Assembly: GCF_007830615.1 (NCBI RefSeq)
Contig: NZ_VLLI01000001.1
Location: forward strand, 544,247 to 608,246
Length of the DNA: 64,000 bases
Reading direction: 5' to 3'
Source: Mucilaginibacter frigoritolerans
GTDB taxonomy: Bacteria > Bacteroidota > Bacteroidia > Sphingobacteriales > Sphingobacteriaceae
The position numbers were made by a program, and so were the translations under genes. A model generated the notes under the pieces. It searched no databases, was not told where the DNA came from, and worked only from the letters and a program-made list of their open reading frames with translations. Below, in pieces: positions 1 through 64,000 of the stretch; positions within the stretch are counted from its first letter, which is position 1, and every line of letters starts with the position of its first letter.

Positions 1-117
1 AATGCGGGTAATTAGCTGCGCCTTTCTAAGCTCATCAGACTCGGCAATACCTAAATTTCTGGCAATTTCGCGCAACTCTGAAACGAGTTTGTCGTTCAAT
101 TCGTTTGTATTAAACAT
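1..117 (-). CDS. rho: Transcription termination factor Rho, N-terminal fragment (runs off the window)
   Basis: Reading the minus strand from the ATG at 117 gives an uninterrupted 39-residue frame to the window edge, beginning MFNTNELNDKLVSELREIA and continuing through a GIAESDELRK-type helix. This matches the start of the Rho N-terminal (SAP-like) domain, which precedes the RNA-binding cold-shock domain and the hexameric RNA-dependent ATPase. Only the first domain is visible, so the call rests on this short but characteristic helix-turn-helix stretch. Rho terminates untranslated transcripts in the cytoplasm. The gene is transcribed away from pyrF, sharing the spacer 118-519 with it. Confidence 0.82.
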   Translation of the reverse strand, partial: MFNTNELNDKLVSELREIARNLGIAESDELRKAQLITRI

Positions 118-519
118 GTTATGAATTAATATTTCAAAAGGATTTTAAATTGAATACTTTTTGTGATTTTTTATATTTTTCACCGGTACTATAAGGCTAT
201 CGTCAGTAAAGCTATTTGCGCAATGGCAATGAATTTAAGTGTTTAAGCAAATCCAATTTATATTTTAAACATGGAGATGTTTATTTGAAAGAAATTTGTT
301 TTGCAACTTTGTTTATGCAACATCTAAATCCACGTAAACTAATTAATAAATAACCTGGAGTTTTAAATTGTTTCTTTGGTGCAAGAAAAATTCAACGGAA
401 AACACTGCAATTTTAATCATTTAATTTAAAAAATCAAATTATTTAAAAAAATAACCTCGAAGGGTGAACAGTTAAGTTTATTTTTAGTTTTTTTGCACAT
501 CAAAAGTTAATTTCTTTTC
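118..519. other. Intergenic spacer between divergent rho and pyrF
   Basis: About 400 AT-rich bases that must hold the promoters and leaders of the two divergent genes. I find no perfect TAnnTTTG box on either strand. The nearest plus-strand resemblance is CAACTTTG at 304-311, with a TTTG at 284-287, but the spacing is too short. The long distance to rho would suit a regulated leader. I see no hairpin, small reading frame or repeat that I can support. Confidence 0.5.
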
Positions 520-1353
520 ATGATTTCCCGCCCGCAGCTAATTTCCCAGATCAAACAGAAAAAATCATTTTTATGTGTTGGACTTGATACCGATATTGAA
601 AAGATACCTTCTTTTTTAAAAGAATATCCGGATCCGGTATTTGAATTTAATAAAAGGATAATTGATGCTACAAAGGATTTGTGCGTATCCTATAAACCAA
701 ACTCAGCATTTTATGAAAGCAGGGGTCTTAAGGGATGGCAAAGTTTAATTGATACCTGGAAATATCTGCCGGTAGATTGTTTAAATATAATTGATGCCAA
801 ACGCGGTGATATCGGTAATACATCAGATATGTATGCCAAAGCTTTCCTTGATGAAAGTGCCACCGGGATGAGTTTTGATGCCATAACGGTTTCGCCATAT
901 ATGGGGAATGATACGGTGAAGTCCTACCTGGCGTATCCAGGTAAGTGGGTTATTCTTCTGGCTTTAACTTCATCAGCCGGAAGCAAAGATTTTCAATACC
1001 TGACTACAGAGCATGGGTTTTTATACGAAACGGTAATTCAGAAAGCCAATACATGGGCCGGAGATGACCGAATGATGTTTGTAGTTGGTGCAACTAAGAG
1101 CACTGAATTTGCAAATATCCGTAAAATAGCTCCTAATAATTTTTTGTTGGTACCTGGAGTAGGCGCGCAGGGAGGTAATTTGGCCGATGTTTGTCAGTAC
1201 GGAATGACTAAGGATTGCGGATTAATAGTAAATGCCTCACGGTCTATTATTTATGCTTCAAATGGCGAAGACTTTGCAGAAGCTGCAAGGGCAGAAGCTT
1301 TAAAGATTCAACAAGAGATGCAAATGGAATTGGAAAAGGCCGGAGTTATTTAA
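520..1353 (+). CDS. pyrF: Orotidine 5'-phosphate decarboxylase (type 2 family)
   Basis: Converts OMP to UMP, the last step of de novo pyrimidine synthesis, in the cytoplasm. The 277-residue protein carries the substrate phosphate/ribose loop VGLDTD near residues 20-25, the catalytic Asp-Lys-Asp motif DAKRGDIGNT (D92, K94, D97), and a late VPGVGAQGG phosphate-binding loop near 211-219. Its length, about 270-280 residues, is that of the longer type 2 PyrF family found in Bacteroidota, rather than the roughly 240-residue enterobacterial type. The ATG start directly precedes the conserved N-terminus. It stands alone, convergent with the exonuclease gene that ends at 1380. Confidence 0.95.
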   Translation: MISRPQLISQIKQKKSFLCVGLDTDIEKIPSFLKEYPDPVFEFNKRIIDATKDLCVSYKPNSAFYESRGLKGWQSLIDTWKYLPVDCLNIIDAKRGDIGNTSDMYAKAFLDESATGMSFDAITVSPYMGNDTVKSYLAYPGKWVILLALTSSAGSKDFQYLTTEHGFLYETVIQKANTWAGDDRMMFVVGATKSTEFANIRKIAPNNFLLVPGVGAQGGNLADVCQYGMTKDCGLIVNASRSIIYASNGEDFAEAARAEALKIQQEMQMELEKAGVI

Positions 1354-1379
1354 TTTTACAATAACAAAGGAGACTTTGT

Positions 1380-2744
1380 TTAACTAAACACCACCTTCCG
1401 TTCCGGGAATTTAGTTACATATCCAGCTATCATTCCTCTTATATAATCATTACCCGGATAGGGGGTAAGATGGTTTTTGAGCTGGGTTAAGCTATCTACA
1501 TTAAAATAATGGGAAATGTAACCCATTCCATAAAATTTACCTTTCTCAATCAGTAAACAACTATGCTCATCATCTGTACGGCCAGCATCTCTGATGGCAA
1601 AAGTTGGTAGGGCTTCGTTTAATTCATTGATTGCTGCTTCAACTTTTTCATTATATTCATGAGGCAACAGCCCTCCATGGCAGGCACAGTTTTCACCGTG
1701 TATGCCCGTGCATAATTCATTATTGTTTTGGATGAAACACAACTTTGGGCAAAGCTCAAAACTTTCTATCAACTTTAGTAGCAGGGTGCGCCCTTCAAAT
1801 AAGGTATTGCAGCTATAAATAGCACCTGTCATTTTGCGGTGTTTGTCAACCGCCAGGCGCATGTAGCCACGCTGATCCTCAAATGCATATAAACTATAAG
1901 CATGCTCAAAACGCTTTAACGATCGGTTGTATTTGGGCCACAGGCGCTTAATTTCAACTGCTTCCAGTACTAAAGCAACCAGTTCGGTGCCGCAAAGCTG
2001 ATGAGTTATGCGATGAATGTTCCTTAAAAACTCCTGCCTTTGTGGCCCGGTATTATTACCGGTAAAATGACTGCATACCCGTTTCTTTAAGTTTTTTGCC
2101 TTGCCAACATAAATTACTTTCCCTTTATCATCATGAAAATAATATACTCCGGGGGATGATGGCAAAGTTTCTACATCTCGTTTAGGCAGATTAGCGGGTA
2201 AGAGTTGTTCTTTTGAAGTTACTTTTAAGGACTGCAGAATATGGTTTTGAGTGTCACTTTTTAGTAATAACGAAAATAATTGAGCGGTGGCTTCTGCATC
2301 ACCGGCAGCGCGATGGCGGCTTTCGTTGTCAATGCCTAAGTGCCTGCAAAGTTTACCAAGACTATATGAAGGCAGTCCCGGAATAATTTTACGGCCCAGC
2401 CTTACCGTACATAATTTTTTGCTTTGTAAATCGTATCCGGCCGCAAGTAGATTATGCCGCACAAAAGAATAATCAAAATTTACATTATGGGCTACAAAAA
2501 TCTTGTTGTTAAGGAGGTGATAAATATCATGTGCTACATCTTCAAATGGCGGTGCCTTTTCAACCATTTGGTTGGTAATACCTGTTAAGGCACTGATATA
2601 AATAGGGATGTCTCTTTTAGGGTTAATGAGTGTTGAATAACGCTCAATTACCTTTTTACCATTATGTATGCAAATAGCAATCTCGGTAATGCCATTAGCA
2701 CTGGCATGCCCCCCCGTAGTTTCAATATCAACAATTGCATACAT
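1380..2744 (-). CDS. DEDDh 3'-5' exonuclease fused to a UvrC/Cho-like GIY-YIG endonuclease
   Basis: Two nuclease domains in 454 residues. Residues 1-165 are a DnaQ/epsilon-like DEDDh exonuclease: DIETTG with D6 and E8, then NVNFD with D91, then HRAAGDA with H144 and D149. Residues 195-275 form a GIY-YIG nuclease: GVYYF 199-203, IYVGKAKNLKKR 211-222, and a probable catalytic Glu in LVLE at 261. A cysteine group follows (C332, C336, C345, C353, C355), at the place where UvrC has a cysteine-rich loop. Such fusions are known and are thought to act in DNA repair. The helicase-hairpin and UvrB-binding parts of full UvrC are absent, so this is not uvrC itself. The exact lesion or substrate is unknown. 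Confidence 0.85.
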   Translation of the reverse strand: MYAIVDIETTGGHASANGITEIAICIHNGKKVIERYSTLINPKRDIPIYISALTGITNQMVEKAPPFEDVAHDIYHLLNNKIFVAHNVNFDYSFVRHNLLAAGYDLQSKKLCTVRLGRKIIPGLPSYSLGKLCRHLGIDNESRHRAAGDAEATAQLFSLLLKSDTQNHILQSLKVTSKEQLLPANLPKRDVETLPSSPGVYYFHDDKGKVIYVGKAKNLKKRVCSHFTGNNTGPQRQEFLRNIHRITHQLCGTELVALVLEAVEIKRLWPKYNRSLKRFEHAYSLYAFEDQRGYMRLAVDKHRKMTGAIYSCNTLFEGRTLLLKLIESFELCPKLCFIQNNNELCTGIHGENCACHGGLLPHEYNEKVEAAINELNEALPTFAIRDAGRTDDEHSCLLIEKGKFYGMGYISHYFNVDSLTQLKNHLTPYPGNDYIRGMIAGYVTKFPERKVVFS

Positions 2745-2847
2745 TGGTGTAAATGTAATAAGTTTTTGCTAATATATTTAGTTTAATTTTTTGGAAGCCA
2801 ACGGCAACGTAATTAATAAAGTTAAGAAGATAAATTCTCCAATAAAA

Positions 2848-2885
2848 AGAAATCCCGGCAGTATTACCTGTCGGGATTCTTTTTT
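2848..2885. terminator. Bidirectional stem-loop terminator downstream of yidC
   Basis: AATCCCGGCAG (2851-2861) pairs with CTGTCGGGATT (2868-2878), with one G-U wobble and a six-base loop. A run of A precedes the stem and a run of T follows it, so the transcript has a U-tract in either direction. It lies just after the minus-strand yidC stop at 2906 and separates yidC from the exonuclease gene. Confidence 0.85.
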
Positions 2886-2905
2886 ATTTCTTTTAGGACT
2901 GAAAT

Positions 2906-4750
2906 TTATTTCTTTTTTGGAGGATTTGGCGCTGGCGACAATTGCTGTTTTTGGCGCATCATTTCTTCCATACGGGCTTGGAAGCCACCGGTTTTTTTCT
3001 TGTCGTCCGGTTTCTTTTTATTTTCCTGTATCTGTGCATGAATCTTTTTATCATCAACCATTAAACGGATAATGTATTGCTGTAAGAAAGTCATCATGTT
3101 GGCCAGGAAGTAATAATAGTTCAAACCTGCAGGATAACCATTCAGTGCTCCTAAGAATATGATAGGAGTGATGTAACCTATATATTTCATTTGTCCGGTT
3201 GCACCCGAAATCTGATTGTTGAAATAAGTATAGATCAAGGTTGAAATAGTCATCAGCAAACACATTAAACTTAAGTGGTTGCCAATGAATGGAATACTTG
3301 GGAAGGTAATGATTGAATCGTAAGTTGATAAATCATGCATCCAAAGGAAACTTTGTCCGCGTAACTCAAATAAACTTGGGAAAAAGCGGAAGAAGGCAAT
3401 TACAATCGGCATCTGTATTAACAGGGGCAAACATCCCCCTAAAGGATTAACACCTGCTTTTTTGTAAAGCTTTAAATATTCTTGCTGTAAAAGCGTTGGG
3501 TTGTCTTCACCTACCTTAGTTTTAATTTCATCCATCTCCGGTTTAAGCACACGCATTTTAGCCATTGAGAGATATGATTTGTAAGTAAGTGGTGATAATA
3601 CCAGTTTAAGGATAATGGTTAGCGCTAAAATGATTAAACCATAATTCCAGTTGAATTTCTTAAGAATATTAAATACCGGTAATACAGCAAAACGGTTAAT
3701 ATATTTCAACGGGCCCCAACCTAAATCAACTTGTTTTTCTAAGGCAAAGCCCTGGTCTTTTAAAGTTGAGTAACGGTTTGGACCGAAATAGAATAACAAA
3801 GGAAAAGTTCCGTCGGTATTACGTGACAATACGAGATTGGCACTCATCTGTTTGCTATCAGTTGTATCAGTAACATCAAGGCTTTCTGCTAAACTAGATT
3901 TATCAAAACCTTTTTCAGCTATGATAACACTGGAGAAAAAGTGTGCTTTGAATGAGATCCACTGCAGTTTTTTGTCAGTTATTTCTTTCTGATCATCTTT
4001 GGTTTGACTTAGGTAATCATTTTCGCCATCAATATTGTTATATGAAACGTACGAATAGCGACGCTCCTGCTCCATATCTTTTTCCTGCTTGCGTACGCTG
4101 GCAGCCCAGTTAATGTTTATGGAGTTGCTGTTAGCAATTACCTGATCTAACCCGGTTTGTTTAATGGTTAGGCCCAGTTTATAACCTGTTCCTTTTAACG
4201 AATAGATGTAATCAACATACTGTGTAGCGCTATAGCTTAAACGCATGGTTACAGTGCTTGAATCAGTACCGGTTACTTTAAGTGAGCTTACACTTGGCGT
4301 AAAGTATAATTTGCCGGTATTGATGCTGTTATTACCTGCTGTAAAGTTTAAGCCAAACTGGTTTTTATCTCCATCAAAAAGAATAAGCGGTTTTTTGTTA
4401 AAAGTCTTATAGTCTTTCAGCTCAACAGAATAAACCCTGCCACCACGAGTGGAAAGCTTTACAATAAGGTCTTTGTTTTCTAAAGTTACCAGTTTATCGG
4501 TACCAACTGTTGCGGCGCCGAATGGCATTTTTAAAATAGCAGAATCTAATTGTTTAGCAGCAGTAGTTTTAGCAGAGTCAGTAAACTTAGCGGTAGCAGC
4601 AGCTTTTGGCAATTGACCCCTTTTTACAGAGTCAGCATGTGCCTGTAATCTTGCTTTTTTTAAGTCAGTATCTGACGGTTTCAAGAAATAAATGGAGGCA
4701 CCCATTATAATCATGATCAGGAATAATCCTGTAAACGTATTTTTATCCAT
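2906..4750 (-). CDS. yidC: Membrane protein insertase YidC
   Basis: Inserts and folds inner-membrane proteins, alone or with SecYEG. The 614-residue protein has the Gram-negative layout: an N-terminal membrane anchor (about residues 5-22), a large periplasmic beta-sandwich domain (about 25-350), then the conserved five-helix insertase core beginning near the motif NWNYGLIILALTIILK. The core includes the cytoplasmic coiled hairpin (MAKMRVLKPEMDEIKTKVG) and the NPLGGCLPLLIQMPI motif. The C-terminal tail is strongly Lys-rich (DDKKKTGG, PPKKK), which fits ribosome contact. Its start lies 20 bases after the pyrG stop, so the two form an operon pyrG-yidC. Confidence 0.96.
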   Translation of the reverse strand: MDKNTFTGLFLIMIIMGASIYFLKPSDTDLKKARLQAHADSVKRGQLPKAAATAKFTDSAKTTAAKQLDSAILKMPFGAATVGTDKLVTLENKDLIVKLSTRGGRVYSVELKDYKTFNKKPLILFDGDKNQFGLNFTAGNNSINTGKLYFTPSVSSLKVTGTDSSTVTMRLSYSATQYVDYIYSLKGTGYKLGLTIKQTGLDQVIANSNSININWAASVRKQEKDMEQERRYSYVSYNNIDGENDYLSQTKDDQKEITDKKLQWISFKAHFFSSVIIAEKGFDKSSLAESLDVTDTTDSKQMSANLVLSRNTDGTFPLLFYFGPNRYSTLKDQGFALEKQVDLGWGPLKYINRFAVLPVFNILKKFNWNYGLIILALTIILKLVLSPLTYKSYLSMAKMRVLKPEMDEIKTKVGEDNPTLLQQEYLKLYKKAGVNPLGGCLPLLIQMPIVIAFFRFFPSLFELRGQSFLWMHDLSTYDSIITFPSIPFIGNHLSLMCLLMTISTLIYTYFNNQISGATGQMKYIGYITPIIFLGALNGYPAGLNYYYFLANMMTFLQQYIIRLMVDDKKIHAQIQENKKKPDDKKKTGGFQARMEEMMRQKQQLSPAPNPPKKK

Positions 4751-4770
4751 TTTATGTGTAGTACAATTAC

Positions 4771-6381
4771 CTATTTCTTACGGGCATAAGCCATCGAAGC
4801 GGCGACAAAGTTAATAAAAAGTGGGTGTGGATTTGCAACTGTTGATTTTAATTCGGGATGGAATTGGGCGCCCACAAAAAATGGGTGATTTTTGAGCTCT
4901 ACAATCTCTACCAGGTTATTCTCCGGATTGATGCCTGTAGGCATTAAACCTGCATTTTCGTAGTCTTTTAAATAATCATTATTGAACTCATAACGGTGCC
5001 TGTGACGCTCGGAGATATGTGTTTTTCCATAAAAGTTTGCCGCTTTGCTGCCTTTTTTTAAATCGCAGGCATAAGCGCCCAAACGCATGGTGCCGCCTTT
5101 ATTAACCACTTTCTTCTGATCTTCCATCATTCCTATAACCGGGTGAGGGGTATCAGGGTTCATTTCGGTGCTGCTGGCGTCTTTAAGACTCAAAACATTA
5201 CGGCCAAATTCTACAACAGCACACTGCATGCCTAGGCAAATACCAAAAAATGGAATATTGTTTTCGCGTACATAGCGGATAGCTTCAATTTTTCCTTCAA
5301 AACCACGTTCGCCAAAGCCCGGAGCAACTAAAACACCATGAAGGCCCTTTAATCTCTCAACGGCGTTTTCAGGGGTTAATTGTTCTGATGGAATGTATTC
5401 CACATGCACTTTACATTCGTTTTTTGCACCTGCATGAATAAATGATTCGCTGATGGATTTGTAAGCATCCGGAAGTTCAACATATTTACCTACCAGGCCA
5501 ATTTTTACTTCGGAGGTAGGGTTTTTTAAGCGACCCAAAAAGTCTTTCCAGTTCTCTAAAGCCGGATCAATTTTATGTGGTAGTTTTAATTTGGTTAATA
5601 CCGTTTTATCCAGTTGTTCTTTTAACATTAACAATGGCACATCATAAATAGTTGATGCATCAATTGATTCAATAACGGCATTAATATTAACGTTGCAGAA
5701 TAAAGCTATTTTTTTGCGGATATCCATGGTAAGGTGATGCTCTGTACGGCAAACCAGGATATCAGGCTGAATACCATACTCCAACAGCATTTTAACAGAG
5801 TGCTGTGTGGGTTTGGTCTTTAATTCGCCAGCAGCAGCAAGGAATGGGATGAGCGTTAAATGGATAACCAATGAATTGCCCGATCCGTTTTCCCATCTGA
5901 ACTGACGTACTGCCTCAATGTAGGGTAATGATTCGATATCGCCTACGGTACCACCTAATTCGGTTATCACGATATCATAGTCGCCGCTTTCGCCAAGGAT
6001 GCGGATATTTCTTTTTATTTCGTCGGTAATATGCGGAACTACCTGTACTGTTTTACCTAAAAAGGCACCCTCACGCTCCTTGTTAATCACATTTTGATAA
6101 ATACGGCCGGTAGTAATGTTGTTTGCTTTTGAAGTAGGGGTATTTAAGAAACGTTCGTAGTGACCAAGGTCCAGATCAGTTTCGGCACCATCTTCGGTAA
6201 CGTAACATTCACCGTGTTCGTAGGGGTTTAATGTACCCGGATCTATATTGATATAGGGGTCGAATTTTTGGATCGTAACACGGTAACCGCGCGATTGAAG
6301 AAGTTTTGCAAGTGAGGCAGATATAATGCCTTTCCCTAACGACGAAGTAACGCCGCCCGTAACAAATATATATTTAGTCAT
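4771..6381 (-). CDS. pyrG: CTP synthase
   Basis: Makes CTP from UTP, ATP and glutamine. The protein of 536 residues from the ATG at 6381 has an N-terminal amidoligase domain starting [18 protein letters not shown] (P-loop-like), with the [18 protein letters not shown] motif. A class I glutamine amidotransferase domain follows, with nucleophile GICLGMQ near residue 380 and the His-Glu pair in QFHPELKS near 513. A longer frame reaches 6420, but its 13 extra residues are unlike the family, so I chose 6381. A TAnnTTTG-type box lies at 6440-6447 on this strand. It is cotranscribed with yidC. Confidence 0.97.
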
Positions 6382-6439
6382 GATTTTTTGCTGATTTGCT
6401 TCGGATTTATGCCAAAACAAATTGTTTGTGTACGGGATA

Positions 6440-6447
6440 CAAAAGTA
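6440..6447 (-). promoter_or_regulatory. Candidate -7 box for pyrG-yidC
   Basis: On the minus strand this reads TACTTTTG, an exact TAnnTTTG Bacteroidota -7 element, about 58 bases upstream of the chosen pyrG start. No convincing -33 TTTG is present at the usual spacing. Confidence 0.45.
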
Positions 6448-6609
6448 GGAAAATTTTCAGGACTTGGCGGAAGAAAATGTAATTGTTAAAAAGGTATGAA
6501 AATTAGATGACTTTACAGTTGGAGATGTTCATCTGCCTAACAAAATCTTTACGCAGTCATCTAGAAATGACGGATGCTTTTCAAATAAATCTGCCTAATT
6601 TGGGGTGCT

Positions 6610-7653
6610 ATGAAAAAAAACAAATATTTTGTACACCCATTATTGGGTTTGTTGCTTGTTTTACAAGGTTATATAGCTATTGCCCAAAATAAGAAAACAG
6701 AACGCTCATGCCCCTTCGTTTTTGAGCTGCATAAAAAGGGTGGAACGCAAAAATTGCGTTATGCAAGTAACCACTTTTTAACAACGGTGGATACTTCGGT
6801 GAAAACCTTGCTTGTTTATATTCATGGCATTAACCGCAACGGAGAAGACTACTTTGAATATGGTGAACGGATGTTAAGGGCGACTAATAAAAAGAAGGAA
6901 ACTTTGTTGATAGCTCCTCAATATGCCAATGCAGAAGACCTGGATTATTATCAATTGGGTAATGATTTTTTATACTGGAAAAAAGCGGAATGGAAGGATG
7001 GACATACGTCCATTTCGAGCGATAACAGGCCTCAAAGTTTAAAAATCAGCTCGTACGAAGTATTGGATTCCTTATTAACAGCGGTACTTAGCTCGGGTAA
7101 ATTCCCTAATATACAAAGAGTAATTGTATGCGGGCATTCGGCAGGGGGGCAATTTGTACAGCGTTATTCGGCTATTACACCTGTTCCTGATAGATTTACT
7201 CAATATAAATTCAGGTTTTTGGTGATGGACCCATCATCGTATATGTATCTGGATGGAAGACGTCCGCTGGCTGATAAAACTTTTGGCGTGCCTGATACAT
7301 CAGGCTGCCCGGAATATAATAATTACCCCAAAGGATTATTAAAACTTAATACTTATGCAAATACAATTGGTGCGGAAAATATAAAGCGTAACGTGATGCA
7401 GCGGGATATTGTGATTTTATTAGGCGAGAAGGATACCAGAACAGATGATCCTAATTTAGATGTAACCTGTTCTGGAAATTTGCAAGGCCGTTTTCGCTTG
7501 GAGCGGGGTTTAAATTACGTATCGTATCTTAGTTGTTTTCCCGGATATACCCATAAAGGTAATTACAATGTGGTAGCAGGCAGTGGTCATAATGGCGATA
7601 CTATGATCAACTCTGACGAAGCAAAAAAATGGATATTTGATGAGGGTAATTAA
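6610..7653 (+). CDS. Secreted alpha/beta-hydrolase
   Basis: A 347-residue protein with an N-terminal signal peptide (basic start, a hydrophobic run, cleavage likely after IAIAQ near residue 26), so probably periplasmic or outer-membrane associated. The fold markers are the oxyanion strand LLVYIHGINRNGEDYF, the nucleophile elbow GHSAGG (Ser 177), and a late catalytic His in GSGHNGD (His 327). It resembles poorly characterised Bacteroidota hydrolases, and the substrate cannot be told from sequence. It is a single gene, divergent from pyrG and followed by a long hairpin at 7665-7699. Confidence 0.75.
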   Translation: MKKNKYFVHPLLGLLLVLQGYIAIAQNKKTERSCPFVFELHKKGGTQKLRYASNHFLTTVDTSVKTLLVYIHGINRNGEDYFEYGERMLRATNKKKETLLIAPQYANAEDLDYYQLGNDFLYWKKAEWKDGHTSISSDNRPQSLKISSYEVLDSLLTAVLSSGKFPNIQRVIVCGHSAGGQFVQRYSAITPVPDRFTQYKFRFLVMDPSSYMYLDGRRPLADKTFGVPDTSGCPEYNNYPKGLLKLNTYANTIGAENIKRNVMQRDIVILLGEKDTRTDDPNLDVTCSGNLQGRFRLERGLNYVSYLSCFPGYTHKGNYNVVAGSGHNGDTMINSDEAKKWIFDEGN

Positions 7654-7664
7654 TAAATTACTTT

Positions 7665-7699
7665 CGTGCTACGCGATTTTTTTGACTTCGCGTAGCACA
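7665..7699. repeat. Intergenic inverted repeat (stem-loop)
   Basis: GTGCTACGCGA (7666-7676) pairs perfectly with its complement (7688-7698) around an 11-base T-rich loop. It sits between the converging hydrolase and DUF-like genes and may terminate transcription, although the T run is in the loop rather than after the stem. Confidence 0.7.
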
Positions 7700-7707
7700 T
7701 GATTCAA

Positions 7708-8361
7708 TCAGTTTTTATTGGAATTATTGGTTTTATCATCTTTTTTAACAGATGTATTGCCTGCAGGATCTTTATAAGTAGTGTCTCCTGTATTATACAA
7801 ACGCACCAGGTTTAGGATAGCCTTAAAGCTGAATTTGTTTTCTGACAAATACTTGTCAGAAACCTCTTTATTATCCTTTATCAGATCCAGAAAATTGTCT
7901 TTCCTATCTTTTTTAGAATCCATGGAAAAAATACTTGTGGTTTTTAACTCACTTACCGTATCTGTAGCCTTGCTAACGTACCATACCTTTGTAGAGGTAC
8001 TTACTCCATTAGCAGATGTGTTGGTGTAGATCATTTCATACAAATTTATTTTACCTTTTTCTATAACCGTCATATACAAAGGTTTTGTAGGGAAAAAGGT
8101 GGTGGCCTTTTTAATTACAACAGCTCTGAATGTTTGGTTTCTACGCGCAATTGAGTATTCTTTAACTTTGTCAACTTTAATTTTTTTAGATTCATTGGTG
8201 CCTTCAACCTTATACTTAGGGGAACCTATTAAAGGGAAACTGATTTTACAATTTATGGAATCACCATTTGTGGTAATAATATAATCTTGTTGAGCTTTGG
8301 CGGTGAAGGCAAATGAAATTATGGCAATTAAAATAAATGCTTTTGTAAATAGGGTTTTCAT
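7708..8361 (-). CDS. Secreted protein of unknown function, paralogue 1 of a tandem pair
   Basis: 217 residues with a clear signal peptide (MKTLFTKAFILIAIISFAF, cleavage after TAKAQ). The mature part begins with DYIITTNGDSINCKISFPLIG, followed by a Lys-rich stretch (ESKKIKVDKVKEYSIA). This is a pattern I know only from Bacteroidota conserved hypothetical proteins whose N-terminal strand often reads 'NGDTIxCKI'. The C-terminus is hydrophilic and Asn/Lys-rich. It is clearly paralogous to the next gene (8439-9116): the same signal peptide start, the same DY-IT-GDS opening, an ESKKI motif and a shared ending around FSFKAI-NL--LYNTG. No enzyme motif was seen. Confidence 0.7.
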   Translation of the reverse strand: MKTLFTKAFILIAIISFAFTAKAQQDYIITTNGDSINCKISFPLIGSPKYKVEGTNESKKIKVDKVKEYSIARRNQTFRAVVIKKATTFFPTKPLYMTVIEKGKINLYEMIYTNTSANGVSTSTKVWYVSKATDTVSELKTTSIFSMDSKKDRKDNFLDLIKDNKEVSDKYLSENKFSFKAILNLVRLYNTGDTTYKDPAGNTSVKKDDKTNNSNKN

Positions 8362-8438
8362 TATTTTAAGTTTAATGAGGTTTAGCTTATTGAATGCTTT
8401 AATTGTAGAAGTTTCCAGATATGTTTTAACTATATATC

Positions 8439-9116
8439 TTAGTCTTGATTTGGGTTGAAACCATTTGACGAATCTTCTTTAGGCTCTACATAAGGGGGGT
8501 CTTTATAGGGTGTACCTGTATTGTAGAGGTGTATGAGGTTTCGAATGGCTTTAAAGCTAAAATCATTATCTGCTAAACATTTATTGTAAACCTCTTTATT
8601 GTCCTCAATCATGTTCAAAAATGCACGATTTTTGATTCTTAATTTAGATGATGAGGTAAATATACCGTCGGTTTTTACTTCACTTACCCAATCGTCGATT
8701 TTGCTGACATAGTATTTAATAGTGGAAGTACCTCCACCTATAGCAATAGGGCCCAGGCCAACCCCAACCGAAGTTCCTGGTGTGCTGTAAATCATTTGAT
8801 ATAAACAAATTTTGCCCTTTTCCAAAACAGGCATAAATAACCGCGGGTTTTCATTAAATCCGGCACCACTCATATCCAATACCGATTTGAATAATGCATC
8901 CTGATCCGCTATATAATACTCTTTAATTTCATCGGGCCTGATCTTTTTGGACTCTTTAGCTCCTTTTGCTTGATATTTGGGAACTCCAAGCAAGCGGACA
9001 TTAATTTCACATGTTAGTGAATCGTCACCTGCGGTGATCACATAATCATGCTGAGCTTTGGCTGTAAGGGCAAATAAAATGGAGGTGATAAATGTAATTG
9101 TGAATAGGGTTTTCAT
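8439..9116 (-). CDS. Secreted protein of unknown function, paralogue 2 of a tandem pair
   Basis: 225 residues; the signal peptide MKTLFTITFITSILFALTAKAQ is nearly the same as in the downstream copy. The mature part opens DYVITAGDDSLTCEINVRLLG, has the ESKKIRPDEIKEYYIA segment, then a Gly/Ser-rich insertion (around VGVGLGPIAIGGG) that the other copy lacks. The end FSFKAIRNLIHLYNTG is shared. The tandem order with a gap of about 77 bases suggests a local duplication followed by divergence. The function is unknown. The beta-rich secreted character fits a periplasmic or surface role, but nothing in the neighbourhood points to one. Confidence 0.7.
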   Translation of the reverse strand: MKTLFTITFITSILFALTAKAQHDYVITAGDDSLTCEINVRLLGVPKYQAKGAKESKKIRPDEIKEYYIADQDALFKSVLDMSGAGFNENPRLFMPVLEKGKICLYQMIYSTPGTSVGVGLGPIAIGGGTSTIKYYVSKIDDWVSEVKTDGIFTSSSKLRIKNRAFLNMIEDNKEVYNKCLADNDFSFKAIRNLIHLYNTGTPYKDPPYVEPKEDSSNGFNPNQD

Positions 9117-9200
9117 TGTTTAAGGCTTAACCAGGTTGTTAAATTCAGGGCTTTATTTTTTACGTCAGCTTCCGGCCCGATAAGTTTTATGCGAGAGCTA

Positions 9201-9929
9201 TTATTTCGTTAACTTTTCCAAATCCTCCGGCGTATCAATAGCATAAGTTTCCAGTTCAGTTTCGGCTACTTTTATACGATAGTCGTTTTCTATCCAGCGC
9301 AGCTGTTCCAGGTTTTCCGCTTTTTCGAGGGGAGATACTGGGAGTTTGGTGATTTGTTGTAAAATATCGGCGCGGTAGCCGTAAATACCAATGTGTTTAA
9401 AATAAGTATAGTGTTTTAACCAATCTGTTTGCTCTTGTCCGCGGATATGGGGCAACGGGGAGCGTGAAAAATAAACGGCCTCCGATAGTTTATTGATTAC
9501 CACCTTGGGCGAATTGGTATTAAATAATTCCTGCTCAGTATTTACCTTCTTTATAAGGGTAGCAATTTGCGTATCTGCATTTTGAAAGCAGGAAGCCAGT
9601 TTGCTGATCTGTTCCGGGTCAATATAAGGCTCATCACCCTGTATGTTAATGATTACCTCGTATTGCGGATGTTTAAGGGCAACTTCGGCACAGCGGTCGG
9701 TTCCGCTTTGATGATCGGGCGAGGTAATGATGGCCGATCCGCCAAAATCATGCACGTGTTTGTAAATGCGTTCGTCATCGGTAGCAACAATCACTTCAGC
9801 CAGTTGATCACACTTTTTTGCCTGCTCATAAACCCTTTGAATCATGCTTTTACCAGCAATATCAACCAATGGTTTACCCGGAAAGCGGGTAGATGCATAG
9901 CGGGCAGGGATTATTCCGAGGATATTCAT
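9201..9929 (-). CDS. kdsB: 3-deoxy-manno-octulosonate cytidylyltransferase
   Basis: Activates Kdo as CMP-Kdo for lipopolysaccharide core synthesis, in the cytoplasm. The 242-residue protein has the nucleotidyltransferase opening IIPARYASTRFPGKPL (residues 5-20), the VATDDERI metal/nucleotide segment, the INIQGDEPYI motif, and the late SPLEKAENLEQLRWIENDYRI segment of KdsB. Length and motifs are standard. It follows the deoxynucleoside kinase on the same strand, with a 17-bp-stem inverted repeat between them, so the two may or may not share a transcript. Confidence 0.95.
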   Translation of the reverse strand: MNILGIIPARYASTRFPGKPLVDIAGKSMIQRVYEQAKKCDQLAEVIVATDDERIYKHVHDFGGSAIITSPDHQSGTDRCAEVALKHPQYEVIINIQGDEPYIDPEQISKLASCFQNADTQIATLIKKVNTEQELFNTNSPKVVINKLSEAVYFSRSPLPHIRGQEQTDWLKHYTYFKHIGIYGYRADILQQITKLPVSPLEKAENLEQLRWIENDYRIKVAETELETYAIDTPEDLEKLTK

Positions 9930-9945
9930 TATTTACTATTTTAGA

Positions 9946-9992
9946 TTTAAGATTTACGATTGCAAATAGGCAGATCAATCGTAAATCTTAAA
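9946..9992. repeat. Perfect 17-bp inverted repeat between the dNK gene and kdsB
   Basis: TTTAAGATTTACGATTG (9946-9962) and its exact complement (9976-9992) flank a 13-base loop. It is one of several long, mutually different stem-loops in short spacers of this window. It could attenuate or terminate between the two minus-strand genes; there is no U-tract directly after the stem. Confidence 0.8.
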
Positions 9993-10007
9993 CCGTAATG
10001 CTAAAAA

Positions 10008-10622
10008 TTAAAATAACCCGTGTATTTCACGCTCAATCATTTGTACAACGCTGGCCAGGTCTTCGGTGTTATTGGCAAAGTCAATATTGTCTTTATCAAT
10101 AATCAGTAATTTGCCGAGTTTGTAACCTTTTATCCATTTGTCGTACTTTTCATTCAGTTTTGACAGATAATCCAACCTGATACCTGATTCGTATTCGCGG
10201 CCACGGTGCTGTATGTTGTTTACCAGGGTAGGGACAGATGCTTTGAGGTAAATTAAAAGATCGGGCGGTTTTATAAACTCGGTAATGTTATCAAACATAG
10301 CCTGGTAGTTCTCATAATCGCGGGTGGTCATCAAACCCATATCATGCAGGTTTTCAGCAAAGATGTAGGCATCTTCATAAATAGTCCTGTCCTGGATAAT
10401 GTCCTGTCCACTTTTCTGGATCTCGATGATCTGGCGGTAACGGGTATTTAAGAAATAGATTTGCAGATTAAAGCTCCAGCGTTTCATATCACTGTAAAAA
10501 TCTTCCAGGTACGGATTATTATCTACAGCCTCATATAAAGGATCCCAGCTATAATTTTTCGCCAATAATTCGGTAAGTGTGGTTTTACCTGCGCCTATGT
10601 TTCCTACAATAGCTATGTGCAT
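10008..10622 (-). CDS. Deoxynucleoside kinase (dNK/dCK-dGK family)
   Basis: Phosphorylates deoxynucleosides in the salvage pathway. The 204-residue protein begins MHIAIVGNIGAGKTTLTE with the Walker A loop GNIGAGKTT at residues 7-15. It has the substrate-pocket segment YEAVDNNPYLEDFYSD, the QDRTIYEDAYIFA motif (catalytic/sensor DR-type region), and a C-terminal lid with an RGREYESGIRLDYL segment. Which base is preferred (dA, dG or dC) cannot be decided from sequence. It is probably expressed with the downstream kdsB or alone. Confidence 0.9.
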   Translation of the reverse strand: MHIAIVGNIGAGKTTLTELLAKNYSWDPLYEAVDNNPYLEDFYSDMKRWSFNLQIYFLNTRYRQIIEIQKSGQDIIQDRTIYEDAYIFAENLHDMGLMTTRDYENYQAMFDNITEFIKPPDLLIYLKASVPTLVNNIQHRGREYESGIRLDYLSKLNEKYDKWIKGYKLGKLLIIDKDNIDFANNTEDLASVVQMIEREIHGLF

Positions 10623-10759
10623 ATCAGTATTTAAGTTATTTATCTGAACCTCAAGTTGCCGAATTTACAGAATTACTTGAATTTTTAATGGATAGATTTC
10701 TTTTTCATTGAATGAATTCACAGAAATAATTCTGAAAATTCTGGTTCAGGCTTTACTCC

Positions 10760-11755
10760 TTAAAAATTTTTAAAGCCGATAATTTCTCTTACTTCGCGGA
10801 TAGTTCTTGACGCACTTTCTCTGGCTTTAATGGCACCATGACGGGCCACCTGACGCAAATAAAGGGTATCATTAGCGATATCATTTATTCTTTCGCGGAT
10901 AGGTGCTGTAGCGATAATGATATCTTCAGCCAGCTGTTTTTTTAGATCACCATAACGTATCTGGCAGGTATTGTACAGGTTATCAAAATGCTCATAAGTA
11001 TCGGCAGATGATACCACTTTTATAATATCGAACAAGTTTTGAATTTCGACAGGTTTCTCTGAATTTTCAACAGTAGGGCCGCTGTCTGTAACGGCACGCA
11101 TTACCTTTTTACGGATAGCCTCGGGCGAATCGGATAAATAAACCGCATTGCCTTCACCTTCTGACTTACCCATTTTACCTTTACCATCCAATCCCGGAAT
11201 TTTTACAAGGTTATCGCTAAAGTTGAAGGCATATGGCTCCGGAAAATATTCTTTATTATATAGTCTGTTAAAGCGGTTACCAAAGGTACGGGACATTTCC
11301 AGGTGTTGTTCCTGATCCTTGCCCACTGGCACTTTTGTGGCCTTGTGAATAAGAATATCCGCAGCCATTAAAACAGGGTAGGTAAGCAAGCCTGCATTCA
11401 CATTATCAGGATTTGCGCGTACTTTGTCTTTAAATGATGTAGCACGTTCCAACTCGCCTAAATAGGCGTTCATATTTAAGTAGAGATACAGCTCAGATAC
11501 CTCAGGCACATCAGATTGTATATAAATGGTGGCACGTTCAGGATCAATCCCGGCGGCCAGGTATTCTACCAGCACCTGTTTAATATTGCCATGTAAGTCG
11601 GCAGGAGTAGGGTGGGTAGTTAACGAATGCAGATCGGCAATAAAAAAATAGCAGTTATACTCGTGCTGCATTTTTACGAAGTTTTGTATTGCTCCGTAAT
11701 AATTTCCTAAATGTAAGTTCCCGGTTGAACGGATACCACTAACAACAGTTTCCAT
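10760..11755 (-). CDS. trpS: Tryptophanyl-tRNA synthetase
   Basis: Charges tRNA-Trp. It is a class I synthetase of 331 residues with the HIGH-type motif in GNLHLGNYYG (12-21) and the KMSKS-type loop as GKMGKSEG near 195-200. The expected VPVGKDQEQHLEMSR segment lies between them. The length is typical for the bacterial enzyme. The start ATG lies only 37 bases from the divergent acyltransferase ATG at 11793, so both promoters must overlap. A near-match -7 box (TACTTTCG on this strand, 11759-11766) is the best visible candidate. Confidence 0.96.
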   Translation of the reverse strand: METVVSGIRSTGNLHLGNYYGAIQNFVKMQHEYNCYFFIADLHSLTTHPTPADLHGNIKQVLVEYLAAGIDPERATIYIQSDVPEVSELYLYLNMNAYLGELERATSFKDKVRANPDNVNAGLLTYPVLMAADILIHKATKVPVGKDQEQHLEMSRTFGNRFNRLYNKEYFPEPYAFNFSDNLVKIPGLDGKGKMGKSEGEGNAVYLSDSPEAIRKKVMRAVTDSGPTVENSEKPVEIQNLFDIIKVVSSADTYEHFDNLYNTCQIRYGDLKKQLAEDIIIATAPIRERINDIANDTLYLRQVARHGAIKARESASRTIREVREIIGFKNF

Positions 11756-11778
11756 GGGGCGAAAGTAAGTAATTTTTA

Positions 11779-11786
11779 TATTTTTG
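11779..11786 (+). promoter_or_regulatory. Candidate -7 box overlapping the start of the first acyltransferase
   Basis: TATTTTTG is an exact TAnnTTTG match and ends six bases before the ATG at 11793. If used, it would give a leaderless or nearly leaderless transcript. No clear -33 element is visible. Confidence 0.4.
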
Positions 11787-11792
11787 GTGAAA

Positions 11793-12518
11793 ATGAAAAT
11801 GTTATTAAAGAAAGTACACGTTTACTTATACGTTATTAGTGTTGCCCTTACTTACTTTTTATTATGGCCCATATTTTACTATTTATCCCGTAAACCATCG
11901 CGCTATAGAAGCATGAATGCCGTGCGGCGTGCATGGGGATTTTTGAGTTCGGCCCTTGTTGGTTTCTTTTTTAAATATGAATATGAGCAACTGATAGACT
12001 GGAGCAAAACCTATGTTGTTTGCCCCAATCATACCTCCAACCTTGATATTGCAGCTATGTGTATACTGGTAAACAATAATTGCAGTTTTATGGGTAAGGA
12101 AGAATTGAAAGATGGCTTGGTTACAAAACTATTTTTTAAATCGGTTGATATACCGGTTAATCGTGATAGTAAAATGTCATCTTACCGGGCTTTTAAAGAG
12201 GCTGGTGAACGACTTAAAAACGGAACTTCACTTATTATTTTTCCAGAAGGAAAGATTGATGACGAGTATCCGCCCAAATTACATGAGTTTAAAAATGGGC
12301 CTTTCAGATTAGCCATAGATCTGAAAATACCTATTATTCCGGTGTCGTCATCCAATACATGGAAAATGCTTTGGGATGATGGTACTAAATATGGCACCAG
12401 GCCAGGTATTTGCAAGTTTTATGTACATAAGCCCATTGGTACCCATAATTTAACCGCTGACGATGCTGATACGCTTAAAGATGAAGTTTATAATATTATT
12501 CAGCAAAAGATTGGTTAA
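11793..12518 (+). CDS. PlsC-type 1-acyl-sn-glycerol-3-phosphate acyltransferase, tandem copy 1
   Basis: Probably acylates lysophosphatidic acid or a related lipid at the inner membrane. The 241-residue protein starts with a membrane helix (residues 8-32, FLLWPIFYYLSR). It has the acyltransferase motif I NHTSNLD (His 80, Asp 85), motif II PVNRDSK, motif III FPEGKI (150-154) and a later IPIIPVSSS segment (motif IV). In-frame TTG and GTG codons lie just upstream; I chose ATG 11793 because it aligns with the paralogue's start. It is followed 74 bases later by a clear paralogue, so this is a local duplication. Confidence 0.87.
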   Translation: MKMLLKKVHVYLYVISVALTYFLLWPIFYYLSRKPSRYRSMNAVRRAWGFLSSALVGFFFKYEYEQLIDWSKTYVVCPNHTSNLDIAAMCILVNNNCSFMGKEELKDGLVTKLFFKSVDIPVNRDSKMSSYRAFKEAGERLKNGTSLIIFPEGKIDDEYPPKLHEFKNGPFRLAIDLKIPIIPVSSSNTWKMLWDDGTKYGTRPGICKFYVHKPIGTHNLTADDADTLKDEVYNIIQQKIG

Positions 12519-12601
12519 TGGGTTGGATTAAATAATGAAAAAGTATATTCACTTAATCAAAGCTATTTGACTCCAACGACTTTTTTTTTATTTTGGTGAT
12601 C

Positions 12602-13333
12602 ATGAAACTCACCCTAAAAAGATTACACACCTATTTTTACCGATATAGTGTTGCTTTCTTTTTTATTTTGGTATGGCCCATATTGTACTTCTTATCCCGA
12701 AAAAAGCAGCGCTACAAATATATTAACGGATTTAGAAGATTGATTATCAAGTTAAGTACTACTGTTTCGGGCATATTTTTCAATGCAATTGAAGAAGAAA
12801 AAGTTGACTGGAGTCGCACTTATATTATAATAGGTAACCATACCTCAAATCTTGATGTTTCAGCAATATGTATCACTGCAAAAAACAACCATTGCTTTAT
12901 TGGGAAAGAGGAATTGCTGAATAATATGGTTTTAGGATTTTTTTTCAGAACGATAGATATTACGGTGAATCGCGATAGTAAAATTTCATCATTTAGGGCA
13001 TTTAAAACAGCTGCTGAACGATTAAAGGATGGGGTAAGTGTAGTGATTTTTCCGGAGGCCACCATTCCGCGTGATTACCCACCAAATTTGCATTCCTTTA
13101 AAAATGGCGCATTCAGATTAGCCATCGAACTGAAAATTCCAATTTTACCCATTACATCTATTGATACCTGGAAGATTTTTTGGAATACAGGTAGTGAATA
13201 TGGCAGCAGACCGGGCATTTGTAATATATTTGTACACAAACCGATTGAAACTGCGCATTTAACATTGGATGATGCTGATGCGCTACGCGATGAGGTGCAT
13301 GATATTATTAAACAGAAACTAGTATTGTTATGA
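12602..13333 (+). CDS. PlsC-type acyltransferase, tandem copy 2 with altered motif III
   Basis: 243 residues, aligned end to end with the preceding gene: the same N-terminal helix, NHTSNLD at 79-85, VNRDSK, and the C-terminal LTLDDADALRDEVHDII. Motif III reads FPEATI instead of FPEG, so the usually invariant Gly is Ala. The catalytic His/Asp are intact, so activity is plausible but acceptor recognition may differ. The ATG at 12602 is chosen over upstream TTG/GTG codons by alignment with copy 1. The stop overlaps the gatC start (ATGA), so translation of gatC may be coupled to this gene. Confidence 0.85.
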   Translation: MKLTLKRLHTYFYRYSVAFFFILVWPILYFLSRKKQRYKYINGFRRLIIKLSTTVSGIFFNAIEEEKVDWSRTYIIIGNHTSNLDVSAICITAKNNHCFIGKEELLNNMVLGFFFRTIDITVNRDSKISSFRAFKTAAERLKDGVSVVIFPEATIPRDYPPNLHSFKNGAFRLAIELKIPILPITSIDTWKIFWNTGSEYGSRPGICNIFVHKPIETAHLTLDDADALRDEVHDIIKQKLVLL

Positions 13334-13617
13334 CCATAGATGAAGAAACCGTTGATAAAATAGCCCATTTGGCCAGGCTTGAACTCTCAGATGATGAAAA
13401 GCAGGAAATGATTGGCGACATGAACAAGATACTTGGTTTTATGGATAAGCTGAATGAAATTGATACAGCCGGAATTGAACCGTTGATTTATATGACCAAC
13501 GAGGTGAATGGGTTTAGGGAAGACGTGGTTAAGCAGGATATTACGCATGAAGAAGCGCTGGAAAATGCACCTAAGCATGATAAGGATTTCTTTTTAGTGG
13601 CGAAGGTGATTGGGTAG
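13330..13617 (+). CDS. gatC: Asp-tRNA(Asn)/Glu-tRNA(Gln) amidotransferase subunit C
   Basis: A small 95-residue subunit that clamps GatA to GatB in the GatCAB complex, which makes Gln-tRNA(Gln) and/or Asn-tRNA(Asn) by transamidation. The opening IDEETVDKIAHLARLELSDDEKQ, the middle KLNEIDTAGIEPL and the ending APKHDKDFFLVAKVIG are all standard GatC signatures. The ATG overlaps the preceding acyltransferase stop by four bases (ATGA). gatA and gatB are not in this window, so the complex is assembled from dispersed genes. Confidence 0.95.
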   Translation: MTIDEETVDKIAHLARLELSDDEKQEMIGDMNKILGFMDKLNEIDTAGIEPLIYMTNEVNGFREDVVKQDITHEEALENAPKHDKDFFLVAKVIG

Positions 13618-13692
13618 TTATTCCCAATTCTTTTACTTTTTAAAAAAATGCTGTAACAAAGTATCCGTCACTATAGTCAAAACAAGAAAATT

Positions 13693-14424
13693 ATGGAGCC
13701 ACTCATTACTTTAAAAGATATAGGACGGAAATACGTAATAGGAACTGAAGTTATTCATGCGCTTAAATCCGTATCGTTAACTATCAATAAGGGCGAATTT
13801 GTGGCTTTAATGGGCCCCTCTGGATCGGGGAAGTCTACTTTGATGAATATTCTAGGCTGTTTGGATACCCCTTCAAAAGGCGAATATATTTTGAACGGTA
13901 TAAACGTTAGCCACATGACTGATAACGAACTGGCTGAAGTAAGGAATACTGAAATAGGTTTCGTTTTTCAAACGTTTAATCTTTTACCCCGTAATACAGC
14001 ATTGGATAATGTGGCTTTACCCCTCATTTATGCCGGTGTAAGCAAAGAAAAGCGCCAGGAACGAGCAAAAACCAGTTTAGAAAACGTAGGTCTTGGCAAC
14101 CGTATCACCCACAAGCCCAATGAGCTTTCAGGCGGACAGCGCCAGCGTGTTGCTGTGGCCCGTGCCTTGATCAATAATCCATCTATTATATTGGCTGATG
14201 AGCCTACGGGTAACCTGGATACCAAAACTTCTATTGAAATAATGGGCCTGATGGAGGACATCCATGCCAAAGGTAATACCATTATATTAGTAACTCACGA
14301 AGAGGATATAGCGCTACACGCCCACCGTATAGTACGTATGCGTGATGGTTTGGTTGAAAATGATTTTGCCAATACCAATATTCAAAGGGTACAAAGACAA
14401 GGAATTCCTGAATTTAAAGATTAA
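13693..14424 (+). CDS. ABC transporter ATP-binding protein, MacB/LolD type
   Basis: A 243-residue ATPase with Walker [10 protein letters not shown] (41-49), Q-loop [10 protein letters not shown], signature LSGGQ (145-149), Walker B ILADEP (166-171) and the switch His in VTHEED. The sequence type (short LolD/MacB ATPase with NLDTKTS after Walker B) normally pairs with an FtsX-like permease for mechanotransmission, lipoprotein release or export of peptides and drugs. No permease is adjacent; a MacB-like permease occurs at 19897-21144, 5.5 kb away on the same strand, and is a possible partner. The small double-glycine peptide gene next door (14490-14672) lies on the opposite strand. Confidence 0.9.
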
Positions 14425-14489
14425 TTCATTTTACCATACCATGCGTTCACGGTGTTCATTTTAAAATACTATGAACCCACGCGTTTTTC

Positions 14490-14672
14490 TTAGCAGCAGC
14501 CTAATAGCTCACCAGTTGGGCAGTATAAATCCTGATTGTCTCCAAAATAACAATCAGGGCTTAATCCACCACCGGGTAAATTATCATCAGGGATAAAGCA
14601 AAAGCATCCGGCAGGAGGGGTTTGTAATCCGCCTTTAATGTTTTTCAATTCTTCTCTGGTTAATTTTTTCAT
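14490..14672 (-). CDS. Double-glycine-leader peptide (RiPP/bacteriocin-like precursor)
   Basis: A 60-residue product starting MKKLTREELKNIKGG, a classical double-glycine leader of the type removed by C39 peptidase-ABC exporters and common in Bacteroidota natural-product precursors. The 45-residue core contains six cysteines (a CFC pair near residues 23-25, two singles near 41 and 51, and a terminal CC), several Gly and Pro residues, and no Lys or Arg. This fits a secreted, possibly disulfide-bonded or modified peptide. No modification enzyme or C39 transporter is in the window, so it is an orphan here. The function (bacteriocin, signal or other) is unknown. Convergent with the ABC ATPase gene. 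Confidence 0.7.
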   Translation of the reverse strand: MKKLTREELKNIKGGLQTPPAGCFCFIPDDNLPGGGLSPDCYFGDNQDLYCPTGELLGCC

Positions 14673-14767
14673 AATGTGTGTTTAGGTATAAATATTAATG
14701 GATTGAAGTTAATACTTCTAAGATAATACAATACTCTGATAATTAGCGTTACATCCCAGAAATAGAA

Positions 14768-15388
14768 TCAACTACATGTATTACATACACGTGTTACAAA
14801 TTCCGCCAAAAATACAGCTCTTTCAGGCGATATGGGTTTACGGTCGCCAATAACAAGGGTGTGTTCAACAATTTCAATTATAAAATTATCTTCGCGTACA
14901 TCCATAACAGCGTTTCTAAAATGGCGGTCTATAGCCCTGGTAGCTTTTGTGCGGTCATTTACTAAAACGTAAAAGGTATCGCTAAATGCTTTATCCTCTT
15001 CAAAATCCAGTTCAACCGGGTGAACCAGCTCAATTATTTTATCGGCAATTGTTTCGCGACGGATTAATACCCGACCAAAATCATGTTTCAGATAAGCCAA
15101 CGCCCAGGTCTGATGTTCCAAACAACCGGCAATGCTACCCTTTTCATGATTTTTTGTTTGCGTTTCCAGGAAAAACAAGTAGCTGTCATTTTGCTGATGT
15201 TTAATAGCAAACGAATCCCTGAGATTGAAATCCATATAGCTGTTAAATATTTCAAACTGCTCCAAATGAAAATCAATAGTTCCGGTTGTCTCAACCTGGA
15301 ATTTTGATTTAAGCGCTTTATAGGTATCGTGAAAGCGATCTATTTCTTCAGAACAAAGGCCTATGGTATCAAATGGTAAGTTATTCAT
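14768..15388 (-). CDS. Conserved hypothetical protein
   Basis: A 206-residue soluble protein without signal peptide or membrane helix. I do not recognise a family. Visible features are an acidic N-terminal half (SEEIDRFHDTYKALKSKFQVE), a central FFLETQTKNHEKGSIAGCLEHQTWALAYLKHDFG segment, and a terminal pair of cysteines (VCNTCS). The frame is well coded and the ATG start at 15388 is unopposed. It stands between the double-glycine peptide gene and the chitinase gene on the same strand, with separate spacers (95 and 62 bases), so an operon is possible but not shown. Confidence 0.6.
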   Translation of the reverse strand: MNNLPFDTIGLCSEEIDRFHDTYKALKSKFQVETTGTIDFHLEQFEIFNSYMDFNLRDSFAIKHQQNDSYLFFLETQTKNHEKGSIAGCLEHQTWALAYLKHDFGRVLIRRETIADKIIELVHPVELDFEEDKAFSDTFYVLVNDRTKATRAIDRHFRNAVMDVREDNFIIEIVEHTLVIGDRKPISPERAVFLAEFVTRVCNTCS

Positions 15389-15450
15389 ACCCGATAAAAA
15401 TACTTAATTGCTGTCAATAAGCAAATAGGGTATTTGAATACTCTACACCG

Positions 15451-16440
15451 TTAGTATGATTTCATATTACCACAAGAGCAGGCACAGTTAGGATCACTGA
15501 CACCAAGTTTTTTTAGGAAATATTGATAAAAGGCAATACGGTTATTCATGCCATATACATTATTGCCCTTGCCGCATTCCACTTGTCCATTTATGATGTT
15601 GATGGTCATCCCGAAGCCTGGCGTACGTCCTGCGGCTTTATCGGTAGCTTTAGGAACCCATTTGCCAGCCATTACATCATGAGCTGATGGCTTGTAGGTT
15701 TGCGGGGTCATCCAAAAGTATATGGCTGTTTCAAATGCCACAACCGGATCTGTTTCCACAAGCCCCGGGTTGTTTAACAAAACTGCTTTATCTCCAAAAA
15801 TACAATCAGACGCATAGCCATAATTACCGTTATAGCTTAATTGCATAGGGCCGCGGCCATAATATTTTTTTCCGGCAACAGCGGGGTATACATCATTAGG
15901 GGCAACGTAGGGTAAAGAGGTGTTGTTTTCATGGATAAACATCAATCCATCATTATATTTTCCATCCTCACCATGGCGGGTTTCGTGGGCAATGTTGGCA
16001 AAAAATGCCGCCAGTTCTTTTTTATTTGTAGTAATATCTTTTTCTGAGCAAAAGTTGCCGAAATCAATCACATAAGAACTATCAGGCTTTTTTTTGGCCC
16101 AGTCTTCATTCCAATCTTCATCCTGGCGAATTATAACCGCTTTTCCCGTTCTTTTATCGGTACGGGTAAATTGGTAAACAGAAACTGCTCTTCTTACCAC
16201 TTTAACTTTTATAAGTCCCAGTTCTTTTACTGCCCTTATAAAGGCGGTATAGGTATAAAACTTATCTCTCATAGGGAAAAGATCATTGAACTGTTTTTCG
16301 CTTAAAAGACCGCTGATTTCAGTTTTATGTGCCGGTGAAACTGATTGTGCGTTACTGTTGCTGTAGCAACTTACGCTAAATAATAAAAAAGAATTTAACA
16401 GAATAAGACCTGAACGGAGTATAAATGGGATTGATTTCAT
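15451..16440 (-). CDS. Secreted GH19 chitinase-like glycoside hydrolase
   Basis: Predicted to cleave chitin or peptidoglycan-like beta-1,4-linked aminosugars outside the cytoplasm. The 329-residue protein has an N-terminal signal sequence (hydrophobic run 10-24; cleavage either at the Cys in SVSC, as a lipoprotein, or after SNAQ). A spacer follows, then the GH19 catalytic region: [17 protein letters not shown] with the general acid Glu in HET (E153), then [16 protein letters not shown] and a late [16 protein letters not shown] segment, all typical of family 19. Its C-terminus ends in a small Cys group (CACSCG). A -7 box TACTTTTG lies at 16469-16476 on this strand. Confidence 0.88.
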
Positions 16441-16598
16441 TAACCAGATTGATTATGTGTTACTTCAACAAAAGTAATAACATAAAAAGATGTATACTGT
16501 TTCTTTATTTGGTGTTAACGCTTGCAAGTAAATAATAAATATAGAATTAGATGGTTAAATTCAAATCAAAATAATAAATTCGAAATTGAACAAATAAA

Positions 16599-17147
16599 AT
16601 GAAAATATATACCAAAACAGGCGATAAGGGTGTTACTTCATTAATCGGGGGGACGCGTGTTGCAAAATACCACATCCGTATTGAAAGTTATGGAACGGTT
16701 GATGAATTGAACTCATATGTTGGCTTAATTGCTGATCAGGATATATCAGAGCATGATAAAGGTGTATTGAAACAGGTGCAGGACAGATTATTTACCATTG
16801 GTTCATCTTTAGCTTCGGATCCGGAAAAATCAAAGATGGTAATACCCGACCTTCATTTAACTGATATTGAGTTACTTGAAAAAGAAATGGACCTGATGAA
16901 TGAGAATTTGCCAGAATTGCGCCATTTTATTTTGCCGGGAGGTAGTAATGCCATTTCTTATTGCCATATTGCACGATGTGTTTGCAGGAGGGCTGAAAGG
17001 ATCACTGTGCAACTTGCTGAAGAAAGTTTTGTTGATGATAAAGTGAATATTTATCTGAACAGATTGAGTGATTATTTGTTTACTTTGGCGAGGAAGATTG
17101 GACATGATGGTAAAATCACTGAAAATCAGTGGATACCACGTGTTTGA
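16599..17147 (+). CDS. Cob(I)alamin adenosyltransferase, PduO type
   Basis: Transfers the adenosyl group of ATP to cob(I)alamin to give coenzyme B12. The 182-residue protein opens KIYTKTGDKGVTSLIGGTRV (ATP-binding), has the YGTVDELNSYVG motif, and the helix with CRRAERITVQL and NRLSDYLFTLAR near the C-terminus. All are signatures of the PduO/MMAB family. No B12-dependent enzyme or B12 riboswitch was seen nearby. It is a single gene, divergent from the chitinase. Confidence 0.94.
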   Translation: MKIYTKTGDKGVTSLIGGTRVAKYHIRIESYGTVDELNSYVGLIADQDISEHDKGVLKQVQDRLFTIGSSLASDPEKSKMVIPDLHLTDIELLEKEMDLMNENLPELRHFILPGGSNAISYCHIARCVCRRAERITVQLAEESFVDDKVNIYLNRLSDYLFTLARKIGHDGKITENQWIPRV

Positions 17148-17188
17148 AAATTTCAAAAAAAATATTGATAATCGAATTAAAAATATTA

Positions 17189-17196
17189 TACTTTTG
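17189..17196 (+). promoter_or_regulatory. Candidate -7 box for the DUF2795 gene
   Basis: TACTTTTG is an exact TAnnTTTG element about 40 bases upstream of the ATG at 17236. An ATTG lies near 17163-17166, somewhat farther than the usual -33 distance. Confidence 0.5.
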
Positions 17197-17235
17197 CGAA
17201 AAGTTAAATTTACCGAATAAAATAAATAATAGAAT

Positions 17236-17457
17236 ATGTATTGGACACTTGAACTGGCATCACACCTTGAAGATGCACCCTGGCCAGCAACAAAAGATGA
17301 GTTGATTGATTATGCTATCCGTTCCGGAGCGCCTGTTGAAGTTATTGAAAACTTACAAGCCCTGGAAGATGATGGTGAGCCGTACGAAAATATAGAAGAG
17401 ATATGGCCTGATTACCCTACAAAAGATGACTTCTTTTTTAATGAGGACGAATATTAA
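17236..17457 (+). CDS. DUF2795 family small acidic protein
   Basis: A 73-residue, strongly acidic protein (MYWTLELASHLEDAPWPATKDELIDYA...; C-terminus PTKDDFFFNEDEY). The LE-APWPATKDELIDYAIRSGAP pattern is the DUF2795 core and is highly conserved across Bacteroidota. The function is unknown. It has its own candidate promoter and a strong terminator at 17476-17501, so it is a monocistronic, probably well-expressed gene. Confidence 0.85.
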   Translation: MYWTLELASHLEDAPWPATKDELIDYAIRSGAPVEVIENLQALEDDGEPYENIEEIWPDYPTKDDFFFNEDEY

Positions 17458-17475
17458 AATTTATACAAAACATTG

Positions 17476-17503
17476 AAACCCTGCCTAAAACAGGGTTTTT
17501 TTA
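17476..17503 (+). terminator. Intrinsic terminator of the DUF2795 gene
   Basis: AAACCCTG (17476-17483) and CAGGGTTT (17491-17498) form an 8-bp stem around a seven-base loop, followed by a T run to 17502. The position is just after the stop at 17457. Confidence 0.9.
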
Positions 17504-17572
17504 TGGGCACTTCTTTTTTGGAATGGTTTTAGTTATGGTGATGTAAATTAATAACAACTAAAACATTACAAA

Positions 17573-17722
17573 ATGAGAAGTTTACTTTATTTAATCGCTG
17601 TTATCCTTGTAATAGGATGGATATTTGGATTCTTTGTTTATCCTGTTGGCGGTGGCCTTATTCATATCCTTTTAGTAATTGCTATTATCGCCTTGCTTTT
17701 AGGTGTTATTAGAAGAGCATAA
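17573..17722 (+). CDS. Lmo0937-family small membrane protein
   Basis: A 49-residue frame: MRSLLYLIAVILVIGWIFGF, then FVYPVGGGLIHILLVIAIIALLLG and a basic end VIRRA. Two hydrophobic helices are separated by a Pro-Gly turn, with the positive ends characteristic of the lmo0937 (DUF5670) family found in many bacteria, often stress-induced. The function is not known. It is preceded by an A-rich stretch (AAAACATTACAAA) suitable for Bacteroidota translation initiation. Confidence 0.8.
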   Translation: MRSLLYLIAVILVIGWIFGFFVYPVGGGLIHILLVIAIIALLLGVIRRA

Positions 17723-17753
17723 ATTTATCAATAGTAGTCTGTGGTTCACAGTT

Positions 17754-17771
17754 CATAGTTAAAATACTATG
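17754..17771. repeat. Small palindrome with a partner near 14,450-14,476
   Basis: CATAGT and ACTATG flank TAAAAT, inside a larger imperfect stem (TTCACAG... to GGTGAGCC). The string AAAATACTATG also occurs in the spacer near 14463-14473 next to GTTCA repeats, so these are related intergenic sequences. It lies just downstream of the ispD stop. Confidence 0.45.
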
Positions 17772-17790
17772 GTCGGTGAGCCATGTGCTA

Positions 17791-18501
17791 TTAGCATTTC
17801 ATGAGTAATTCAGCAATAGCAATATCCTCAGGAAAAGTTATTTTAATATTGTTGTAATTGCCTTCAATCAGGTTGATCTTTTCTCCCATCTCTTCAACCA
17901 CACTAGCATCATCAGTGAATTTGGTATTATAAGGCTGTAAATATGCCTTTTTTATTTGTGCGGATTGAAAAGTTTGCGGGGTTTGCACCAGGTAAATCTC
18001 ATCACGAACCAAAGCCACTGAAATATTATTTTTCAATTGCCTTACTGAATCACGGCTTTTAACAGCCGTAATGGCGTTTCCATGTTCGGCGGCATATTTA
18101 TATGATTTATCAATAATCTCTTTGCTGGTGAGTGCTCTTACAGCATCATGGATGGCCACAAGTGTATCTACGTTATCTGGAATAATATCTAAGCCGTTTT
18201 TTACTGAGTGAAACCGTGTTTCCCCTCCATTTACTAATTTAAAAGGGATATCAAAATGATGTTCAATACATAGTTGGTTCCAGTAGTTGTGGAAACCGGC
18301 GTGAAGAACAATAATAATGGAAGGATTAGCTTCTGTTTTGTGAAACGCTTCAATAGTATGCATTAAAACAGGCTTGCCATTAATCAGCAAAAATTGTTTT
18401 GGAACTACAGATTGCATCCTTGTACCAGAACCACCTGCAACAATAATAACGTAGTTGGATTTTGTATTTGAAAGAGGAGAAATTGGATCGGGAAGGGACA
18501 T
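17791..18501 (-). CDS. ispD: 2-C-methyl-D-erythritol 4-phosphate cytidylyltransferase
   Basis: Third step of the MEP isoprenoid pathway, forming CDP-ME from MEP and CTP. The 236-residue protein carries the CTP-binding loop IVAGGSGTRM (about 19-29), VPKQFLLINGKPVL, the IHDAVRAL motif (normally DAVRP), the VQTPQTF segment and the FTDDASVVE substrate motif. The N-terminus is about 12 residues longer than typical, and the only supported ATG is at 18501. A TAnnTTTG box (TAAATTTG) lies at 18521-18528 on this strand, and a 14-bp palindrome (18546-18581) separates it from queA. Confidence 0.94.
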   Translation of the reverse strand: MSLPDPISPLSNTKSNYVIIVAGGSGTRMQSVVPKQFLLINGKPVLMHTIEAFHKTEANPSIIIVLHAGFHNYWNQLCIEHHFDIPFKLVNGGETRFHSVKNGLDIIPDNVDTLVAIHDAVRALTSKEIIDKSYKYAAEHGNAITAVKSRDSVRQLKNNISVALVRDEIYLVQTPQTFQSAQIKKAYLQPYNTKFTDDASVVEEMGEKINLIEGNYNNIKITFPEDIAIAELLMKC

Positions 18502-18520
18502 TTGATAATTAATAAACGAT

Positions 18521-18528
18521 CAAATTTA
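18521..18528 (-). promoter_or_regulatory. Candidate -7 box for ispD
   Basis: Reads TAAATTTG on the minus strand, an exact TAnnTTTG box about 20 bases upstream of the ispD ATG. No good -33 is present. Confidence 0.45.
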
Positions 18529-18545
18529 GTATTATCAATTAAATA

Positions 18546-18581
18546 ATTTGAGATATGAGTTTATAAGCTCATATCTCAAAT
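18546..18581. repeat. Perfect 14-bp inverted repeat between queA and ispD
   Basis: ATTTGAGATATGAG (18546-18559) and its exact complement (18568-18581) surround an eight-base loop. It lies 19 bases after the queA stop and could end the queA transcript, although no U-tract follows on the minus strand. Confidence 0.8.
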
Positions 18582-18600
18582 CTAAGAGGTCTTTTCTGTA

Positions 18601-19650
18601 TTAGATAATCAGCATAGCATCACCGTAGCTGTAAAAACGATATTTTTCTTTTACTGCTACTTCATATGCATTCATTACATGCTCATATCCACCAAAAGCA
18701 CAAATCATCATCAGTAAGGTTGATTCAGGTGTGTGGAAGTTAGTAATCATTGAATTAGCAATGCTGAAATCGTATGGAGGGAAGATGAACTTGCTGGTCC
18801 AGTCGTTGGCTGCCTTTAATGTTTTATTTGCTGATACTGCAGATTCAACGGCACGCATTGAAGTAGTACCTACAGCACATATTCTTTTTTTGCGCTCAAT
18901 TGCTCTGTTTACAATATTGGCTTGTTTTTCCTCTATAATAAATTGTTCAGAGTCCATTTTATGTTTGGTAAGATCTTCAACCTCAACCGGGCGGAAAGTA
19001 CCTAAACCAACATGTAAAGTAACCTCGGCAAACTCAACTCCTTTTAATTCAAGGCGTTTCATTAACTCACGGCTAAAGTGTAAACCAGCAGTAGGAGCAG
19101 CTACAGCACCTTCGTGCTTTGCAAAAATAGTTTGATAGCGGTCCTTATCTTCGGCAGTAGCTTTACGTTTTATATATTTTGGAAGCGGTGTTTCTCCAAG
19201 TATCTCAACATTACGACGGAATTCTTCGTCTGTTCCATCAAATAAAAAGCGTATTGTACGACCACGGGAAGTGGTATTGTCAACAACTTCAGCAATTAAT
19301 AAGTCGTCATCACCAAAGTAAAGCTTATTACCAACGCGGATTTTACGGGCCGGATCAACCAAAACATCCCATAATCTAAGTTCTTTGTTTAACTCTCTTA
19401 ATAAAAAGACTTCAATAGTAGCACCGGTTTTTTCTTTATTACCGTACATACGAGCCGGGAATACTTTGGTATTGTTAAGGATCATAACATCCTTATCGTC
19501 AAAATAGTCAAGTACGTCTTTAAATATTTTATGCTCAATTTTACCCGAATCGCGGTGCAGCACCATTAATCGCGATTCATCGCGTGTGTTGGCTGGCGTG
19601 TGGGCAATAAGTGAATCGGGCAGGTTAAATTTAAATTGAGATAATTTCAT
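18601..19650 (-). CDS. queA: S-adenosylmethionine:tRNA ribosyltransferase-isomerase
   Basis: Adds an epoxycyclopentane ring from SAM to preQ1 in tRNA anticodons, the penultimate step to queuosine. The 349-residue protein opens [31 protein letters not shown]. It has [14 protein letters not shown], the central [10 protein letters not shown] motif, [32 protein letters not shown] and the final [18 protein letters not shown]. All are diagnostic of QueA. A TACATTTG -7 box lies at 19678-19685 on this strand. Confidence 0.96.
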
Positions 19651-19677
19651 GTTTAATTATATGAATTTTCAAGGGCG

Positions 19678-19685
19678 CAAATGTA
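19678..19685 (-). promoter_or_regulatory. Candidate -7 box for queA
   Basis: Minus-strand TACATTTG matches TAnnTTTG about 28 bases upstream of the queA ATG. Confidence 0.45.
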
Positions 19686-19798
19686 AGAGTTTTTTTAGTA
19701 TTTTCACCGATTTTTTTTGTTGGCTAGGCTTATATTGGTTATTAAGGTGAATAGTTTAACACCAATTTTGATTATTGGTTTTTAAAAATTAAAATAAA

Positions 19799-19824
19799 TG
19801 TAACTTAAACTTCGTAGCATAGTC
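19799..19824 (+). promoter_or_regulatory. Possible ECF-like promoter of the MacB-like permease
   Basis: TGTAAC (19799-19804), 16 bases, then AGTC (19821-19824). The same layout, TGTAACTTAA with ATAGTC, appears before the GIN lipoprotein at 45439. It is weaker than the three CGTC sites near 39-45 kb. Confidence 0.3.
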
Positions 19825-19896
19825 TAAAAAATATATTTCCCGTAACCAAAATCAGGTATCGGTAGATTACTAATCTAAATAATGAAATCATAACCG

Positions 19897-21144
19897 ATGA
19901 TATTTTTAAAACTTTTCAAAGAAAGCTTCTTATTTGCTTATGATTCTTTAAGGCAAAATAAGTTACGCACATTTTTGTCATTACTGGGGGTAACCATTGG
20001 TATATTTACAATTATATCGGTTTTTTCAGCAGTAGATACCTTGCGCAACAATCTGCAGGAAAGCGTAAATAAACTCGGTAGCAACAGTATTTATATACAA
20101 AAATGGCCATGGGGTGGGGGGGATGAATATCCATGGTGGAAATACATGCAACGCCCTGTTCCTAAATTGAAAGACTTTTATGAATTGCAAAAACGCAGTC
20201 AAACTGCTTTTGCAATTTCATATGAAATAAGTATTGATAACCGTATAGTAAAATATAAAAGTAACACTGTTGAAGGTGCTGAAATTGACGCTGCATCACA
20301 GGATCATGATAAAACATGGAACTTTGATTTTGAGGATGGCAGGTACTTTACCGACATGGAATCGAGATCTGGTAGCCCTGTAACAGTAATTGGTTATGAT
20401 ATAGCGCAAAATTTATTTCCTGACGGCGGAGCTGTTGGTAAACAACTGAAAATAATGGGCCGTTATGTAACCGTGATAGGCGTTTTTAAAAAGGAGGGGA
20501 ATGACATTTTAGGGATATCGGATGATAAGGAGATTTTATTGCCACTTAACTTTGCAAAAAACGTTATTGATATCCAAAATGAAAATTATAACCCACAGAT
20601 TGTAGTTAGGGGCAAAAGTGGCATAACTGATGTTGACGTTGAAAGTGAATTAAGAGGTTTGATGCGTTCAATACGACGTTTAGGACCTGGTGTCGATGAT
20701 AATTTTGCTTTGAACAAAACCAGTATACTTTCCAATCAGTTGGATGTTGTGTTTGGGGTGTTACATACAGTGGGATTAATTATTGGCTTGTTCTCAATCT
20801 TGGTTGGAGGATTTGGAATTGCCAATATTATGTTTGTCTCGGTTAAGGAACGGACTAATATTATAGGTATCCAAAAGTCGCTTGGAGCGAAAAGCTATTT
20901 TATTTTATTACAGTTTTTAATTGAAGCCATTATTTTATGCTTAATGGGTGGGATAATTGGTTTGGCAATGGTTTACGGTGTTACCATTCTGGTTAAAGCA
21001 GTAGCTGATATTCAGGTAATATTAGATGTCAAGAATATTATCATAGGAATTGGTACGTCAATAACTATTGGTGTTATTTCAGGTATTATCCCAGCCTATT
21101 TCGCTGCAAGACTTGATCCTGTAGAGGCTATACGATCAAACTAA
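19897..21144 (+). CDS. MacB/FtsX-type ABC transporter permease
   Basis: 415 residues with the MacB layout: an N-terminal amphipathic segment and membrane helix (about 10-45, with NKLRTFLSLLGVTIGIFTIISVFSAVD), a large periplasmic MacB_PCD domain (about 45-290), then three membrane helices around 285-305, 335-365 and 375-400. It ends in the family signature PAYFAARLDPVEAIRSN. Such proteins transmit ATP-driven movements rather than forming a channel. The ATPase is not adjacent; the orphan ATPase at 13693 is a candidate. The substrate is unknown. Confidence 0.9.
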   Translation: MIFLKLFKESFLFAYDSLRQNKLRTFLSLLGVTIGIFTIISVFSAVDTLRNNLQESVNKLGSNSIYIQKWPWGGGDEYPWWKYMQRPVPKLKDFYELQKRSQTAFAISYEISIDNRIVKYKSNTVEGAEIDAASQDHDKTWNFDFEDGRYFTDMESRSGSPVTVIGYDIAQNLFPDGGAVGKQLKIMGRYVTVIGVFKKEGNDILGISDDKEILLPLNFAKNVIDIQNENYNPQIVVRGKSGITDVDVESELRGLMRSIRRLGPGVDDNFALNKTSILSNQLDVVFGVLHTVGLIIGLFSILVGGFGIANIMFVSVKERTNIIGIQKSLGAKSYFILLQFLIEAIILCLMGGIIGLAMVYGVTILVKAVADIQVILDVKNIIIGIGTSITIGVISGIIPAYFAARLDPVEAIRSN

Positions 21145-21167
21145 ACTGATAATGGAGAGCTGATTTA

Positions 21168-24100
21168 TTACTCAGATCCACTCTCTATCTGAACATAGTG
21201 TTTGGCTATTTTTTCAAACAATACCGTCGGTAAAAATGGTTTGGTCAAATAATCACACATACCAGCTGTAAAAGCCTTATTATATGTTTCGGGCATAGCG
21301 TCGGCAGTTAGTGCAATAATAGGTATATGAGGATTGGTCTTTTTGATAATAACTGTTGCTTCAAATCCATCCATTATTGGCATTTGCAGATCCATAAGAA
21401 TCAAATCATAATTATTTTTCTCGGTCATTTCAATAGCCTGTGATCCGCTGGTAGCTTCATCAACTTGTGCTTGCCATTTTTTAAGGAATTTTGAAGCAAT
21501 AAGCAAATTCATTTTGTTATCATCAACAACAAGAATGCGCATACCTGTAAGGTCTGTATTTAGTTGTGAGGGTGTTGATGAATATAACTGATTATCCTTG
21601 GTTTGTTCGTATAAAGCAACGTCAAACGATATTGAAAACGTAAATTGTGTGCCATGTCTTGGTTCACTTGAAACGGCAATAGTACTTTGATGAAGTTCAA
21701 TCAGTCTTTTTGTTATAGCTAAACCTAAACCCGTGCCTCCATAATTACTGTCCGCATTTTGTGTTTCTTGTTCAAAAGGATGAAATATGATGGCCAGGTT
21801 TTCCGGGGCAATGCCAATACCAGTGTCAGTTATAGTAAACTTAATAGTAACATGATTGTTATTAAGTTCTTCCTTTTCAAGCCTGATAGTGACTTTTCCG
21901 TTATGAGTAAATTTTATGGCATTACTTATCAGGTTATTTAATATTTGTCCTAATCGTACTTGGTCACCATTTATATATCCCGGAATCGCATTATCTATAA
22001 TTAAATCAATGTGTAGGTCTTTTTCTGAAGCTTTTGAGAAAAATGATTGCTTTATTTTTTGTACCAGTTGATAAATGTTGAAAGGGGCCTTATTTAAATC
22101 CAATTTACCGGCTTCAATTTTATTGTAGTCTAAAATGTCGTTTATTATCGCAAGTAAATTTTCACCCGAAAATTTTAATGTATTTAGATATTCTAATTGT
22201 TCGGGTCTCGGATCTTCGCTTAATAGCAAATTGGTTGTTCCAATAACCGCATTCATTGGGGTTCTTATTTCGTGACTCATTGTCGATAAAAACTCCGACT
22301 TAAATCTTGATGAACGTTCGGCTTCTTCTTTTGCCGTTATTAATTCCCTTGTTGCTTTTTCGCGTTCGGTTATATCCTCTCCAATACCTGTAACTTCTTT
22401 AATTCTGCCATTTTCGTCGTAGCTTACTGTATTTTGCCAGCTAATAATACGTTTTTCTCCATTTCTGCATATTACCGGGTTAACAAACTGTAGTTCAAAT
22501 GCATTATTTTTAAACCAATTTGTAAACAGTGCTTTTAAATCTTCAGTAACAAAATTATTCAGCCAGTTTAAGTTTAAAAGGTCATTTTTTTCATAGCCAA
22601 GCAGGTCTGCCATATACTTGTTGCAGAAAATAATATTGCCTTTACTGCCAATTGATATAGCAGGCATTTTTATGGTTTCAAGAATCAGTTTAAACTTGTT
22701 TTCTGTTCGCTGATAATCAATTTCTGCTTGCTTTCTGTCTGTAATATCTTGTAACGTTCCAATAATTTTACGAACCTTTCCGTCATCACGACGCATTATT
22801 TTCCCAATAATAATGCTTAGGTGCTTAACATTACCTTTGGGCGTAACAATTCTGTATTCGTAAGAGGTATGGCTAACATTGGGAATATTTTTTAAATGCC
22901 TTTTAATTATCTGCCTGTCACCAGGATGTGAATATTCTACTAATAATTTCACCAGATCTTTGTCGGCAATTTTTTTCTGATTAACCTCAAAAATGTTATT
23001 AATCTCATCAGACCATTCAAGCTTATTTAATATAACATCCCATTTCCAATTTCCTATTTTGGCTATAACTTGTGCCTCAAGCAGTTCTGCCTGACTTACC
23101 TTAATTTGTTTTTCTGATAATTTATTATCGGTAATATCCTGAGTGATACCATGAATGCGTTTAGGTTTGCCTTCATTGTCAAGTTCGAGGTTTCCCTTAA
23201 GAAGTTTAAAATACTTAAGATTTCCTTTAGGGGTAATTATCTTATGTACATGTTGAATATCGTCTTTTAAATGAATGTTCGTAAGGAAATCATAAGCGCC
23301 ATCCCTGTCTAACGGGTGAATAAGACTTAGATGGAAATTGAACTTATCAATATTTTCTTCAATGGTATCAATTTCCATTATGTTGTACATGGTTTTTGAC
23401 CAGTAAGTCTCATTTGTTTGAAAATCATACCACCAATTACCTGTTTTGGCAATGGTTTGAGCTTGCAGTAATAAAGCTTCACTTTCTTTTAATGCATTTT
23501 CATACTTTTTCTGCTCCGAAATATCAGTTACTGAAGCCGAAATACGACCTGTATAGTTGCCTTTTCCATCAAAAACAGGCGAAAGTTTTCCTACAAACCA
23601 TTTATCAGTACCAAAAAGAGAGTAAAATTCAATGGAAGTGGGCTGTCTATTTTTGATCACATAATCCAATGCTTCATTAAAACTTTTAGCTTTTGCATCA
23701 CCTAAAATCAACTCTAATCTTTTTCCAATAAAAAGTTCAAGATCAACCCCTCTATTATCAGTGTGTGGGAACCAAGTGTTTAAACAAATCTTGTTTTCAT
23801 CAAATTCAAAAACAATATCATTAAGTGAATTGATAAGCGCAGTGAGGTTTTCGCGTTTTTGACGTAGTCTTTCACTATTAGTGAATAATGATTTATTAAG
23901 CTCAATTACATTGCTAATGGCATTGTCAAATTTTACTTTATATGCCAGCATCACCAAAAATGAGATATAAGCTATAATGGTGAAGATGATTAATAAACCA
24001 ACTAATACAATTTCTGAAATGTAGAGTTTTGGAGCAGTTATATAAGCAATAACCGTAGCAATTATATTAAGAGAACCAATGGCAATAAATTCCCAGCGCT

Positions 24101-24443
24101 TGTTACAGAAAAGGGTAAGTGCAATAAAAATTGTTATGGCACTAAAAAGATAGACGTGTTCAAACCCATTTCGACCTAAAAGAATACAATTATTTATTAC
24201 TAAAAATGAAATAATGGTAAGGTATTGACTTATGGTATAATATATTTTAGTTGGCTGGAATGAAAAACTAAATGCCATTACGCAGATTAAACAATTAACC
24301 ATGCGGAGCCATAACGGATCAAAGGAATTATAAAAGCACAAATAATGTAATGAAGGGCTGGCTATAAATAACCCGATTAGGAGTAATCGGTAAATGGTGT
24401 TTTTATTTTGCAGGAATAATTGAAGCTTGCTGCTGAAGGACAT
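21168..24443 (-). CDS. Hybrid sensor histidine kinase with membrane domain, PAS repeats and receiver
   Basis: 1,091 residues. The N-terminal 170 residues contain about six hydrophobic helices. A coiled region (180-205) and about four PAS/PAC segments follow (roughly 205-310, 325-440, 450-570, 580-690), with repeated endings of the 'G..QDITDRK' type. Then come a HisKA domain with phospho-acceptor His 724 in MSHEIRTPMNAV, an HATPase domain (about 790-945, N-box NLISNAIKF, DTGIGIA, GTGLGLAI) and a C-terminal receiver with RILVVDDNKMN and phospho-acceptor Asp 1018 in ILMDLQMPIMDG. There is no separate output domain or HPt, so the phosphoryl group must go elsewhere. The signal is unknown. No response regulator is adjacent. 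Confidence 0.93.
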   Translation of the reverse strand: MSFSSKLQLFLQNKNTIYRLLLIGLFIASPSLHYLCFYNSFDPLWLRMVNCLICVMAFSFSFQPTKIYYTISQYLTIISFLVINNCILLGRNGFEHVYLFSAITIFIALTLFCNKRWEFIAIGSLNIIATVIAYITAPKLYISEIVLVGLLIIFTIIAYISFLVMLAYKVKFDNAISNVIELNKSLFTNSERLRQKRENLTALINSLNDIVFEFDENKICLNTWFPHTDNRGVDLELFIGKRLELILGDAKAKSFNEALDYVIKNRQPTSIEFYSLFGTDKWFVGKLSPVFDGKGNYTGRISASVTDISEQKKYENALKESEALLLQAQTIAKTGNWWYDFQTNETYWSKTMYNIMEIDTIEENIDKFNFHLSLIHPLDRDGAYDFLTNIHLKDDIQHVHKIITPKGNLKYFKLLKGNLELDNEGKPKRIHGITQDITDNKLSEKQIKVSQAELLEAQVIAKIGNWKWDVILNKLEWSDEINNIFEVNQKKIADKDLVKLLVEYSHPGDRQIIKRHLKNIPNVSHTSYEYRIVTPKGNVKHLSIIIGKIMRRDDGKVRKIIGTLQDITDRKQAEIDYQRTENKFKLILETIKMPAISIGSKGNIIFCNKYMADLLGYEKNDLLNLNWLNNFVTEDLKALFTNWFKNNAFELQFVNPVICRNGEKRIISWQNTVSYDENGRIKEVTGIGEDITEREKATRELITAKEEAERSSRFKSEFLSTMSHEIRTPMNAVIGTTNLLLSEDPRPEQLEYLNTLKFSGENLLAIINDILDYNKIEAGKLDLNKAPFNIYQLVQKIKQSFFSKASEKDLHIDLIIDNAIPGYINGDQVRLGQILNNLISNAIKFTHNGKVTIRLEKEELNNNHVTIKFTITDTGIGIAPENLAIIFHPFEQETQNADSNYGGTGLGLAITKRLIELHQSTIAVSSEPRHGTQFTFSISFDVALYEQTKDNQLYSSTPSQLNTDLTGMRILVVDDNKMNLLIASKFLKKWQAQVDEATSGSQAIEMTEKNNYDLILMDLQMPIMDGFEATVIIKKTNPHIPIIALTADAMPETYNKAFTAGMCDYLTKPFLPTVLFEKIAKHYVQIESGSE

Positions 24444-24635
24444 TTATTAAATTATTAATAATTAGGGTTTTAATCTGTTTTGTAAATGATATTTAATATA
24501 ATATTAATGACTAATTTATAATATATGCAATATGAATTATTTATCAAATCAATGTCATTAAATAATAACTTTATGTACCATGAAAATTTTACAAATAGTA
24601 AGCTATCATCAGGCCGATTAATACGCAGATTTAAT

Positions 24636-24643
24636 TACATTTG
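24636..24643 (+). promoter_or_regulatory. Candidate -7 box for gltA
   Basis: TACATTTG, an exact TAnnTTTG, ends 20 bases before the gltA ATG at 24664. Confidence 0.55.
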
Positions 24644-24663
24644 TTGCATCTAATAATATTCGT

Positions 24664-25950
24664 ATGTCGGAGACTGCACAATTAAAAATTGGCGATAAAA
24701 CTTATGATTTGCCCGTAATAGAGGGCACTGAAGGTGAAAAAGCTATTGATATTTCAAAATTACGAGATCTAACAGGCTATGTAACGCTTGATGTAGGGTA
24801 CAAAAATACAGGTGCTACAAAAAGCGCTATTACCTTTTTAGATGGTGAATTAGGCATACTTAAGTACCGTGGTTATCCGATAGAAGAACTTGCTGAAAAG
24901 TCAAGCTTTATAGAGGTTGCATATTTACTAATACATGGCGAGCTACCAACACAACAACAACTAACTTCTTTCCAGTATGAGATAAGCCGGCATACGCTTG
25001 TTCATGAGGATATGAAAAAGTTTTTTGATGGGTTTCCATCAAAATCACATCCAATGGGGCAGTTATCATCATTGGTTTGTGCTTTATCTGCATTTTATCC
25101 GGAATCGTTAAAATCTCATCAAACAGATGAGGAGCAGCATCTAAGCATTATAAAAATGCTGGCAAAAATGGCTACTGTTGTTTCATGGATTTATAAAAAA
25201 TCTTTAGGGCATCCGGTTATTTATCCGCAAAATAAGTATGATTATGTAACCAACTTCCTGCACATGACCTTTGGCCAACGTACAGAGGAGGTTGAAATAG
25301 ATCCGGTAATTGTTAGCGCAATGAATACTTTGTTGATATTACACGCCGATCACGAACAAAATTGCTCTACTTCAACAGTGCGTATTGTGGGTTCGTCAGA
25401 ATCAAATATTTATGCTTCTGTTTCTGCAGGTATATCAGCCCTTTGGGGGCCTTTACATGGAGGCGCTAACCAGGCAGTAATTGAAATGCTTGAGCAGATA
25501 AAAGAAGATGGCGGAGATACTGATAAATGGATAGCCAAAGCAAAGGATAAAAATGATCCGTTCCGATTAATGGGATTTGGTCATAGGGTTTACAAAAATT
25601 TTGATCCAAGAGCCAAAATCATCAAAAAAGCATGTGATGATATTCTTGAAAAATTAGGTATTGACGATGAGGTGCTCGAAATAGCCAAAAGGTTAGAAGA
25701 GGTAGCTTTAAAAGATCCTTATTTTGTTGAACGTAAATTATATCCTAATGTGGACTTTTATTCTGGTATTATTTACCGCGCATTAGGTTTCCCAACGGAT
25801 ATGTTCACCGTTTTATTTGCTCTTGGCCGTTTGCCAGGATGGATTGCACAATGGAAAGAAATGAAAGATAATAAAGAGCCTATTGGTCGTCCACGTCAAA
25901 TTTATACTGGTGCTATTAACCGGGAATACGTTGATATAACAAAACGCTAA
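24664..25950 (+). CDS. gltA: Citrate synthase (type II, hexameric length)
   Basis: Condenses oxaloacetate and acetyl-CoA at the entry of the TCA cycle. The 428-residue protein carries an N-terminal beta domain (roughly 1-50) typical of the longer Gram-negative enzyme. It has the LLILHADHEQNCSTSTVR motif with the first catalytic His, SALWGPLHGGANQAVIEML, the second His in MGFGHRVYKNFDPRA, the catalytic Asp in PNVDFYSGI, and the C-terminal GRPRQIYTG. It is monocistronic: a -7 box upstream and a strong terminator at 26003-26037. Confidence 0.97.
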   Translation: MSETAQLKIGDKTYDLPVIEGTEGEKAIDISKLRDLTGYVTLDVGYKNTGATKSAITFLDGELGILKYRGYPIEELAEKSSFIEVAYLLIHGELPTQQQLTSFQYEISRHTLVHEDMKKFFDGFPSKSHPMGQLSSLVCALSAFYPESLKSHQTDEEQHLSIIKMLAKMATVVSWIYKKSLGHPVIYPQNKYDYVTNFLHMTFGQRTEEVEIDPVIVSAMNTLLILHADHEQNCSTSTVRIVGSSESNIYASVSAGISALWGPLHGGANQAVIEMLEQIKEDGGDTDKWIAKAKDKNDPFRLMGFGHRVYKNFDPRAKIIKKACDDILEKLGIDDEVLEIAKRLEEVALKDPYFVERKLYPNVDFYSGIIYRALGFPTDMFTVLFALGRLPGWIAQWKEMKDNKEPIGRPRQIYTGAINREYVDITKR

Positions 25951-26002
25951 GTTTTTAAGCTACTGACCCAAGCTTAATGGGTAATAGCTTTCAGGAAGTT
26001 AA

Positions 26003-26037
26003 AGCAGCACAATTTTATAATTGTGCTGCTTTTTTTT
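26003..26037 (+). terminator. Intrinsic terminator of gltA
   Basis: AGCAGCACAATT (26003-26014) and its exact complement (26019-26030) form a 12-bp stem with a TTAT loop, followed by eight T. Confidence 0.93.
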
Positions 26038-26061
26038 GTTTTGAACGATGTAATTGAACGT

Positions 26062-26093
26062 AAAAAAGCCCGCTGGTTTTAAACCAGACGGGC
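26062..26093 (-). terminator. Terminator of the SusC/D/E operon
   Basis: GCCCG-CTGGTTT (26068-26079) pairs with AAACCAG-A-CGGGC (26081-26093) with one bulged A. On the minus strand the stem is followed by six T (the A run at 26062-26067). It lies 31 bases after the SusE-like stop. Confidence 0.85.
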
Positions 26094-26123
26094 GTATCAA
26101 TTAAATCAACTCTCGGTGTTATT

Positions 26124-27191
26124 TTATTGCTTTACCAAGGTATAGGATGGAGCAAGTAAAGGATTTCCAAAACTTAATGAAATCAAATACGTGCCATTGC
26201 TTGGTACATTTATATTAGCCCCATTATTTGAGGTTAATTGCCCAGTAACTGGCGTAACATCTCCCAAAGCAATTGACCATGCATTATCGGCGCGGAATTT
26301 AAACTGTCCGCTCGAATTTAATGCATAGGTAACCTGATATGCATTTGCATTTTGATTAAATGGCATTTCAATATCAGTATTCCAATCAATAGCAGCAGTG
26401 CCAATTAAGCTCCATGTATGGATGTATGGAGAATAGGTAATAGTGTTTTTAATAGTATTTACGGTTAATAAATATAGTCCGGCTCCCGGCGCAGTTAGAT
26501 TGGTGCCCACCGAAAGGCTTATATTACCGCCTCCAGCGTCGCCATAAGAAGTATTCCAATTATTAGCAGGCGTTATTTTGAACTGGCTACCAGCTTGAAA
26601 ATAAACGTACCCGGTATAAACCCCATTATCTGTTGGAGAGACTAAACTATCAGCGGTTGCAGGTATCCATTGGTTAGCCGTAATTGTACTTTGATATGAA
26701 CCAGGAACATAAATGTACGATACTAAATTAAACGCAGTAACAGTAAGTGATAATGCGTTTGAATAAGTTGGCGTAACAGTTGATGAAAGGGAATACTGAA
26801 TTCTGGCCTGTATAGGAGTAGGAGTTCCGGCTGGAACTCCTAATTTTAACAGAAGCGTATTAAAATCTGCTGTTGAAAAGCTTTGAGTATACGTTTTAGC
26901 ACTTAATGTTACAGATGCCGGACTTTTCCAATTATCTCCGGGTAAATCAATTTGCAGCGTATTGGTAATCGCAGCGCTATAACCGTAACTGGCTGCCGAA
27001 AAATTAAATGTCACAATTGATGAGGTCGAATCAAATTTTGTTTTATCCAAAACCAAATTTGTACTGGTTACTGTAAGCGTGCCAGCTTTACCTCCATTAG
27101 AAGTAACAAGATTGCCGTCTTTCTTACAAGCTGACAATATGAGCATGCAAATGCCGCTCAGTGCCAAATATTTTGTTAGAATTTTTTTCAT
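26124..27191 (-). CDS. SusE/SusF-like outer-membrane glycan-binding lipoprotein
   Basis: 355 residues with a lipoprotein signal (lipobox LSAC, Cys 22, followed by KKDGN). The first mature domain (about 35-155) is the Ig-like SusE N-terminal region with DKTKFDSTSSIVTFNFSAASYGYSA. Two similar carbohydrate-binding modules follow (about 165-255 and 256-355), each with aromatic residues placed as in SusE/SusF starch-binding domains (YVYFQAGSQFKITPANNW; GQFKFRADNAW). It should display glycan on the cell surface for the SusC/D pair encoded just upstream. Third gene of the operon, after a 64-base gap. Confidence 0.88.
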   Translation of the reverse strand: MKKILTKYLALSGICMLILSACKKDGNLVTSNGGKAGTLTVTSTNLVLDKTKFDSTSSIVTFNFSAASYGYSAAITNTLQIDLPGDNWKSPASVTLSAKTYTQSFSTADFNTLLLKLGVPAGTPTPIQARIQYSLSSTVTPTYSNALSLTVTAFNLVSYIYVPGSYQSTITANQWIPATADSLVSPTDNGVYTGYVYFQAGSQFKITPANNWNTSYGDAGGGNISLSVGTNLTAPGAGLYLLTVNTIKNTITYSPYIHTWSLIGTAAIDWNTDIEMPFNQNANAYQVTYALNSSGQFKFRADNAWSIALGDVTPVTGQLTSNNGANINVPSNGTYLISLSFGNPLLAPSYTLVKQ

Positions 27192-27255
27192 TTTCTTTTT
27201 CTTTTTTAATTAATACACTTTAAACCGTTAAGTGATCATTTATATTTTAAGGTTA

Positions 27256-28899
27256 TTAATAACCTTTATTTTGAATAAGATTTGGGTTAACAGCTAAGTC
27301 AGTTTGCGGTAATGGGAATAAATTTCGGTAGTCAGGAACACTTGTTCCGTTGGCTACACCACCTTTAAACGGCCATAAATATGATCCGCTGGTAAATAAA
27401 CCGTATCTAATTAGGTCAGTACGTCTAAAACCTTCCCAAAATAACTCACGGGCTCTTTCATCCAGTATAAATTGTGTGGTAAGATCCGGTAGTGTAATAT
27501 TACCAGCTGTACTACCACCGTATGCTCTTGTACGTAACGTATTGATATACCCAAGTGCGGTTGTCGCGTCACCTCCCGCGCCGCCACGTAATACGGATTC
27601 TGCATAAATCAAATACATTTCAGGTAAACGGAACAATGGTAAATCAACGTCGCAAAAAGTTGGATCGGATCCAGGTGCGCCTGTACGGGTTACGTTTCTA
27701 AACTTATTAACACCTATACCACTAGAAAATGTAGTGACATTTGTAATGTCTATACTTTGACCCGGGTACCAAAACTCTGCACGTTTATCGGCATTGCCGT
27801 TGTTAGGGAAATTTGTAGTGTCGGTAGTAGCTGGTGCCGGGAAAAGATTTACGATATTACTTGTAGTTCTTGACCCCGCGTAGCCACTGCTGATACCAAA
27901 TTTTGCAGGAGGCATTGAACCACCAACCGGAGCATGTGTTAAATATTGTGAGCCTCCGTATCCTTGTGTTCTTGTACCGTCATAGTTAATAGTAAAAATG
28001 AATTCTCCTGTTTTACCACCGCCAGCAATACTATTTAAATTATCATCAGCCAACATTAATTGGGTAAAATCTGCTATCAGTCCATAATTGGCACTAATTA
28101 CTTTTTGTGAATAAGTAATGGCGTCAGTGTAATCAGCAGTACCAGTGTAAACTTGGGCATTTAAGTAAACACGTGCAAGTAAAGCCCATACAGCCGCCTC
28201 ATCAGCTCTGCCATACTCATTTAGGTTGGGCTTCACCATTAACGGATCAATGGCTTTTAATTCACTAACGATATATGCGTAGAGGTCAGCTCTTGAAATT
28301 TGTTTAGGAATAACAGAACCTATTTGGGTAGCATCAGTTACAAAAGGTGGGTTACCAAAAATATCCATCAACACCCAATACTGGTAAGCACGTAAAAAAC
28401 GGGCTTCTGCAGCATAATAAGCAATTTTGGTAGCATCATCACCTGTTATGCCACGGCTGGCTAACAATGCAGGAGTTGATTGCTGCAGGAAGTTATTACA
28501 TAAAGTAATTTGATAAAGTGAACGATAGTATAAACCTTGTGATATGGCGTTTGTTGCTGACCAAACCATACTGTGAAGGTCTTGTACCCCAGGGTCACCA
28601 TAAGTAATAACTGCTTCATCGGTAGTTAGCTCCTGCACATTCCAAAATAAACGAAAAAAATCGGATGTACCTTCATCAATACCGGCTATATCACCTTGTC
28701 CGGATGGGCCTTCATTACCTGTAAGAGCAAAGCTACCGTAAACTTTTGCCATAGCTTGTGTATAGCCTGTTGGTGTGCTGAAAACCTGCTGTGACGTAAC
28801 AGCATCATTTGGTGAAAGTATCAGTTTCTTTTTACACGATGTAATGCTAACAGCTAATAAGCCTGCTACCACAACTATTTTTGTTAAATTTCTTTTCAT
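27256..28899 (-). CDS. SusD/RagB-family glycan-binding lipoprotein
   Basis: 547 residues; lipoprotein signal with Cys 22 (SITSCKKKL). SusD landmarks are the early LILSPNDAVTSQQVFSTPTGYTQAMAKVYGSF, the TPR-like helices with YYAAEARFLRAYQYWVLMDIFGNPPFV, ADEAAVWALLARVYLNAQVYTG, and the late LFRLPEMYLIYAESVLRGG with ERARELFWEGFRRTDLIRYG. The protein forms the lid of the SusC transporter. The context suggests a starch- or maltodextrin-like substrate, by the SusE homologue and the nearby CBM48-like esterase, but this is inference. Confidence 0.94.
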   Translation of the reverse strand: MKRNLTKIVVVAGLLAVSITSCKKKLILSPNDAVTSQQVFSTPTGYTQAMAKVYGSFALTGNEGPSGQGDIAGIDEGTSDFFRLFWNVQELTTDEAVITYGDPGVQDLHSMVWSATNAISQGLYYRSLYQITLCNNFLQQSTPALLASRGITGDDATKIAYYAAEARFLRAYQYWVLMDIFGNPPFVTDATQIGSVIPKQISRADLYAYIVSELKAIDPLMVKPNLNEYGRADEAAVWALLARVYLNAQVYTGTADYTDAITYSQKVISANYGLIADFTQLMLADDNLNSIAGGGKTGEFIFTINYDGTRTQGYGGSQYLTHAPVGGSMPPAKFGISSGYAGSRTTSNIVNLFPAPATTDTTNFPNNGNADKRAEFWYPGQSIDITNVTTFSSGIGVNKFRNVTRTGAPGSDPTFCDVDLPLFRLPEMYLIYAESVLRGGAGGDATTALGYINTLRTRAYGGSTAGNITLPDLTTQFILDERARELFWEGFRRTDLIRYGLFTSGSYLWPFKGGVANGTSVPDYRNLFPLPQTDLAVNPNLIQNKGY

Positions 28900-28931
28900 G
28901 TTAAATTTATTGTCGTAATAAATTACAAATA

Positions 28932-31900
28932 TTATAAGCTAAGATTTAAACCTAAAATGTAGGTGCGTGGTCTTGGATAGAGATTGTTATCAATACCATT
29001 GGTTACTTCCGGGTCTACTCCTTTGTATTGGGTAATGATAAACACATTATTAACACTTCCGCTAATTCTTAGGTCGCCTGTGTTCTTAAATACTTTTCCA
29101 AAATTATAGCCTACATGCATATTATCCATTCTGAAGAAAGATGCATTTTGAACAAAATAATCTGACAAATATTCATTTGAAGCGTTAAGTCCGCTGAAGC
29201 CGGTTTGCAGCACATTAGTTGAACCGTTGTATAGGCTTATTGGGTTTATGAAATTACTTCTAAAACCGGTTGCAGAATAAATGTTGTTATAAACGTAATT
29301 ACCCACATTAGCTCTTGCAGAAAAGCCAAAGCTGATTTTTTTAAATCTTAATTCTGAACTGATTCCATAGTATTCTTGTGGGTCAGGGCTGTGTGCAACC
29401 GAAAGATCTGAGCTAGTAATTTGTCCGTCACCGTTTTTATCTACAAATACGCCATCAAGTGGTTTGCCGTCAGCTCCGTAAACCTGTTGATAGGTGTAAA
29501 AAGAGTTTTTAGCATAGCCAACCTGGTCAATTTGAATAGTTGTTCCTATACCACCTGAAATACCTCCAACTTGGTTACCCGGAAAATTGGGGTTAGGGAT
29601 AGATGTCAAATTAGTGATCTTATTTCTGTCAACAGTAGCATTAACACTGGCAGTCCATGAAAGATCTTTTGTGTCGATTATCTTTACATTAACACTAAAT
29701 TCCAGGCCTTTATCCTGCATGTTACCCACGTTAGCAACTATTTGATTACCAAAGTTACTACCTGCTGGTTCATTAATGGTAGCTAACAGGTTTTTAGTTT
29801 TTCTGAAATACAGATCCAAACTACCTGTGATGCGGTCATTAAGAAAACCGTAGTCAAATGCAGCGTTTGTTGTAGCTGTTGACTCCCATGTTCTGCCTGG
29901 ATAAAATGCTCCCGGACGATATACCTGAAAATAGGTGCCATTACCAAATTCATATTCGGCAGATCTATTACCTAACGAATATGGTGATAGATAATCATAG
30001 TTTCCTATTCCATCCTGGTTACCGGTAACACCATATTCTAAACGGAATTTTAAGTTTGATAATGTTGTGTTTCCTTTCAAGAAATCTTCATTGCTGATAA
30101 CCCATGCACCAGCCACAGAAGGGAAATATCCTGTACGGATGCCCGGAGCAAATCTTGTTGATACATCCTCTCTGATAGTACCGGTTAATAAATATTTACT
30201 GTCATATGAATAATTTACCCTGGCATATAATGATGCTAATTCACTTTTTTGCAAATCAGTAGGATAATTGAATGCTGAATTTGGCTGCACCTCACCATTA
30301 CTAAAATAAGTTAGGTAATTGGTATTCGTAATGGAATAGGTTTGAGTTGAATAACCAGCAACCGCGTCAACATGGCTTTTAATAGATTTAAAATCATGAG
30401 CATAACTTAAGTATCCCTCAAGTGTGCTATTACCTGTTACACCTTTGTATTTGGAATCTTTACCTCTTTGAAGTACACCATTTGCATCTGCTGTACCTGG
30501 ATATTGTGAAGCAGCTGAAGCTGGTATAATATCATACCCTTGTCCGTTTGAACCATCATAGGCAAGATTTACATTCGCATGCAGGTCAGGAAAGAAATGC
30601 AGTTTATAATCTAGAGCTAAGCTGGTAATTGCCCTGTAAACCGTACTTCTATTATTCTCCTCTTCTAACAAACCAAGCGGGTTTCTGGTTGCAAGTGTGT
30701 TTAAATTCTCGGGGTTGGTACTGGTTGGCGATAAAACTTCATAAAAGCCACCATAAGCGCTATTGCCCGAATAAACAGGATCCGTTGGATTAAAGCTGGC
30801 TGCGCTTCCTATGGCACCCTGGTTTGCAAATCGTTGCTTAACCTGTGAACCCAGGAAATTAAAATTGATTTTTAAATGATCTGTAAATAAGCTAGGGCTT
30901 AAATTGATATTGCTGGTATAGCGTTCTAAAGAGCTGGTTTTTAAAATACCGTCATCATCTGTATAACCCACGGAAATCCTATATGGTAACTTTCCAGCTG
31001 TTCCAGAAATGCTAAGGTTATTATCGGTACTTACAGAGGTTTGATAAATCTGTTTTTGCCAATCAGTATTTGCTGTTCCTAACTGATTCAAATAAGTAGT
31101 GTCACCAGGAGCAGTAGCTTGTGACTTGACATAGGTTCTAAATTGATTTGCTGATAGAACAGAGGCTTCTTTAGTTAATTTTCCAACAGAGAATTGGGTA
31201 CTGAAATTGATCTGTGGTTTACCGCTCTGGCCTTTTTTGGTTGTGATGATGATTACACCATTTGAAGCCCGGTTACCATAGATAGCCGCCGCAGAGGCAT
31301 CTTTTAAAATAGAGAAAGATGCTATATCATTGGGGTTAATTAAGCTTAATGGATCTGCTACCCCTGAAATTCTTGAGGTCCCATCAGCGTTTCTGCCAGC
31401 ATCCAACGGAACACCATCTATAACAATGAGTGGTTGATTGCTTCCGTTTACTGAAGCACCCCCACGTATAAGGATCTGACTTCCGGAACCTGGTGCACCA
31501 CTGTTTGAAATAATGGAAACACCAGCAACTTTGCCCTGAATTAATTGTTCGGGGGTGGTAATAGCACCCTGGTTAAAATCTTTTGCGGTTACTGTTGCAA
31601 TTGCACCGGTTAAGTCTTTCTTTTTTTCAGTTCCGTAGCCAATTACCACAACTTCGTTTAATCCTGTACTTTGTGGTTGTAAACCAAAATTAATAGTTAT
31701 TGCTGAAGTGGTAACAGTCACTGTTTTTTTAAGGTCCACATAACCCAGAAACTTTGCAGTAAGCGTATAGTTACCAGATTTAATACCGGTAATGGTAAAG
31801 TTACCATTTAAATCAGTAGGGGAACCGATAGTGGTTCCATCAATACTAACCGCTGCTCCGGGCAGGGGCTGATTATTTTCATCAACTACCTTACCTTTTA

Positions 31901-31985
31901 TACTTCCGCTTTGTGCAAAAACGATGACAGAAATCATCATAAAAGCGCATAGAAGTACATACTTTTTTAAGTAATTTTTTCTCAT
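28932..31985 (-). CDS. SusC/RagA-family TonB-dependent outer-membrane receptor
   Basis: 1,017 residues from the ATG at 31985, where a proper signal peptide begins (MRKNYLKKYVLLCAFMMI, ending VFAQ). The upstream in-frame extension to 32063 lacks signal-peptide character. The order is a carboxypeptidase-like D2 domain (GSIKGKVVDENNQPLPGAAVSIDGT), a TonB box region (NEVVVIGYGT), a plug domain with the RagA signature VDGVPL and KDASAAAIYGNRASNGVIIITTKKG, then a beta-barrel ending in YPRPRTYILGLNLSL. It imports glycan fragments with SusD. First gene of the three-gene operon. Confidence 0.95.
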   Translation of the reverse strand: MRKNYLKKYVLLCAFMMISVIVFAQSGSIKGKVVDENNQPLPGAAVSIDGTTIGSPTDLNGNFTITGIKSGNYTLTAKFLGYVDLKKTVTVTTSAITINFGLQPQSTGLNEVVVIGYGTEKKKDLTGAIATVTAKDFNQGAITTPEQLIQGKVAGVSIISNSGAPGSGSQILIRGGASVNGSNQPLIVIDGVPLDAGRNADGTSRISGVADPLSLINPNDIASFSILKDASAAAIYGNRASNGVIIITTKKGQSGKPQINFSTQFSVGKLTKEASVLSANQFRTYVKSQATAPGDTTYLNQLGTANTDWQKQIYQTSVSTDNNLSISGTAGKLPYRISVGYTDDDGILKTSSLERYTSNINLSPSLFTDHLKINFNFLGSQVKQRFANQGAIGSAASFNPTDPVYSGNSAYGGFYEVLSPTSTNPENLNTLATRNPLGLLEEENNRSTVYRAITSLALDYKLHFFPDLHANVNLAYDGSNGQGYDIIPASAASQYPGTADANGVLQRGKDSKYKGVTGNSTLEGYLSYAHDFKSIKSHVDAVAGYSTQTYSITNTNYLTYFSNGEVQPNSAFNYPTDLQKSELASLYARVNYSYDSKYLLTGTIREDVSTRFAPGIRTGYFPSVAGAWVISNEDFLKGNTTLSNLKFRLEYGVTGNQDGIGNYDYLSPYSLGNRSAEYEFGNGTYFQVYRPGAFYPGRTWESTATTNAAFDYGFLNDRITGSLDLYFRKTKNLLATINEPAGSNFGNQIVANVGNMQDKGLEFSVNVKIIDTKDLSWTASVNATVDRNKITNLTSIPNPNFPGNQVGGISGGIGTTIQIDQVGYAKNSFYTYQQVYGADGKPLDGVFVDKNGDGQITSSDLSVAHSPDPQEYYGISSELRFKKISFGFSARANVGNYVYNNIYSATGFRSNFINPISLYNGSTNVLQTGFSGLNASNEYLSDYFVQNASFFRMDNMHVGYNFGKVFKNTGDLRISGSVNNVFIITQYKGVDPEVTNGIDNNLYPRPRTYILGLNLSL

Positions 31986-32331
31986 ATACTTTTTTTGTTT
32001 TGTAATTAAAAAAAGGCAATTTGTGCCTGCTACAATTGGTTTGTTGTGCTGCTGAAACAGCATGTGCCTAATTTACACTTAGAAGTAATAAATGCAAATA
32101 TTATATAAAAGATAATTTTTGAGGTTTTTATTGGTCTATTATTAACTTTAAAGAAACATGAAATGAGTGTATTTTATTTTAATAAAATCATAAATTTTGC
32201 TTCAAATTTTAAGAAAAACGAAGTTTTTGCATTTAAAAAGTGTATAAATTACACAATTGGTAATTTTACTTATATGTAATGGATTTCCGGGAACGTTCCC
32301 GGAAAATTAACCGTCTTGTCGACATTTTATA
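31986..32331. promoter_or_regulatory. Divergent regulatory region of the SusC/D/E operon and the esterase gene
   Basis: 346 AT-rich bases with no reading frame. The striking element is a perfect 22-bp palindrome at 32284-32305 (see its entry). No exact TAnnTTTG box was found on either strand, so both promoters may be weak or activator-dependent. The long SusC leader fits regulation of the PUL. No regulator gene is present in the locus. Confidence 0.6.
32284..32305. promoter_or_regulatory. Perfect 22-bp palindrome, LacI-family-type operator
   Basis: Each half reads TTTCCGGGAAC with its exact complement; the centre is AACGTT. A GC-rich palindrome with central CG in otherwise AT-rich DNA is the typical form of LacI/GalR operators. 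It lies 27 bases upstream of the esterase ATG, so it could control that gene directly and perhaps the divergent PUL. Confidence 0.6.
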
Positions 32332-33474
32332 ATGAAGAAAAAAAAAATTTTCTGCGCGTTTTTGCTTTCTGCTCAATTTTTTTTGCTGGAAGGGCAACAA
32401 ATAATTGTCTTTAAAACAAGTAATAAATTACCAGTCAAAGTGTCAAATGTACACCTGTTTTTGGCAGGCAATTTTAACAATTGGAACCCTGCTGACTCAG
32501 CATGGGAATTACATTCCGATTCATTAGGTTATTCACACCTTTTAAAACATATGCCTAAAGGTATTTACCGTTTTAAAGTGACCAGGGGAAGCTGGCAAAC
32601 AGTTGAATGTACTGCTGATGGCAAACCTGTCGAAAACCGAATCATTAAAGTTTTAAATGATACTACTATCACTGTTGATATAAAAGGCTGGCAAGACAAT
32701 TTCGCCCAACCTGAAAAAATGCATACGGCAACTGCACAGGTTCATATAATAAGTGAGACTTTTGATATTCCACAGTTAAGCAGGCAAAGAAGAATATGGA
32801 TTTATTTGCCTGCCGGATATCAAACTTCCGGAAAAAAATATCCTGTAATTTATATGCACGACGGGCAGAATTTGTTTGACGCCTATACTTCAGGGTACGG
32901 AGAATGGGGTATTGATGAATTTATGGACAAACTACCTGATAGCAAAGAATGTATAATTGTGGGCATTGATCATGGTGGTGACCATCGGATAACGGAATAC
33001 GATCCGTATGATTCAAAATATGGAAAGGGTAGAGGGAGTGACTACATTGATTTTATAGTAACAACGCTTAAGCCGTATATTGATGCACAGTATCGTACAA
33101 AAACTGACGCTAAACATACAACTATAGCCGGAAGCTCAATGGGGGGATTAATTTCCATGTATGCTATCTTAAAATATCCTCATGTATTTGGTAATGCTGG
33201 AATATTTTCGCCGGCTTTTTGGATTGCTCCCGAAATTTATCAGTTTGCTAAACAGCAGAAGCTTTTAAGTAAATCAAGATTTTATTTTGTTTGCGGAGAT
33301 GCGGAAAGTGACAGTATGGTAAATGACATGAATAAAATGGCTGATATTATTAGTTCAAAAAGTGTGAGCATAAAAAGATCACCCGTTATAATTATAAAAG
33401 GTGCCAGTCATAATGAAAAGCAATGGAATGGAGATTTTCCTGATTTTTATAATTGGTTAATCAACGGCTTGTGA
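32332..33474 (+). CDS. Secreted esterase with N-terminal CBM48/AMPK-like domain
   Basis: 380 residues with a signal peptide (KKKKIFCAFLLSAQFFLLEG). Residues 30-120 look like a starch-binding or CBM48-like beta-sandwich (VHLFLAGNFNNWNPADSAWEL, IYRFKVTRGSW). Residues 135-378 are an esterase-D-type alpha/beta hydrolase: IYLPAGYQTSGKKYPVIYMHDGQNLFD, nucleophile elbow GSSMGG (Ser 269), and catalytic His 360 in GASHNEKQW. Divergent from the SusC/D/E operon and sharing the palindromic control region, it probably removes acyl groups from the imported glycan or acts on a related substrate. I infer this from context, not from the fold alone. Confidence 0.85.
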   Translation: MKKKKIFCAFLLSAQFFLLEGQQIIVFKTSNKLPVKVSNVHLFLAGNFNNWNPADSAWELHSDSLGYSHLLKHMPKGIYRFKVTRGSWQTVECTADGKPVENRIIKVLNDTTITVDIKGWQDNFAQPEKMHTATAQVHIISETFDIPQLSRQRRIWIYLPAGYQTSGKKYPVIYMHDGQNLFDAYTSGYGEWGIDEFMDKLPDSKECIIVGIDHGGDHRITEYDPYDSKYGKGRGSDYIDFIVTTLKPYIDAQYRTKTDAKHTTIAGSSMGGLISMYAILKYPHVFGNAGIFSPAFWIAPEIYQFAKQQKLLSKSRFYFVCGDAESDSMVNDMNKMADIISSKSVSIKRSPVIIIKGASHNEKQWNGDFPDFYNWLINGL

Positions 33475-33536
33475 AAATTACTTTAAAGAATTTGATAATC
33501 GATATAAATAAATGAAAATCTCAATAGCACCAATTT

Positions 33537-36500
33537 TTAGTCACCATCCTGTGTATTAAATAAATACGTTTCGGTATTACCTAAAGGTAAATTGGTCATT
33601 TCACCACGATTTTGCTGCCACCAGAAACGCAAACGTGGTTTTTCATGGTTCCCAATTTCATTCATTGAATCAGCATCATAAAGACGGCCATTAACCATTA
33701 CATATTTTATTTTCACGCTATTACGAATATCATCCAACGGATTATCATTCAAAACAACCAGGTCTGCTAATTTTCCGACTTCTAATGAGCCAATTTCTTT
33801 ATCCATCCCTAAATATGAAGCGCCGTTAATGGTGGCGCAATGTATGGCCTGCATCGGTGTCATTCCCCCCTGTACCAGCATCCAAAGTTCCCAGTGGGCA
33901 CCAAGCCCTTGTATTTGCCCGTGGGAGCCAAGGTTAACTTTGGTGCCGCCATCAGCAATTTGTTTTACATACTTTGATACCTCAATATGACCGTAATCGC
34001 CATATTCAGATGTCGTTCTGCGTCTTGACCGGGCATCAATTATGGATTGTGGGGTAAAGCTTAATAAATGTTCATTTTTCCAAACTTCTGTACGGTCATA
34101 CCAGTAGTTTTCACCAAATTGGGTACCATAACAAACTATTAAAGTAGGGGTATAGCCTGATTTGCTATTATTCCATAATGTTTTTACATCTTTATAAACT
34201 GGCCAAACAGGTATATTATGCTCAATACCTGTATGTCCATCCAATATCATATTCATATTGGTAAAAAAGGTTGAACCTCCTTCGGGTACTACTTCCATTT
34301 GTAGTTCACGGGCAGCTTCAATAATTTGCTGACGTTGTTCACGTCTTGGCTGGTTATAACTTTTAACTGAAAATGCACCAACAGCCTTTAACCTTCGCAA
34401 ATTAGAACGGGCATCGTCCAGACTATTAATTACGGCTTTAAAATCACCATCTGCGCCATAAAGAATGGTACCTGTAGAATACACTCTGGGGCCAACCATA
34501 TTTCCGGCCTTTAACATTTCCGACTGGCTGAAAACCATTTCAGTATTGCTGGATGGATCGTGTGAAGTAGTTACACCAAAAGCCAGGTTTGCATAATAAT
34601 TCCAGTCTTGCTGTGGCGAAATACCATCGGGGCTGGTGTGCAGATGTGCGTGTACATCAACAATGCCCGGCATTACCGTTTTGCCTGCCAGATCATAAAC
34701 TTTAACGCTATCAGGTACGTGAATGTCACTTGCTTTACCTATAGCTGTTATTCTGTTCTGATTAACAATAATTACGCCGTTTTCAATCACTTCATCACCT
34801 TTCATGGTAATAATTCTGGCGTTTTTAAACACGATAACTCCTGTAGGTAAATCTGCTTTAAGGGTTAAACCGATATCAATACCTGCGGTATCAATAGTTG
34901 GAGTTTTATCAGAGCTATCATCAATAAAAGGAAAGGCGCTACTTATATCTCTTACAAAATATTTTGGACCTAATGTCCACATTAATTTTTTACTGTCATT
35001 GCTCCAGTGCAAATATGTTCCGGCATCGCGGGTTAACTTATTTAACGGAATAGCTTTGTTTGCTGCCGATAATTCCTGAGCACTACCAGTATAAACCATT
35101 GGAGTGATGTAGCAATTATATAATTCAGTAAAAGCCATCCACTTACCATCGGGGCTGGGATTAAATTGTGTTGCATATTTGGAGGTATACAATGTTTGCT
35201 GGTTAGCACCGGTTGTATCCATTATTTTAAATGCCTTTTTATCGCCTTCACTACTTTGGTAATATATTTTGGCATCGTCAGTGGAGAACTGCGGATAAAT
35301 GCCATTGTTGATGATCATTTTGGGAGTGCCGCCATTTATAGAAATGGTATAAATGCCTGGATTTTGACCAAATGCAAATCCTGATGTTTCATTTCCTTCG
35401 CCTTTACGATAAACTATTTTATCTCCTTTGTTTGAAAATTTAGGCGAATAATAAAAACCTTTTTCTGCTGTTAATCTGGTTACCTGGCAAGTAGTGAGGT
35501 CAATCTTATTTACCGATGCTTTCAGCTCATCACTCCAGTCAATATAAACCAGCGATTTTCCATCTGGACTAAAGGACGGTTCATATTCAAAATTATTGGT
35601 CGCAGTTATTCTTGTTGGATTTCCGCCAAGTAAGCTCTTAATGTAAATATATCCCGCGGCATTAAATGCAATCACCTTTCCATCAGGTGAGGTGGTTAAC
35701 TGTCGGATCATTTTAACCGGAAATTCATCCTGAAAAACCTTTTGCTGATAATGAAGAGACTCAGTGATACTTTGTTGCGAGGCAGCTTCAAAAGGTATTT
35801 GAATGGGATTCAGCGTTGTAATATCTAGGCTCCATATTTTGCCCTTTGCGTAAAACACAAGACCGGTGTTGTTTGGAAGCCATGCAAAATTTGGATAAAC
35901 TCCAAATATGGCCCATGTTTCCTGCTGGTCGTGTGATAAGTCATCATATACAGGCCACTCTTCACCGGTACTTAAATTATGAATATACAATACAGATTTT
36001 AACCTTACACGTTTTACAAAAGCTAGCAATTTACCATTAGGCGATATCTGAGGCCTGCAGGCACCACCGGTTCCACCCGTTACCGTTTCAATATCACCTG
36101 TTTGCCTATTCAATCTCTTTATAGCATAGATACCTTTGTTAGGGTCTTTATTATATTCAAATTGAGGGCCAGGAGTTACATCTTCGCTCCAATATACATA
36201 CTTACCATCCGGAGAGACTATTGGTTCACCGGCGTCCTGCTGGTCATTTTTTCTTTTGGTGAGTTGTATCCCTTCGCCACCTGTTTTATGATAAAGCCAC
36301 ATTTCACCCGCGCCTAATGAGCGGGTGCCGGTAAAATGTTTACGGGCAACTAAAAATTGCCCGTCTGGCGCCCATGATGCATTATTTAATAGCCTGAAAT
36401 TTTCTTTGGTTATAGCGTGTTTATTGCTTCCATCGCTATTCATAACCCATATGTTATCACCGCCATCCTTATCACTGGTATAGGATATCAATTTACCGTC

Positions 36501-36770
36501 AGGACTAAAACGGGGTTGAATTTCCCATGCTTTGCCGCCTGCAAGTAAAGTTGCTTTCCCTCCTTCAATAGGCATGCTATAGATGTCGCCCAATAAATCA
36601 AATACGATAGCTCTGCCATCAGGACTAACATCCAAATTCATCCAGGTACCTTCGTCAGTAGTTATGGTTATTTTTTTCTGTTGCCCCGGAGGATTTTCCA
36701 CATTCCATTTCTGGGCGTATGAACCAATTGCAACAAATAAAAAGAGAAAGGTAACGCAGATGAATTTCAT
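33537..36770 (-). CDS. Secreted TolB-like beta-propeller fused to an amidohydrolase
   Basis: 1,077 residues from the ATG at 36770, where MKFICVTFLFLFVAIGSYAQ is a good signal peptide. An in-frame extension to 36935 would overlap recQ and is rejected. Residues about 35-560 are WD40/TolB-like repeats (many 'SPDGK' strands: VSPDGRAIVF, FSPDGKLISY, ISPNGKLLAF). Residues about 640-1040 are an amidohydrolase/imidazolonepropionase-like domain: PGIVDVHAHLH (metal ligands near 706-710), EHNIP, LGSHGQ and the end IGSLEVGKLADLVVLNDNPL. Members of this architecture are often called peptidases or amidohydrolases. The substrate is unknown. Confidence 0.85.
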   Translation of the reverse strand: MKFICVTFLFLFVAIGSYAQKWNVENPPGQQKKITITTDEGTWMNLDVSPDGRAIVFDLLGDIYSMPIEGGKATLLAGGKAWEIQPRFSPDGKLISYTSDKDGGDNIWVMNSDGSNKHAITKENFRLLNNASWAPDGQFLVARKHFTGTRSLGAGEMWLYHKTGGEGIQLTKRKNDQQDAGEPIVSPDGKYVYWSEDVTPGPQFEYNKDPNKGIYAIKRLNRQTGDIETVTGGTGGACRPQISPNGKLLAFVKRVRLKSVLYIHNLSTGEEWPVYDDLSHDQQETWAIFGVYPNFAWLPNNTGLVFYAKGKIWSLDITTLNPIQIPFEAASQQSITESLHYQQKVFQDEFPVKMIRQLTTSPDGKVIAFNAAGYIYIKSLLGGNPTRITATNNFEYEPSFSPDGKSLVYIDWSDELKASVNKIDLTTCQVTRLTAEKGFYYSPKFSNKGDKIVYRKGEGNETSGFAFGQNPGIYTISINGGTPKMIINNGIYPQFSTDDAKIYYQSSEGDKKAFKIMDTTGANQQTLYTSKYATQFNPSPDGKWMAFTELYNCYITPMVYTGSAQELSAANKAIPLNKLTRDAGTYLHWSNDSKKLMWTLGPKYFVRDISSAFPFIDDSSDKTPTIDTAGIDIGLTLKADLPTGVIVFKNARIITMKGDEVIENGVIIVNQNRITAIGKASDIHVPDSVKVYDLAGKTVMPGIVDVHAHLHTSPDGISPQQDWNYYANLAFGVTTSHDPSSNTEMVFSQSEMLKAGNMVGPRVYSTGTILYGADGDFKAVINSLDDARSNLRRLKAVGAFSVKSYNQPRREQRQQIIEAARELQMEVVPEGGSTFFTNMNMILDGHTGIEHNIPVWPVYKDVKTLWNNSKSGYTPTLIVCYGTQFGENYWYDRTEVWKNEHLLSFTPQSIIDARSRRRTTSEYGDYGHIEVSKYVKQIADGGTKVNLGSHGQIQGLGAHWELWMLVQGGMTPMQAIHCATINGASYLGMDKEIGSLEVGKLADLVVLNDNPLDDIRNSVKIKYVMVNGRLYDADSMNEIGNHEKPRLRFWWQQNRGEMTNLPLGNTETYLFNTQDGD

Positions 36771-36928
36771 TATATCAGGGTTTGTAACCGCGAATTTATA
36801 AATATTAAAGGATTTTAGGTTTTGGATGTTCGATTTCGAATTTATCTTTACAATCTGTACACTCAATTTTTGATTTAACAGGTAAAGCCTTAAAATAAAA
36901 ATTGAGAGCATAGGTTTCAAAATAACAA

Positions 36929-38824
36929 ATGACATTACAACAGATATTAAAACAGTACTGGAACCATGATGTTTTTCGCCCGATGCAGGAGGAGATCATT
37001 CAATCTGTTTTAACAGGGCATGATACTTTGGCCCTTTTACCCACAGGTGGTGGTAAATCTGTATGTTTCCAAGTTCCGGCATTGGCTAAGGATGGGGTTT
37101 GTATTGTGGTGTCTCCCTTAATAGCCTTAATGAAAGATCAGGTTGAAAATCTTAAAGCTAAAGGTATTGAAGCTGTTTCTGTTGTTTCTGGGATGAGTAA
37201 AAGAGAGATAGATTTAGCGTTGGATAGTTGTATTTATGGCGCTGTTAAATTCTTATATCTCTCGCCCGAGCGTTTGTTATCTGAGCTGGTTCGCGAGCGG
37301 ATCAAATATATGAATGTGAATTTGATAGCGGTTGATGAAGCACATTGTATTTCACAATGGGGCTATGATTTCAGGCCCCCATATTTACATATAGCTGATT
37401 TGAGAGAATTGCATCCAGATGTTCCTGTTCTAGCGCTTACGGCAACTGCCACTGCGGAGGTAAGGGAAGATATAAAGCAAAAGCTATCTTTTAAAAATTC
37501 TGTTGTTTTTCAAATGAGTTTTGAGCGGAAAAATATTAGTTATATAGTTCAAAATGAAGAGAATAAATCCAGAAAGTTGCTTGATATTGCAAAAGGTGTA
37601 AAAGGCAGTGGTATTGTTTATGTGCGAAGCAGGAAAGAAACCGTTGAAATAGCCAAATTTTACAATGATAATGGTATCAAAGCCGATTATTACCATGCAG
37701 GTTTAGAGGCTGGCTTACGTTCAGCTAAACAAGAAAGCTGGAAGAATAGCCGCACCCGTATCATTATAGCAACCAATGCTTTTGGAATGGGTATTGATAA
37801 ACCCGATGTACGTTTTGTTATCCATAAGGACATGCCTGAAAGTCTGGAAGCATATTATCAGGAAGCTGGCAGGGTAGGCCGCGATGAGCATAAAGCATAT
37901 GCTGTTTTATTATATAATTACACGGACAGACTTAAGCAAGAAAAGAAATTTGAACTTAGTTTTCCAACTGTCGGTGAAATTAAGCAGGTATATCATTACC
38001 TGGCCAATTTTTATCAAATAGCTTTTGAGACAGGCGAGGGATTAAGCTTTGATCTTAACTTAAGTGAGTTCTGTACTCGCTTTAAGTTAGAACCCGTTAA
38101 AACTATTAATGCGCTAAAGTTTTTAGAACAAGATGAATACTTATCATTCAATGAAAGCGTTTTTTTGCCATCAAGATTCCGGTTTGACATAGATAATGAA
38201 GAATTGTATAATTTCCAGATCCAAAATCCCGGCTGGGACCCTTTTATTAAAACGATATTACGCTCTTATGGTGGATCTTTTGATAATTATGTAAGCATGC
38301 GGGAATTTGATCTTGCACGCCGTGCAAATATGAATGTGCAACAGGTTATTGAAGGGTTAAAAAAACTACAGGAATTTAAAATACTAAGTTATCTGCAACA
38401 AACTGATCAGCCCCAGGTAACTTATTTGAAGCCACGCCAGCATACCGATGCATTGTACATTAATAAAGCAGCAATTGAGCAGCGCAAAGCTATCTACCTT
38501 AAAAAGATGGAGGCGGTTTTTGCCTACGCCACTCATAAAAAATGCCGCAGCCAAATGCTTCTCGCTTATTTTGATGAGTTAAATGCTGAAAAATGCGGGA
38601 TATGTGATATTTGCCTGGAAGAAAAAAGGCAAAAGAATAGCTCAGAAATATTTGATGATATTACGAACGAAATAGTTCAGTTATTAAATACTTCATCCCT
38701 TGACCTGCCTACTTTGGTTATCTCAACCAACATTGGTACCGAAAAAGAAAAAATAGATACCATTAGGGTGCTGCTTGATGCCGGAAAAATAAAATTTGCC
38801 GGTGATAAACTAGTAATCGGCTAA
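36929..38824 (+). CDS. recQ: RecQ-family ATP-dependent DNA helicase
   Basis: 3'-5' DNA helicase for recombination and repair. The 631-residue protein has the aromatic Q-motif region FRPMQEEIIQSVL, Walker A TGGGKS (39-44), motif II DEAH (136-139) followed by the RecQ aromatic loop CISQWGYDFRPPY, motif VI QEAGRVGRDE, and the RecQ-Ct zinc site with cysteines in KKCRSQ and EKCGICDIC (about 535-560). I do not see an HRDC domain at the C-terminus, so it is a shorter RecQ. Divergent from the amidohydrolase gene. Confidence 0.92.
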   Translation: MTLQQILKQYWNHDVFRPMQEEIIQSVLTGHDTLALLPTGGGKSVCFQVPALAKDGVCIVVSPLIALMKDQVENLKAKGIEAVSVVSGMSKREIDLALDSCIYGAVKFLYLSPERLLSELVRERIKYMNVNLIAVDEAHCISQWGYDFRPPYLHIADLRELHPDVPVLALTATATAEVREDIKQKLSFKNSVVFQMSFERKNISYIVQNEENKSRKLLDIAKGVKGSGIVYVRSRKETVEIAKFYNDNGIKADYYHAGLEAGLRSAKQESWKNSRTRIIIATNAFGMGIDKPDVRFVIHKDMPESLEAYYQEAGRVGRDEHKAYAVLLYNYTDRLKQEKKFELSFPTVGEIKQVYHYLANFYQIAFETGEGLSFDLNLSEFCTRFKLEPVKTINALKFLEQDEYLSFNESVFLPSRFRFDIDNEELYNFQIQNPGWDPFIKTILRSYGGSFDNYVSMREFDLARRANMNVQQVIEGLKKLQEFKILSYLQQTDQPQVTYLKPRQHTDALYINKAAIEQRKAIYLKKMEAVFAYATHKKCRSQMLLAYFDELNAEKCGICDICLEEKRQKNSSEIFDDITNEIVQLLNTSSLDLPTLVISTNIGTEKEKIDTIRVLLDAGKIKFAGDKLVIG

Positions 38825-38896
38825 TTTTACTCTCTTCCGGGCACTTGTAAGACGTTGCCCTGGCCCTTTAATTAAAGTACAATTAATGTTGATTTG

Positions 38897-38917
38897 ATAG
38901 TGTAATAATTACACTAT
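38897..38917. promoter_or_regulatory. 21-bp perfect palindrome upstream of GIN gene 1
   Basis: ATAGTGTAAT and ATTACACTAT around a central A. It lies ten bases before the first direct repeat of the GIN promoter and has no counterpart at the other two GIN genes. Possible operator; partner unknown. Confidence 0.45.
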
Positions 38918-38926
38918 GGTGATAAA

Positions 38927-39018
38927 TTTCGCCGATAAAAACCCCACCTTTGCCGATGAAAATAAGGCGTTCATCTATTTTATAAAATAATCTGTAACGT
39001 TTTAAAAATAGTATCGTC
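38927..39018 (+). promoter_or_regulatory. GIN gene 1 control region: 21-bp-spaced direct repeats plus TGTAAC-N16-CGTC
   Basis: TTTCGCCGA (38927-38935) and CTTTGCCGA (38948-38956) are 9-bp direct repeats with a 12-bp spacer. TGTAAC lies at 38993-38998 and CGTC at 39015-39018, exactly 16 bases apart. The same layout recurs before the other two GIN paralogues. The repeat geometry is that of LytTR response-regulator sites, and AAC/CGTC pairs resemble ECF sigma promoters. Both assignments are inferences. Confidence 0.6.
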
Positions 39019-39078
39019 TTATGGATGTATTTAAAAATTATAAGAATACAATTATTTGACAATCAAAGTTTTAATAAA

Positions 39079-39681
39079 ATGAAAATAAAAATCTTATCCA
39101 TAATCACATTAATAGTTATTGTATTTGGAATATCAAATTTAACCTATGCTGCTACCACAAATGATGTAGTTGTTACTACATTAACTGACATCAGCGCTAT
39201 CAACAAAATTGAAGTTCATGGAAATGTTGAACTATTTATTTCTGACGGTTCTGCAGATCAGGTAAAAGTTTACGATCAATATTATGGCGAAAGCGCATTA
39301 GTACAAAGCCACAACGGTGTATTGCGTATTTCATCATACAAAAATGAAAAATTAGTGGTTTGGGTTACCGCTTCTGACCTTCATTCTGTATCTGCTTTTG
39401 ATAATTCAGAAGTAAAATCATTTGGTAATATTTCAAAAATCGAATTCAGTGTTGATTTGCATAACAATGCATCAGCTAAATTGAACCTTGACGTTTTTGC
39501 TGCTAACGTATCTGTTAACGATCATGCTAAAGCTGATTTAAGTGGTGATGTCAATGATTTTAGTTTGAGCCATAATGTATCTTCAAGTGTAAATAACTAT
39601 AATTTAAAAGCTATTCACTATACTGAAAATAAAATCAATTTTCCAATTGAAGCCAAAACTGAAGAAGTAGTAGGCATCTAA
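39079..39681 (+). CDS. Secreted GIN-domain (DUF2807-like) protein, paralogue 1
   Basis: 200 residues from the ATG at 39079, which begins a signal peptide (MKIKILSIITLIVIVFGIS, ending TYAA). The 18 residues upstream in frame are not signal-like. The mature part is a repetitive beta-strand sequence, ISAINKIEVHGNVELFISDG through KIEFSVDLHNNASAKLNLD, matching the head GIN/DUF2807 right-handed beta-helix seen in Bacteroidota surface proteins. About nine tenths of the central residues match paralogue 2; the C-terminal tail differs. The function is unknown. It is controlled by the direct-repeat/CGTC region upstream and ends at a strong terminator. Confidence 0.8.
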   Translation: MKIKILSIITLIVIVFGISNLTYAATTNDVVVTTLTDISAINKIEVHGNVELFISDGSADQVKVYDQYYGESALVQSHNGVLRISSYKNEKLVVWVTASDLHSVSAFDNSEVKSFGNISKIEFSVDLHNNASAKLNLDVFAANVSVNDHAKADLSGDVNDFSLSHNVSSSVNNYNLKAIHYTENKINFPIEAKTEEVVGI

Positions 39682-39716
39682 GCTTAACTTTTGCAAAAGT
39701 TCAACATATATTCTGG

Positions 39717-39748
39717 AAAGCTATCTGTTAAGGCAGATAGCTTTTTTG
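39717..39748 (+). terminator. Terminator of GIN gene 1
   Basis: AAAGCTATCTG (39717-39727) pairs exactly with CAGATAGCTTT (39734-39744), with a TTAAGG loop and a following T run. A similar stem follows GIN gene 2, so it was probably copied with the gene. Confidence 0.92.
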
Positions 39749-39753
39749 TTTTA

Positions 39754-40932
39754 TCAACTGTTCAAATCGTTTTGGCCGAGTACGTTAAGCATAAAAGAAA
39801 TAGCATCTGCTGAGTGCAATGCATCACCTGATACCAGTGATTGTTCTGCTATTTCTGAAGCCCTTAACCGCATTTGTTTTTCATAAGCTGCAATAGCTGA
39901 TAAGGTGTCATTATAATCGGCGCTTGTAAGGCATATGCTTAATTCTAAAGCATCCAGCATGGCCATATTTACACCTTCGCCTGCATAAGGGGGCATAAGG
40001 TGCGCAGCATCGCCCAGTATAGTAAGATTAGGTAATGCCTCCCAGGTTTGATCCAGTGGCATACAATAAATTGGACGCGGTACAAATGATGAGCTTGCAT
40101 TTTCAAACAATTCCAGCCATACGTTATCCCAACTGAAGTATTCTTTTTTAAACCATGCGAGTACCTGAGCTTTGTTTGAAAAATCTATTCCACTTTCCAC
40201 AACCCAATTTTGCGTGGTTTTGGAACCTGTATAAAATACCAGGCTGCCATCTCCTTTAGAGCTGACGATTAAAGTTTTCTCATCCCCAATGGCAAATATT
40301 TTACCGCCGTTTAATAACTTGTGGACCCGCGGACTTGCTGTTTCTGAATGATATACAGCGCCTTCAATAGCAGTAATTCCTGAGTAAAAAGCAGGTGTTT
40401 CGGTAATATACGGACGGATTTTTGAGTTGGCCCCATCTGCTGCAATTACAATATCAGAAAGTACAGAAGTCCCATTTTTAAATTCCAGTATCCACGAGTT
40501 ATTTTGAGGGGTGAGTGATACAAATTGACTATCCCAATTTACAGTATCTGGTTGCAATGAGTCCAATAAAATTTGTTGTAGTGGACCGCGGTCAATTTCC
40601 GGTCTGAAATTTTCATCATGCTGGCCCATCACAATGGTTTCATTTGCATGGTCGTCAAATACAATATTTGCGTTTTTATCCATGATACGCAACCTATCAG
40701 CTCCCGGGCGATAATTTGCTTTAAAAACTTCTATCAAGCCGGCTGCCCGTATTGCTTTTAGGCCCGATTCATCATGCAGATCCAAGGTAGCCCCTTTGGC
40801 TCTTGCGTCTTTATTTATATCTCTTTCGTATACTTGTACGTCAGCTCCGCTCATTTGTAAGAGCCGGGCTAATGTTAATCCTCCCGGTCCTGCGCCTACA
40901 ATAGCTATTTTTTTATTTTTAATGGTATTCAT
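39754..40932 (-). CDS. FAD-dependent monooxygenase, Tet(X)-like
   Basis: 392 residues of the aromatic-hydroxylase/UbiH-type flavoprotein family. It has a dinucleotide loop IAIVGAGPGGLTLARLL (9-25), YERD after beta-2, GATLDLHDESG, a conserved Arg in EIDRGPLQQILLDSL, and the FAD-ribityl motif GDAAHLMPPYAGEGVNMAMLDALEL. These match the layout of Tet(X) tetracycline hydroxylases and close relatives, but relatives with other substrates are common, so resistance is only a hypothesis. It is the second gene of a two-gene operon behind a TetR regulator (17-base gap), which supports a xenobiotic-inducible role. Confidence 0.85.
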   Translation of the reverse strand: MNTIKNKKIAIVGAGPGGLTLARLLQMSGADVQVYERDINKDARAKGATLDLHDESGLKAIRAAGLIEVFKANYRPGADRLRIMDKNANIVFDDHANETIVMGQHDENFRPEIDRGPLQQILLDSLQPDTVNWDSQFVSLTPQNNSWILEFKNGTSVLSDIVIAADGANSKIRPYITETPAFYSGITAIEGAVYHSETASPRVHKLLNGGKIFAIGDEKTLIVSSKGDGSLVFYTGSKTTQNWVVESGIDFSNKAQVLAWFKKEYFSWDNVWLELFENASSSFVPRPIYCMPLDQTWEALPNLTILGDAAHLMPPYAGEGVNMAMLDALELSICLTSADYNDTLSAIAAYEKQMRLRASEIAEQSLVSGDALHSADAISFMLNVLGQNDLNS

Positions 40933-40949
40933 TGTTCTTGTTTTATCAA

Positions 40950-41546
40950 TTATTTTAATAGCCCTTTTATTACTGATTCACAACATTCTGTAAGCATTTC
41001 TTCAGTAATTATTTGCTGTGGCCTATCCAGATAGTCGAAATATTCACTTACTAAATCAATTAAGGGGGCGTTTAATAAAGCTCTGAGTACATCATGCGGG
41101 AAGTTTTTAATAATTCCTGCGGTTATATTCAACTCTAAAAAATTATGAATAGGCGAAAAGTAATCCCCTTGTTTAATGTTTTTCTGCTGGTAGGCTTTGT
41201 TCAAAAGGGGAGATGATTTTCCATATTTAATTAGCGCGAATGAGGGTTTGTTGTTTTTTAAGTATTGGAAAGCGTTCATCCATATTTTTTTAACGCCTTC
41301 CGTAAAATCCATAGTGGGGCTAAAATCTTCTAGAATGGCAGATTCATAGTTGCCCAATACCTCTTCAATAAAAAGCTTAATCAAAAAATCCTCTTTGTTT
41401 TCATATTTAAGGTAGATGGTACGGGGAGATATGTTAGCTGCTTTAGCCAATTTCTGCATGCTCAAGTTCTCGAGTCCTTCTTTTGCAATTATTTGCAGAG
41501 CCATAGTACGGATGGCTTCCTCTTTTTCCAAACTCTTTGGTCTCAT
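40950..41546 (-). CDS. TetR-family transcriptional regulator
   Basis: 198 residues. The N-terminal DNA-binding helix-turn-helix is MQKLAKAANISPRTIYLKYENKEDFLIKLF (about residues 24-53), with the typical TetR spacing. The rest is an all-helical ligand and dimer domain. It is the first gene of the operon with the flavin monooxygenase, so it most likely represses both and responds to the enzyme's substrate. A palindromic TAAACGTTTA directly upstream of its -7 box (41594-41603) is the best operator candidate. Confidence 0.9.
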   Translation of the reverse strand: MRPKSLEKEEAIRTMALQIIAKEGLENLSMQKLAKAANISPRTIYLKYENKEDFLIKLFIEEVLGNYESAILEDFSPTMDFTEGVKKIWMNAFQYLKNNKPSFALIKYGKSSPLLNKAYQQKNIKQGDYFSPIHNFLELNITAGIIKNFPHDVLRALLNAPLIDLVSEYFDYLDRPQQIITEEMLTECCESVIKGLLK

Positions 41547-41583
41547 TTTAATCTTTTATTACTTGTTTAAGAAAACTTTGATA

Positions 41584-41606
41584 CAAATATAAGTAAACGT
41601 TTATTT
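41584..41606 (-). promoter_or_regulatory. Promoter and probable operator of the TetR-monooxygenase operon
   Basis: On the minus strand TATATTTG (41584-41591) is a perfect TAnnTTTG -7 box. Immediately upstream lies the palindrome TAAACGTTTA (41594-41603), flanked by further matching A/T pairs, where a bound TetR would block RNA polymerase. The TSS would be about 30-40 bases before the TetR ATG. Confidence 0.6.
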
Positions 41607-41687
41607 ATTTAATAATTTATTTAAAATTATAACCAAGGAATGATGAGCTTTTCAGAAGGCATAAAAGGATAGGTCTATTGCCGGAAA

Positions 41688-41780
41688 TTTCGCCGACGTC
41701 TTCGCCGCGTTTACCGATAAAAACCCACCGTATGTAGAATACAGGCAATATTGCTGTAACGTTTTTTGTTGGCCGCCGTC
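41688..41780 (+). promoter_or_regulatory. GIN gene 2 control region: direct repeats plus TGTAAC-N16-CGTC
   Basis: TTTCGCCGA (41688-41696) and GTTTACCGA (41709-41717) are 21 bp apart; TGTAAC 41755-41760 and CGTC 41777-41780 have a 16-base spacer. An extra TTCGCCG lies between the repeats (41701-41707). Layout and distances match GIN genes 1 and 3 within one base. Confidence 0.65.
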
Positions 41781-41836
41781 ATATTGGTGTATTTAAAAAC
41801 ATAAATAATTAATTGACAATCAAAATATTAAATATC

Positions 41837-42442
41837 ATGAAAACTACATTTTTAACCGTATTCACTGCACTTGTTTTAGTATCAGGAATAGCCAATTCAA
41901 CTTATGCAGCAGCACCTGTAAAAAATCAAAACGTTACCGTATTAACTGATATCAGTGCTATCAACAAAATTGAAGTGTATGGCAATGTTGAGCTTTATAT
42001 CTCTGATGGTTCAGCCGACCAGGTAAAAGTTTATAACCAATATTATGGCGAAAGTGCATTGGTACAAAGCCACAATGGGGTATTGCGTATATCATCATAC
42101 AAAAATGAAAAACTGGTTGTTTGGGTTACTGCTGCTGATCTTCGTTCAGTATCTGCTTATGATAATTCAGAAGTTAAATCATTCGGTAATATTTCAAAAA
42201 TTGAGTTCGACGTTGATTTGCACAACAATGCCTCAGCCAATTTGAATTTGGATGCTTTCAGCGCAAATGTAACCTTAAATGACCACGCTAAAGCCAATTT
42301 AAAAGGCACAGCCAACGATTTAAGCTTACAACACAGTGTAGGATCAAGTGTAAATAGCTATAACTTTTCAGCCGTTCATTATACCGAAAACAAGACAGGC
42401 ATGCCCGCCGAAACAAAAAACGAAGACGTAGCCGTTCTTTAA
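41837..42442 (+). CDS. Secreted GIN-domain (DUF2807-like) protein, paralogue 2
   Basis: 201 residues from the ATG at 41837 (MKTTFLTVFTALVLVSGIA signal peptide, ending TYAA), preferred over an upstream in-frame start at 41813. The body, from ISAINKIEVYGNVELYISDG to KIEFDVDLHNNASANLNLD, is nearly identical to paralogue 1 and is predicted to be a beta-helix exposed outside the inner membrane. The C-terminal tail (TENKTGMPAETKNEDVAVL) is similar to that of paralogue 1. The terminator stem at 42476-42500 resembles that of gene 1. The function is unknown. Confidence 0.8.
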   Translation: MKTTFLTVFTALVLVSGIANSTYAAAPVKNQNVTVLTDISAINKIEVYGNVELYISDGSADQVKVYNQYYGESALVQSHNGVLRISSYKNEKLVVWVTAADLRSVSAYDNSEVKSFGNISKIEFDVDLHNNASANLNLDAFSANVTLNDHAKANLKGTANDLSLQHSVGSSVNSYNFSAVHYTENKTGMPAETKNEDVAVL

Positions 42443-42475
42443 TAGCACTTTAGCAAGTTCAATATATATTCAGGG

Positions 42476-42507
42476 AGCTATCTGTTTTGAACAGGTGGCT
42501 TTTTTTA
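42476..42507 (+). terminator. Terminator of GIN gene 2
   Basis: AGCTATCTGTT (42476-42486) pairs with AACAGGTGGCT (42490-42500), mostly perfectly, with a TTG loop and seven T after it. Confidence 0.88.
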
Positions 42508-42670
42508 TAGAATAACTTTTTAACAAAAGGCAAGTGAAAAATGAATTTAATTATCTGCTTTTTGTAAAGTTTCTGTAAATGATTTAAGCCTGATAAATAT
42601 ATTTTAACAAGTATCTATTTTTGACTTGTTGATTGATTTGGTCAACTGTTAAATTCTAGCATTTATTATT

Positions 42671-43357
42671 ATGAATAAAATATTACTTTCATCGCTGTTT
42701 TTGTTGGTTATACAGCTTAATGTTTTCGGCCAAAGTGACTGGAAATTAAATACTGAAAAAGAAGGAATAAAAATCTATACCAGCCAGGTTCCTGATTCAA
42801 AAATTAAAGCTATAAAGGTTGAATGTGAAGTACAGGCAACTCCAGCACAACTGGTTGCTGTACTTATGGATGTGAATAATAGTACAGAGTGGGTTTACCA
42901 TACTAAAAGCTGTACATTAATTAAACAGGTTTCCCCATCTGAGCTTTATTACTATTCAGAAGTAAATTTACCCTGGCCGGCAGCAAACAGGGATTTTGTA
43001 GCTCATTTAACTGTTTCACAAAATCCAGTAACAAAAGTGGTAGAAATTAACGGACCTGCCGTACCAGGATTTGTTCCGGTAAAAAAAGGCGTTGTACGTA
43101 TTGATCATTCAAGCGGTAAATGGACAATTATACCATGTGGTGATCACGTTAAAGTTGAATACGCATTGCACGTTGAACCAGGAGGCAATATCCCTGCTTG
43201 GATGGTTAACATGTTTGCAACTGATGGGCCTATGCAGATATTTAAAAAACTGAAATTGGAATTGCAAAAACCTGCTTATAAAAATGCAGTTCTCCCATCT
43301 TTTGAAAATTACACTGCCGGTACTGATAGGGCCGAAATAAAAAGCAGCTATAGATAA
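42671..43357 (+). CDS. Secreted START/SRPBCC-domain protein
   Basis: 228 residues with a signal peptide (MNKILLSSLFLLVIQLNVFG, cleavage before QSDW). The mature part follows the START lipid-transfer fold: the opening WKLNTEKEGIKIYTSQVPDSKIKAIKVECEV, the VLMDVNNSTEWVYHTKSC segment, YYYSEVNLPWPAANRDFV, and a long C-terminal helix IFKKLKLELQKPAYKN. Such Bacteroidota proteins probably bind a hydrophobic ligand in the periplasm; the ligand is unknown. The last codons form the left arm of a terminator stem (43340-43353), so the gene end and terminator overlap. Confidence 0.85.
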   Translation: MNKILLSSLFLLVIQLNVFGQSDWKLNTEKEGIKIYTSQVPDSKIKAIKVECEVQATPAQLVAVLMDVNNSTEWVYHTKSCTLIKQVSPSELYYYSEVNLPWPAANRDFVAHLTVSQNPVTKVVEINGPAVPGFVPVKKGVVRIDHSSGKWTIIPCGDHVKVEYALHVEPGGNIPAWMVNMFATDGPMQIFKKLKLELQKPAYKNAVLPSFENYTAGTDRAEIKSSYR

Positions 43358-43378
43358 TATACCTATAGCTGCTTTTTA
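43340..43378. terminator. Bidirectional terminator overlapping the START gene end
   Basis: AAAAGCAGCTATAG (43340-43353) pairs exactly with CTATAGCTGCTTTT (43363-43376), with A and T runs on both sides. It serves the START gene and the convergent lipoprotein gene that ends at 43397. The left arm lies inside the coding region. Confidence 0.92.
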
Positions 43379-43396
43379 TTTCGGGAATAAATAATT

Positions 43397-44497
43397 CTAA
43401 TTATTTTTCAACCCTAATTTGTGATCGGTAAAATCAATCATATATTCATTATTTAAAAAGAATTCCAGCCCAAAAACAGTTTCATTGCCATTTGCTGTAC
43501 CCGGATTTTCAACGTTAGTTAAGTTTTCTGTAGCAGACGTTACATATGAATAGGTAAAGCCCGATGTAGTAGAAACAGATACAGCACTATTTGTTGGCAA
43601 TAAATTAGTACCACTACCTGCGTATGTTGGATCTTCTAAATAGCTATATGGTTCCGTTCCGGTGTCAAACAATACATAAGATGCAAATGATTTATTGTTA
43701 TAGGTAACAGTTCCCGGAATAACTGGTGCATAACCATCCCCCTGATAATAACTTAATGTGGCAAACGAAAAGCCTGATGAGCCTGAAAGATCGTCGGATG
43801 TTAAGCCTAGTGTAAGAGCATCAACATAAGTGCCCAAATAGGAATAATCACTTGTTCCAATGGCTGACATTTTAAACCCCTTAGTCAAACCAGTTCCAGG
43901 GTCAAAATAACTAAATGGACTTGTTATATTAACATTGTTTGAGAACTGGAGGTCATATTCTGAAGATACACCAAAAACATCAAATTCATGAGCAGGGAGA
44001 ATATTGTTTTGTGAATCAACTGCTTTATAATACAAAAAGAAAGGCAGACGTTTAATAACAATACTCCCATTTTCATCACCTATGGTTACAGATGCATAGG
44101 CCAGATTTCCATAAACTGTTTCTGTTGTTGCTGAGTCAACCCCATATGCAATACTTGATGTTTGGTTAGTTAAGGTAATACCATCAACTACAGTTGAATC
44201 GCCTGTAAAAACAAAACCCGAAGTACTAATCATTGATGCAGGTAATATATTTGTCGCATCAATTACCATTCCTCCTGAACCGGTATCAAATACCAAAAGT
44301 GAATCAAGGTTTTGGGTACCAACTTTTGATATAACAATGCCTAATTCTTTATAAATTGATGAACTGTAGGCATATAATCCAAGCTTGGTGGGAGTTGCTA
44401 CAGTAGTATGATGCTCCTTTTTACATGATGCTAAAGCAAGTAATGATAAGGAAACCAATATAAAGGAAAGATTTTTGAAAGAGTATATTTTTACCAT
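43397..44497 (-). CDS. Lipoprotein with two aspartic-protease (retropepsin/pepsin-like) lobes
   Basis: 366 residues; lipoprotein signal with Cys 25 (LASC then KKEHH). Two catalytic-type motifs occur in one chain: LLVFDTGSGG (Asp 71) and YVLFDTGTEP (Asp 278). Each lobe also has the downstream hydrophobic-hydrophobic-Gly motif: DVFGVSSEYDLQF (about 173-185), and ETVFGLEFFLNNEYMIDFTDHKLGL near the C-terminus, which reads very much like retropepsins. So it looks like a single-chain, two-lobed aspartic peptidase anchored in a membrane, rare in bacteria. Activity and substrate are unproven. It has a TAAGTTTG box at 44520-44527 on this strand. Confidence 0.72.
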   Translation of the reverse strand: MVKIYSFKNLSFILVSLSLLALASCKKEHHTTVATPTKLGLYAYSSSIYKELGIVISKVGTQNLDSLLVFDTGSGGMVIDATNILPASMISTSGFVFTGDSTVVDGITLTNQTSSIAYGVDSATTETVYGNLAYASVTIGDENGSIVIKRLPFFLYYKAVDSQNNILPAHEFDVFGVSSEYDLQFSNNVNITSPFSYFDPGTGLTKGFKMSAIGTSDYSYLGTYVDALTLGLTSDDLSGSSGFSFATLSYYQGDGYAPVIPGTVTYNNKSFASYVLFDTGTEPYSYLEDPTYAGSGTNLLPTNSAVSVSTTSGFTYSYVTSATENLTNVENPGTANGNETVFGLEFFLNNEYMIDFTDHKLGLKNN

Positions 44498-44519
44498 ATT
44501 ATTAAAATTGATACTATTA

Positions 44520-44527
44520 CAAACTTA
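44520..44527 (-). promoter_or_regulatory. Candidate -7 box for the aspartic-protease-like lipoprotein
   Basis: Minus-strand TAAGTTTG matches TAnnTTTG, 23 bases upstream of the ATG at 44497. Confidence 0.45.
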
Positions 44528-44625
44528 GGTTTTTTGAATTTATTATATCTGTTTATAATATTTAAGCATTAGTGGTACTAATATAACCATAAAGAATATT
44601 TCTTCTCCCTGCCTGAACCATTTAT

Positions 44626-44718
44626 TTTCACCGACCATCTTCCAGCTTTTACCGAAAAAAAGCCCATATATAACTAATAGAGGGTGTTTTGCTGTAACGT
44701 TTTTTACTGCTATTCGTC
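44626..44718 (+). promoter_or_regulatory. GIN gene 3 control region: direct repeats plus TGTAAC-N16-CGTC
   Basis: TTTCACCGA (44626-44634) and TTTTACCGA (44647-44655) are again 21 bp apart, and TGTAAC (44693-44698) is followed after 16 bases by CGTC (44715-44718). The bases between these elements differ from those at genes 1 and 2, so the elements look selected rather than merely inherited. Confidence 0.65.
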
Positions 44719-44774
44719 ATATTGATGTATTTGAAAATAAAGAATAATTAATTGACAATCAAAATATTAATATC

Positions 44775-45386
44775 ATGAAAACTACACTCTTAACTATATT
44801 CACTGCCCTTGTTTTAACCGCAGGAATAGCAAATTTAACCTATGCAGCAGCACCTCTAATTAATCAAAATGTAACTGTTTTAACAGGCATCAGTGCCATC
44901 AACAAAATTGAAGTCCATGGAAATGTAGAATTATATATTTCTGATGGTACTGCTGATGAAGTAAAAGTTTATAATAAATATTACTCCGAAAGTGCCCTTG
45001 TTCAAAGCCGTAATGGTGTATTGAGTATATCATCATATAAAGCAGAAAAATTAGTGGTATGGGTTACCGCTTTTGATCTACGTTCAGTATCAGCATATGA
45101 CAATGCAGAAGTAAGATCATTCGGAAATATTTCAAAAATTGAATTTAATGTTGATCTTCATAACCATGCATCTGCTAAATTAAATTTAGATGCTTTTACT
45201 GCTGATATAACTGTAAACGATGAAGCCAAAGCTAATTTAAGTGGTAACGTAAATGATTATACTTTAAAGTATAATCATTTAGAAAATATTGATCAAAAGA
45301 ACTTTGCTGCACAACATGAATCACAAACAGCAACAACAATTACAATAGTTAAAAAAGCTGCTATTGATGATTTTGCCGATTTATAA
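44775..45386 (+). CDS. Secreted GIN-domain (DUF2807-like) protein, paralogue 3
   Basis: 203 residues with the signal peptide MKTTLLTIFTALVLTAGIA. The beta-helix body (ISAINKIEVHGNVELYISDG to KIEFNVDLHNHASAKLNLD) is shared with paralogues 1 and 2. After about residue 165 the sequence departs (YTLKYNHLENIDQKNFAAQHESQTATTITIVKKAAIDDFADL), so the C-terminus is unique to this copy. It has the same control region as its paralogues and its own terminator at 45400-45428. The role is unknown. Confidence 0.8.
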   Translation: MKTTLLTIFTALVLTAGIANLTYAAAPLINQNVTVLTGISAINKIEVHGNVELYISDGTADEVKVYNKYYSESALVQSRNGVLSISSYKAEKLVVWVTAFDLRSVSAYDNAEVRSFGNISKIEFNVDLHNHASAKLNLDAFTADITVNDEAKANLSGNVNDYTLKYNHLENIDQKNFAAQHESQTATTITIVKKAAIDDFADL

Positions 45387-45399
45387 TGCAAATATTATT

Positions 45400-45430
45400 A
45401 AAAGCTAATAGCAATGTGTTAGCTTTTTTT
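45400..45430 (+). terminator. Terminator of GIN gene 3
   Basis: AAAAGCTAA (45400-45408) pairs with TTAGCTTTT (45419-45427), with a T run. Confidence 0.85.
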
Positions 45431-45438
45431 ATTTTTGA

Positions 45439-45465
45439 TGTAACTTAACTTATTCACTAATAGTC
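45439..45465 (+). promoter_or_regulatory. Possible ECF-like promoter of the GIN lipoprotein
   Basis: TGTAACTTAA followed by ATAGTC, similar to the element before the MacB-like permease at 19799. There is no CGTC and no direct repeats as in GIN genes 1-3. Confidence 0.35.
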
Positions 45466-45479
45466 AAACAAATAAAAAA

Positions 45480-46199
45480 ATGAAACGGATACATTTAATA
45501 ATAGGAATGCTCTTTGCCGGTGTGCTGATCAGTAGTTTATCTGCATGTATGTTTAATTGTGTACATGGTTCAGGTAAACAGGCATCTGAAACCCGTAAGG
45601 TAGCTGATTTTAGTAAACTTAGCATATCGGGTGGGTTTAAGGTTGTTTTAAAACAGGATAGCTCAAATACCTTAAATATTACTGCCGATGATAACCTGTT
45701 AAAATATATTAAGACAGAAATTACCGGTAGCAGATTAAAGATTTATACCAAAAAAAATATTTGCAACTCTGGTGAAATGACCATTTTAATAGGAGTGAAA
45801 AACCTGGAAGAAATAAAAGGCTCCGGAGCTGTTGAACTGGAATCTGATGGTAAGATTAAAACACAGGACCTGCGTTTTAAATTATCGGGTGCTACTAAAA
45901 TAACCATGGATCTAACTGCTGCCAATGTTAATGCTTCCGGCAGTGGCGCTACTGAGTTCAATTTAAAGGGCCAGGCATCTTCTCTGAATGTTGACTTGAG
46001 TGGCAGCGGGAAAGTTTACGCGTTAGATTTTGTTGTTGGCGACTGTACCATATCTTCATCCGGTGTTGGAGAATCAGAAGTAAATGTTTTAAAAACATTA
46101 GCGATTCACTCAAGCGGAGCATCCAACGTAAAGTATAAAGGGAATCCTTCTATCACTAACGATAAATCCGGTGCCTCATCTGTTGAGAAAATCAATTAA
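45480..46199 (+). CDS. GIN-domain (DUF2807) lipoprotein
   Basis: 239 residues; lipoprotein signal with Cys 23 (LSACMFNC). The body, GSGKQASETRKVADFSKLSISGGFKVVLKQDSSNTLNITADDNLLKYIKTEITGS, is the canonical DUF2807 start. It continues with regular 'SGSG' strands (EIKGSGAVELE, VNASGSGATEF, LSGSGKVYAL), as in the right-handed beta-helix. It is a more typical DUF2807 member than the three nearby paralogues and lies directly downstream of paralogue 3, with its own spacer. The function is unknown; probably surface or periplasmic. Confidence 0.88.
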   Translation: MKRIHLIIGMLFAGVLISSLSACMFNCVHGSGKQASETRKVADFSKLSISGGFKVVLKQDSSNTLNITADDNLLKYIKTEITGSRLKIYTKKNICNSGEMTILIGVKNLEEIKGSGAVELESDGKIKTQDLRFKLSGATKITMDLTAANVNASGSGATEFNLKGQASSLNVDLSGSGKVYALDFVVGDCTISSSGVGESEVNVLKTLAIHSSGASNVKYKGNPSITNDKSGASSVEKIN

Positions 46200-46323
46200 T
46201 AAATAATTTTTTAGATATAATAGTTAAGCCGTTTTGAAAAAAGTGGCTTTTTTGCGTTGTAATCTTTTGTATCTCAATTATAATTTATAAATTATTGTCG
46301 TTTTACTCAACCGGTACTTTATC

Positions 46324-47286
46324 ATGAAACAAATAGGAAAGTGGATAGCTATTGTAATCCTTTCATTAATTGTGTTAATAACTATTGGCGTTTCTTATAT
46401 TGTTTTAGCGTTGCCTGATGTCGGTAAGCCTGAAGACATTCATGTGTCTTTAACACCCCAAAGAATTGCACGGGGTGAGTATCTGGCTAATCATGTTGCT
46501 TTATGTACAGATTGCCATTCGCAACGGGATTGGTCGAAATTTGCAGGACCGGTAACCAATGGTTTGATAGGAGAGGGGGGTGAAGTTTTTGATGAAAAAG
46601 TCGGTTTTCCGGGTGATGTAAGTGTACCCAATATTACTCCTTATAATTTAAAAAGCTGGACAGATGGAGAAATTTTCCGTGCTATAACAGCAGGAGTCCG
46701 TAAAAATGGCTCAGCTATATTCCCCCTAATGCCATGGCCATATTATTCAAAAATGAACAGGGAAGATGTGTACTCCATTATTGCTTATTTACGTACTTTA
46801 AAAAGTATTAAAACAAGCTATCCTAAAGCAAAACTTAATTTCCCACTTAATATACTGGTATATACCATGCCTCAAAAAGCTGAGTTGAGAGAGTTGCCTG
46901 CAAAATCAGATACTTTAAAATATGGAGAATATCTGACCCGTTCCGCTGCTTGTATGGAATGCCATTCGCAGGATAATAATGGAAAAATAATTCCCGGGCT
47001 TGAGTTTGCTGGTGGGCATGAATACATGGTAAATGGCAAAATTATAAAATCAGCAAACATCACCCCTGATAAAAATACAGGCATCGGTAATTGGACAAGA
47101 GAGGTTTTTGTTGCCAGGTTTAAGACTTTCAATAACCCATCAAAAGCTCCAGGCATAAATGCTTCAAACGCTCAAACCATTATGCCCTGGTACGATTACG
47201 GTGGAATGAGTGAAAGTGATCTTAAGTCTATTTACACTTACCTGCGAACCATAAAGCCGGTTAATAATAAAGTAGTAAACAAGTAA
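46324..47286 (+). CDS. Membrane-anchored diheme cytochrome c
   Basis: 320 residues with an N-terminal membrane anchor (about 6-30) and two class I haem motifs, CTDCH (61-65) and CMECH (210-214), each opening a cytochrome domain of about 120-150 residues with a later Met candidate (LMPWPYY; IMPWYDY). The layout resembles the diheme or gluconate-dehydrogenase-type cytochromes that feed electrons to oxidases. The partner enzyme is not encoded nearby. The transposon inserted 44 bases after its stop. Confidence 0.88.
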   Translation: MKQIGKWIAIVILSLIVLITIGVSYIVLALPDVGKPEDIHVSLTPQRIARGEYLANHVALCTDCHSQRDWSKFAGPVTNGLIGEGGEVFDEKVGFPGDVSVPNITPYNLKSWTDGEIFRAITAGVRKNGSAIFPLMPWPYYSKMNREDVYSIIAYLRTLKSIKTSYPKAKLNFPLNILVYTMPQKAELRELPAKSDTLKYGEYLTRSAACMECHSQDNNGKIIPGLEFAGGHEYMVNGKIIKSANITPDKNTGIGNWTREVFVARFKTFNNPSKAPGINASNAQTIMPWYDYGGMSESDLKSIYTYLRTIKPVNNKVVNK

Positions 47287-47322
47287 ATAATTATAGATTA
47301 AAGGGAATTACCGATAACTTTC

Positions 47323-47330
47323 TATCTTTC
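47323..47330. repeat. Left target-site duplication of the transposon
   Basis: TATCTTTC immediately before the left terminal repeat; the same eight bases follow the right end at 50800-50807. The exact duplication shows that the element arrived as a unit. Confidence 0.93.
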
Positions 47331-47356
47331 GGTAGTGTCTCAGTTTGAATTTATTT
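47331..47356. repeat. Left terminal inverted repeat
   Basis: 26 bases, an exact complement of 50774-50799; the next base differs. It ends one base before the internal 16-bp repeat. Confidence 0.95.
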
Positions 47357-47357
47357 T

Positions 47358-47390
47358 ATTTTTATGCTTGACAACTTATAATTAGTTTTG
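47358..47390 (+). promoter_or_regulatory. Promoter region at the left transposon end
   Basis: The 16-bp repeat ATTTTTATGCTTGACA (47358-47373) supplies TTGACA; TAGTTTTG (47383-47390) is an exact TAnnTTTG box ending four bases before the ATG at 47395. TTG and the -7 box are closer than usual, so the exact start is unsure. Transcripts would be nearly leaderless. Confidence 0.45.
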
Positions 47391-47394
47391 TCTT

Positions 47395-47610
47395 ATGGCA
47401 AAAAAGGATATAAACCAGTTGGCAAAATTTATTACAGATGCAGCAACAGGTGAAACCGAAGATATAAATAAAGAAAAGAAATCTAATGAGCCAGTAAAAG
47501 GCAGATTGGGTGGCCTCGTTGGTGGGAAAGCACGGGCAAATAGTCTGACTGCTGAACAACGTTCAGAAATAGCTAAAAAAGCAGCTGAAAAAAGGTGGAG
47601 AAAAGATTAA
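47395..47610 (+). CDS. Small basic GGKAR-type protein, transposon passenger
   Basis: 71 residues. After an acidic-basic N-terminus (MAKKDINQLAKFITDAATGET), it has a conserved-looking core GRLGGLVGGKARANSLTAEQRSEIAKKAAEKRW near residues 37-68. Similar 'GGKARA..LT.EQR.EIAKKAA..RW' tails occur in many short bacterial and mobile-element proteins, but I know no assigned function. The charge pattern would allow nucleic-acid binding. The gene begins right inside the left end and converges on the P63C-like gene, with their ends overlapping by four bases (47607-47610). Confidence 0.75.
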   Translation: MAKKDINQLAKFITDAATGETEDINKEKKSNEPVKGRLGGLVGGKARANSLTAEQRSEIAKKAAEKRWRKD

Positions 47611-48206
47611 ATATATTCTTTAAATAGTTCAGGTTGAAAATGAGTTCCGAATAGTTCGCTATGTTTCATCCTAAACTCATAATAATTTTTGCTCTTATTC
47701 ATTAAACCAACTGCATCTTCTATAAAACCAGCTAATTTCATAATGCCTTCATGGTTTAATAATTTATAATGCTTGGTTCTTCTCCTCATAGAATGCTTGA
47801 CGAATTTATTTTTAACCCCGACGTAATTTAAGAACCCTTTACCAAATCTGTCGTAAATACATTGGTTAATGGTATCCGGTGCAACCTTAGGTTTACTGAA
47901 CCTACGTGTAATTTCCTCTGACCAACCCATTAACTTATTAAACGTTGGTATGTACTCGCGATACTGAGGGTCATAGTCATATTCATTTTCAGCGATAAAT
48001 TTTTTATATGCTTCTTGTTCTTCTTCAATAGAAGTATGTCCGCCACCGGTCAGTTCAATACGCTCTTTTCTGAAAAAAGCCTTTTTTGCTAAAGCTCTTT
48101 CAGCTTTGTCATCGGCTTCTTTTTTAACAAATCCAAGAATAGCCTCTCTATCATCTAATTTGTTAAATAACTCCTGTTGTGCAGTTGTAGTAATTTTATT
48201 TTCCAT
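47607..48206 (-). CDS. P63C-like protein, transposon passenger
   Basis: 199 residues from the ATG at 48206. The C-terminal half, IPTFNKLMGW then INQCIYDRFGKGFLNYVGVKNK, RRRTKHYKLLNHEGIMKLAGFIEDAVGLMNKSKNYYEF, matches the pattern of the phage-associated P63C domain (YxRLxxGVLxEL ... KHxxLTxxxGxxxLxxHL). The N-terminal part is charged and helical. The ATG shares one base with the stop of the upstream HTH-ImmA/IrrE gene (TGATG), so translation is coupled and the two products probably act together. No catalytic motif is known for P63C; the role is unknown. Confidence 0.65.
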   Translation of the reverse strand: MENKITTTAQQELFNKLDDREAILGFVKKEADDKAERALAKKAFFRKERIELTGGGHTSIEEEQEAYKKFIAENEYDYDPQYREYIPTFNKLMGWSEEITRRFSKPKVAPDTINQCIYDRFGKGFLNYVGVKNKFVKHSMRRRTKHYKLLNHEGIMKLAGFIEDAVGLMNKSKNYYEFRMKHSELFGTHFQPELFKEYI

Positions 48207-49417
48207 CAATTGTATAAATTATATTCACTCCTAAGAAATTTAACATGTTCTGAAATTAACTTCCCATCTTTCCACGGATTTTCTATTTTACTAACCATGT
48301 CTTTAAAAGATAAGGGATTATTCTTTTGTGCCCTTGCCCAGGCCTTTCTATCATCCCCCTTGTCAAAAGCGTTGAATGTGTATATTAAGCTGGCATGAAC
48401 TTGATTTTGTTCAGCATATCCTTTAACAAAAGCAGTATCATTTAAATAAGGCCTTACTTGTTTTAATTTATCGGTAGAAAATAAATATTCGCGTGAAAAA
48501 TCATTAGCCTCTTTTTCTTTTTCATCAAGCGAAAAATCGTGTGTTTCCCCGTCCGAAATGTGAGCGTGTTTTAAATCATCCAGGTCAAACAGAACATGAG
48601 ATAATTCATGACACAACCCAAAGAAAATTGTGGCGTAAAAGCCTTTGTAATCGGTTAGCACAACACAGGGCTTTCCATTGACTTTCATCGTAGCACCTCT
48701 TAAATGAAGGTTCTCAAACGGAGATTGATATATAACAGTTACACCAAGTTTATATAAGTCCCTTATTATACATAGAAGACCTTTATCCACATCCGTAGTC
48801 TGCCATCTTATTTCAGGAAAATATTTTATGAGGCCATCTCTATCATAATCATTGGGATTATCAATTTCTTCAAACACCTCTTTTGCTTCGTTGACCCAAA
48901 AGGCACGAGTATAAGTGTTTTTGGGTTTAATTAAACCCGCACTGAAAGCAATCTCATTTGGAGGTAATCGATATTCAAATATGGTTTTTAGACCATATCT
49001 GCCAACTATTTTTTCTTCTATATGCTTATAGTCGGTGATACTTTGTATAAATCCAGCCTTTCGTAATGTAACCAAATCAAAATTTGAGTTGATAAAATCT
49101 ATTTTATTTTGAGGATACGAACTGGTATTTTCGGGGAAATTAATTTCTAACTGATTTAAATAAAGACTGAAAACTCTTTCTTTGGATATCTTTAAAAAAC
49201 TCGCAAGCTTAGGGAAATTGGTATAATCCACCCTTTTGTTGGTTGCGGTTAAAATGCCCTGCAACGCTCTATACTCTATCTCTAAAATTTCTAAAGCATT
49301 TGTAGGAGTAATATTCAATTCGCTTATTCTTTTCTCAAAAAGATCAGTCAGTGTTTCGGCTGATTGTAATCTGCTTATTATCTCATTAGCAAAATCATGA
49401 TCGTTTCCACTTAGCAT
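48206..49417 (-). CDS. HTH-ImmA/IrrE-family metallopeptidase, transposon passenger
   Basis: 403 residues. Residues about 20-95 form an XRE-like helix-turn-helix region (ALEILEIEYRALQGILTATN, LASFLKISKERVFSLYL). Residues about 200-350 form an ImmA/IrrE (DUF955) zinc peptidase with CHELSHVLFD (His 270, Glu 271, His 274) and a third-ligand region in EKEKEANDFSREYL. This fusion is used by phage and mobile-element regulators in which the peptidase cleaves a repressor, and by stress regulators. It has its own promoter, overlapped by a 16-bp palindrome likely bound by the HTH. The downstream P63C-like gene is coupled. Confidence 0.85.
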   Translation of the reverse strand: MLSGNDHDFANEIISRLQSAETLTDLFEKRISELNITPTNALEILEIEYRALQGILTATNKRVDYTNFPKLASFLKISKERVFSLYLNQLEINFPENTSSYPQNKIDFINSNFDLVTLRKAGFIQSITDYKHIEEKIVGRYGLKTIFEYRLPPNEIAFSAGLIKPKNTYTRAFWVNEAKEVFEEIDNPNDYDRDGLIKYFPEIRWQTTDVDKGLLCIIRDLYKLGVTVIYQSPFENLHLRGATMKVNGKPCVVLTDYKGFYATIFFGLCHELSHVLFDLDDLKHAHISDGETHDFSLDEKEKEANDFSREYLFSTDKLKQVRPYLNDTAFVKGYAEQNQVHASLIYTFNAFDKGDDRKAWARAQKNNPLSFKDMVSKIENPWKDGKLISEHVKFLRSEYNLYN

Positions 49418-49426
49418 ATATCTTTT

Positions 49427-49442
49427 ATTGTAGTATTACAAT
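49427..49442. promoter_or_regulatory. Operator copy 1 (at the ImmA gene promoter)
   Basis: ATTGTAGTATTACAAT: six-base arms ATTGTA/TACAAT with four bases between. It lies between the minus-strand -7 box (49445-49452) and the ATG at 49417, covering the expected start of transcription. It differs from copy 2 (49493-49508) by one base. Confidence 0.7.
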
Positions 49443-49444
49443 AT

Positions 49445-49476
49445 CAAAAATACGGCTTTATACACACAACTGCAAA
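49445..49476 (-). promoter_or_regulatory. Promoter of the HTH-ImmA/IrrE - P63C-like operon
   Basis: On the minus strand TTTG (49476-49473), 20 bases, then TATTTTTG (49452-49445): both consensus boxes at standard Bacteroidota spacing. Operator copy 1 lies directly downstream. Confidence 0.7.
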
Positions 49477-49492
49477 TTAAATTCACAAAAAA

Positions 49493-49508
49493 ATTGTAGT
49501 TTTACAAT
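49493..49508. promoter_or_regulatory. Operator copy 2 (upstream of the transposase promoter)
   Basis: ATTGTAGTTTTACAAT, identical to copy 1 except for one central base, 66 bp away. It lies 26 bases upstream of the transposase TTGACA. Two matching sites in one divergent control region suggest one regulator acting on both promoters. Confidence 0.65.
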
Positions 49509-49524
49509 TAAAAATATTAAAATG

Positions 49525-49563
49525 ATTTTTATGCTTGACAGATGAAATAAATCATTATCTTTG
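49525..49563 (+). promoter_or_regulatory. Promoter of the transposase gene
   Basis: The 16-bp repeat ATTTTTATGCTTGACA (49525-49540) supplies the -33 TTG, followed after 18 bases by the exact -7 box TATCTTTG (49556-49563). The ATG comes three bases later, so the mRNA is probably leaderless. Confidence 0.65.
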
Positions 49564-49566
49564 TGT

Positions 49567-50400
49567 ATGAATAAGTTACCAATAGCCAAAAAAGTACAAA
49601 TCATCAACATGTTAGTTGAGGGTATGAGTTTACGTGCTGCTTCAAGAATAGCAGATGTAAGCATCAATACAGTTACAAAATTGTTGGTTGATACTGGTAA
49701 GGCTTGCCAAAATTTCCACGATGAAACTGTGCATGGCCTTAAATCCACCCGTATAGAGGCTGATGAAATTTGGAGCTTCGTTTACGCTAAACAAAAAAAT
49801 GTAGAAGATGCGATTGCACCAGTTGAGGGTGCGGGTGATGTTTGGACTTGGACTGCTATTGATGCTGATAGCAAAATGATTGTTTCTTACTTTGTTGGTA
49901 ACAGGGATGCTCAAACGGGATACGAATTTATGAAAGACGTTAAAAGCCGTTTAAATAATCGTGTACAATTAACGACAGATGGACATAAAGCCTATTTAAA
50001 CGCCGTGCCTGATGCGTTCGGCTCAAAGATTGATTATGCTATGCTTATAAAAATTTACGGTGAACCGGCGGGTACAAATCAAACAGAGCGCAAGTATAGC
50101 CCCGGTGATTGTACAGGTTTTGATAAGAAACGTATTATAGGCAAGCCCCTTGCTGAAAATGTATCAACATCTTATGTAGAAAGACAAAACTTAACCATGC
50201 GTATGCACATGCGTAGGTTCACCCGCTTAACAAATGCTTTTTCTAAGAAGATGGAAAACCATTGTCATGCTATCGCTTTACACTTTGTTTATTACAACTT
50301 CGCAAAAATCCATAAAACATTAAGGGTAACCCCCGCAATGGAAGCAGGATTGACTAAAGATGTAATGAGCATCGAAGATATTGTAAGGTTAGCAGATTAA
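49567..50400 (+). CDS. IS1-like DDE transposase (single reading frame)
   Basis: 277 residues from the ATG at 49567 (an in-frame TTG at 49561 lies within the -7 box). Residues 5-45 are a helix-turn-helix (VQIINMLVEGMSLRAASRIADVSINTVTKLL). The DDE triad is seen as EADEIWSFV (Asp 66), TTDGHKAY (Asp 138) and YVERQNLTMRMHMRRFTRLTNAFSKK (Glu 205 with the basic helix after it). This is the IS1-type order, without the programmed frameshift of classical IS1. It is flanked upstream by operator copy 2 and followed by a terminator at 50426-50450. Its reading frame is intact, so it may still be active. Confidence 0.87.
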   Translation: MNKLPIAKKVQIINMLVEGMSLRAASRIADVSINTVTKLLVDTGKACQNFHDETVHGLKSTRIEADEIWSFVYAKQKNVEDAIAPVEGAGDVWTWTAIDADSKMIVSYFVGNRDAQTGYEFMKDVKSRLNNRVQLTTDGHKAYLNAVPDAFGSKIDYAMLIKIYGEPAGTNQTERKYSPGDCTGFDKKRIIGKPLAENVSTSYVERQNLTMRMHMRRFTRLTNAFSKKMENHCHAIALHFVYYNFAKIHKTLRVTPAMEAGLTKDVMSIEDIVRLAD

Positions 50401-50425
50401 TTTACAGTAACTTATTCATACATTT

Positions 50426-50451
50426 AAGCCACCTAACAAGTGGCTTTTTTA
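50426..50451 (+). terminator. Terminator of the transposase gene
   Basis: AAGCCAC (50426-50432) and GTGGCTT (50440-50446) with a seven-base loop, followed by a T run. Confidence 0.88.
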
Positions 50452-50473
50452 TTAACCTAAAATCTTTTACAAT

Positions 50474-50779
50474 ATGGCTCACATTTATAGAAAAATTCAT
50501 TTTTTTGGAACTACTATCCGAGAAACAATTAAGGTATTATCTACAGATGAGGAATTATCTTTAGAGCCATTTGATAAATCGATTAAAGGTAAATCTACTT
50601 TAAAAAGGGCAAGACGTTCTACGTATTCACACGAAGATAAAACCAGGGTTGTAATGCGAATCATTGTGACCTTTATATTGTTAGCAATAAGCTTTTATTT
50701 ATTGATAGAAAAAAATGAGCAATCAAAAACTTTACCATGTTCAATTATTAGTGCAATAACAGGTTATTGGCTTAAATAA
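50474..50779 (+). CDS. Small membrane protein, transposon passenger
   Basis: 101 residues; a charged N-terminal part (IYRKIHFFGTTIRETIKVLSTDEELSLEPFDKSIKGK, then RRSTYSHEDK), one clear membrane helix at about 60-78 (VMRIIVTFILLAISFYLLI), and a short tail that may cross again (CSIISAITGYWL). I do not recognise a family. The last three codons and the stop lie in the right terminal repeat, so the gene belongs to the element. Confidence 0.6.
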   Translation: MAHIYRKIHFFGTTIRETIKVLSTDEELSLEPFDKSIKGKSTLKRARRSTYSHEDKTRVVMRIIVTFILLAISFYLLIEKNEQSKTLPCSIISAITGYWLK

Positions 50780-50799
50780 ATTCAAACTGAGACACTACC
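50774..50799. repeat. Right terminal inverted repeat
   Basis: Exact complement of 47331-47356, followed by the right copy of the 8-bp duplication. Confidence 0.95.
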
Positions 50800-50807
50800 T
50801 ATCTTTC
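50800..50807. repeat. Right target-site duplication
   Basis: TATCTTTC, identical to 47323-47330. Confidence 0.93.
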
Positions 50808-50836
50808 CGCCTTTTCAAACTTTAATACTTTTTTCA

Positions 50837-50844
50837 TACCTTTG
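50837..50844 (+). promoter_or_regulatory. Candidate -7 box of tig
   Basis: TACCTTTG, an exact TAnnTTTG, 37 bases beyond the transposon end and 73 bases before the tig ATG. The insertion left this box intact. Confidence 0.6.
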
Positions 50845-50917
50845 CCCCTCCAAAAGCAGGCGGTAATTTTATCCGCGCATCCTGCTAGTTTATTTAAGTT
50901 TAAATACCGGTAAAAAG

Positions 50918-52270
50918 ATGAATATTTCACAGGAAAAGATTGATAACCTGAATGCTGTTGTAAAGATCAATATTGATGCTGCAGATTATCAGCCACGCGT
51001 TGATAAAGCTATAAAGGATCATGCTAAGAAAGCTAAAATCCCAGGATTTCGTGCGGGAATGGTGCCTGCATCACACATAAAAAAAATGTATGGAAAAAGT
51101 ATTCTGGTTGATGAAATCAACAACATGCTTTCTGATACATTAAACAAATATTTGGAAGATGAACAACTGGAAGTTTTAGGCCAGCCATTGCCGAAACCAG
51201 GAGATGAAAGAGAATATAACTGGGATTTTGCTGATAATTTTGAGTTTAATTATGAAGTTGGTTTAGCTCCTGCATTTGACATCTCTTTCTCGGCAGATGA
51301 TAAGTTAACCCAATATGTAATAAAAATTGATCCTGATACTTTAGCGTCAAGAATAAAAAATATCCGCCGAAGCTATGGCAAAATGACAAATCCTGACGTA
51401 TCGGCAGATGATGATGTGCTTTATGCAGAATTAACTCAACTTTCACCAGATGGTTCTGTTTTTGAGGATGGCATTACCAATACGGCATCAGTTCGTTTAG
51501 ATCAGATCAAAGATGAAGCTATTAAAGCATCATTAATTGGTTTGAAAAAGGGCGATGAGTTAGTGTTCGATATTCAGAAAGCTTTTGATAACGATGCAGC
51601 TAAAGTTGCAGGTTTATTGAAAATAGAAGAAGATGCAGCAGCCGATTTAAAATCAAATTTCCGCTTAACTGTTAAAAATGTTAATCGTTTAGAAGAAAGT
51701 GATTTAAACCAGGAGTTCTTTGACAAATTATTTGGTGAAGGTACAGTAACTACCGAAGAGGAATTCAGAACAAAAATTACTGAAGAGCTTGAAAGTATGA
51801 TGGTACAGGATTCAGAACGCAAGTTGCAGGATGATATGTACAAATATAGCTTAAGCAAAGTTAATTTTGAATTGCCTGACGCGTTTTTGAAACGTTGGTT
51901 AAAAGCAACAAACGAAAAGCTTAGCGAAGAAGAATTACAAGGTGGCTACAGTGATTTTGCTCAAAACCTTAAATGGACATTGATTGAGAATAAAATCATC
52001 AGAGACAATAAGATTGAAATTCAGTATGAGGAAGTTTTTGAATTGGCCAAAATACGTTTAGATCAGCAATTCAGAATGTATAGCCCACAGCCTTTAAGCG
52101 ATGAGCAATTAGGCCAGTATACTGTTCAATATCTGCAAACTAAAGAGAACGCAAATAAAATATTTGAAGAAGTAAAAGCTTTAAGAGTATTTGATTACTT
52201 AAAAAGTGCAATTACTTTAGATAAAAAAGAAATATTATATTCTGAATTTAGCGATTTAGTAAAAGCATAG
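50918..52270 (+). CDS. tig: Trigger factor (ribosome-associated chaperone)
   Basis: Holds nascent chains at the ribosome exit. The 450-residue protein opens with the ribosome-binding domain, including the signature IPGFRAGMVPASHIKKMYG (about 42-60, the GFRxG ribosome loop). A middle domain in place of the FKBP-like PPIase (about 155-250) is diverged and acidic, as in other Bacteroidota, so PPIase activity is doubtful. A long helical C-terminal chaperone domain follows. It is the first gene of the tig-clpP-clpX cluster, with separate spacers and hairpins between genes. The transposon lies directly upstream. Confidence 0.92.
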   Translation: MNISQEKIDNLNAVVKINIDAADYQPRVDKAIKDHAKKAKIPGFRAGMVPASHIKKMYGKSILVDEINNMLSDTLNKYLEDEQLEVLGQPLPKPGDEREYNWDFADNFEFNYEVGLAPAFDISFSADDKLTQYVIKIDPDTLASRIKNIRRSYGKMTNPDVSADDDVLYAELTQLSPDGSVFEDGITNTASVRLDQIKDEAIKASLIGLKKGDELVFDIQKAFDNDAAKVAGLLKIEEDAAADLKSNFRLTVKNVNRLEESDLNQEFFDKLFGEGTVTTEEEFRTKITEELESMMVQDSERKLQDDMYKYSLSKVNFELPDAFLKRWLKATNEKLSEEELQGGYSDFAQNLKWTLIENKIIRDNKIEIQYEEVFELAKIRLDQQFRMYSPQPLSDEQLGQYTVQYLQTKENANKIFEEVKALRVFDYLKSAITLDKKEILYSEFSDLVKA

Positions 52271-52292
52271 TTTCTTTTAAATCCGAAAGACC

Positions 52293-52347
52293 GTAAGTCG
52301 GAATATCTAAAAAGTAGAATATTTATTTTATAGATATTCCGGCTTAC
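52293..52347. repeat. Intergenic 17-bp inverted repeat after tig
   Basis: GTAAGTCGGAATATCTA (52293-52309) and TAGATATTCCGGCTTAC (52331-52347) pair at all 17 positions, one as a wobble. It is a strong stem with a 21-base loop and no U-tract, so perhaps a processing or termination site. Confidence 0.75.
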
Positions 52348-52565
52348 TTATTTAAAAGCTTTTGACTTATATTTAATATGTTTTAGTTTAAGCAGCAAAG
52401 TTGAAATTAGCCTGCCGCCCATCTTCTCTTCTACTACTTTTTAATCTTCCTTGGATTTCCCTCACCAAATAAATTTACTTTTTATAAACTTTCTGGTAAA
52501 AAAAGTATTCAAGTAAAAACTATATTTAACGCGGGTAAATTCCGCACATTAACAAAAACAAAATC

Positions 52566-53273
52566 ATGAGCAGTAACATTGATAAAAACGAATTCAGAAA
52601 GTACGCTGTAAAACATCACCGTATTAACAGCATTTATGTAGATAAATTTATTTCACGTGTTGAAAGCAGCAGCCTTCCAACCAGCATGACGCCTTATATT
52701 ATTGAAGAGCGCCAGCTAAATGTGGCACAGATGGACGTGTTTTCCCGCTTAATGATGGATCGTATTATTTTCCTGGGAGATGCGATTTATGAAAATATTG
52801 CAAACATTATCCAGGCTCAGTTGCTTTTTCTTCAGTCAGCTGATAGTAAACGCGATATCCAGATTTATATCAATTCACCTGGTGGCTCGGTTTATGCCGG
52901 ATTAGGAATTTATGATACCATGCAATTTATTTCAAATGATGTAGCAACAATTTGTACTGGTATGGCAGCCTCAATGGGTGCAGTACTTTTATGTGCAGGT
53001 GCAGCAGGTAAAAGGGCAGCATTACCACATGCAAGGGTAATGATTCACCAGCCATCAGGCGGTGCACAGGGCCAACAATCAGATATCGAAATTACTTATC
53101 ATGAAATAACCAAGCTGAAAAAAGAGCTATACCAGATCATTGCTGACCACAGTGGTGCCCCATATGAAAAAGTTTGGGATGCTTCAGATCGTGATCATTG
53201 GATGATAGCTGAAGAAGCTAAAGAATTTGGTATGGTTGATGAGATTTTAAGAGGAAATAAAACAAAAAGTTAA
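52566..53273 (+). CDS. clpP: ATP-dependent Clp protease proteolytic subunit
   Basis: Serine protease that forms the tetradecameric chamber of ClpXP. The 235-residue protein has the nucleophile Ser 136 in TGMAASMGAV, the catalytic His 161 in VMIHQPSGG, and the handle region with QIIADHSG. It has about 40 residues before the usual start of mature ClpP (around IIEERQL), so it carries an N-terminal extension or propeptide typical of Bacteroidota ClpP. clpX follows. Confidence 0.96.
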   Translation: MSSNIDKNEFRKYAVKHHRINSIYVDKFISRVESSSLPTSMTPYIIEERQLNVAQMDVFSRLMMDRIIFLGDAIYENIANIIQAQLLFLQSADSKRDIQIYINSPGGSVYAGLGIYDTMQFISNDVATICTGMAASMGAVLLCAGAAGKRAALPHARVMIHQPSGGAQGQQSDIEITYHEITKLKKELYQIIADHSGAPYEKVWDASDRDHWMIAEEAKEFGMVDEILRGNKTKS

Positions 53274-53283
53274 TTTATTAGTT

Positions 53284-53340
53284 AGTCCCATAACCTGAGT
53301 TTATAGTCTTAAATCGACTTTAGACTCAGGATCATGGGCT
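53284..53340. repeat. Intergenic imperfect inverted repeat between clpP and clpX
   Basis: The outer arms AGTCCCATAACCTGAGT and ACTCAGGATCATGGGCT pair with one bulge; the inner AGTC/GACT (53305-53308, 53316-53319) extends the stem. It probably limits readthrough into clpX, which has its own -7 box. Confidence 0.7.
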
Positions 53341-53369
53341 TAAGGCTTTTTAATTTAACAACAAATCAT

Positions 53370-53377
53370 TAACTTTG
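53370..53377 (+). promoter_or_regulatory. Candidate -7 box for clpX
   Basis: TAACTTTG is an exact TAnnTTTG match 19 bases before the clpX ATG. Confidence 0.55.
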
Positions 53378-53396
53378 ATTATCAAAAATAAAACAG

Positions 53397-54635
53397 ATGA
53401 ATAAAAACAGCAAGGAAATCAGGTGTTCGTTTTGTGGAGCGGGTAAACAGGATTCCCTGATGTTGATAGCCGGGCTTGATGCACATATTTGCGATAAGTG
53501 TGTTAACCAGGCCAATGAAATATTAGCCGAAGAACTCAAAGTAAGAAAAGTTAAAACTTCTCCTGCCACTCCTGCTGCTTTAAAACCTGCCGAAATAAAG
53601 GCCCATCTTGATCAATATGTTATTGGCCAGGATGATGCTAAAAAGATTTTGTCTGTTGCGGTATATAACCATTACAAACGCTTAAATCAACGGATTGACA
53701 AAGATGAGGTAGAGATTGAAAAATCTAACATTATTATGGTGGGCGAAACAGGTACTGGTAAAACCTTACTTGCAAAAACGCTTGCCAAAATATTAAACGT
53801 TCCTTTCTGCATTTGCGATGCTACGGTATTAACTGAAGCTGGTTATGTAGGGGAGGATGTGGAAAGTATCCTGACGCGTTTGCTTCAATCAGCTGACTAC
53901 GACGTTGCAACTGCCGAGCGTGGTATTGTTTATATTGATGAGGTAGATAAGATTGCCCGTAAAAGCGATAATGCTTCTATTACGCGTGACGTATCAGGCG
54001 AAGGTGTACAACAGGCTTTACTAAAGATATTGGAAGGTACAATGGTTAACGTGCCACCACAGGGAGGTCGTAAGCACCCTGATCAAAAAATGATAACCGT
54101 TAATACCAACAACATCTTGTTTATTTGCGGAGGTGCATTTGATGGTATTGAAAGAAAAATTGCCAATCGTTTGCGTACCCAAACAGTGGGCTACAAAATG
54201 AAGCGTGATGATGGCGAAGTTGATTTGAAAAACTTGTACAGATACATTACGCCACAGGATTTAAAATCATTTGGCTTAATTCCTGAATTGATTGGCCGTT
54301 TACCGATACTGACCTATTTGAATCCTTTGGATAGGGAAGCATTACATAACATCTTAACCGAGCCTAAAAACTCCCTGCTTAAGCAATACAAGAAATTGTT
54401 TGAGTACGAAGGCGTAAAGCTTGATTTTGATGCAGAAGTGCTTGATTTTATTGTTGATAAAGCAGTAGAATTTAAACTGGGTGCCCGCGGCTTACGTTCA
54501 ATATGTGAGGCTATAATGATTGATGCTATGTTTGAGTTTCCATCAAAAAAAGATGTAAAACGTTTGAACGTGACTTTGGATTATGCGCACGAAAAGTTTG
54601 AAAAATCGGACCTTAAAAAATTAAAGGTAGCTTAA
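53397..54635 (+). CDS. clpX: ATP-dependent Clp protease ATP-binding subunit ClpX
   Basis: AAA+ unfoldase that feeds ClpP. The 412-residue protein starts with a zinc-binding domain (Cys 10, 13, 32, 35). It has Walker A GETGTGKT (around 118-125), Walker [13 protein letters not shown], the pore loop GYVGEDVES, the ClpP-contact region around [11 protein letters not shown], and sensor 2 in LGARGLRSI. All standard. It has its own -7 box but lies with clpP as a functional pair. Confidence 0.97.
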
Positions 54636-54676
54636 CTTTAAGCATGTAGCCAGAAACTTATATTTGTTATAATGAT

Positions 54677-54704
54677 AAACCCTGGTTAACGCCGGGGTTT
54701 GTTG
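54677..54704 (+). terminator. Stem-loop after clpX
   Basis: AAACCCTGG (54677-54685) pairs with CCGGGGTTT (54692-54700), with one wobble. Only a weak T-rich stretch follows, so it is a probable rather than certain terminator. Confidence 0.6.
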
Positions 54705-54766
54705 TATACCAGCAATTCTCCTGATAAGAGAAATAATTAAATAAAAATGACCTAAAATATTTTATC

Positions 54767-55624
54767 ATGAATGAACATTTGGATGTGAAAAAAGAAGACC
54801 AAAGCCTGGAAAAGAGAATAAAAGAAGTGCAAAGCCCGGTAAGATCAGGCCTGAAAACTAAAGATGCAATTGTTACCAATTGGCTGCCCCGTTATACCGG
54901 GCGTAATCTGGCCGACTTTGGGCAGTACATCATACTTACCAATTTTTCTAAATACATTCAGCTTTTCTCCGAATGGAATGATAATGCGCCTGTAGTAGGT
55001 TTGGATAAACCCATGCAAAGTGTAACGGCTAACGGAATTACTATTATTAACTTTGGTATGGGAAGCTCGGTTGCAGCTACTATAATGGATTTGCTTACGG
55101 CCATTCATCCAAAAGCTGTAATTTTTTTAGGTAAGTGCGGCGGCTTAAAAAAGAAGAATCAGGTTGGAGATTTAATTTTACCTATTGCCGCCATAAGGGG
55201 CGAAGGTACGTCAAATGATTATTTACCACCGGAAGTACCTGCTTTGCCGGCATTCGCATTGCAGAAAGCCATATCAACTACCATCAGAGATTATGGCCGC
55301 GATTATTGGACAGGAACTTGTTATACAACCAACCGCAGGGTATGGGAGCATGATAAGAAATTTAAACAGTACCTTAAAGAGCTTAGGGCAATGGCTGTTG
55401 ATATGGAAACAGCAACCATATTTACTACGGGTTTTGCCAATAAAATTCCAACAGGAGCATTATTGTTGGTATCAGACCAGCCAATGATTCCTGAAGGTGT
55501 AAAGACAGCCGAAAGCGACTCGAGTGTAACGGCTCAATTTGTGGAAACCCATTTGCATATTGGTATTGAATCATTAAAGCAATTGATTAATAATGGATTG
55601 ACGGTTAAGCATTTGATTTTTTAA
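54767..55624 (+). CDS. amn: AMP nucleosidase
   Basis: Hydrolyses AMP to adenine and ribose 5-phosphate, controlling adenylate pools. The 285-residue protein belongs to the PNP/UDP phosphorylase fold: VTANGITIINFGMGSSVAATIMDLLTAIHPKAVIFLGKCGGL, and the late AVDMETATIFTTGFANKIPTGALLLVSDQ with the catalytic Met-Glu-Thr. It corresponds to the short Bacteroidota AMP nucleosidase, without the large N-terminal regulatory domain of the E. coli enzyme. It is monocistronic; an inverted repeat (55658-55701) follows. Confidence 0.88.
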   Translation: MNEHLDVKKEDQSLEKRIKEVQSPVRSGLKTKDAIVTNWLPRYTGRNLADFGQYIILTNFSKYIQLFSEWNDNAPVVGLDKPMQSVTANGITIINFGMGSSVAATIMDLLTAIHPKAVIFLGKCGGLKKKNQVGDLILPIAAIRGEGTSNDYLPPEVPALPAFALQKAISTTIRDYGRDYWTGTCYTTNRRVWEHDKKFKQYLKELRAMAVDMETATIFTTGFANKIPTGALLLVSDQPMIPEGVKTAESDSSVTAQFVETHLHIGIESLKQLINNGLTVKHLIF

Positions 55625-55657
55625 GGTGAATTTAATAGGTCTTGTCAACAAAAAAAT

Positions 55658-55701
55658 AAGGATTATACAAATAAGAAAGCTAATTTTGAATTATAATCCT
55701 T
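55658..55701. promoter_or_regulatory. Inverted repeat and -7 box upstream of the CBS-type gene
   Basis: AAGGATTATA (55658-55667) and its exact complement (55692-55701) flank the exact -7 box TAATTTTG at 55681-55688. Such a repeat over a promoter may be an operator for the downstream sulfur enzyme; no regulator is encoded nearby. It could also be the end of the amn transcript. Confidence 0.4.
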
Positions 55702-55733
55702 CTTAGTATACAGGATTTGTAGACTTTTAATTT

Positions 55734-57092
55734 ATGTGGTATAACAATATATTGGAGACTGTTGGCAATACGCCAATGGTTAAGTTAAACAAGGTAACTA
55801 AAGATATTCAGGCTACGGTTTTAGCCAAGATAGAAACCACTAATCCCGGTAACTCAATTAAGGACAGGATGGCTCTTAAAATGATTGAGGATGCAGAGAA
55901 AAGTGGCAAGCTTAAACCCGGTGGAACTATTATTGAAGGTACATCAGGAAATACTGGTATGGGATTAGCGATAGCAGCCGTAATAAAAGGATACAAATGT
56001 ATTTTTACCAGTACTGATAAACAATCAAAAGAAAAATTTGATGCTCTGCGTGCCTTTGGTGCAGAAGTAATTGTTTGCCCTACCAATGTTGAACCGGAAG
56101 ACCCTCGTTCATATTATTCTGTTTCAACTCGTTTGGAGCGCGAAGTACCTAACTCATGGAAACCTAATCAATATGATAATTTGTCCAATTCTGTAGCCCA
56201 CTATGAGCAAACCGGCCCTGAAATTTGGGAGCAAACTGAAGGAAAAATTACCCATTTGGTTGCAGGTGTAGGTACAGGAGGTACGATATCAGGCACTGCT
56301 AAATATCTTAAAGAAAAAAATCCGGCTATACAAGTTTTAGGTATAGATACTTATGGTTCTGTCTTTAAAAAATATAAAGAAACTGGTATTATGGATAAGA
56401 ATGAGATATATCCATATATCACCGAAGGTATTGGGGAAGACTTTTTACCACAAAATGTTGATTTTAGCCTTATAGACCATTTTGAAAAAGTAACTGACAA
56501 GGATGCGGCCCTAATGACCCGCGAAATAGCGCGCAAGGAAGGTATTTTTGCAGGTAACTCAACCGGATCTGCTGTTGCCGGTGTGTTGCAGATGAAGGAT
56601 AGATTTAAAGAAGGGGATGTAGTAGTGATTATTTTTCCAGATCACGGGTCACGATATATGGGGAAAATGTATAATGATGACTGGTTGCGCGACCGCGGGT
56701 TTTTAAAGGATGAAAGGCTTACAGCACGCCATATCATCCAAAAAAAGGAAAATACACAGATTGTTACCATTGATTGCGAAAAAACTGTCCTGGAAGCTAT
56801 AAATACCATTAAATCGCTTAATATCTCCCAAATTCCTGTAACGCAAAAAGGAATGGTGATTGGTAAGATTACAGAAAGTGATATTTTGAATTCACTAATA
56901 GAAAACCCATCTATCAAATCTCAACCGATAAAAAATATCACTACTAGTCCGTTCCCATTTGTTGATTTGAATACGTCAATTGACAGAATTTCGGCAATGA
57001 TTAATAAGGATAATATTGCCGTTTTAGTTGAAGACGACGGGAAGATTGAAATTATTACTCAGTATGATATTATTAATGCAATATCGGCCTGA
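55734..57092 (+). CDS. Cystathionine beta-synthase-type PLP enzyme with CBS pair
   Basis: 452 residues. The N-terminal 320 residues are a fold II PLP enzyme: ETVGNTPMVKLNK, the PLP Lys 43 in NPGNSIKDRMA, the substrate loop GTSGNTG, and the VGTGGTISGTAKYL phosphate loop. Residues about 335-450 form a tandem CBS (Bateman) module (VTIDCEKTVLEAINTIKSLNISQIPVTQKGMVIGKITESDIL). It should join homocysteine and serine to cystathionine or act as a cysteine synthase-like enzyme, with the CBS pair as a possible adenosyl-ligand sensor. It lacks the N-terminal haem domain of animal CBS. Confidence 0.9.
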   Translation: MWYNNILETVGNTPMVKLNKVTKDIQATVLAKIETTNPGNSIKDRMALKMIEDAEKSGKLKPGGTIIEGTSGNTGMGLAIAAVIKGYKCIFTSTDKQSKEKFDALRAFGAEVIVCPTNVEPEDPRSYYSVSTRLEREVPNSWKPNQYDNLSNSVAHYEQTGPEIWEQTEGKITHLVAGVGTGGTISGTAKYLKEKNPAIQVLGIDTYGSVFKKYKETGIMDKNEIYPYITEGIGEDFLPQNVDFSLIDHFEKVTDKDAALMTREIARKEGIFAGNSTGSAVAGVLQMKDRFKEGDVVVIIFPDHGSRYMGKMYNDDWLRDRGFLKDERLTARHIIQKKENTQIVTIDCEKTVLEAINTIKSLNISQIPVTQKGMVIGKITESDILNSLIENPSIKSQPIKNITTSPFPFVDLNTSIDRISAMINKDNIAVLVEDDGKIEIITQYDIINAISA

Positions 57093-57113
57093 TAAACAAA
57101 TTAAAAGTTTAGA

Positions 57114-57155
57114 TAAAGGGTGTTGCGTTTAAAGCATAATACCCTTTATTATTTT
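57114..57155. terminator. Stem-loop between the CBS-type gene and the GT39-like gene
   Basis: ATAAAGGGT (57114-57122) pairs exactly with ACCCTTTAT (57142-57150) around a 19-base loop, followed by T-rich DNA. It sits between two converging genes and can serve both. Confidence 0.65.
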
Positions 57156-57203
57156 GGCTTAGTATAAAACAGAATTTTAGCGTAATAGTTTATTTATGAT
57201 AGA

Positions 57204-58763
57204 CTATTGCAATCGTTTTTCAGAAAGTTCTTTTCTATAAACCTGGTTCAAAAGCGGCGTAGGATGTACGAGGAGAAAAATGCCGGTTCCTTTTTCCCTT
57301 GCTAAGCTGTCTGTTACTTCGCCTATTTTGCGGTAACTTTCTACATAGGGGCTCAATTTTTGAATGTTTTTGCCGTAGTTGTCATCTACATAAATAATGT
57401 ACTGGCCGTTCAGATTATCAGGAGCCCAAAGGGTGAAACTGCTGTTGAGGGATATCACATCAGGTAAATTATATTGTTTGCCAAAGTGATGAATCGCGCC
57501 GGCCTCACCATAATTATCGGCATAAATTTGGGTGTGTTTTTGTTGTTCAGGAGTGAGCTGAATCCATGCTTTGTTAACTAGCGTTGTCATCGTATCCCAG
57601 CCAAACATATCGCCGTAATCTTGTGTCGTTTTATGTGTTTTATGGTCTTCCCACGTAACCAAAAAGTCTGAAGCATTTAAGTTATTATGTGCAAACCGAA
57701 AAAATGCCAGGGTAGTATTTAATGGCAAAACGGGCAATACCATCGGAAACAAAATAAGATTTGGGAGAGTGAATACTGCAATCGTCAAACCACGCAGCGC
57801 ATAGCCACTTGTTTTAAGCCACCTTTCAAAACCAAAGCCACCTGCTGCAAATAACATCGGATATGCACCAAACAGATAATATTCTTTACCGTTCATCACC
57901 AGTAAAAAAGCAAATATCAGTATAAAAGCAATTGCCAGGAATTGGAATTTATGTAGTCTGAACGAAAAAAGTAAAAATATAAAGCCGGTAAGCCAAACAA
58001 ACAGAGCAATACCATTTACAGTTAATTCTTGCTCAATAAAGTCTGATGGCTTAATAAAGTCAAGCTGTTCTTTTCGCAAGGTTTTCATATGGGTAATCAC
58101 CGGCAAATGATGTTGTAGCTGCCATATCAGATTAGGCAAAAATATGAGAATAGCAACCAATGCGGCCCCGATAATATGCCTGTTAAACAAAAGCTTACGT
58201 TGTTTACTGATGACTAAGCCGAAAATCAGGGAAAAGGTAAAAAACGCCATGGAATATTTGGTTAACATTCCAAAACCAATTGCCACTCCTAAAATATATA
58301 AATACTTAATTGCAGCAGTATTGATGTATTTTGCCAATAACCAAACAGCCAGTACCCACCACAACTGATCAAAAACAACAGGTTGAAAAAGATAGCCGCT
58401 GGCTGCAAATGCGGGTGAAAATATCATGGCCAGACACGCCAAGGCAATAGCGAATTTTTTTCCGCCTAATTCCACTGTAATCAAACCGGTGAGCCAAACT
58501 ATTAAGCCGCTGGCAATTGTTGGGAATATGCGTGCTGCAAAAACTGAATTTCCGAAAATAACCGATGATACTTTTGCCAATATGGCTATAAAAGGTGGTA
58601 CTTCTTTATATCCCCAATCTAAGTGATCAGCCAATACAAGATGCAACAATTCATCCCTATGAAAGCCAAAATGAGCAATTGCCAGTAAGTTTAAAAAAAC
58701 TTTAATCAATACAAAAATCAGTATAAAACTGGAATAGGTTGATCTCCGGTTTTTGTATGGCAT
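57204..58763 (-). CDS. Membrane glycosyltransferase of the GT39/ArnT-like superfamily
   Basis: 519 residues from the ATG at 58763 (MPYKNRRSTYSSF); an upstream in-frame start at 58841 would add 26 non-membrane residues. About 11 hydrophobic helices follow. The first loop carries the FGFHRDELLHLVLADHLDWGYKEVPPF motif: the acidic HRDE pair and the W-GY-E-PP pattern typical of dolichyl-phosphate-mannose/ArnT-type enzymes. The C-terminal 130 residues are soluble. Such proteins transfer sugars from undecaprenyl- or polyprenyl-phosphate carriers to lipid or protein in the periplasm. Donor and acceptor are not predictable here. Confidence 0.82.
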   Translation of the reverse strand: MPYKNRRSTYSSFILIFVLIKVFLNLLAIAHFGFHRDELLHLVLADHLDWGYKEVPPFIAILAKVSSVIFGNSVFAARIFPTIASGLIVWLTGLITVELGGKKFAIALACLAMIFSPAFAASGYLFQPVVFDQLWWVLAVWLLAKYINTAAIKYLYILGVAIGFGMLTKYSMAFFTFSLIFGLVISKQRKLLFNRHIIGAALVAILIFLPNLIWQLQHHLPVITHMKTLRKEQLDFIKPSDFIEQELTVNGIALFVWLTGFIFLLFSFRLHKFQFLAIAFILIFAFLLVMNGKEYYLFGAYPMLFAAGGFGFERWLKTSGYALRGLTIAVFTLPNLILFPMVLPVLPLNTTLAFFRFAHNNLNASDFLVTWEDHKTHKTTQDYGDMFGWDTMTTLVNKAWIQLTPEQQKHTQIYADNYGEAGAIHHFGKQYNLPDVISLNSSFTLWAPDNLNGQYIIYVDDNYGKNIQKLSPYVESYRKIGEVTDSLAREKGTGIFLLVHPTPLLNQVYRKELSEKRLQ

Positions 58764-58882
58764 TTTATAATGGGGTTTGCTTATAAAGGTATTGATTTTT
58801 GAGGGTAAAGATAAAAAGGTTAAAGGCAAAAGGTTTTTCAATGTTTTTCACCCTCCGCCTTTAACCTTTGCAATCCAATTTT

Positions 58883-60190
58883 TTATATTCTTTTAATATT
58901 GGCTCCCAAAGCAATTAAACGCTTATCAATATGCTGATAGCCACGTTCAATCTGTTCAATATTATAAATAGTTGATTTTCCTTTGGCTGATAAAGCAGCA
59001 ATCAATAGTGCAACACCAGCCCTGATATCAGGAGATGTCATTGATATACCTCGTAATTGAACCTGTTTATCCAGGCCAATTACTGTTGCACGGTGCGGAT
59101 CGCATAAAATGATCTGGGCACCCATATCCAATAATTTATCTACAAAAAATAAGCGACTCTCAAACATTTTTTGATGAATCAGTACAGAGCCCTTGGCTTG
59201 TATAGCCACTACTAAACAAATACTTAGTAAATCGGGGGTAAATCCCGGCCATGGAGCATCCGCAATGGTCATAATTGAACCGTCAATAAAAGTATCTATT
59301 TCATAATGTTTTTGTGCCGGGATATAAATATCATCACCTCTTAATTCCATTTTGATGCCTAAACGTCTGAAAACATCAGGAATCATTCCCAATTCCGGGT
59401 AATTGACGTTTTTTATGGTGATTTCAGATTCTGTCATGGCTGCTAAGCCAATAAATGAACCAATCTCAATCATATCAGGCAATAAACGGTGTTCAGTACC
59501 ACCCAGGCGGGTAACACCTTCAATGGTTAAGAGGTTTGAGCCTATGCCGCTTATTTTGGCACCCATGCGATTAAGCATTTTACATAATTGCTGTAAATAA
59601 GGTTCGCAAGCAGCATTATAAATGGTAGTAGTGCCTTTAGCTAATACGGCAGCCATAACAATATTAGCAGTACCGGTTACTGAGGCCTCATCCAAAAGGA
59701 TATAAGTGCCTATTAAGTTAGAGGCATCAACATTGAAAAAGCCGTTCGAAGGATCGTAATTAAACTTTGCACCTAATTTTTCAAAACCAAGAAAGTGCGT
59801 ATCTAAACGGCGTCGGCCTATTTTATCGCCCCCAGGTTTTGGAATAGCTGCTTTTCCAAAACGAGCCAAAAGAGGTCCAACTATCATAATAGACCCTCTC
59901 AATCCTCCGCCTTTTTCTTTAAAGGTATCAGACAGGAAAAAATCAAGATCGATGTCTTTGGCTTCAAAACTATAGGTATCAGGTGCTAATTGTTCAACAA
60001 TAACCCCCATATCACCTAGTAACTCTATGAGTTTATTTACATCCTTTATATCAGGAATATTACTGATTGTGATTTTTTCGCTGGTCAATAAAACTGCCGA
60101 AAGAATTTGCAAAGCCTCATTTTTTGCACCTTGAGGTATAATTTCGCCTTTTAACGGTGTGCCGCCGATTATTTCAAATGCGTTATTCAT
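58883..60190 (-). CDS. murA: UDP-N-acetylglucosamine 1-carboxyvinyltransferase with Asp in place of the fosfomycin-target Cys
   Basis: First committed step of peptidoglycan synthesis (PEP to UDP-GlcNAc). The 435-residue protein has the catalytic Lys 23 in GAKNEALQ and the active loop PKPGGDKIGRRRLDTH. There the loop residue normally Cys (PGGCxIG in E. coli MurA) is Asp 122. Such Asp variants are active and insensitive to fosfomycin in other bacteria. The rest (LIEIGSFIGLAA, DIRAGVALLIAALSAKG) is standard. It is the second gene of an operon after the DUF4290 gene, with a 135-base spacer that holds an inverted repeat. Confidence 0.96.
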   Translation of the reverse strand: MNNAFEIIGGTPLKGEIIPQGAKNEALQILSAVLLTSEKITISNIPDIKDVNKLIELLGDMGVIVEQLAPDTYSFEAKDIDLDFFLSDTFKEKGGGLRGSIMIVGPLLARFGKAAIPKPGGDKIGRRRLDTHFLGFEKLGAKFNYDPSNGFFNVDASNLIGTYILLDEASVTGTANIVMAAVLAKGTTTIYNAACEPYLQQLCKMLNRMGAKISGIGSNLLTIEGVTRLGGTEHRLLPDMIEIGSFIGLAAMTESEITIKNVNYPELGMIPDVFRRLGIKMELRGDDIYIPAQKHYEIDTFIDGSIMTIADAPWPGFTPDLLSICLVVAIQAKGSVLIHQKMFESRLFFVDKLLDMGAQIILCDPHRATVIGLDKQVQLRGISMTSPDIRAGVALLIAALSAKGKSTIYNIEQIERGYQHIDKRLIALGANIKRI

Positions 60191-60217
60191 GTTTAGTTCA
60201 TAGTTGATGGTTCACAC

Positions 60218-60264
60218 TTAATGGTTGATAGCTTCTAGTTTGCAGTTGTACTATTAACCACTAA
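60218..60264. repeat. Intergenic imperfect inverted repeat between the DUF4290 gene and murA
   Basis: TTAATGGTTGATAG (60218-60231) and CTATTAACCACTAA (60251-60264) pair at 12 of 14 positions. The left flank carries GTTCATAG/GGTTCAC strings also seen near 14.45 and 17.75 kb. Confidence 0.55.
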
Positions 60265-60325
60265 CTTTTTTGATGCCCAAAATTAGGTTATGAGCAATGA
60301 ACTACCAACAATAAGCCAATAACAA

Positions 60326-61039
60326 TTAATACTTTTTTGAACCACCGTTATTATTACGGTTACGGTTTTGATTGTTGTTATTACGGGGATTGTTATTTGT
60401 ACGTCCGCGATTGTTTTGGTTATTGTTGTTGTTTGTACGTCCGCGGTTGTTTTGGTTGTTATTGCTATTATGGGTGTTTGGACGGTACTCAATTTTATTT
60501 AAATTGATGTTTTCTTCCAGCTTTAACTGACCACCTGATAAAGCATAAAGATCTGATAATATACTCTCGTCAGTAACAGAATCTTTATTCCATTGTACAT
60601 AAGCCATTTTCATAAAATTGGCAACAGCTTGCACCATATGGCGTTTGCGCTCAGGCTCTTCAATGCTTTTTGCCTTTTCAATCATCAGCTCAATGGTTTT
60701 ACCATAATGTTTGTATTTAATACGCTGATGGGGGTATTTTAAAGGTTCGGGCTTTAAGTGGATAGCCTCTGGTGATGGTTTGGGATACGGTGAATCAACA
60801 TCTATCTGATAATCAGAAATAATATGGAGGTGATCCCATAATTTATGTTTAAAGTCGGCAACATCACGTAAGTGTGGGTTTAAGAACCCCATGAGGTCAA
60901 TTACTACCTGGGCATAACGGTTACGTTCTTCTTTGGTTGGTAATGCAACAATATATTTAACCATATTTTGCACGTTACGGCCATATTCAGACAGGATTAA
61001 TTTATTCCTGGTAGAATTATAATCAAATTGTTCGGGCAT
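60326..61039 (-). CDS. DUF4290 domain protein with Asn/Arg-rich tail
   Basis: 237 residues. Residues 1-185 are the DUF4290 domain: EYGRNVQNMVKYIVALPTKEERNRYAQVVIDLMGFLNPHLRDVADFKHKLWDHLHIISDY, with a family-wide conserved tract. The last 50 residues are low complexity (repeats like NNNQNNRGRTNN), encoded by a 36-bp DNA repeat (60396 and 60432), and are strongly basic. The function is unknown; the family sits next to murA in many Bacteroidota. A textbook promoter lies at 61158-61188. A disordered Asn/Arg tail may bind RNA or other polymers. Confidence 0.88.
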   Translation of the reverse strand: MPEQFDYNSTRNKLILSEYGRNVQNMVKYIVALPTKEERNRYAQVVIDLMGFLNPHLRDVADFKHKLWDHLHIISDYQIDVDSPYPKPSPEAIHLKPEPLKYPHQRIKYKHYGKTIELMIEKAKSIEEPERKRHMVQAVANFMKMAYVQWNKDSVTDESILSDLYALSGGQLKLEENINLNKIEYRPNTHNSNNNQNNRGRTNNNNNQNNRGRTNNNPRNNNNQNRNRNNNGGSKKY

Positions 61040-61157
61040 AGTTTTACTAAGCTATGTGTTAATCAGTTTTATGAAAGTTTTAAAATCAGCACAGACATTT
61101 TTCCCTTGAAAGGCGGGAAATAGAGGCTAAAGTTTGAATTACTTGAATGAAGTAACG

Positions 61158-61188
61158 CAAATATAATTTAATTGTTATGGAATGCAAA
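61158..61188 (-). promoter_or_regulatory. Promoter of the DUF4290-murA operon
   Basis: On the minus strand TTTG (61188-61185), 19 bases, then TATATTTG (61165-61158): both Bacteroidota consensus boxes at the standard spacing. It gives a leader of roughly 110 bases. Confidence 0.75.
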
Positions 61189-61247
61189 TTTTTGTGTTCG
61201 AAATAATGAATTTATTTTAAGGGAGTTATGAAGTTTTTAAAACATGG

Positions 61248-61255
61248 TAAGTTTG
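61248..61255 (+). promoter_or_regulatory. Candidate -7 box for the dipeptide epimerase gene
   Basis: TAAGTTTG, an exact TAnnTTTG, 24 bases before the ATG at 61280. Confidence 0.5.
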
Positions 61256-61279
61256 TCTGCCTAATTATTAAATTCGCCT

Positions 61280-62386
61280 ATGACGCAACCCATCATAACT
61301 AAAATTGATATTTACCGGTTTAGTATACCAATGGAACCTTTTGCCATTGCAACCGGGACTTTGGCCAATGCTCAAAATGTGTTTATAAGAGTCCATACCA
61401 GCGCCGGTTTTTATGGAGTGGGGGAATGCTCTGCTTTCCCAATGATTGTTGGGGAAACACAGGATACTTGTTTGGTAATGGCTCGCGAATTTGCCCGGCT
61501 ATGGGTAGGTAAAGATGCCCTTGACATAGTTGGTCGCCTGCAACAATTACATGATTTTACAGCGGGCAATACTACTATAAAAAGCGCTTTCGATATTGCC
61601 TTGTATGACATTTCTGCAAAATATGCAGAGCTACCTTTATATCAATTTTTGGGGGGAGAGAAAAGAGTTGTTGAATCGGATATTACTATTGGAATTGCTT
61701 CTCCTGATATTATGGCGGGAAAGGCATCAGCATTTAAAAAATCAGGTGCTAATATTTTAAAGGTGAAACTAGGCAAAAATGCAGTTGAAGATATTGAACG
61801 GATAAAAATGATTCGTGAAACTATTGGCAGCGAATTGAACATAAGAATTGATGCTAACCAGGGATGGAGTTTTGACGACGCTGTATTTGCTTTGCAGGCT
61901 TTGGATAAATATGATATTGAGTTTTGTGAACAGCCAATGCGTACCTGGTATGATGACCGTTTACCAGAGCTAATGAATCTTTCGCCTGTTAAAATTATGG
62001 CTGATGAAAGTGTTTATAACCATCACGATGCCCGGAAACAGATTAATAGCGGTTCTTGCCATTATATCAATATAAAAATGGCTAAATCAGGCGGAATATT
62101 TGAAGCAAAAAAGATTCATGATACTGCGGCAGAAAAAGGTATTGCCTGTATGATGGGGGGGATGCTGGAGAGCCGCATTGCATTAAGTGCCAAATTGCAT
62201 TTTGTTTATGCCAGTCCTAATATCAAGTTTTATGATATGGATACCTGCAAATTAGGCCATCTGGAAGATCCATGTATAGGCGGAGCTGTTTATGATGGTT
62301 ATAAGCTGGATATTAATGATGCAGCAGGTATTGGTGCCGATGCAGATGAAGAGTTTTTAAGCAAATGTGAGCATATCACTATTTAA
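61280..62386 (+). CDS. Dipeptide epimerase (enolase superfamily, L-Ala-D/L-Glu-type)
   Basis: 368 residues with the muconate-lactonising/epimerase layout. The catalytic Lys pair in LKVKLGK (161, 163) and Lys 266 in INIKMAKSGG are the two bases. Metal ligands are Asp 191 (IDANQGW), Glu 217 (EQPM) and Asp 242 (ADES). A late CMMGGMLESR segment follows. This is the pattern of AE epimerases that recycle murein peptides, though related epimerases act on other dipeptides. It faces an M20 dipeptidase across 48 bases (convergent), which supports a peptidoglycan-peptide catabolic role. Confidence 0.88.
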   Translation: MTQPIITKIDIYRFSIPMEPFAIATGTLANAQNVFIRVHTSAGFYGVGECSAFPMIVGETQDTCLVMAREFARLWVGKDALDIVGRLQQLHDFTAGNTTIKSAFDIALYDISAKYAELPLYQFLGGEKRVVESDITIGIASPDIMAGKASAFKKSGANILKVKLGKNAVEDIERIKMIRETIGSELNIRIDANQGWSFDDAVFALQALDKYDIEFCEQPMRTWYDDRLPELMNLSPVKIMADESVYNHHDARKQINSGSCHYINIKMAKSGGIFEAKKIHDTAAEKGIACMMGGMLESRIALSAKLHFVYASPNIKFYDMDTCKLGHLEDPCIGGAVYDGYKLDINDAAGIGADADEEFLSKCEHITI

Positions 62387-62395
62387 CTTTTTTAA

Positions 62396-62425
62396 TCCGG
62401 ATCAGGTTTTCAATTCTGATCCGGA
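62396..62425. terminator. Stem-loop between the epimerase and the M20 dipeptidase
   Basis: TCCGGATCAG (62396-62405) and its exact complement (62416-62425) with a ten-base loop, between two convergent genes. No U-tract directly follows, so termination is likely but less certain. Confidence 0.6.
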
Positions 62426-62434
62426 CAATTATAT

Positions 62435-63802
62435 TTAACTCAATTCGGCAAAGTATTTGTGAAACAATGGGATCGTTTCAATTCCTTTGTAGTAATTGTA
62501 GATATCGTACTTTTCGTTTGGTGAATGTAATGCATCACTATCCAATCCAAAGCCCATTAATACCGTTTTAATGCCTAATTCAGCTTCAAACAAAGCAACA
62601 ATTGGGATACTGCCACCCCCACGTGTCGGGATAGGATCTTTTCCAAATGATTCAGCAATGGCCTTTTGAGCAGCACGATAAGCAACGCTATCAGTAGGGG
62701 TAACCACAGGTTCGCCACCATGGTGGGGAGTAACCTTTACTTTGACTGATTTTGGAGCAATCTTTTCAAAGTGATCGGTAAATAGTTTGGTTATTTCTTC
62801 TGAACTTTGATTAGGAACCAACCTCATAGATATTTTTGCATGCGCTTTTGAAGGCAGAACTGTTTTGGCTCCCTCGCCAATATAGCCTCCCCAAATACCA
62901 TTTACCTCAAGTGTTGGTCGCGTACCTGTACGTTCAAATGTAGTATAACCTTTTTCGCCCCATAGCTCATCAATTTCCAGGTCTTTTTTATATTCAGATT
63001 CGTCGTATGGAGCATCATTTAATGCTTTGCGTTCAGCTTCTGTTAAATCAATAACTTTATCATAAAAACCGGGAATAGTGATGTGGTTATTTTCATCGTG
63101 CATGGAGGCAATCATTTTTGCCAGTATTGTAGCTGGGTTAGCCACCGCACCACCGTAAACACCTGAATGCAAATCACGATTAGGGCCGGTAACTTCAACT
63201 TCTAAATAAGATAGACCTCGTAGTCCTGTTTCTAACGATGGATGCTCCATGCTAATCATAGAGGTGTCAGATATCAATACGACGTCAGCCTTTAAGCGTT
63301 CTTTATTTGCTTTTACAAAAATGCTGAGATTTGATGAGCCAACTTCTTCTTCACCTTCTATCATGAATTTTATGTTGCAAGGTAGCGTATTGGTTTGCAT
63401 CATTAATTCAAAAGCTTTAACATGCATGTAAAACTGGCCCTTATCATCACATGCCCCACGTGCATATATTTTACCATCACGAATAGTAGGCTCAAATGGC
63501 GGGGTTTTCCATAATTCCAACGGATCTGGTGGTTGTACATCATAATGACCGTACACTAAAACGGTTGGTTTTGAAGTATCAATTATTTTTTCGCCGTATA
63601 CAATAGGGTTCCCTGCAGTTTCACAAATTTCAACCTTATCGGCACCCGCATCACGAAATTTTTGTGCTACAAAATCTGCAGTTTTTAAAATATCTTGTTT
63701 GTATTTTGGATCTGCACTAACCGAAGGAAAGCGAAGAAGATCAAACAACTCATCTAATAGTCGTTGTTTATGTTGCTCTACATACTGTTTTATTTGCTCC
63801 AT
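62435..63802 (-). CDS. M20-family dipeptidase (carnosinase-like)
   Basis: 455 residues from the ATG at 63802 (MEQIKQYVEQ). An in-frame upstream start at 63838 is rejected because it overlaps the -7 box at 63818-63825. Zinc ligands and base are His 86 and Asp 88 (VYGHYDVQPP), Asp 119 (GACDDKGQ) and the catalytic/ligand Glu pair 151/152 (EGEEEVGS). A dimerisation domain lies in the middle (LSYLEVEVTGPNRDLHSGVYGG), and the sequence has the ending of the ArgE/DapE/CNDP-like M20 group. It cleaves dipeptides, perhaps those made by the epimerase next to it. Confidence 0.92.
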   Translation of the reverse strand: MEQIKQYVEQHKQRLLDELFDLLRFPSVSADPKYKQDILKTADFVAQKFRDAGADKVEICETAGNPIVYGEKIIDTSKPTVLVYGHYDVQPPDPLELWKTPPFEPTIRDGKIYARGACDDKGQFYMHVKAFELMMQTNTLPCNIKFMIEGEEEVGSSNLSIFVKANKERLKADVVLISDTSMISMEHPSLETGLRGLSYLEVEVTGPNRDLHSGVYGGAVANPATILAKMIASMHDENNHITIPGFYDKVIDLTEAERKALNDAPYDESEYKKDLEIDELWGEKGYTTFERTGTRPTLEVNGIWGGYIGEGAKTVLPSKAHAKISMRLVPNQSSEEITKLFTDHFEKIAPKSVKVKVTPHHGGEPVVTPTDSVAYRAAQKAIAESFGKDPIPTRGGGSIPIVALFEAELGIKTVLMGFGLDSDALHSPNEKYDIYNYYKGIETIPLFHKYFAELS

Positions 63803-63817
63803 AATTATGATTTTGGG

Positions 63818-63825
63818 CAAAGATA
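63818..63825 (-). promoter_or_regulatory. Candidate -7 box of the M20 dipeptidase gene
   Basis: On the minus strand TATCTTTG is an exact TAnnTTTG 16 bases before the ATG at 63802, which supports that start. Confidence 0.5.
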
Positions 63826-63880
63826 AATTTGTTTTCAAGAAAAATCAGAAAAGCCAACAAGCTATAAATAAAAAACTTAG

Positions 63881-64000
63881 TTAGTTTAAGTCACCGCTAC
63901 CAGTTTGATTGTTTTTTCCAGAGAAATCGCCGCTGCCAGTTTGATTATTTTTTCCAGATAAATCACCGCTACCAGTTTGATCGTTTTTTCCAGATAAATC
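63881..64000 (-). CDS. C-terminus of a protein with 12-residue tandem repeats (runs off the window)
   Basis: The minus-strand frame is open from the window edge to a TAA at 63883-63881. The 39 visible residues are about three copies of a 12-residue unit DLSGKNDQTGSG (variants with Asn for Asp and Phe for Leu), ending DLN. At the DNA level this is a 36-bp tandem repeat with a few substitutions, mostly codon-neutral. Small, polar, Gly/Ser-rich repeats suggest a disordered linker or surface tail. The main part of the gene is outside. Confidence 0.75.
   Translation of the reverse strand, partial: DLSGKNDQTGSGDLSGKNNQTGSGDFSGKNNQTGSGDLN

Follow-up and report, generated by a model that had tools for sequence, protein, structure and literature searches.

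An IS1-type transposon of Mucilaginibacter frigoritolerans with an exchangeable slot that carries a candidate toxin-antitoxin-like anti-phage module

IS1 is one of the insertion sequences that have been known longest, and the elements of its family are marked by terminal inverted repeats, a target duplication of 8-9 bp and a transposase with an insA-insB' frameshift, although single-frame members are said to exist. The ends of IS1 itself start with GGTA, and elements of this family are usually bare. Tn7-like transposons are endowed with a larger, multi-gene machinery. According to the excerpted text of PMC8649781, 96% of Tn7-like transposons carry cargo, including defence and toxin-antitoxin genes, and the excerpt of PMC7157771 reports that in Tn3-family transposons varied toxin-antitoxin modules occupy a constant place close to the transposition genes. 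In the case of PD-Lambda-2, as outlined by Vassallo et al. 2022 (PMC9519451), a HigB-like gene is followed by an HTH-ImmA/IrrE peptidase and a downstream partner; the HigB-like component neutralises the peptidase, and component C is required for defence. RosmerTA (RmrA/RmrT) pairs an HTH-ImmA protein with a variable partner, as described in the excerpt of PMC10440598.

On balance, we consider it probable that positions 47331-50799 of the window (the whole stretch of 64,000 nucleotides analysed here) are a complete IS1-type transposon with an exchangeable slot, in which a peptidase and its P63C-like neighbour likely form a toxin-antitoxin-like anti-phage module. The perfect inverted ends and the target duplication reported in the initial annotation were both recovered: the left repeat (GGTAGTGTCTCAGTTTGAATTTATTT, 47331-47356, + strand) and the right repeat (50774-50799, - strand) are 26 nt long and 100% complementary to each other, and an exact 8-bp duplication, TATCTTTC, flanks them at 47323-47330 and 50800-50807. 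Because a whole-genome scan for the initial 19 nt of the end, allowing up to 3 mismatches, returned 11 sites versus 0 for the reversed control, the terminal repeat is beyond chance. The empty site foreseen in relatives was found in a genome of the same genus (G606, locus L200), where the element is absent and TGTCTTTC occurs once at the insertion point, in an alignment whose left flank spans 16 bases only.

From left to right, the element encodes a 71-aa KGG protein (47395-47610, + strand), a 199-aa P63C-like protein (47607-48206, - strand), a 403-aa HTH-ImmA/IrrE zinc peptidase (48206-49417, - strand), the transposase (49567-50400, + strand) and a 101-aa orphan ORF (50474-50779, + strand), and the stops of the KGG and P63C-like genes overlap (TTAA). 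The orphan, which occupies a second cargo slot, has a hydrophobic stretch at its C-terminus, as judged by eye, and clusters with no other element's cargo when the contents of 127 elements are compared. Its stop lies inside the right repeat, in agreement with the annotation, which had taken all four ORFs beside the transposase for cargo; this holds for three of them, the left one, the KGG gene, being part of the backbone.

The transposase matches the IS1-type domain PF03400 (9.2e-10, 39.4 bits, cut-off 24.1), and the D66/D138/E205 triad already noted in this DDE enzyme is conserved without exception in the 22 sequences aligned. With the NCBIfam models, it reaches 6.2e-23 and 81.8 bits for transpos_IS1, below the cut-off of 100, and 27.5 bits for IS1595, where the cut-off is 75. 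The element resembles the IS1 family in its IS1-type DDE transposase, its inverted ends starting with GGTA and its 8-bp duplication, but it departs from it in several respects, as the transposase stays under the NCBIfam IS1 cut-off and is encoded in one open frame of 277 codons in place of the insA-insB' frameshift, and the clade to which it belongs has a second near-constant gene, cargo in nearly every member, and lengths of 1323-4908 bp.

Among the relatives of this transposase, which occur in several bacterial phyla, we delimited 127 elements, 70 from genomes and 57 from viral contigs. All have ends that start with GG and match over at least 17 of 20 bases, and 103 are flanked by exact 8-bp duplications. 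Of the 127, 125 hold another ORF of 100 aa or more, a figure possibly biased toward close relatives of the query since the elements were drawn from the best-scoring 80 genomic and 80 viral loci; only two (L119 and L153) are nearly bare. No accepted ends were found at 13 of 83 genomic and 19 of 80 viral loci. Four viral end pairs (L136, L154, L158 and L180) were discarded by eye as artefacts, which reduced the viral set from 61 to 57, and L103, with a 20/20 repeat pair but other ends, was left uncounted. Because the transposases are identical within three viral pairs (L115/L117, L160/L161 and L175/L176), the 127 elements are not fully independent. A literature search, conducted mostly on the openings of abstracts, returned no description of such an IS1-type cargo-bearing family.

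The KGG gene is a near-constant backbone gene and not cargo. A profile search, whose training set was 38 of the proteins that the same profile later found, located it in 124 of the 127 elements, including all 70 genomic ones, and in 118 of the 124 it lies on the + strand, no more than 900 bp from the left end. In a sample of 296 genomes of the phylum, moreover, it was seen at four places in three genomes, all four at the end of an element. It is likely that the KGG protein is an accessory factor or regulator that belongs to the transposition machinery. Four KGG proteins, together with two K3 proteins and one long P63C protein, gave no match in an NCBIfam scan. One cargo cluster, C2, was dropped as a family, its ORFs being taken for antisense shadows of KGG genes because the profile finds a KGG gene in every genomic element.

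Nearly all of the relatives examined carry cargo, and what they carry is exchangeable. The slot is bounded by the KGG gene and the transposase, and its content differs even where the transposase regions are about 90% identical. In 15 pairs of tree neighbours, chosen by hand, homology extends over the transposase in 15, the KGG gene in 14 and at least one end in 15, and mostly ends within the cargo; one of these pairs, L077/L113, has a common cargo family. When named by scanned representatives rather than member by member, the contents include PD-Lambda-2-like, RosmerTA, Panacea, PemK, methylase-HNH, Abi_2-like and AAA_21 genes, with RmrA, Panacea and PemK clusters found in 16, 8 and 6 elements, respectively. 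A family counted here as toxin-antitoxin or defence is present in 54 of the 127 elements, a raw count over the elements alone, and the other 73 hold no cargo family counted as defence. In carrying several types of toxin-antitoxin module at a fixed position beside the transposition genes, these elements recall the Tn3 family, which differs, however, in its transposase superfamily, its resolvase and its res site, whereas here KGG is the constant partner; no resolvase was found among the proteins scanned from our family. The carriage of defence and toxin-antitoxin genes is likewise shared with Tn7-like transposons, while the machinery here consists of one transposase and one small protein.

With regard to the pair carried in the window, the peptidase matches component B of PD-Lambda-2 in PADLOC (3.9e-17, residues 97-345) and falls below the cut-off with PF06114 (6.6e-4). 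Its residues H270, E271, H274 and E301 are invariant in 22 of 22 sequences. No Pfam HTH model matched its N-terminus, and the HTH was assigned by alignment with sister proteins, one of which (L091) matches HTH_3. The partner scores 6.7e-5 and 23.9 bits with PF10546, under the cut-off of 26.1, its counterparts in L016 and L029 exceed that cut-off, and it matches the long P63C proteins in a profile comparison with a probability of 98.95. The coupling of the two genes, and the expectation that the same cargo would be found in elements at other loci, were borne out by a second element of the same genome (C4), by three further elements of Bacteroidota (L029, L045 and L079) and by an element of genome G562. 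Across the family, a PD-Lambda-2_B-like peptidase is carried by 17 elements, and its neighbour is always either a P63C-like protein (5 elements) or K3 (12 elements), two partners unrelated to each other. A structural search gave few clues: the predicted P63C-like structure (mean pLDDT 75.5) had no PDB match at E <= 0.001, and a PDB sequence search returned nothing at E <= 0.1 for the peptidase and, for its P63C-like neighbour, a single match with an E-value of 0.95.

The pair resembles PD-Lambda-2 in joining an HTH and ImmA/IrrE peptidase to a downstream partner, and in two of the 17 peptidase elements (L049 and L091) a HigB-like gene, above the Pfam HigB cut-off, also lies upstream. Unlike PD-Lambda-2, the window element has a P63C-like partner, is an IS1-type transposon and, together with the rest of the 17, 15 in all, is devoid of the HigB-like gene. 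The P63C-like protein had no PADLOC match at E <= 1, component C included, and K3 and the two HigB-like proteins had none at E <= 0.01. In the case of RosmerTA, the HTH-ImmA protein with a variable partner is again a shared trait, RmrA-type cargo is present in sister elements (4 of 4 scanned match), and the partners in L047 and L112 match RmrT, although that of L068 matches no RmrT model and the window peptidase agrees far better with PD-Lambda-2_B than with the RmrA models (5.8e-6 at best, over residues 244-320 of the peptidase domain). The initial annotation had spoken of a regulation or defence unit. Of the 17 cargo-borne peptidases, 11 were scanned and every one matches PD-Lambda-2_B, so that defence is the better half of that description, as far as similarity goes, and the pair may well serve as a toxin-antitoxin-like anti-phage module that the transposon mobilises. 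In the phylum sample, 10 of 13 places with such a peptidase lack ends of this kind. Seven contig sizes are common to the listed homologues of the peptidase (120) and the transposase (119); 2000 smeared draws gave 0.62 on average and never more than 5.

Alternatively, the peptidase-P63C pair could regulate the transposon itself, sensing stress and de-repressing the divergent transposase in the manner of ImmA/ImmR. The divergent orientation of the peptidase and transposase genes, with two palindromes between them, would suit such a role, and ImmA is in fact described, in the excerpt of PMC10440598, as an antirepressor of a conjugative element. We deem this unlikely, as only 17 of the 127 elements have such a peptidase and other contents accompany closely similar transposases, which indicates that the transposon does not need it; in genome G305 (L187), moreover, the peptidase has a P63C-like neighbour, and the ends, KGG gene and transposase were not seen in the stretch examined. 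Somewhat more credible, even if still rather doubtful, is a selfish cargo whose toxin-antitoxin addiction prevents loss of the transposon, with no net defence benefit. Several cargo clusters (RmrA, Panacea and PemK) are indeed of toxin-antitoxin type by their scanned representatives, and such pairs are part of the transposition module in Tn3-family transposons (PMC7157771, excerpt), but the methylase-HNH, Abi_2-like and AAA_21 contents are a better fit to defence, and defence and addiction are compatible with each other. That neighbouring genes were caught once in an ordinary IS1-family insertion, with no family-wide meaning, appears highly improbable: the usual bareness of the family and the two nearly bare elements would accord with it, yet 125 of 127 elements have an additional ORF of 100 aa or longer and 124 share the same second gene. 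Neither of the outcomes that had been named as contrary to the annotation, cargo at the same locus without the ends or copies that only ever enclose the transposase, was encountered.

If the preferred reading of an anti-phage module in an exchangeable slot is correct, a mechanism can be envisioned. The transposase would act on both ends and move the whole unit, leaving 8-bp duplications, with the KGG protein aiding or regulating the process, and the backbone would stay constant as recombination or capture swaps the contents of the slot. Upon phage infection, by analogy with PD-Lambda-2 and RosmerTA, a metalloprotease switch might release growth arrest; the transposon would thereby spread defence modules, and persist through its benefit to the host or through addiction. 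More tentatively, and on the doubtful side in our own estimate, the clade could be a dedicated miniature cassette vehicle, in which a KGG-transposase frame, with KGG as a new transposition partner, has its slot actively reloaded, so that defence and toxin-antitoxin modules, unknown ones among them, travel across phyla and into phages. A large IS1-type clade that bears cargo in nearly every member, retains a second gene and exchanges defence-like modules would be a short, well-bounded route for immunity genes between phyla. Because the ends are exact, the clade is also a practical hunting ground, in which any content between KGG and transposase can be treated as a candidate module whose borders are known. 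Accessory factors in IS1-type transposition become a testable question with the KGG protein.

Regulation within the element may involve the gap between the divergent genes, where the HTH of the peptidase could bind paired palindromes and control both the peptidase operon and the transposase. These predicted operators, ATTGTA-GTAT-TACAAT (49427-49442) and ATTGTA-GTTT-TACAAT (49493-49508), are the only two matches to ATTGTANNNNTACAAT in the window, against 0.01 expected for a pattern picked after reading the sequence. Two exact palindromes with 7-nt arms lie in this gap; of the 15 other divergent gaps that were readable, just 4 contain such a palindrome, one in each, so the operator idea is a local one. 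A putative promoter-like motif, ATGCTTGAC, precedes both the transposase (49531-49539, + strand) and the KGG gene (47364-47372, + strand); within the family, 83 of the 127 elements have it no more than 110 bp from the start of the transposase gene, compared with 1.7 in control windows, and just 19 of 121 have it ahead of the KGG gene.

The element at 47331-50799 of the window is a real and complete transposon of 3469 bp, as the initial annotation had proposed, with perfect inverted ends of 26 bp, TATCTTTC flanking it on the left and on the right, and transposase residues D66, D138 and E205 invariant in 22/22 aligned sequences. Besides the IS1-type transposase, encoded on the plus strand, it holds four ORFs, and reads from end to end as a 71-aa small protein (+), a P63C-like protein (-), an HTH-ImmA peptidase (-), the transposase (+) and a 101-aa orphan (+). 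In the sequence, a single TTAA forms the overlapping stop codons of the 71-aa and P63C-like genes, and the P63C-like ATG has one base in common with the peptidase stop. Its cargo is a PD-Lambda-2-like peptidase together with a P63C-like partner. The element is one member of a broad IS1-type family in which a second gene is near-constant and the remaining content is exchangeable and often defence-like. The literature searched, which largely excluded subscription papers, gave no description of such a family.

The same cargo was expected at other loci, and a second element of this genome (L016, C4:203505-207629) does carry the same three genes (71-aa, P63C-like and peptidase); its transposase and that of the window are 65% identical. 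An empty site in a relative was also anticipated; when the right flank was used as query on 61 same-genus genomes, own included, 57 gave a match, and in G606, the top match apart from the own genome, the alignment crosses the insertion point and TGTCTTTC is read once, with no transposase found in the stretch examined and the left flank aligned over only 16 bases. Judged from coordinates, the distance between upstream and downstream genes is about that of the joined window flanks at four loci (L204, L205, L211, L221); it is longer at L201, L202 and L209, so other changes occurred at these three. A 586-bp unit of the own genome (C3:47098-47683; L017 599-1184) has both ends, flanks agreeing in 6/8 bases and only one ORF, of about 167 aa; it lacks a transposase and is possibly a non-autonomous cargo cassette. 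Contig C21 holds a remnant (L019 748-1568) with one end, the 3' part of a transposase and a 153-aa ORF that, by eye, resembles the 177-aa ORF of the G101 element (L025).

Searching genome records with a transposase alignment gave at least 522 confirmed relatives, the best 80 of which, together with the window, L016 and L025, made up the 83 genomic loci examined. Both ends were located in 70, with exact 8-bp duplications in 63 and at least 7/8 agreement in 65; L016 and its ends were added by hand, and its flanks agree in 6/8 bases. Among viral contigs, the best 80 of 179 relatives yielded 61 end pairs, 4 of them discarded as artefacts; of the remaining 57, 40 have exact duplications. Besides the window, the genomic elements fall in Pseudomonadota (53), Bacteroidota (8), Nitrospirota (3) and Thermodesulfobacteriota (2), with no phylum given for 3. 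In a sample of 201 own-family genomes, the transposase was matched at E <= 0.001 in only 3, in one of these weakly, and the element is therefore rare among genomes close to its host. Since 57 elements (within L106-L185) sit in contigs viral by classification, phages or proviruses may carry members of the family. At L103 (6726-11940), a related transposase is enclosed by a 20/20 inverted repeat (CTACAACCACC...) and an 8-bp duplication; these ends differ.

The 71-aa protein is the second near-constant component. We call it KGG, a shorthand after a Pfam repeat name. A profile built from 38 of these small proteins matches 70/70 genomic and 54/57 viral elements, and 118 of the 124 genes lie on the plus strand less than 900 bp from the left end; the three elements lacking it (L179, L183, L185) form one branch and have another small protein, K19, in common. 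From this constancy only, we infer a role for the protein, whose C-terminal motif is GG-KGG-ARA-LT-E-R-EIA-KAA-RW. Those scanned gave no significant match in Pfam or NCBIfam, and the AlphaFold model has three helices (mean pLDDT 75.5, pTM 0.37). Across 296 genomes of the phylum the gene occurs at four places in three genomes: in both elements of the own genome, and at two more places where an element end lies 72 bp and about 350 bp upstream. One of the latter shows a transposase start and the other none within the stretch examined. In the P63C proteins of about 350 aa from L033, L036, L051, L063, L076 and L080, the N-terminus itself bears a KGG-type motif, as though a domain were common to the backbone KGG gene and the cargo P63C gene.

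The slot between KGG gene and transposase is where the elements differ. A further ORF of at least 100 aa is absent only from L119 and L153. In 15 pairs picked by hand, homology spans the transposase and at least one end in 15/15 and the KGG gene in 14/15 (exception L072/L110); L077/L113 have the cargo family in common too. L038 and L043 have 91% identity in the transposase and 90-98% across the left end and KGG gene, and the region between differs. L056 and L059, from one Rhodospirillaceae assembly, are 91% identical in the transposase region, one containing a three-gene set (cargo clusters C16-C11-C12) and the other a ClpP-like SDH protease. When 17 cargo labels (95 rows) were mapped on the tree of 125 transposases, 57 changes were needed; 100 shuffles gave a mean of 69.2 (range 63-75), so slot content is inherited only weakly along the tree. 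The PD-Lambda-2-like label required 14 changes over its 17 rows (16.1 when shuffled; 30/500 shuffles as low) and RmrA 15 over 16 rows (15.3 when shuffled). Among the 69 cases in which a minus-strand gene comes first in the cargo after KGG, 22 show an overlap of exactly 4 nt between that gene and the KGG stop. Two genomes each hold two elements of unlike content (L065 and L070 in record OX638327.1; L056 and L059 in assembly MPMX01), and several modules can therefore sit in one host.

Counted by clusters and named from scanned representatives, cargo includes P63C (18 elements, 13 without peptidase), PD-Lambda-2_B-like peptidase (17), the RosmerTA component RmrA (16), Panacea (8), PemK/MazF (6), SDH protease (5), methylase-HNH (4), AAA_21 (3), Abi_2-like proteins (3, with a Pfam score slightly below cut-off) and BRO-N (2), along with many orphans. 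Scanning 76 further cargo proteins added RmrT, methylases, an NYN nuclease, a HipA-like kinase, RhuM, a HigB-like toxin, Mrr and others. By our own count, 54/127 elements carry a family that may be classed as toxin-antitoxin or defence; in the remaining 73 the cargo is unrecognised or of other kinds.

The window peptidase matches PD-Lambda-2_B, the Xre-peptidase component of that anti-phage system, at 3.9e-17. The scan covered the window and ten sisters (11/17 peptidase-bearing elements), giving 1e-17 for L016, 7e-19 for L029, 3.4e-20 for L045, 1.7e-12 for L079, and 1.2e-35 to 5.8e-51 for L041, L049, L054, L078, L091 and L132. HExxH and a later glutamate are invariant in 22/22 peptidases. A partner gene lies between peptidase and KGG gene in 17/17 elements, P63C-like in five, all Bacteroidota or own genome, and of a second type, K3, in 12; profile comparison of K3 with the P63C-like partner detected no relation. 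The Pfam P63C cut-off is passed by the L016 and L029 partners and narrowly missed by that of the window. L049 and L091 have a HigB-like gene upstream of the peptidase, which is the PD-Lambda-2 order; in that system B was toxic by itself, A neutralised it, and defence required C (PMC9519451). At E <= 1e-30, the peptidase occurs at 13 places in 12 of 395 genomes of the phylum searched. Three are inside such elements (window, own C4 and G562, the last with an exact duplication); the other ten show neither such ends nor a KGG gene or a transposase within about 1.5 kb of flank, and one of these, in G305, keeps a P63C-like neighbour, so the peptidase-P63C pair also exists alone and the transposon carries it.

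As for expression signals, a generic promoter scan gave fewer sites than its shuffles. ATTGTA-N4-TACAAT, a pattern picked after reading the sequence, occurs twice in the peptidase-transposase gap (expected 0.01), with no conservation in sister elements. Ahead of the transposase, ATGCTTGAC is present in 83/127 elements (control 1.7), CAAACTGA, which is complementary to the end core, in 38/127 (control 6.8), and both in 29, which hints that a putative end-binding protein might also act at the transposase promoter.
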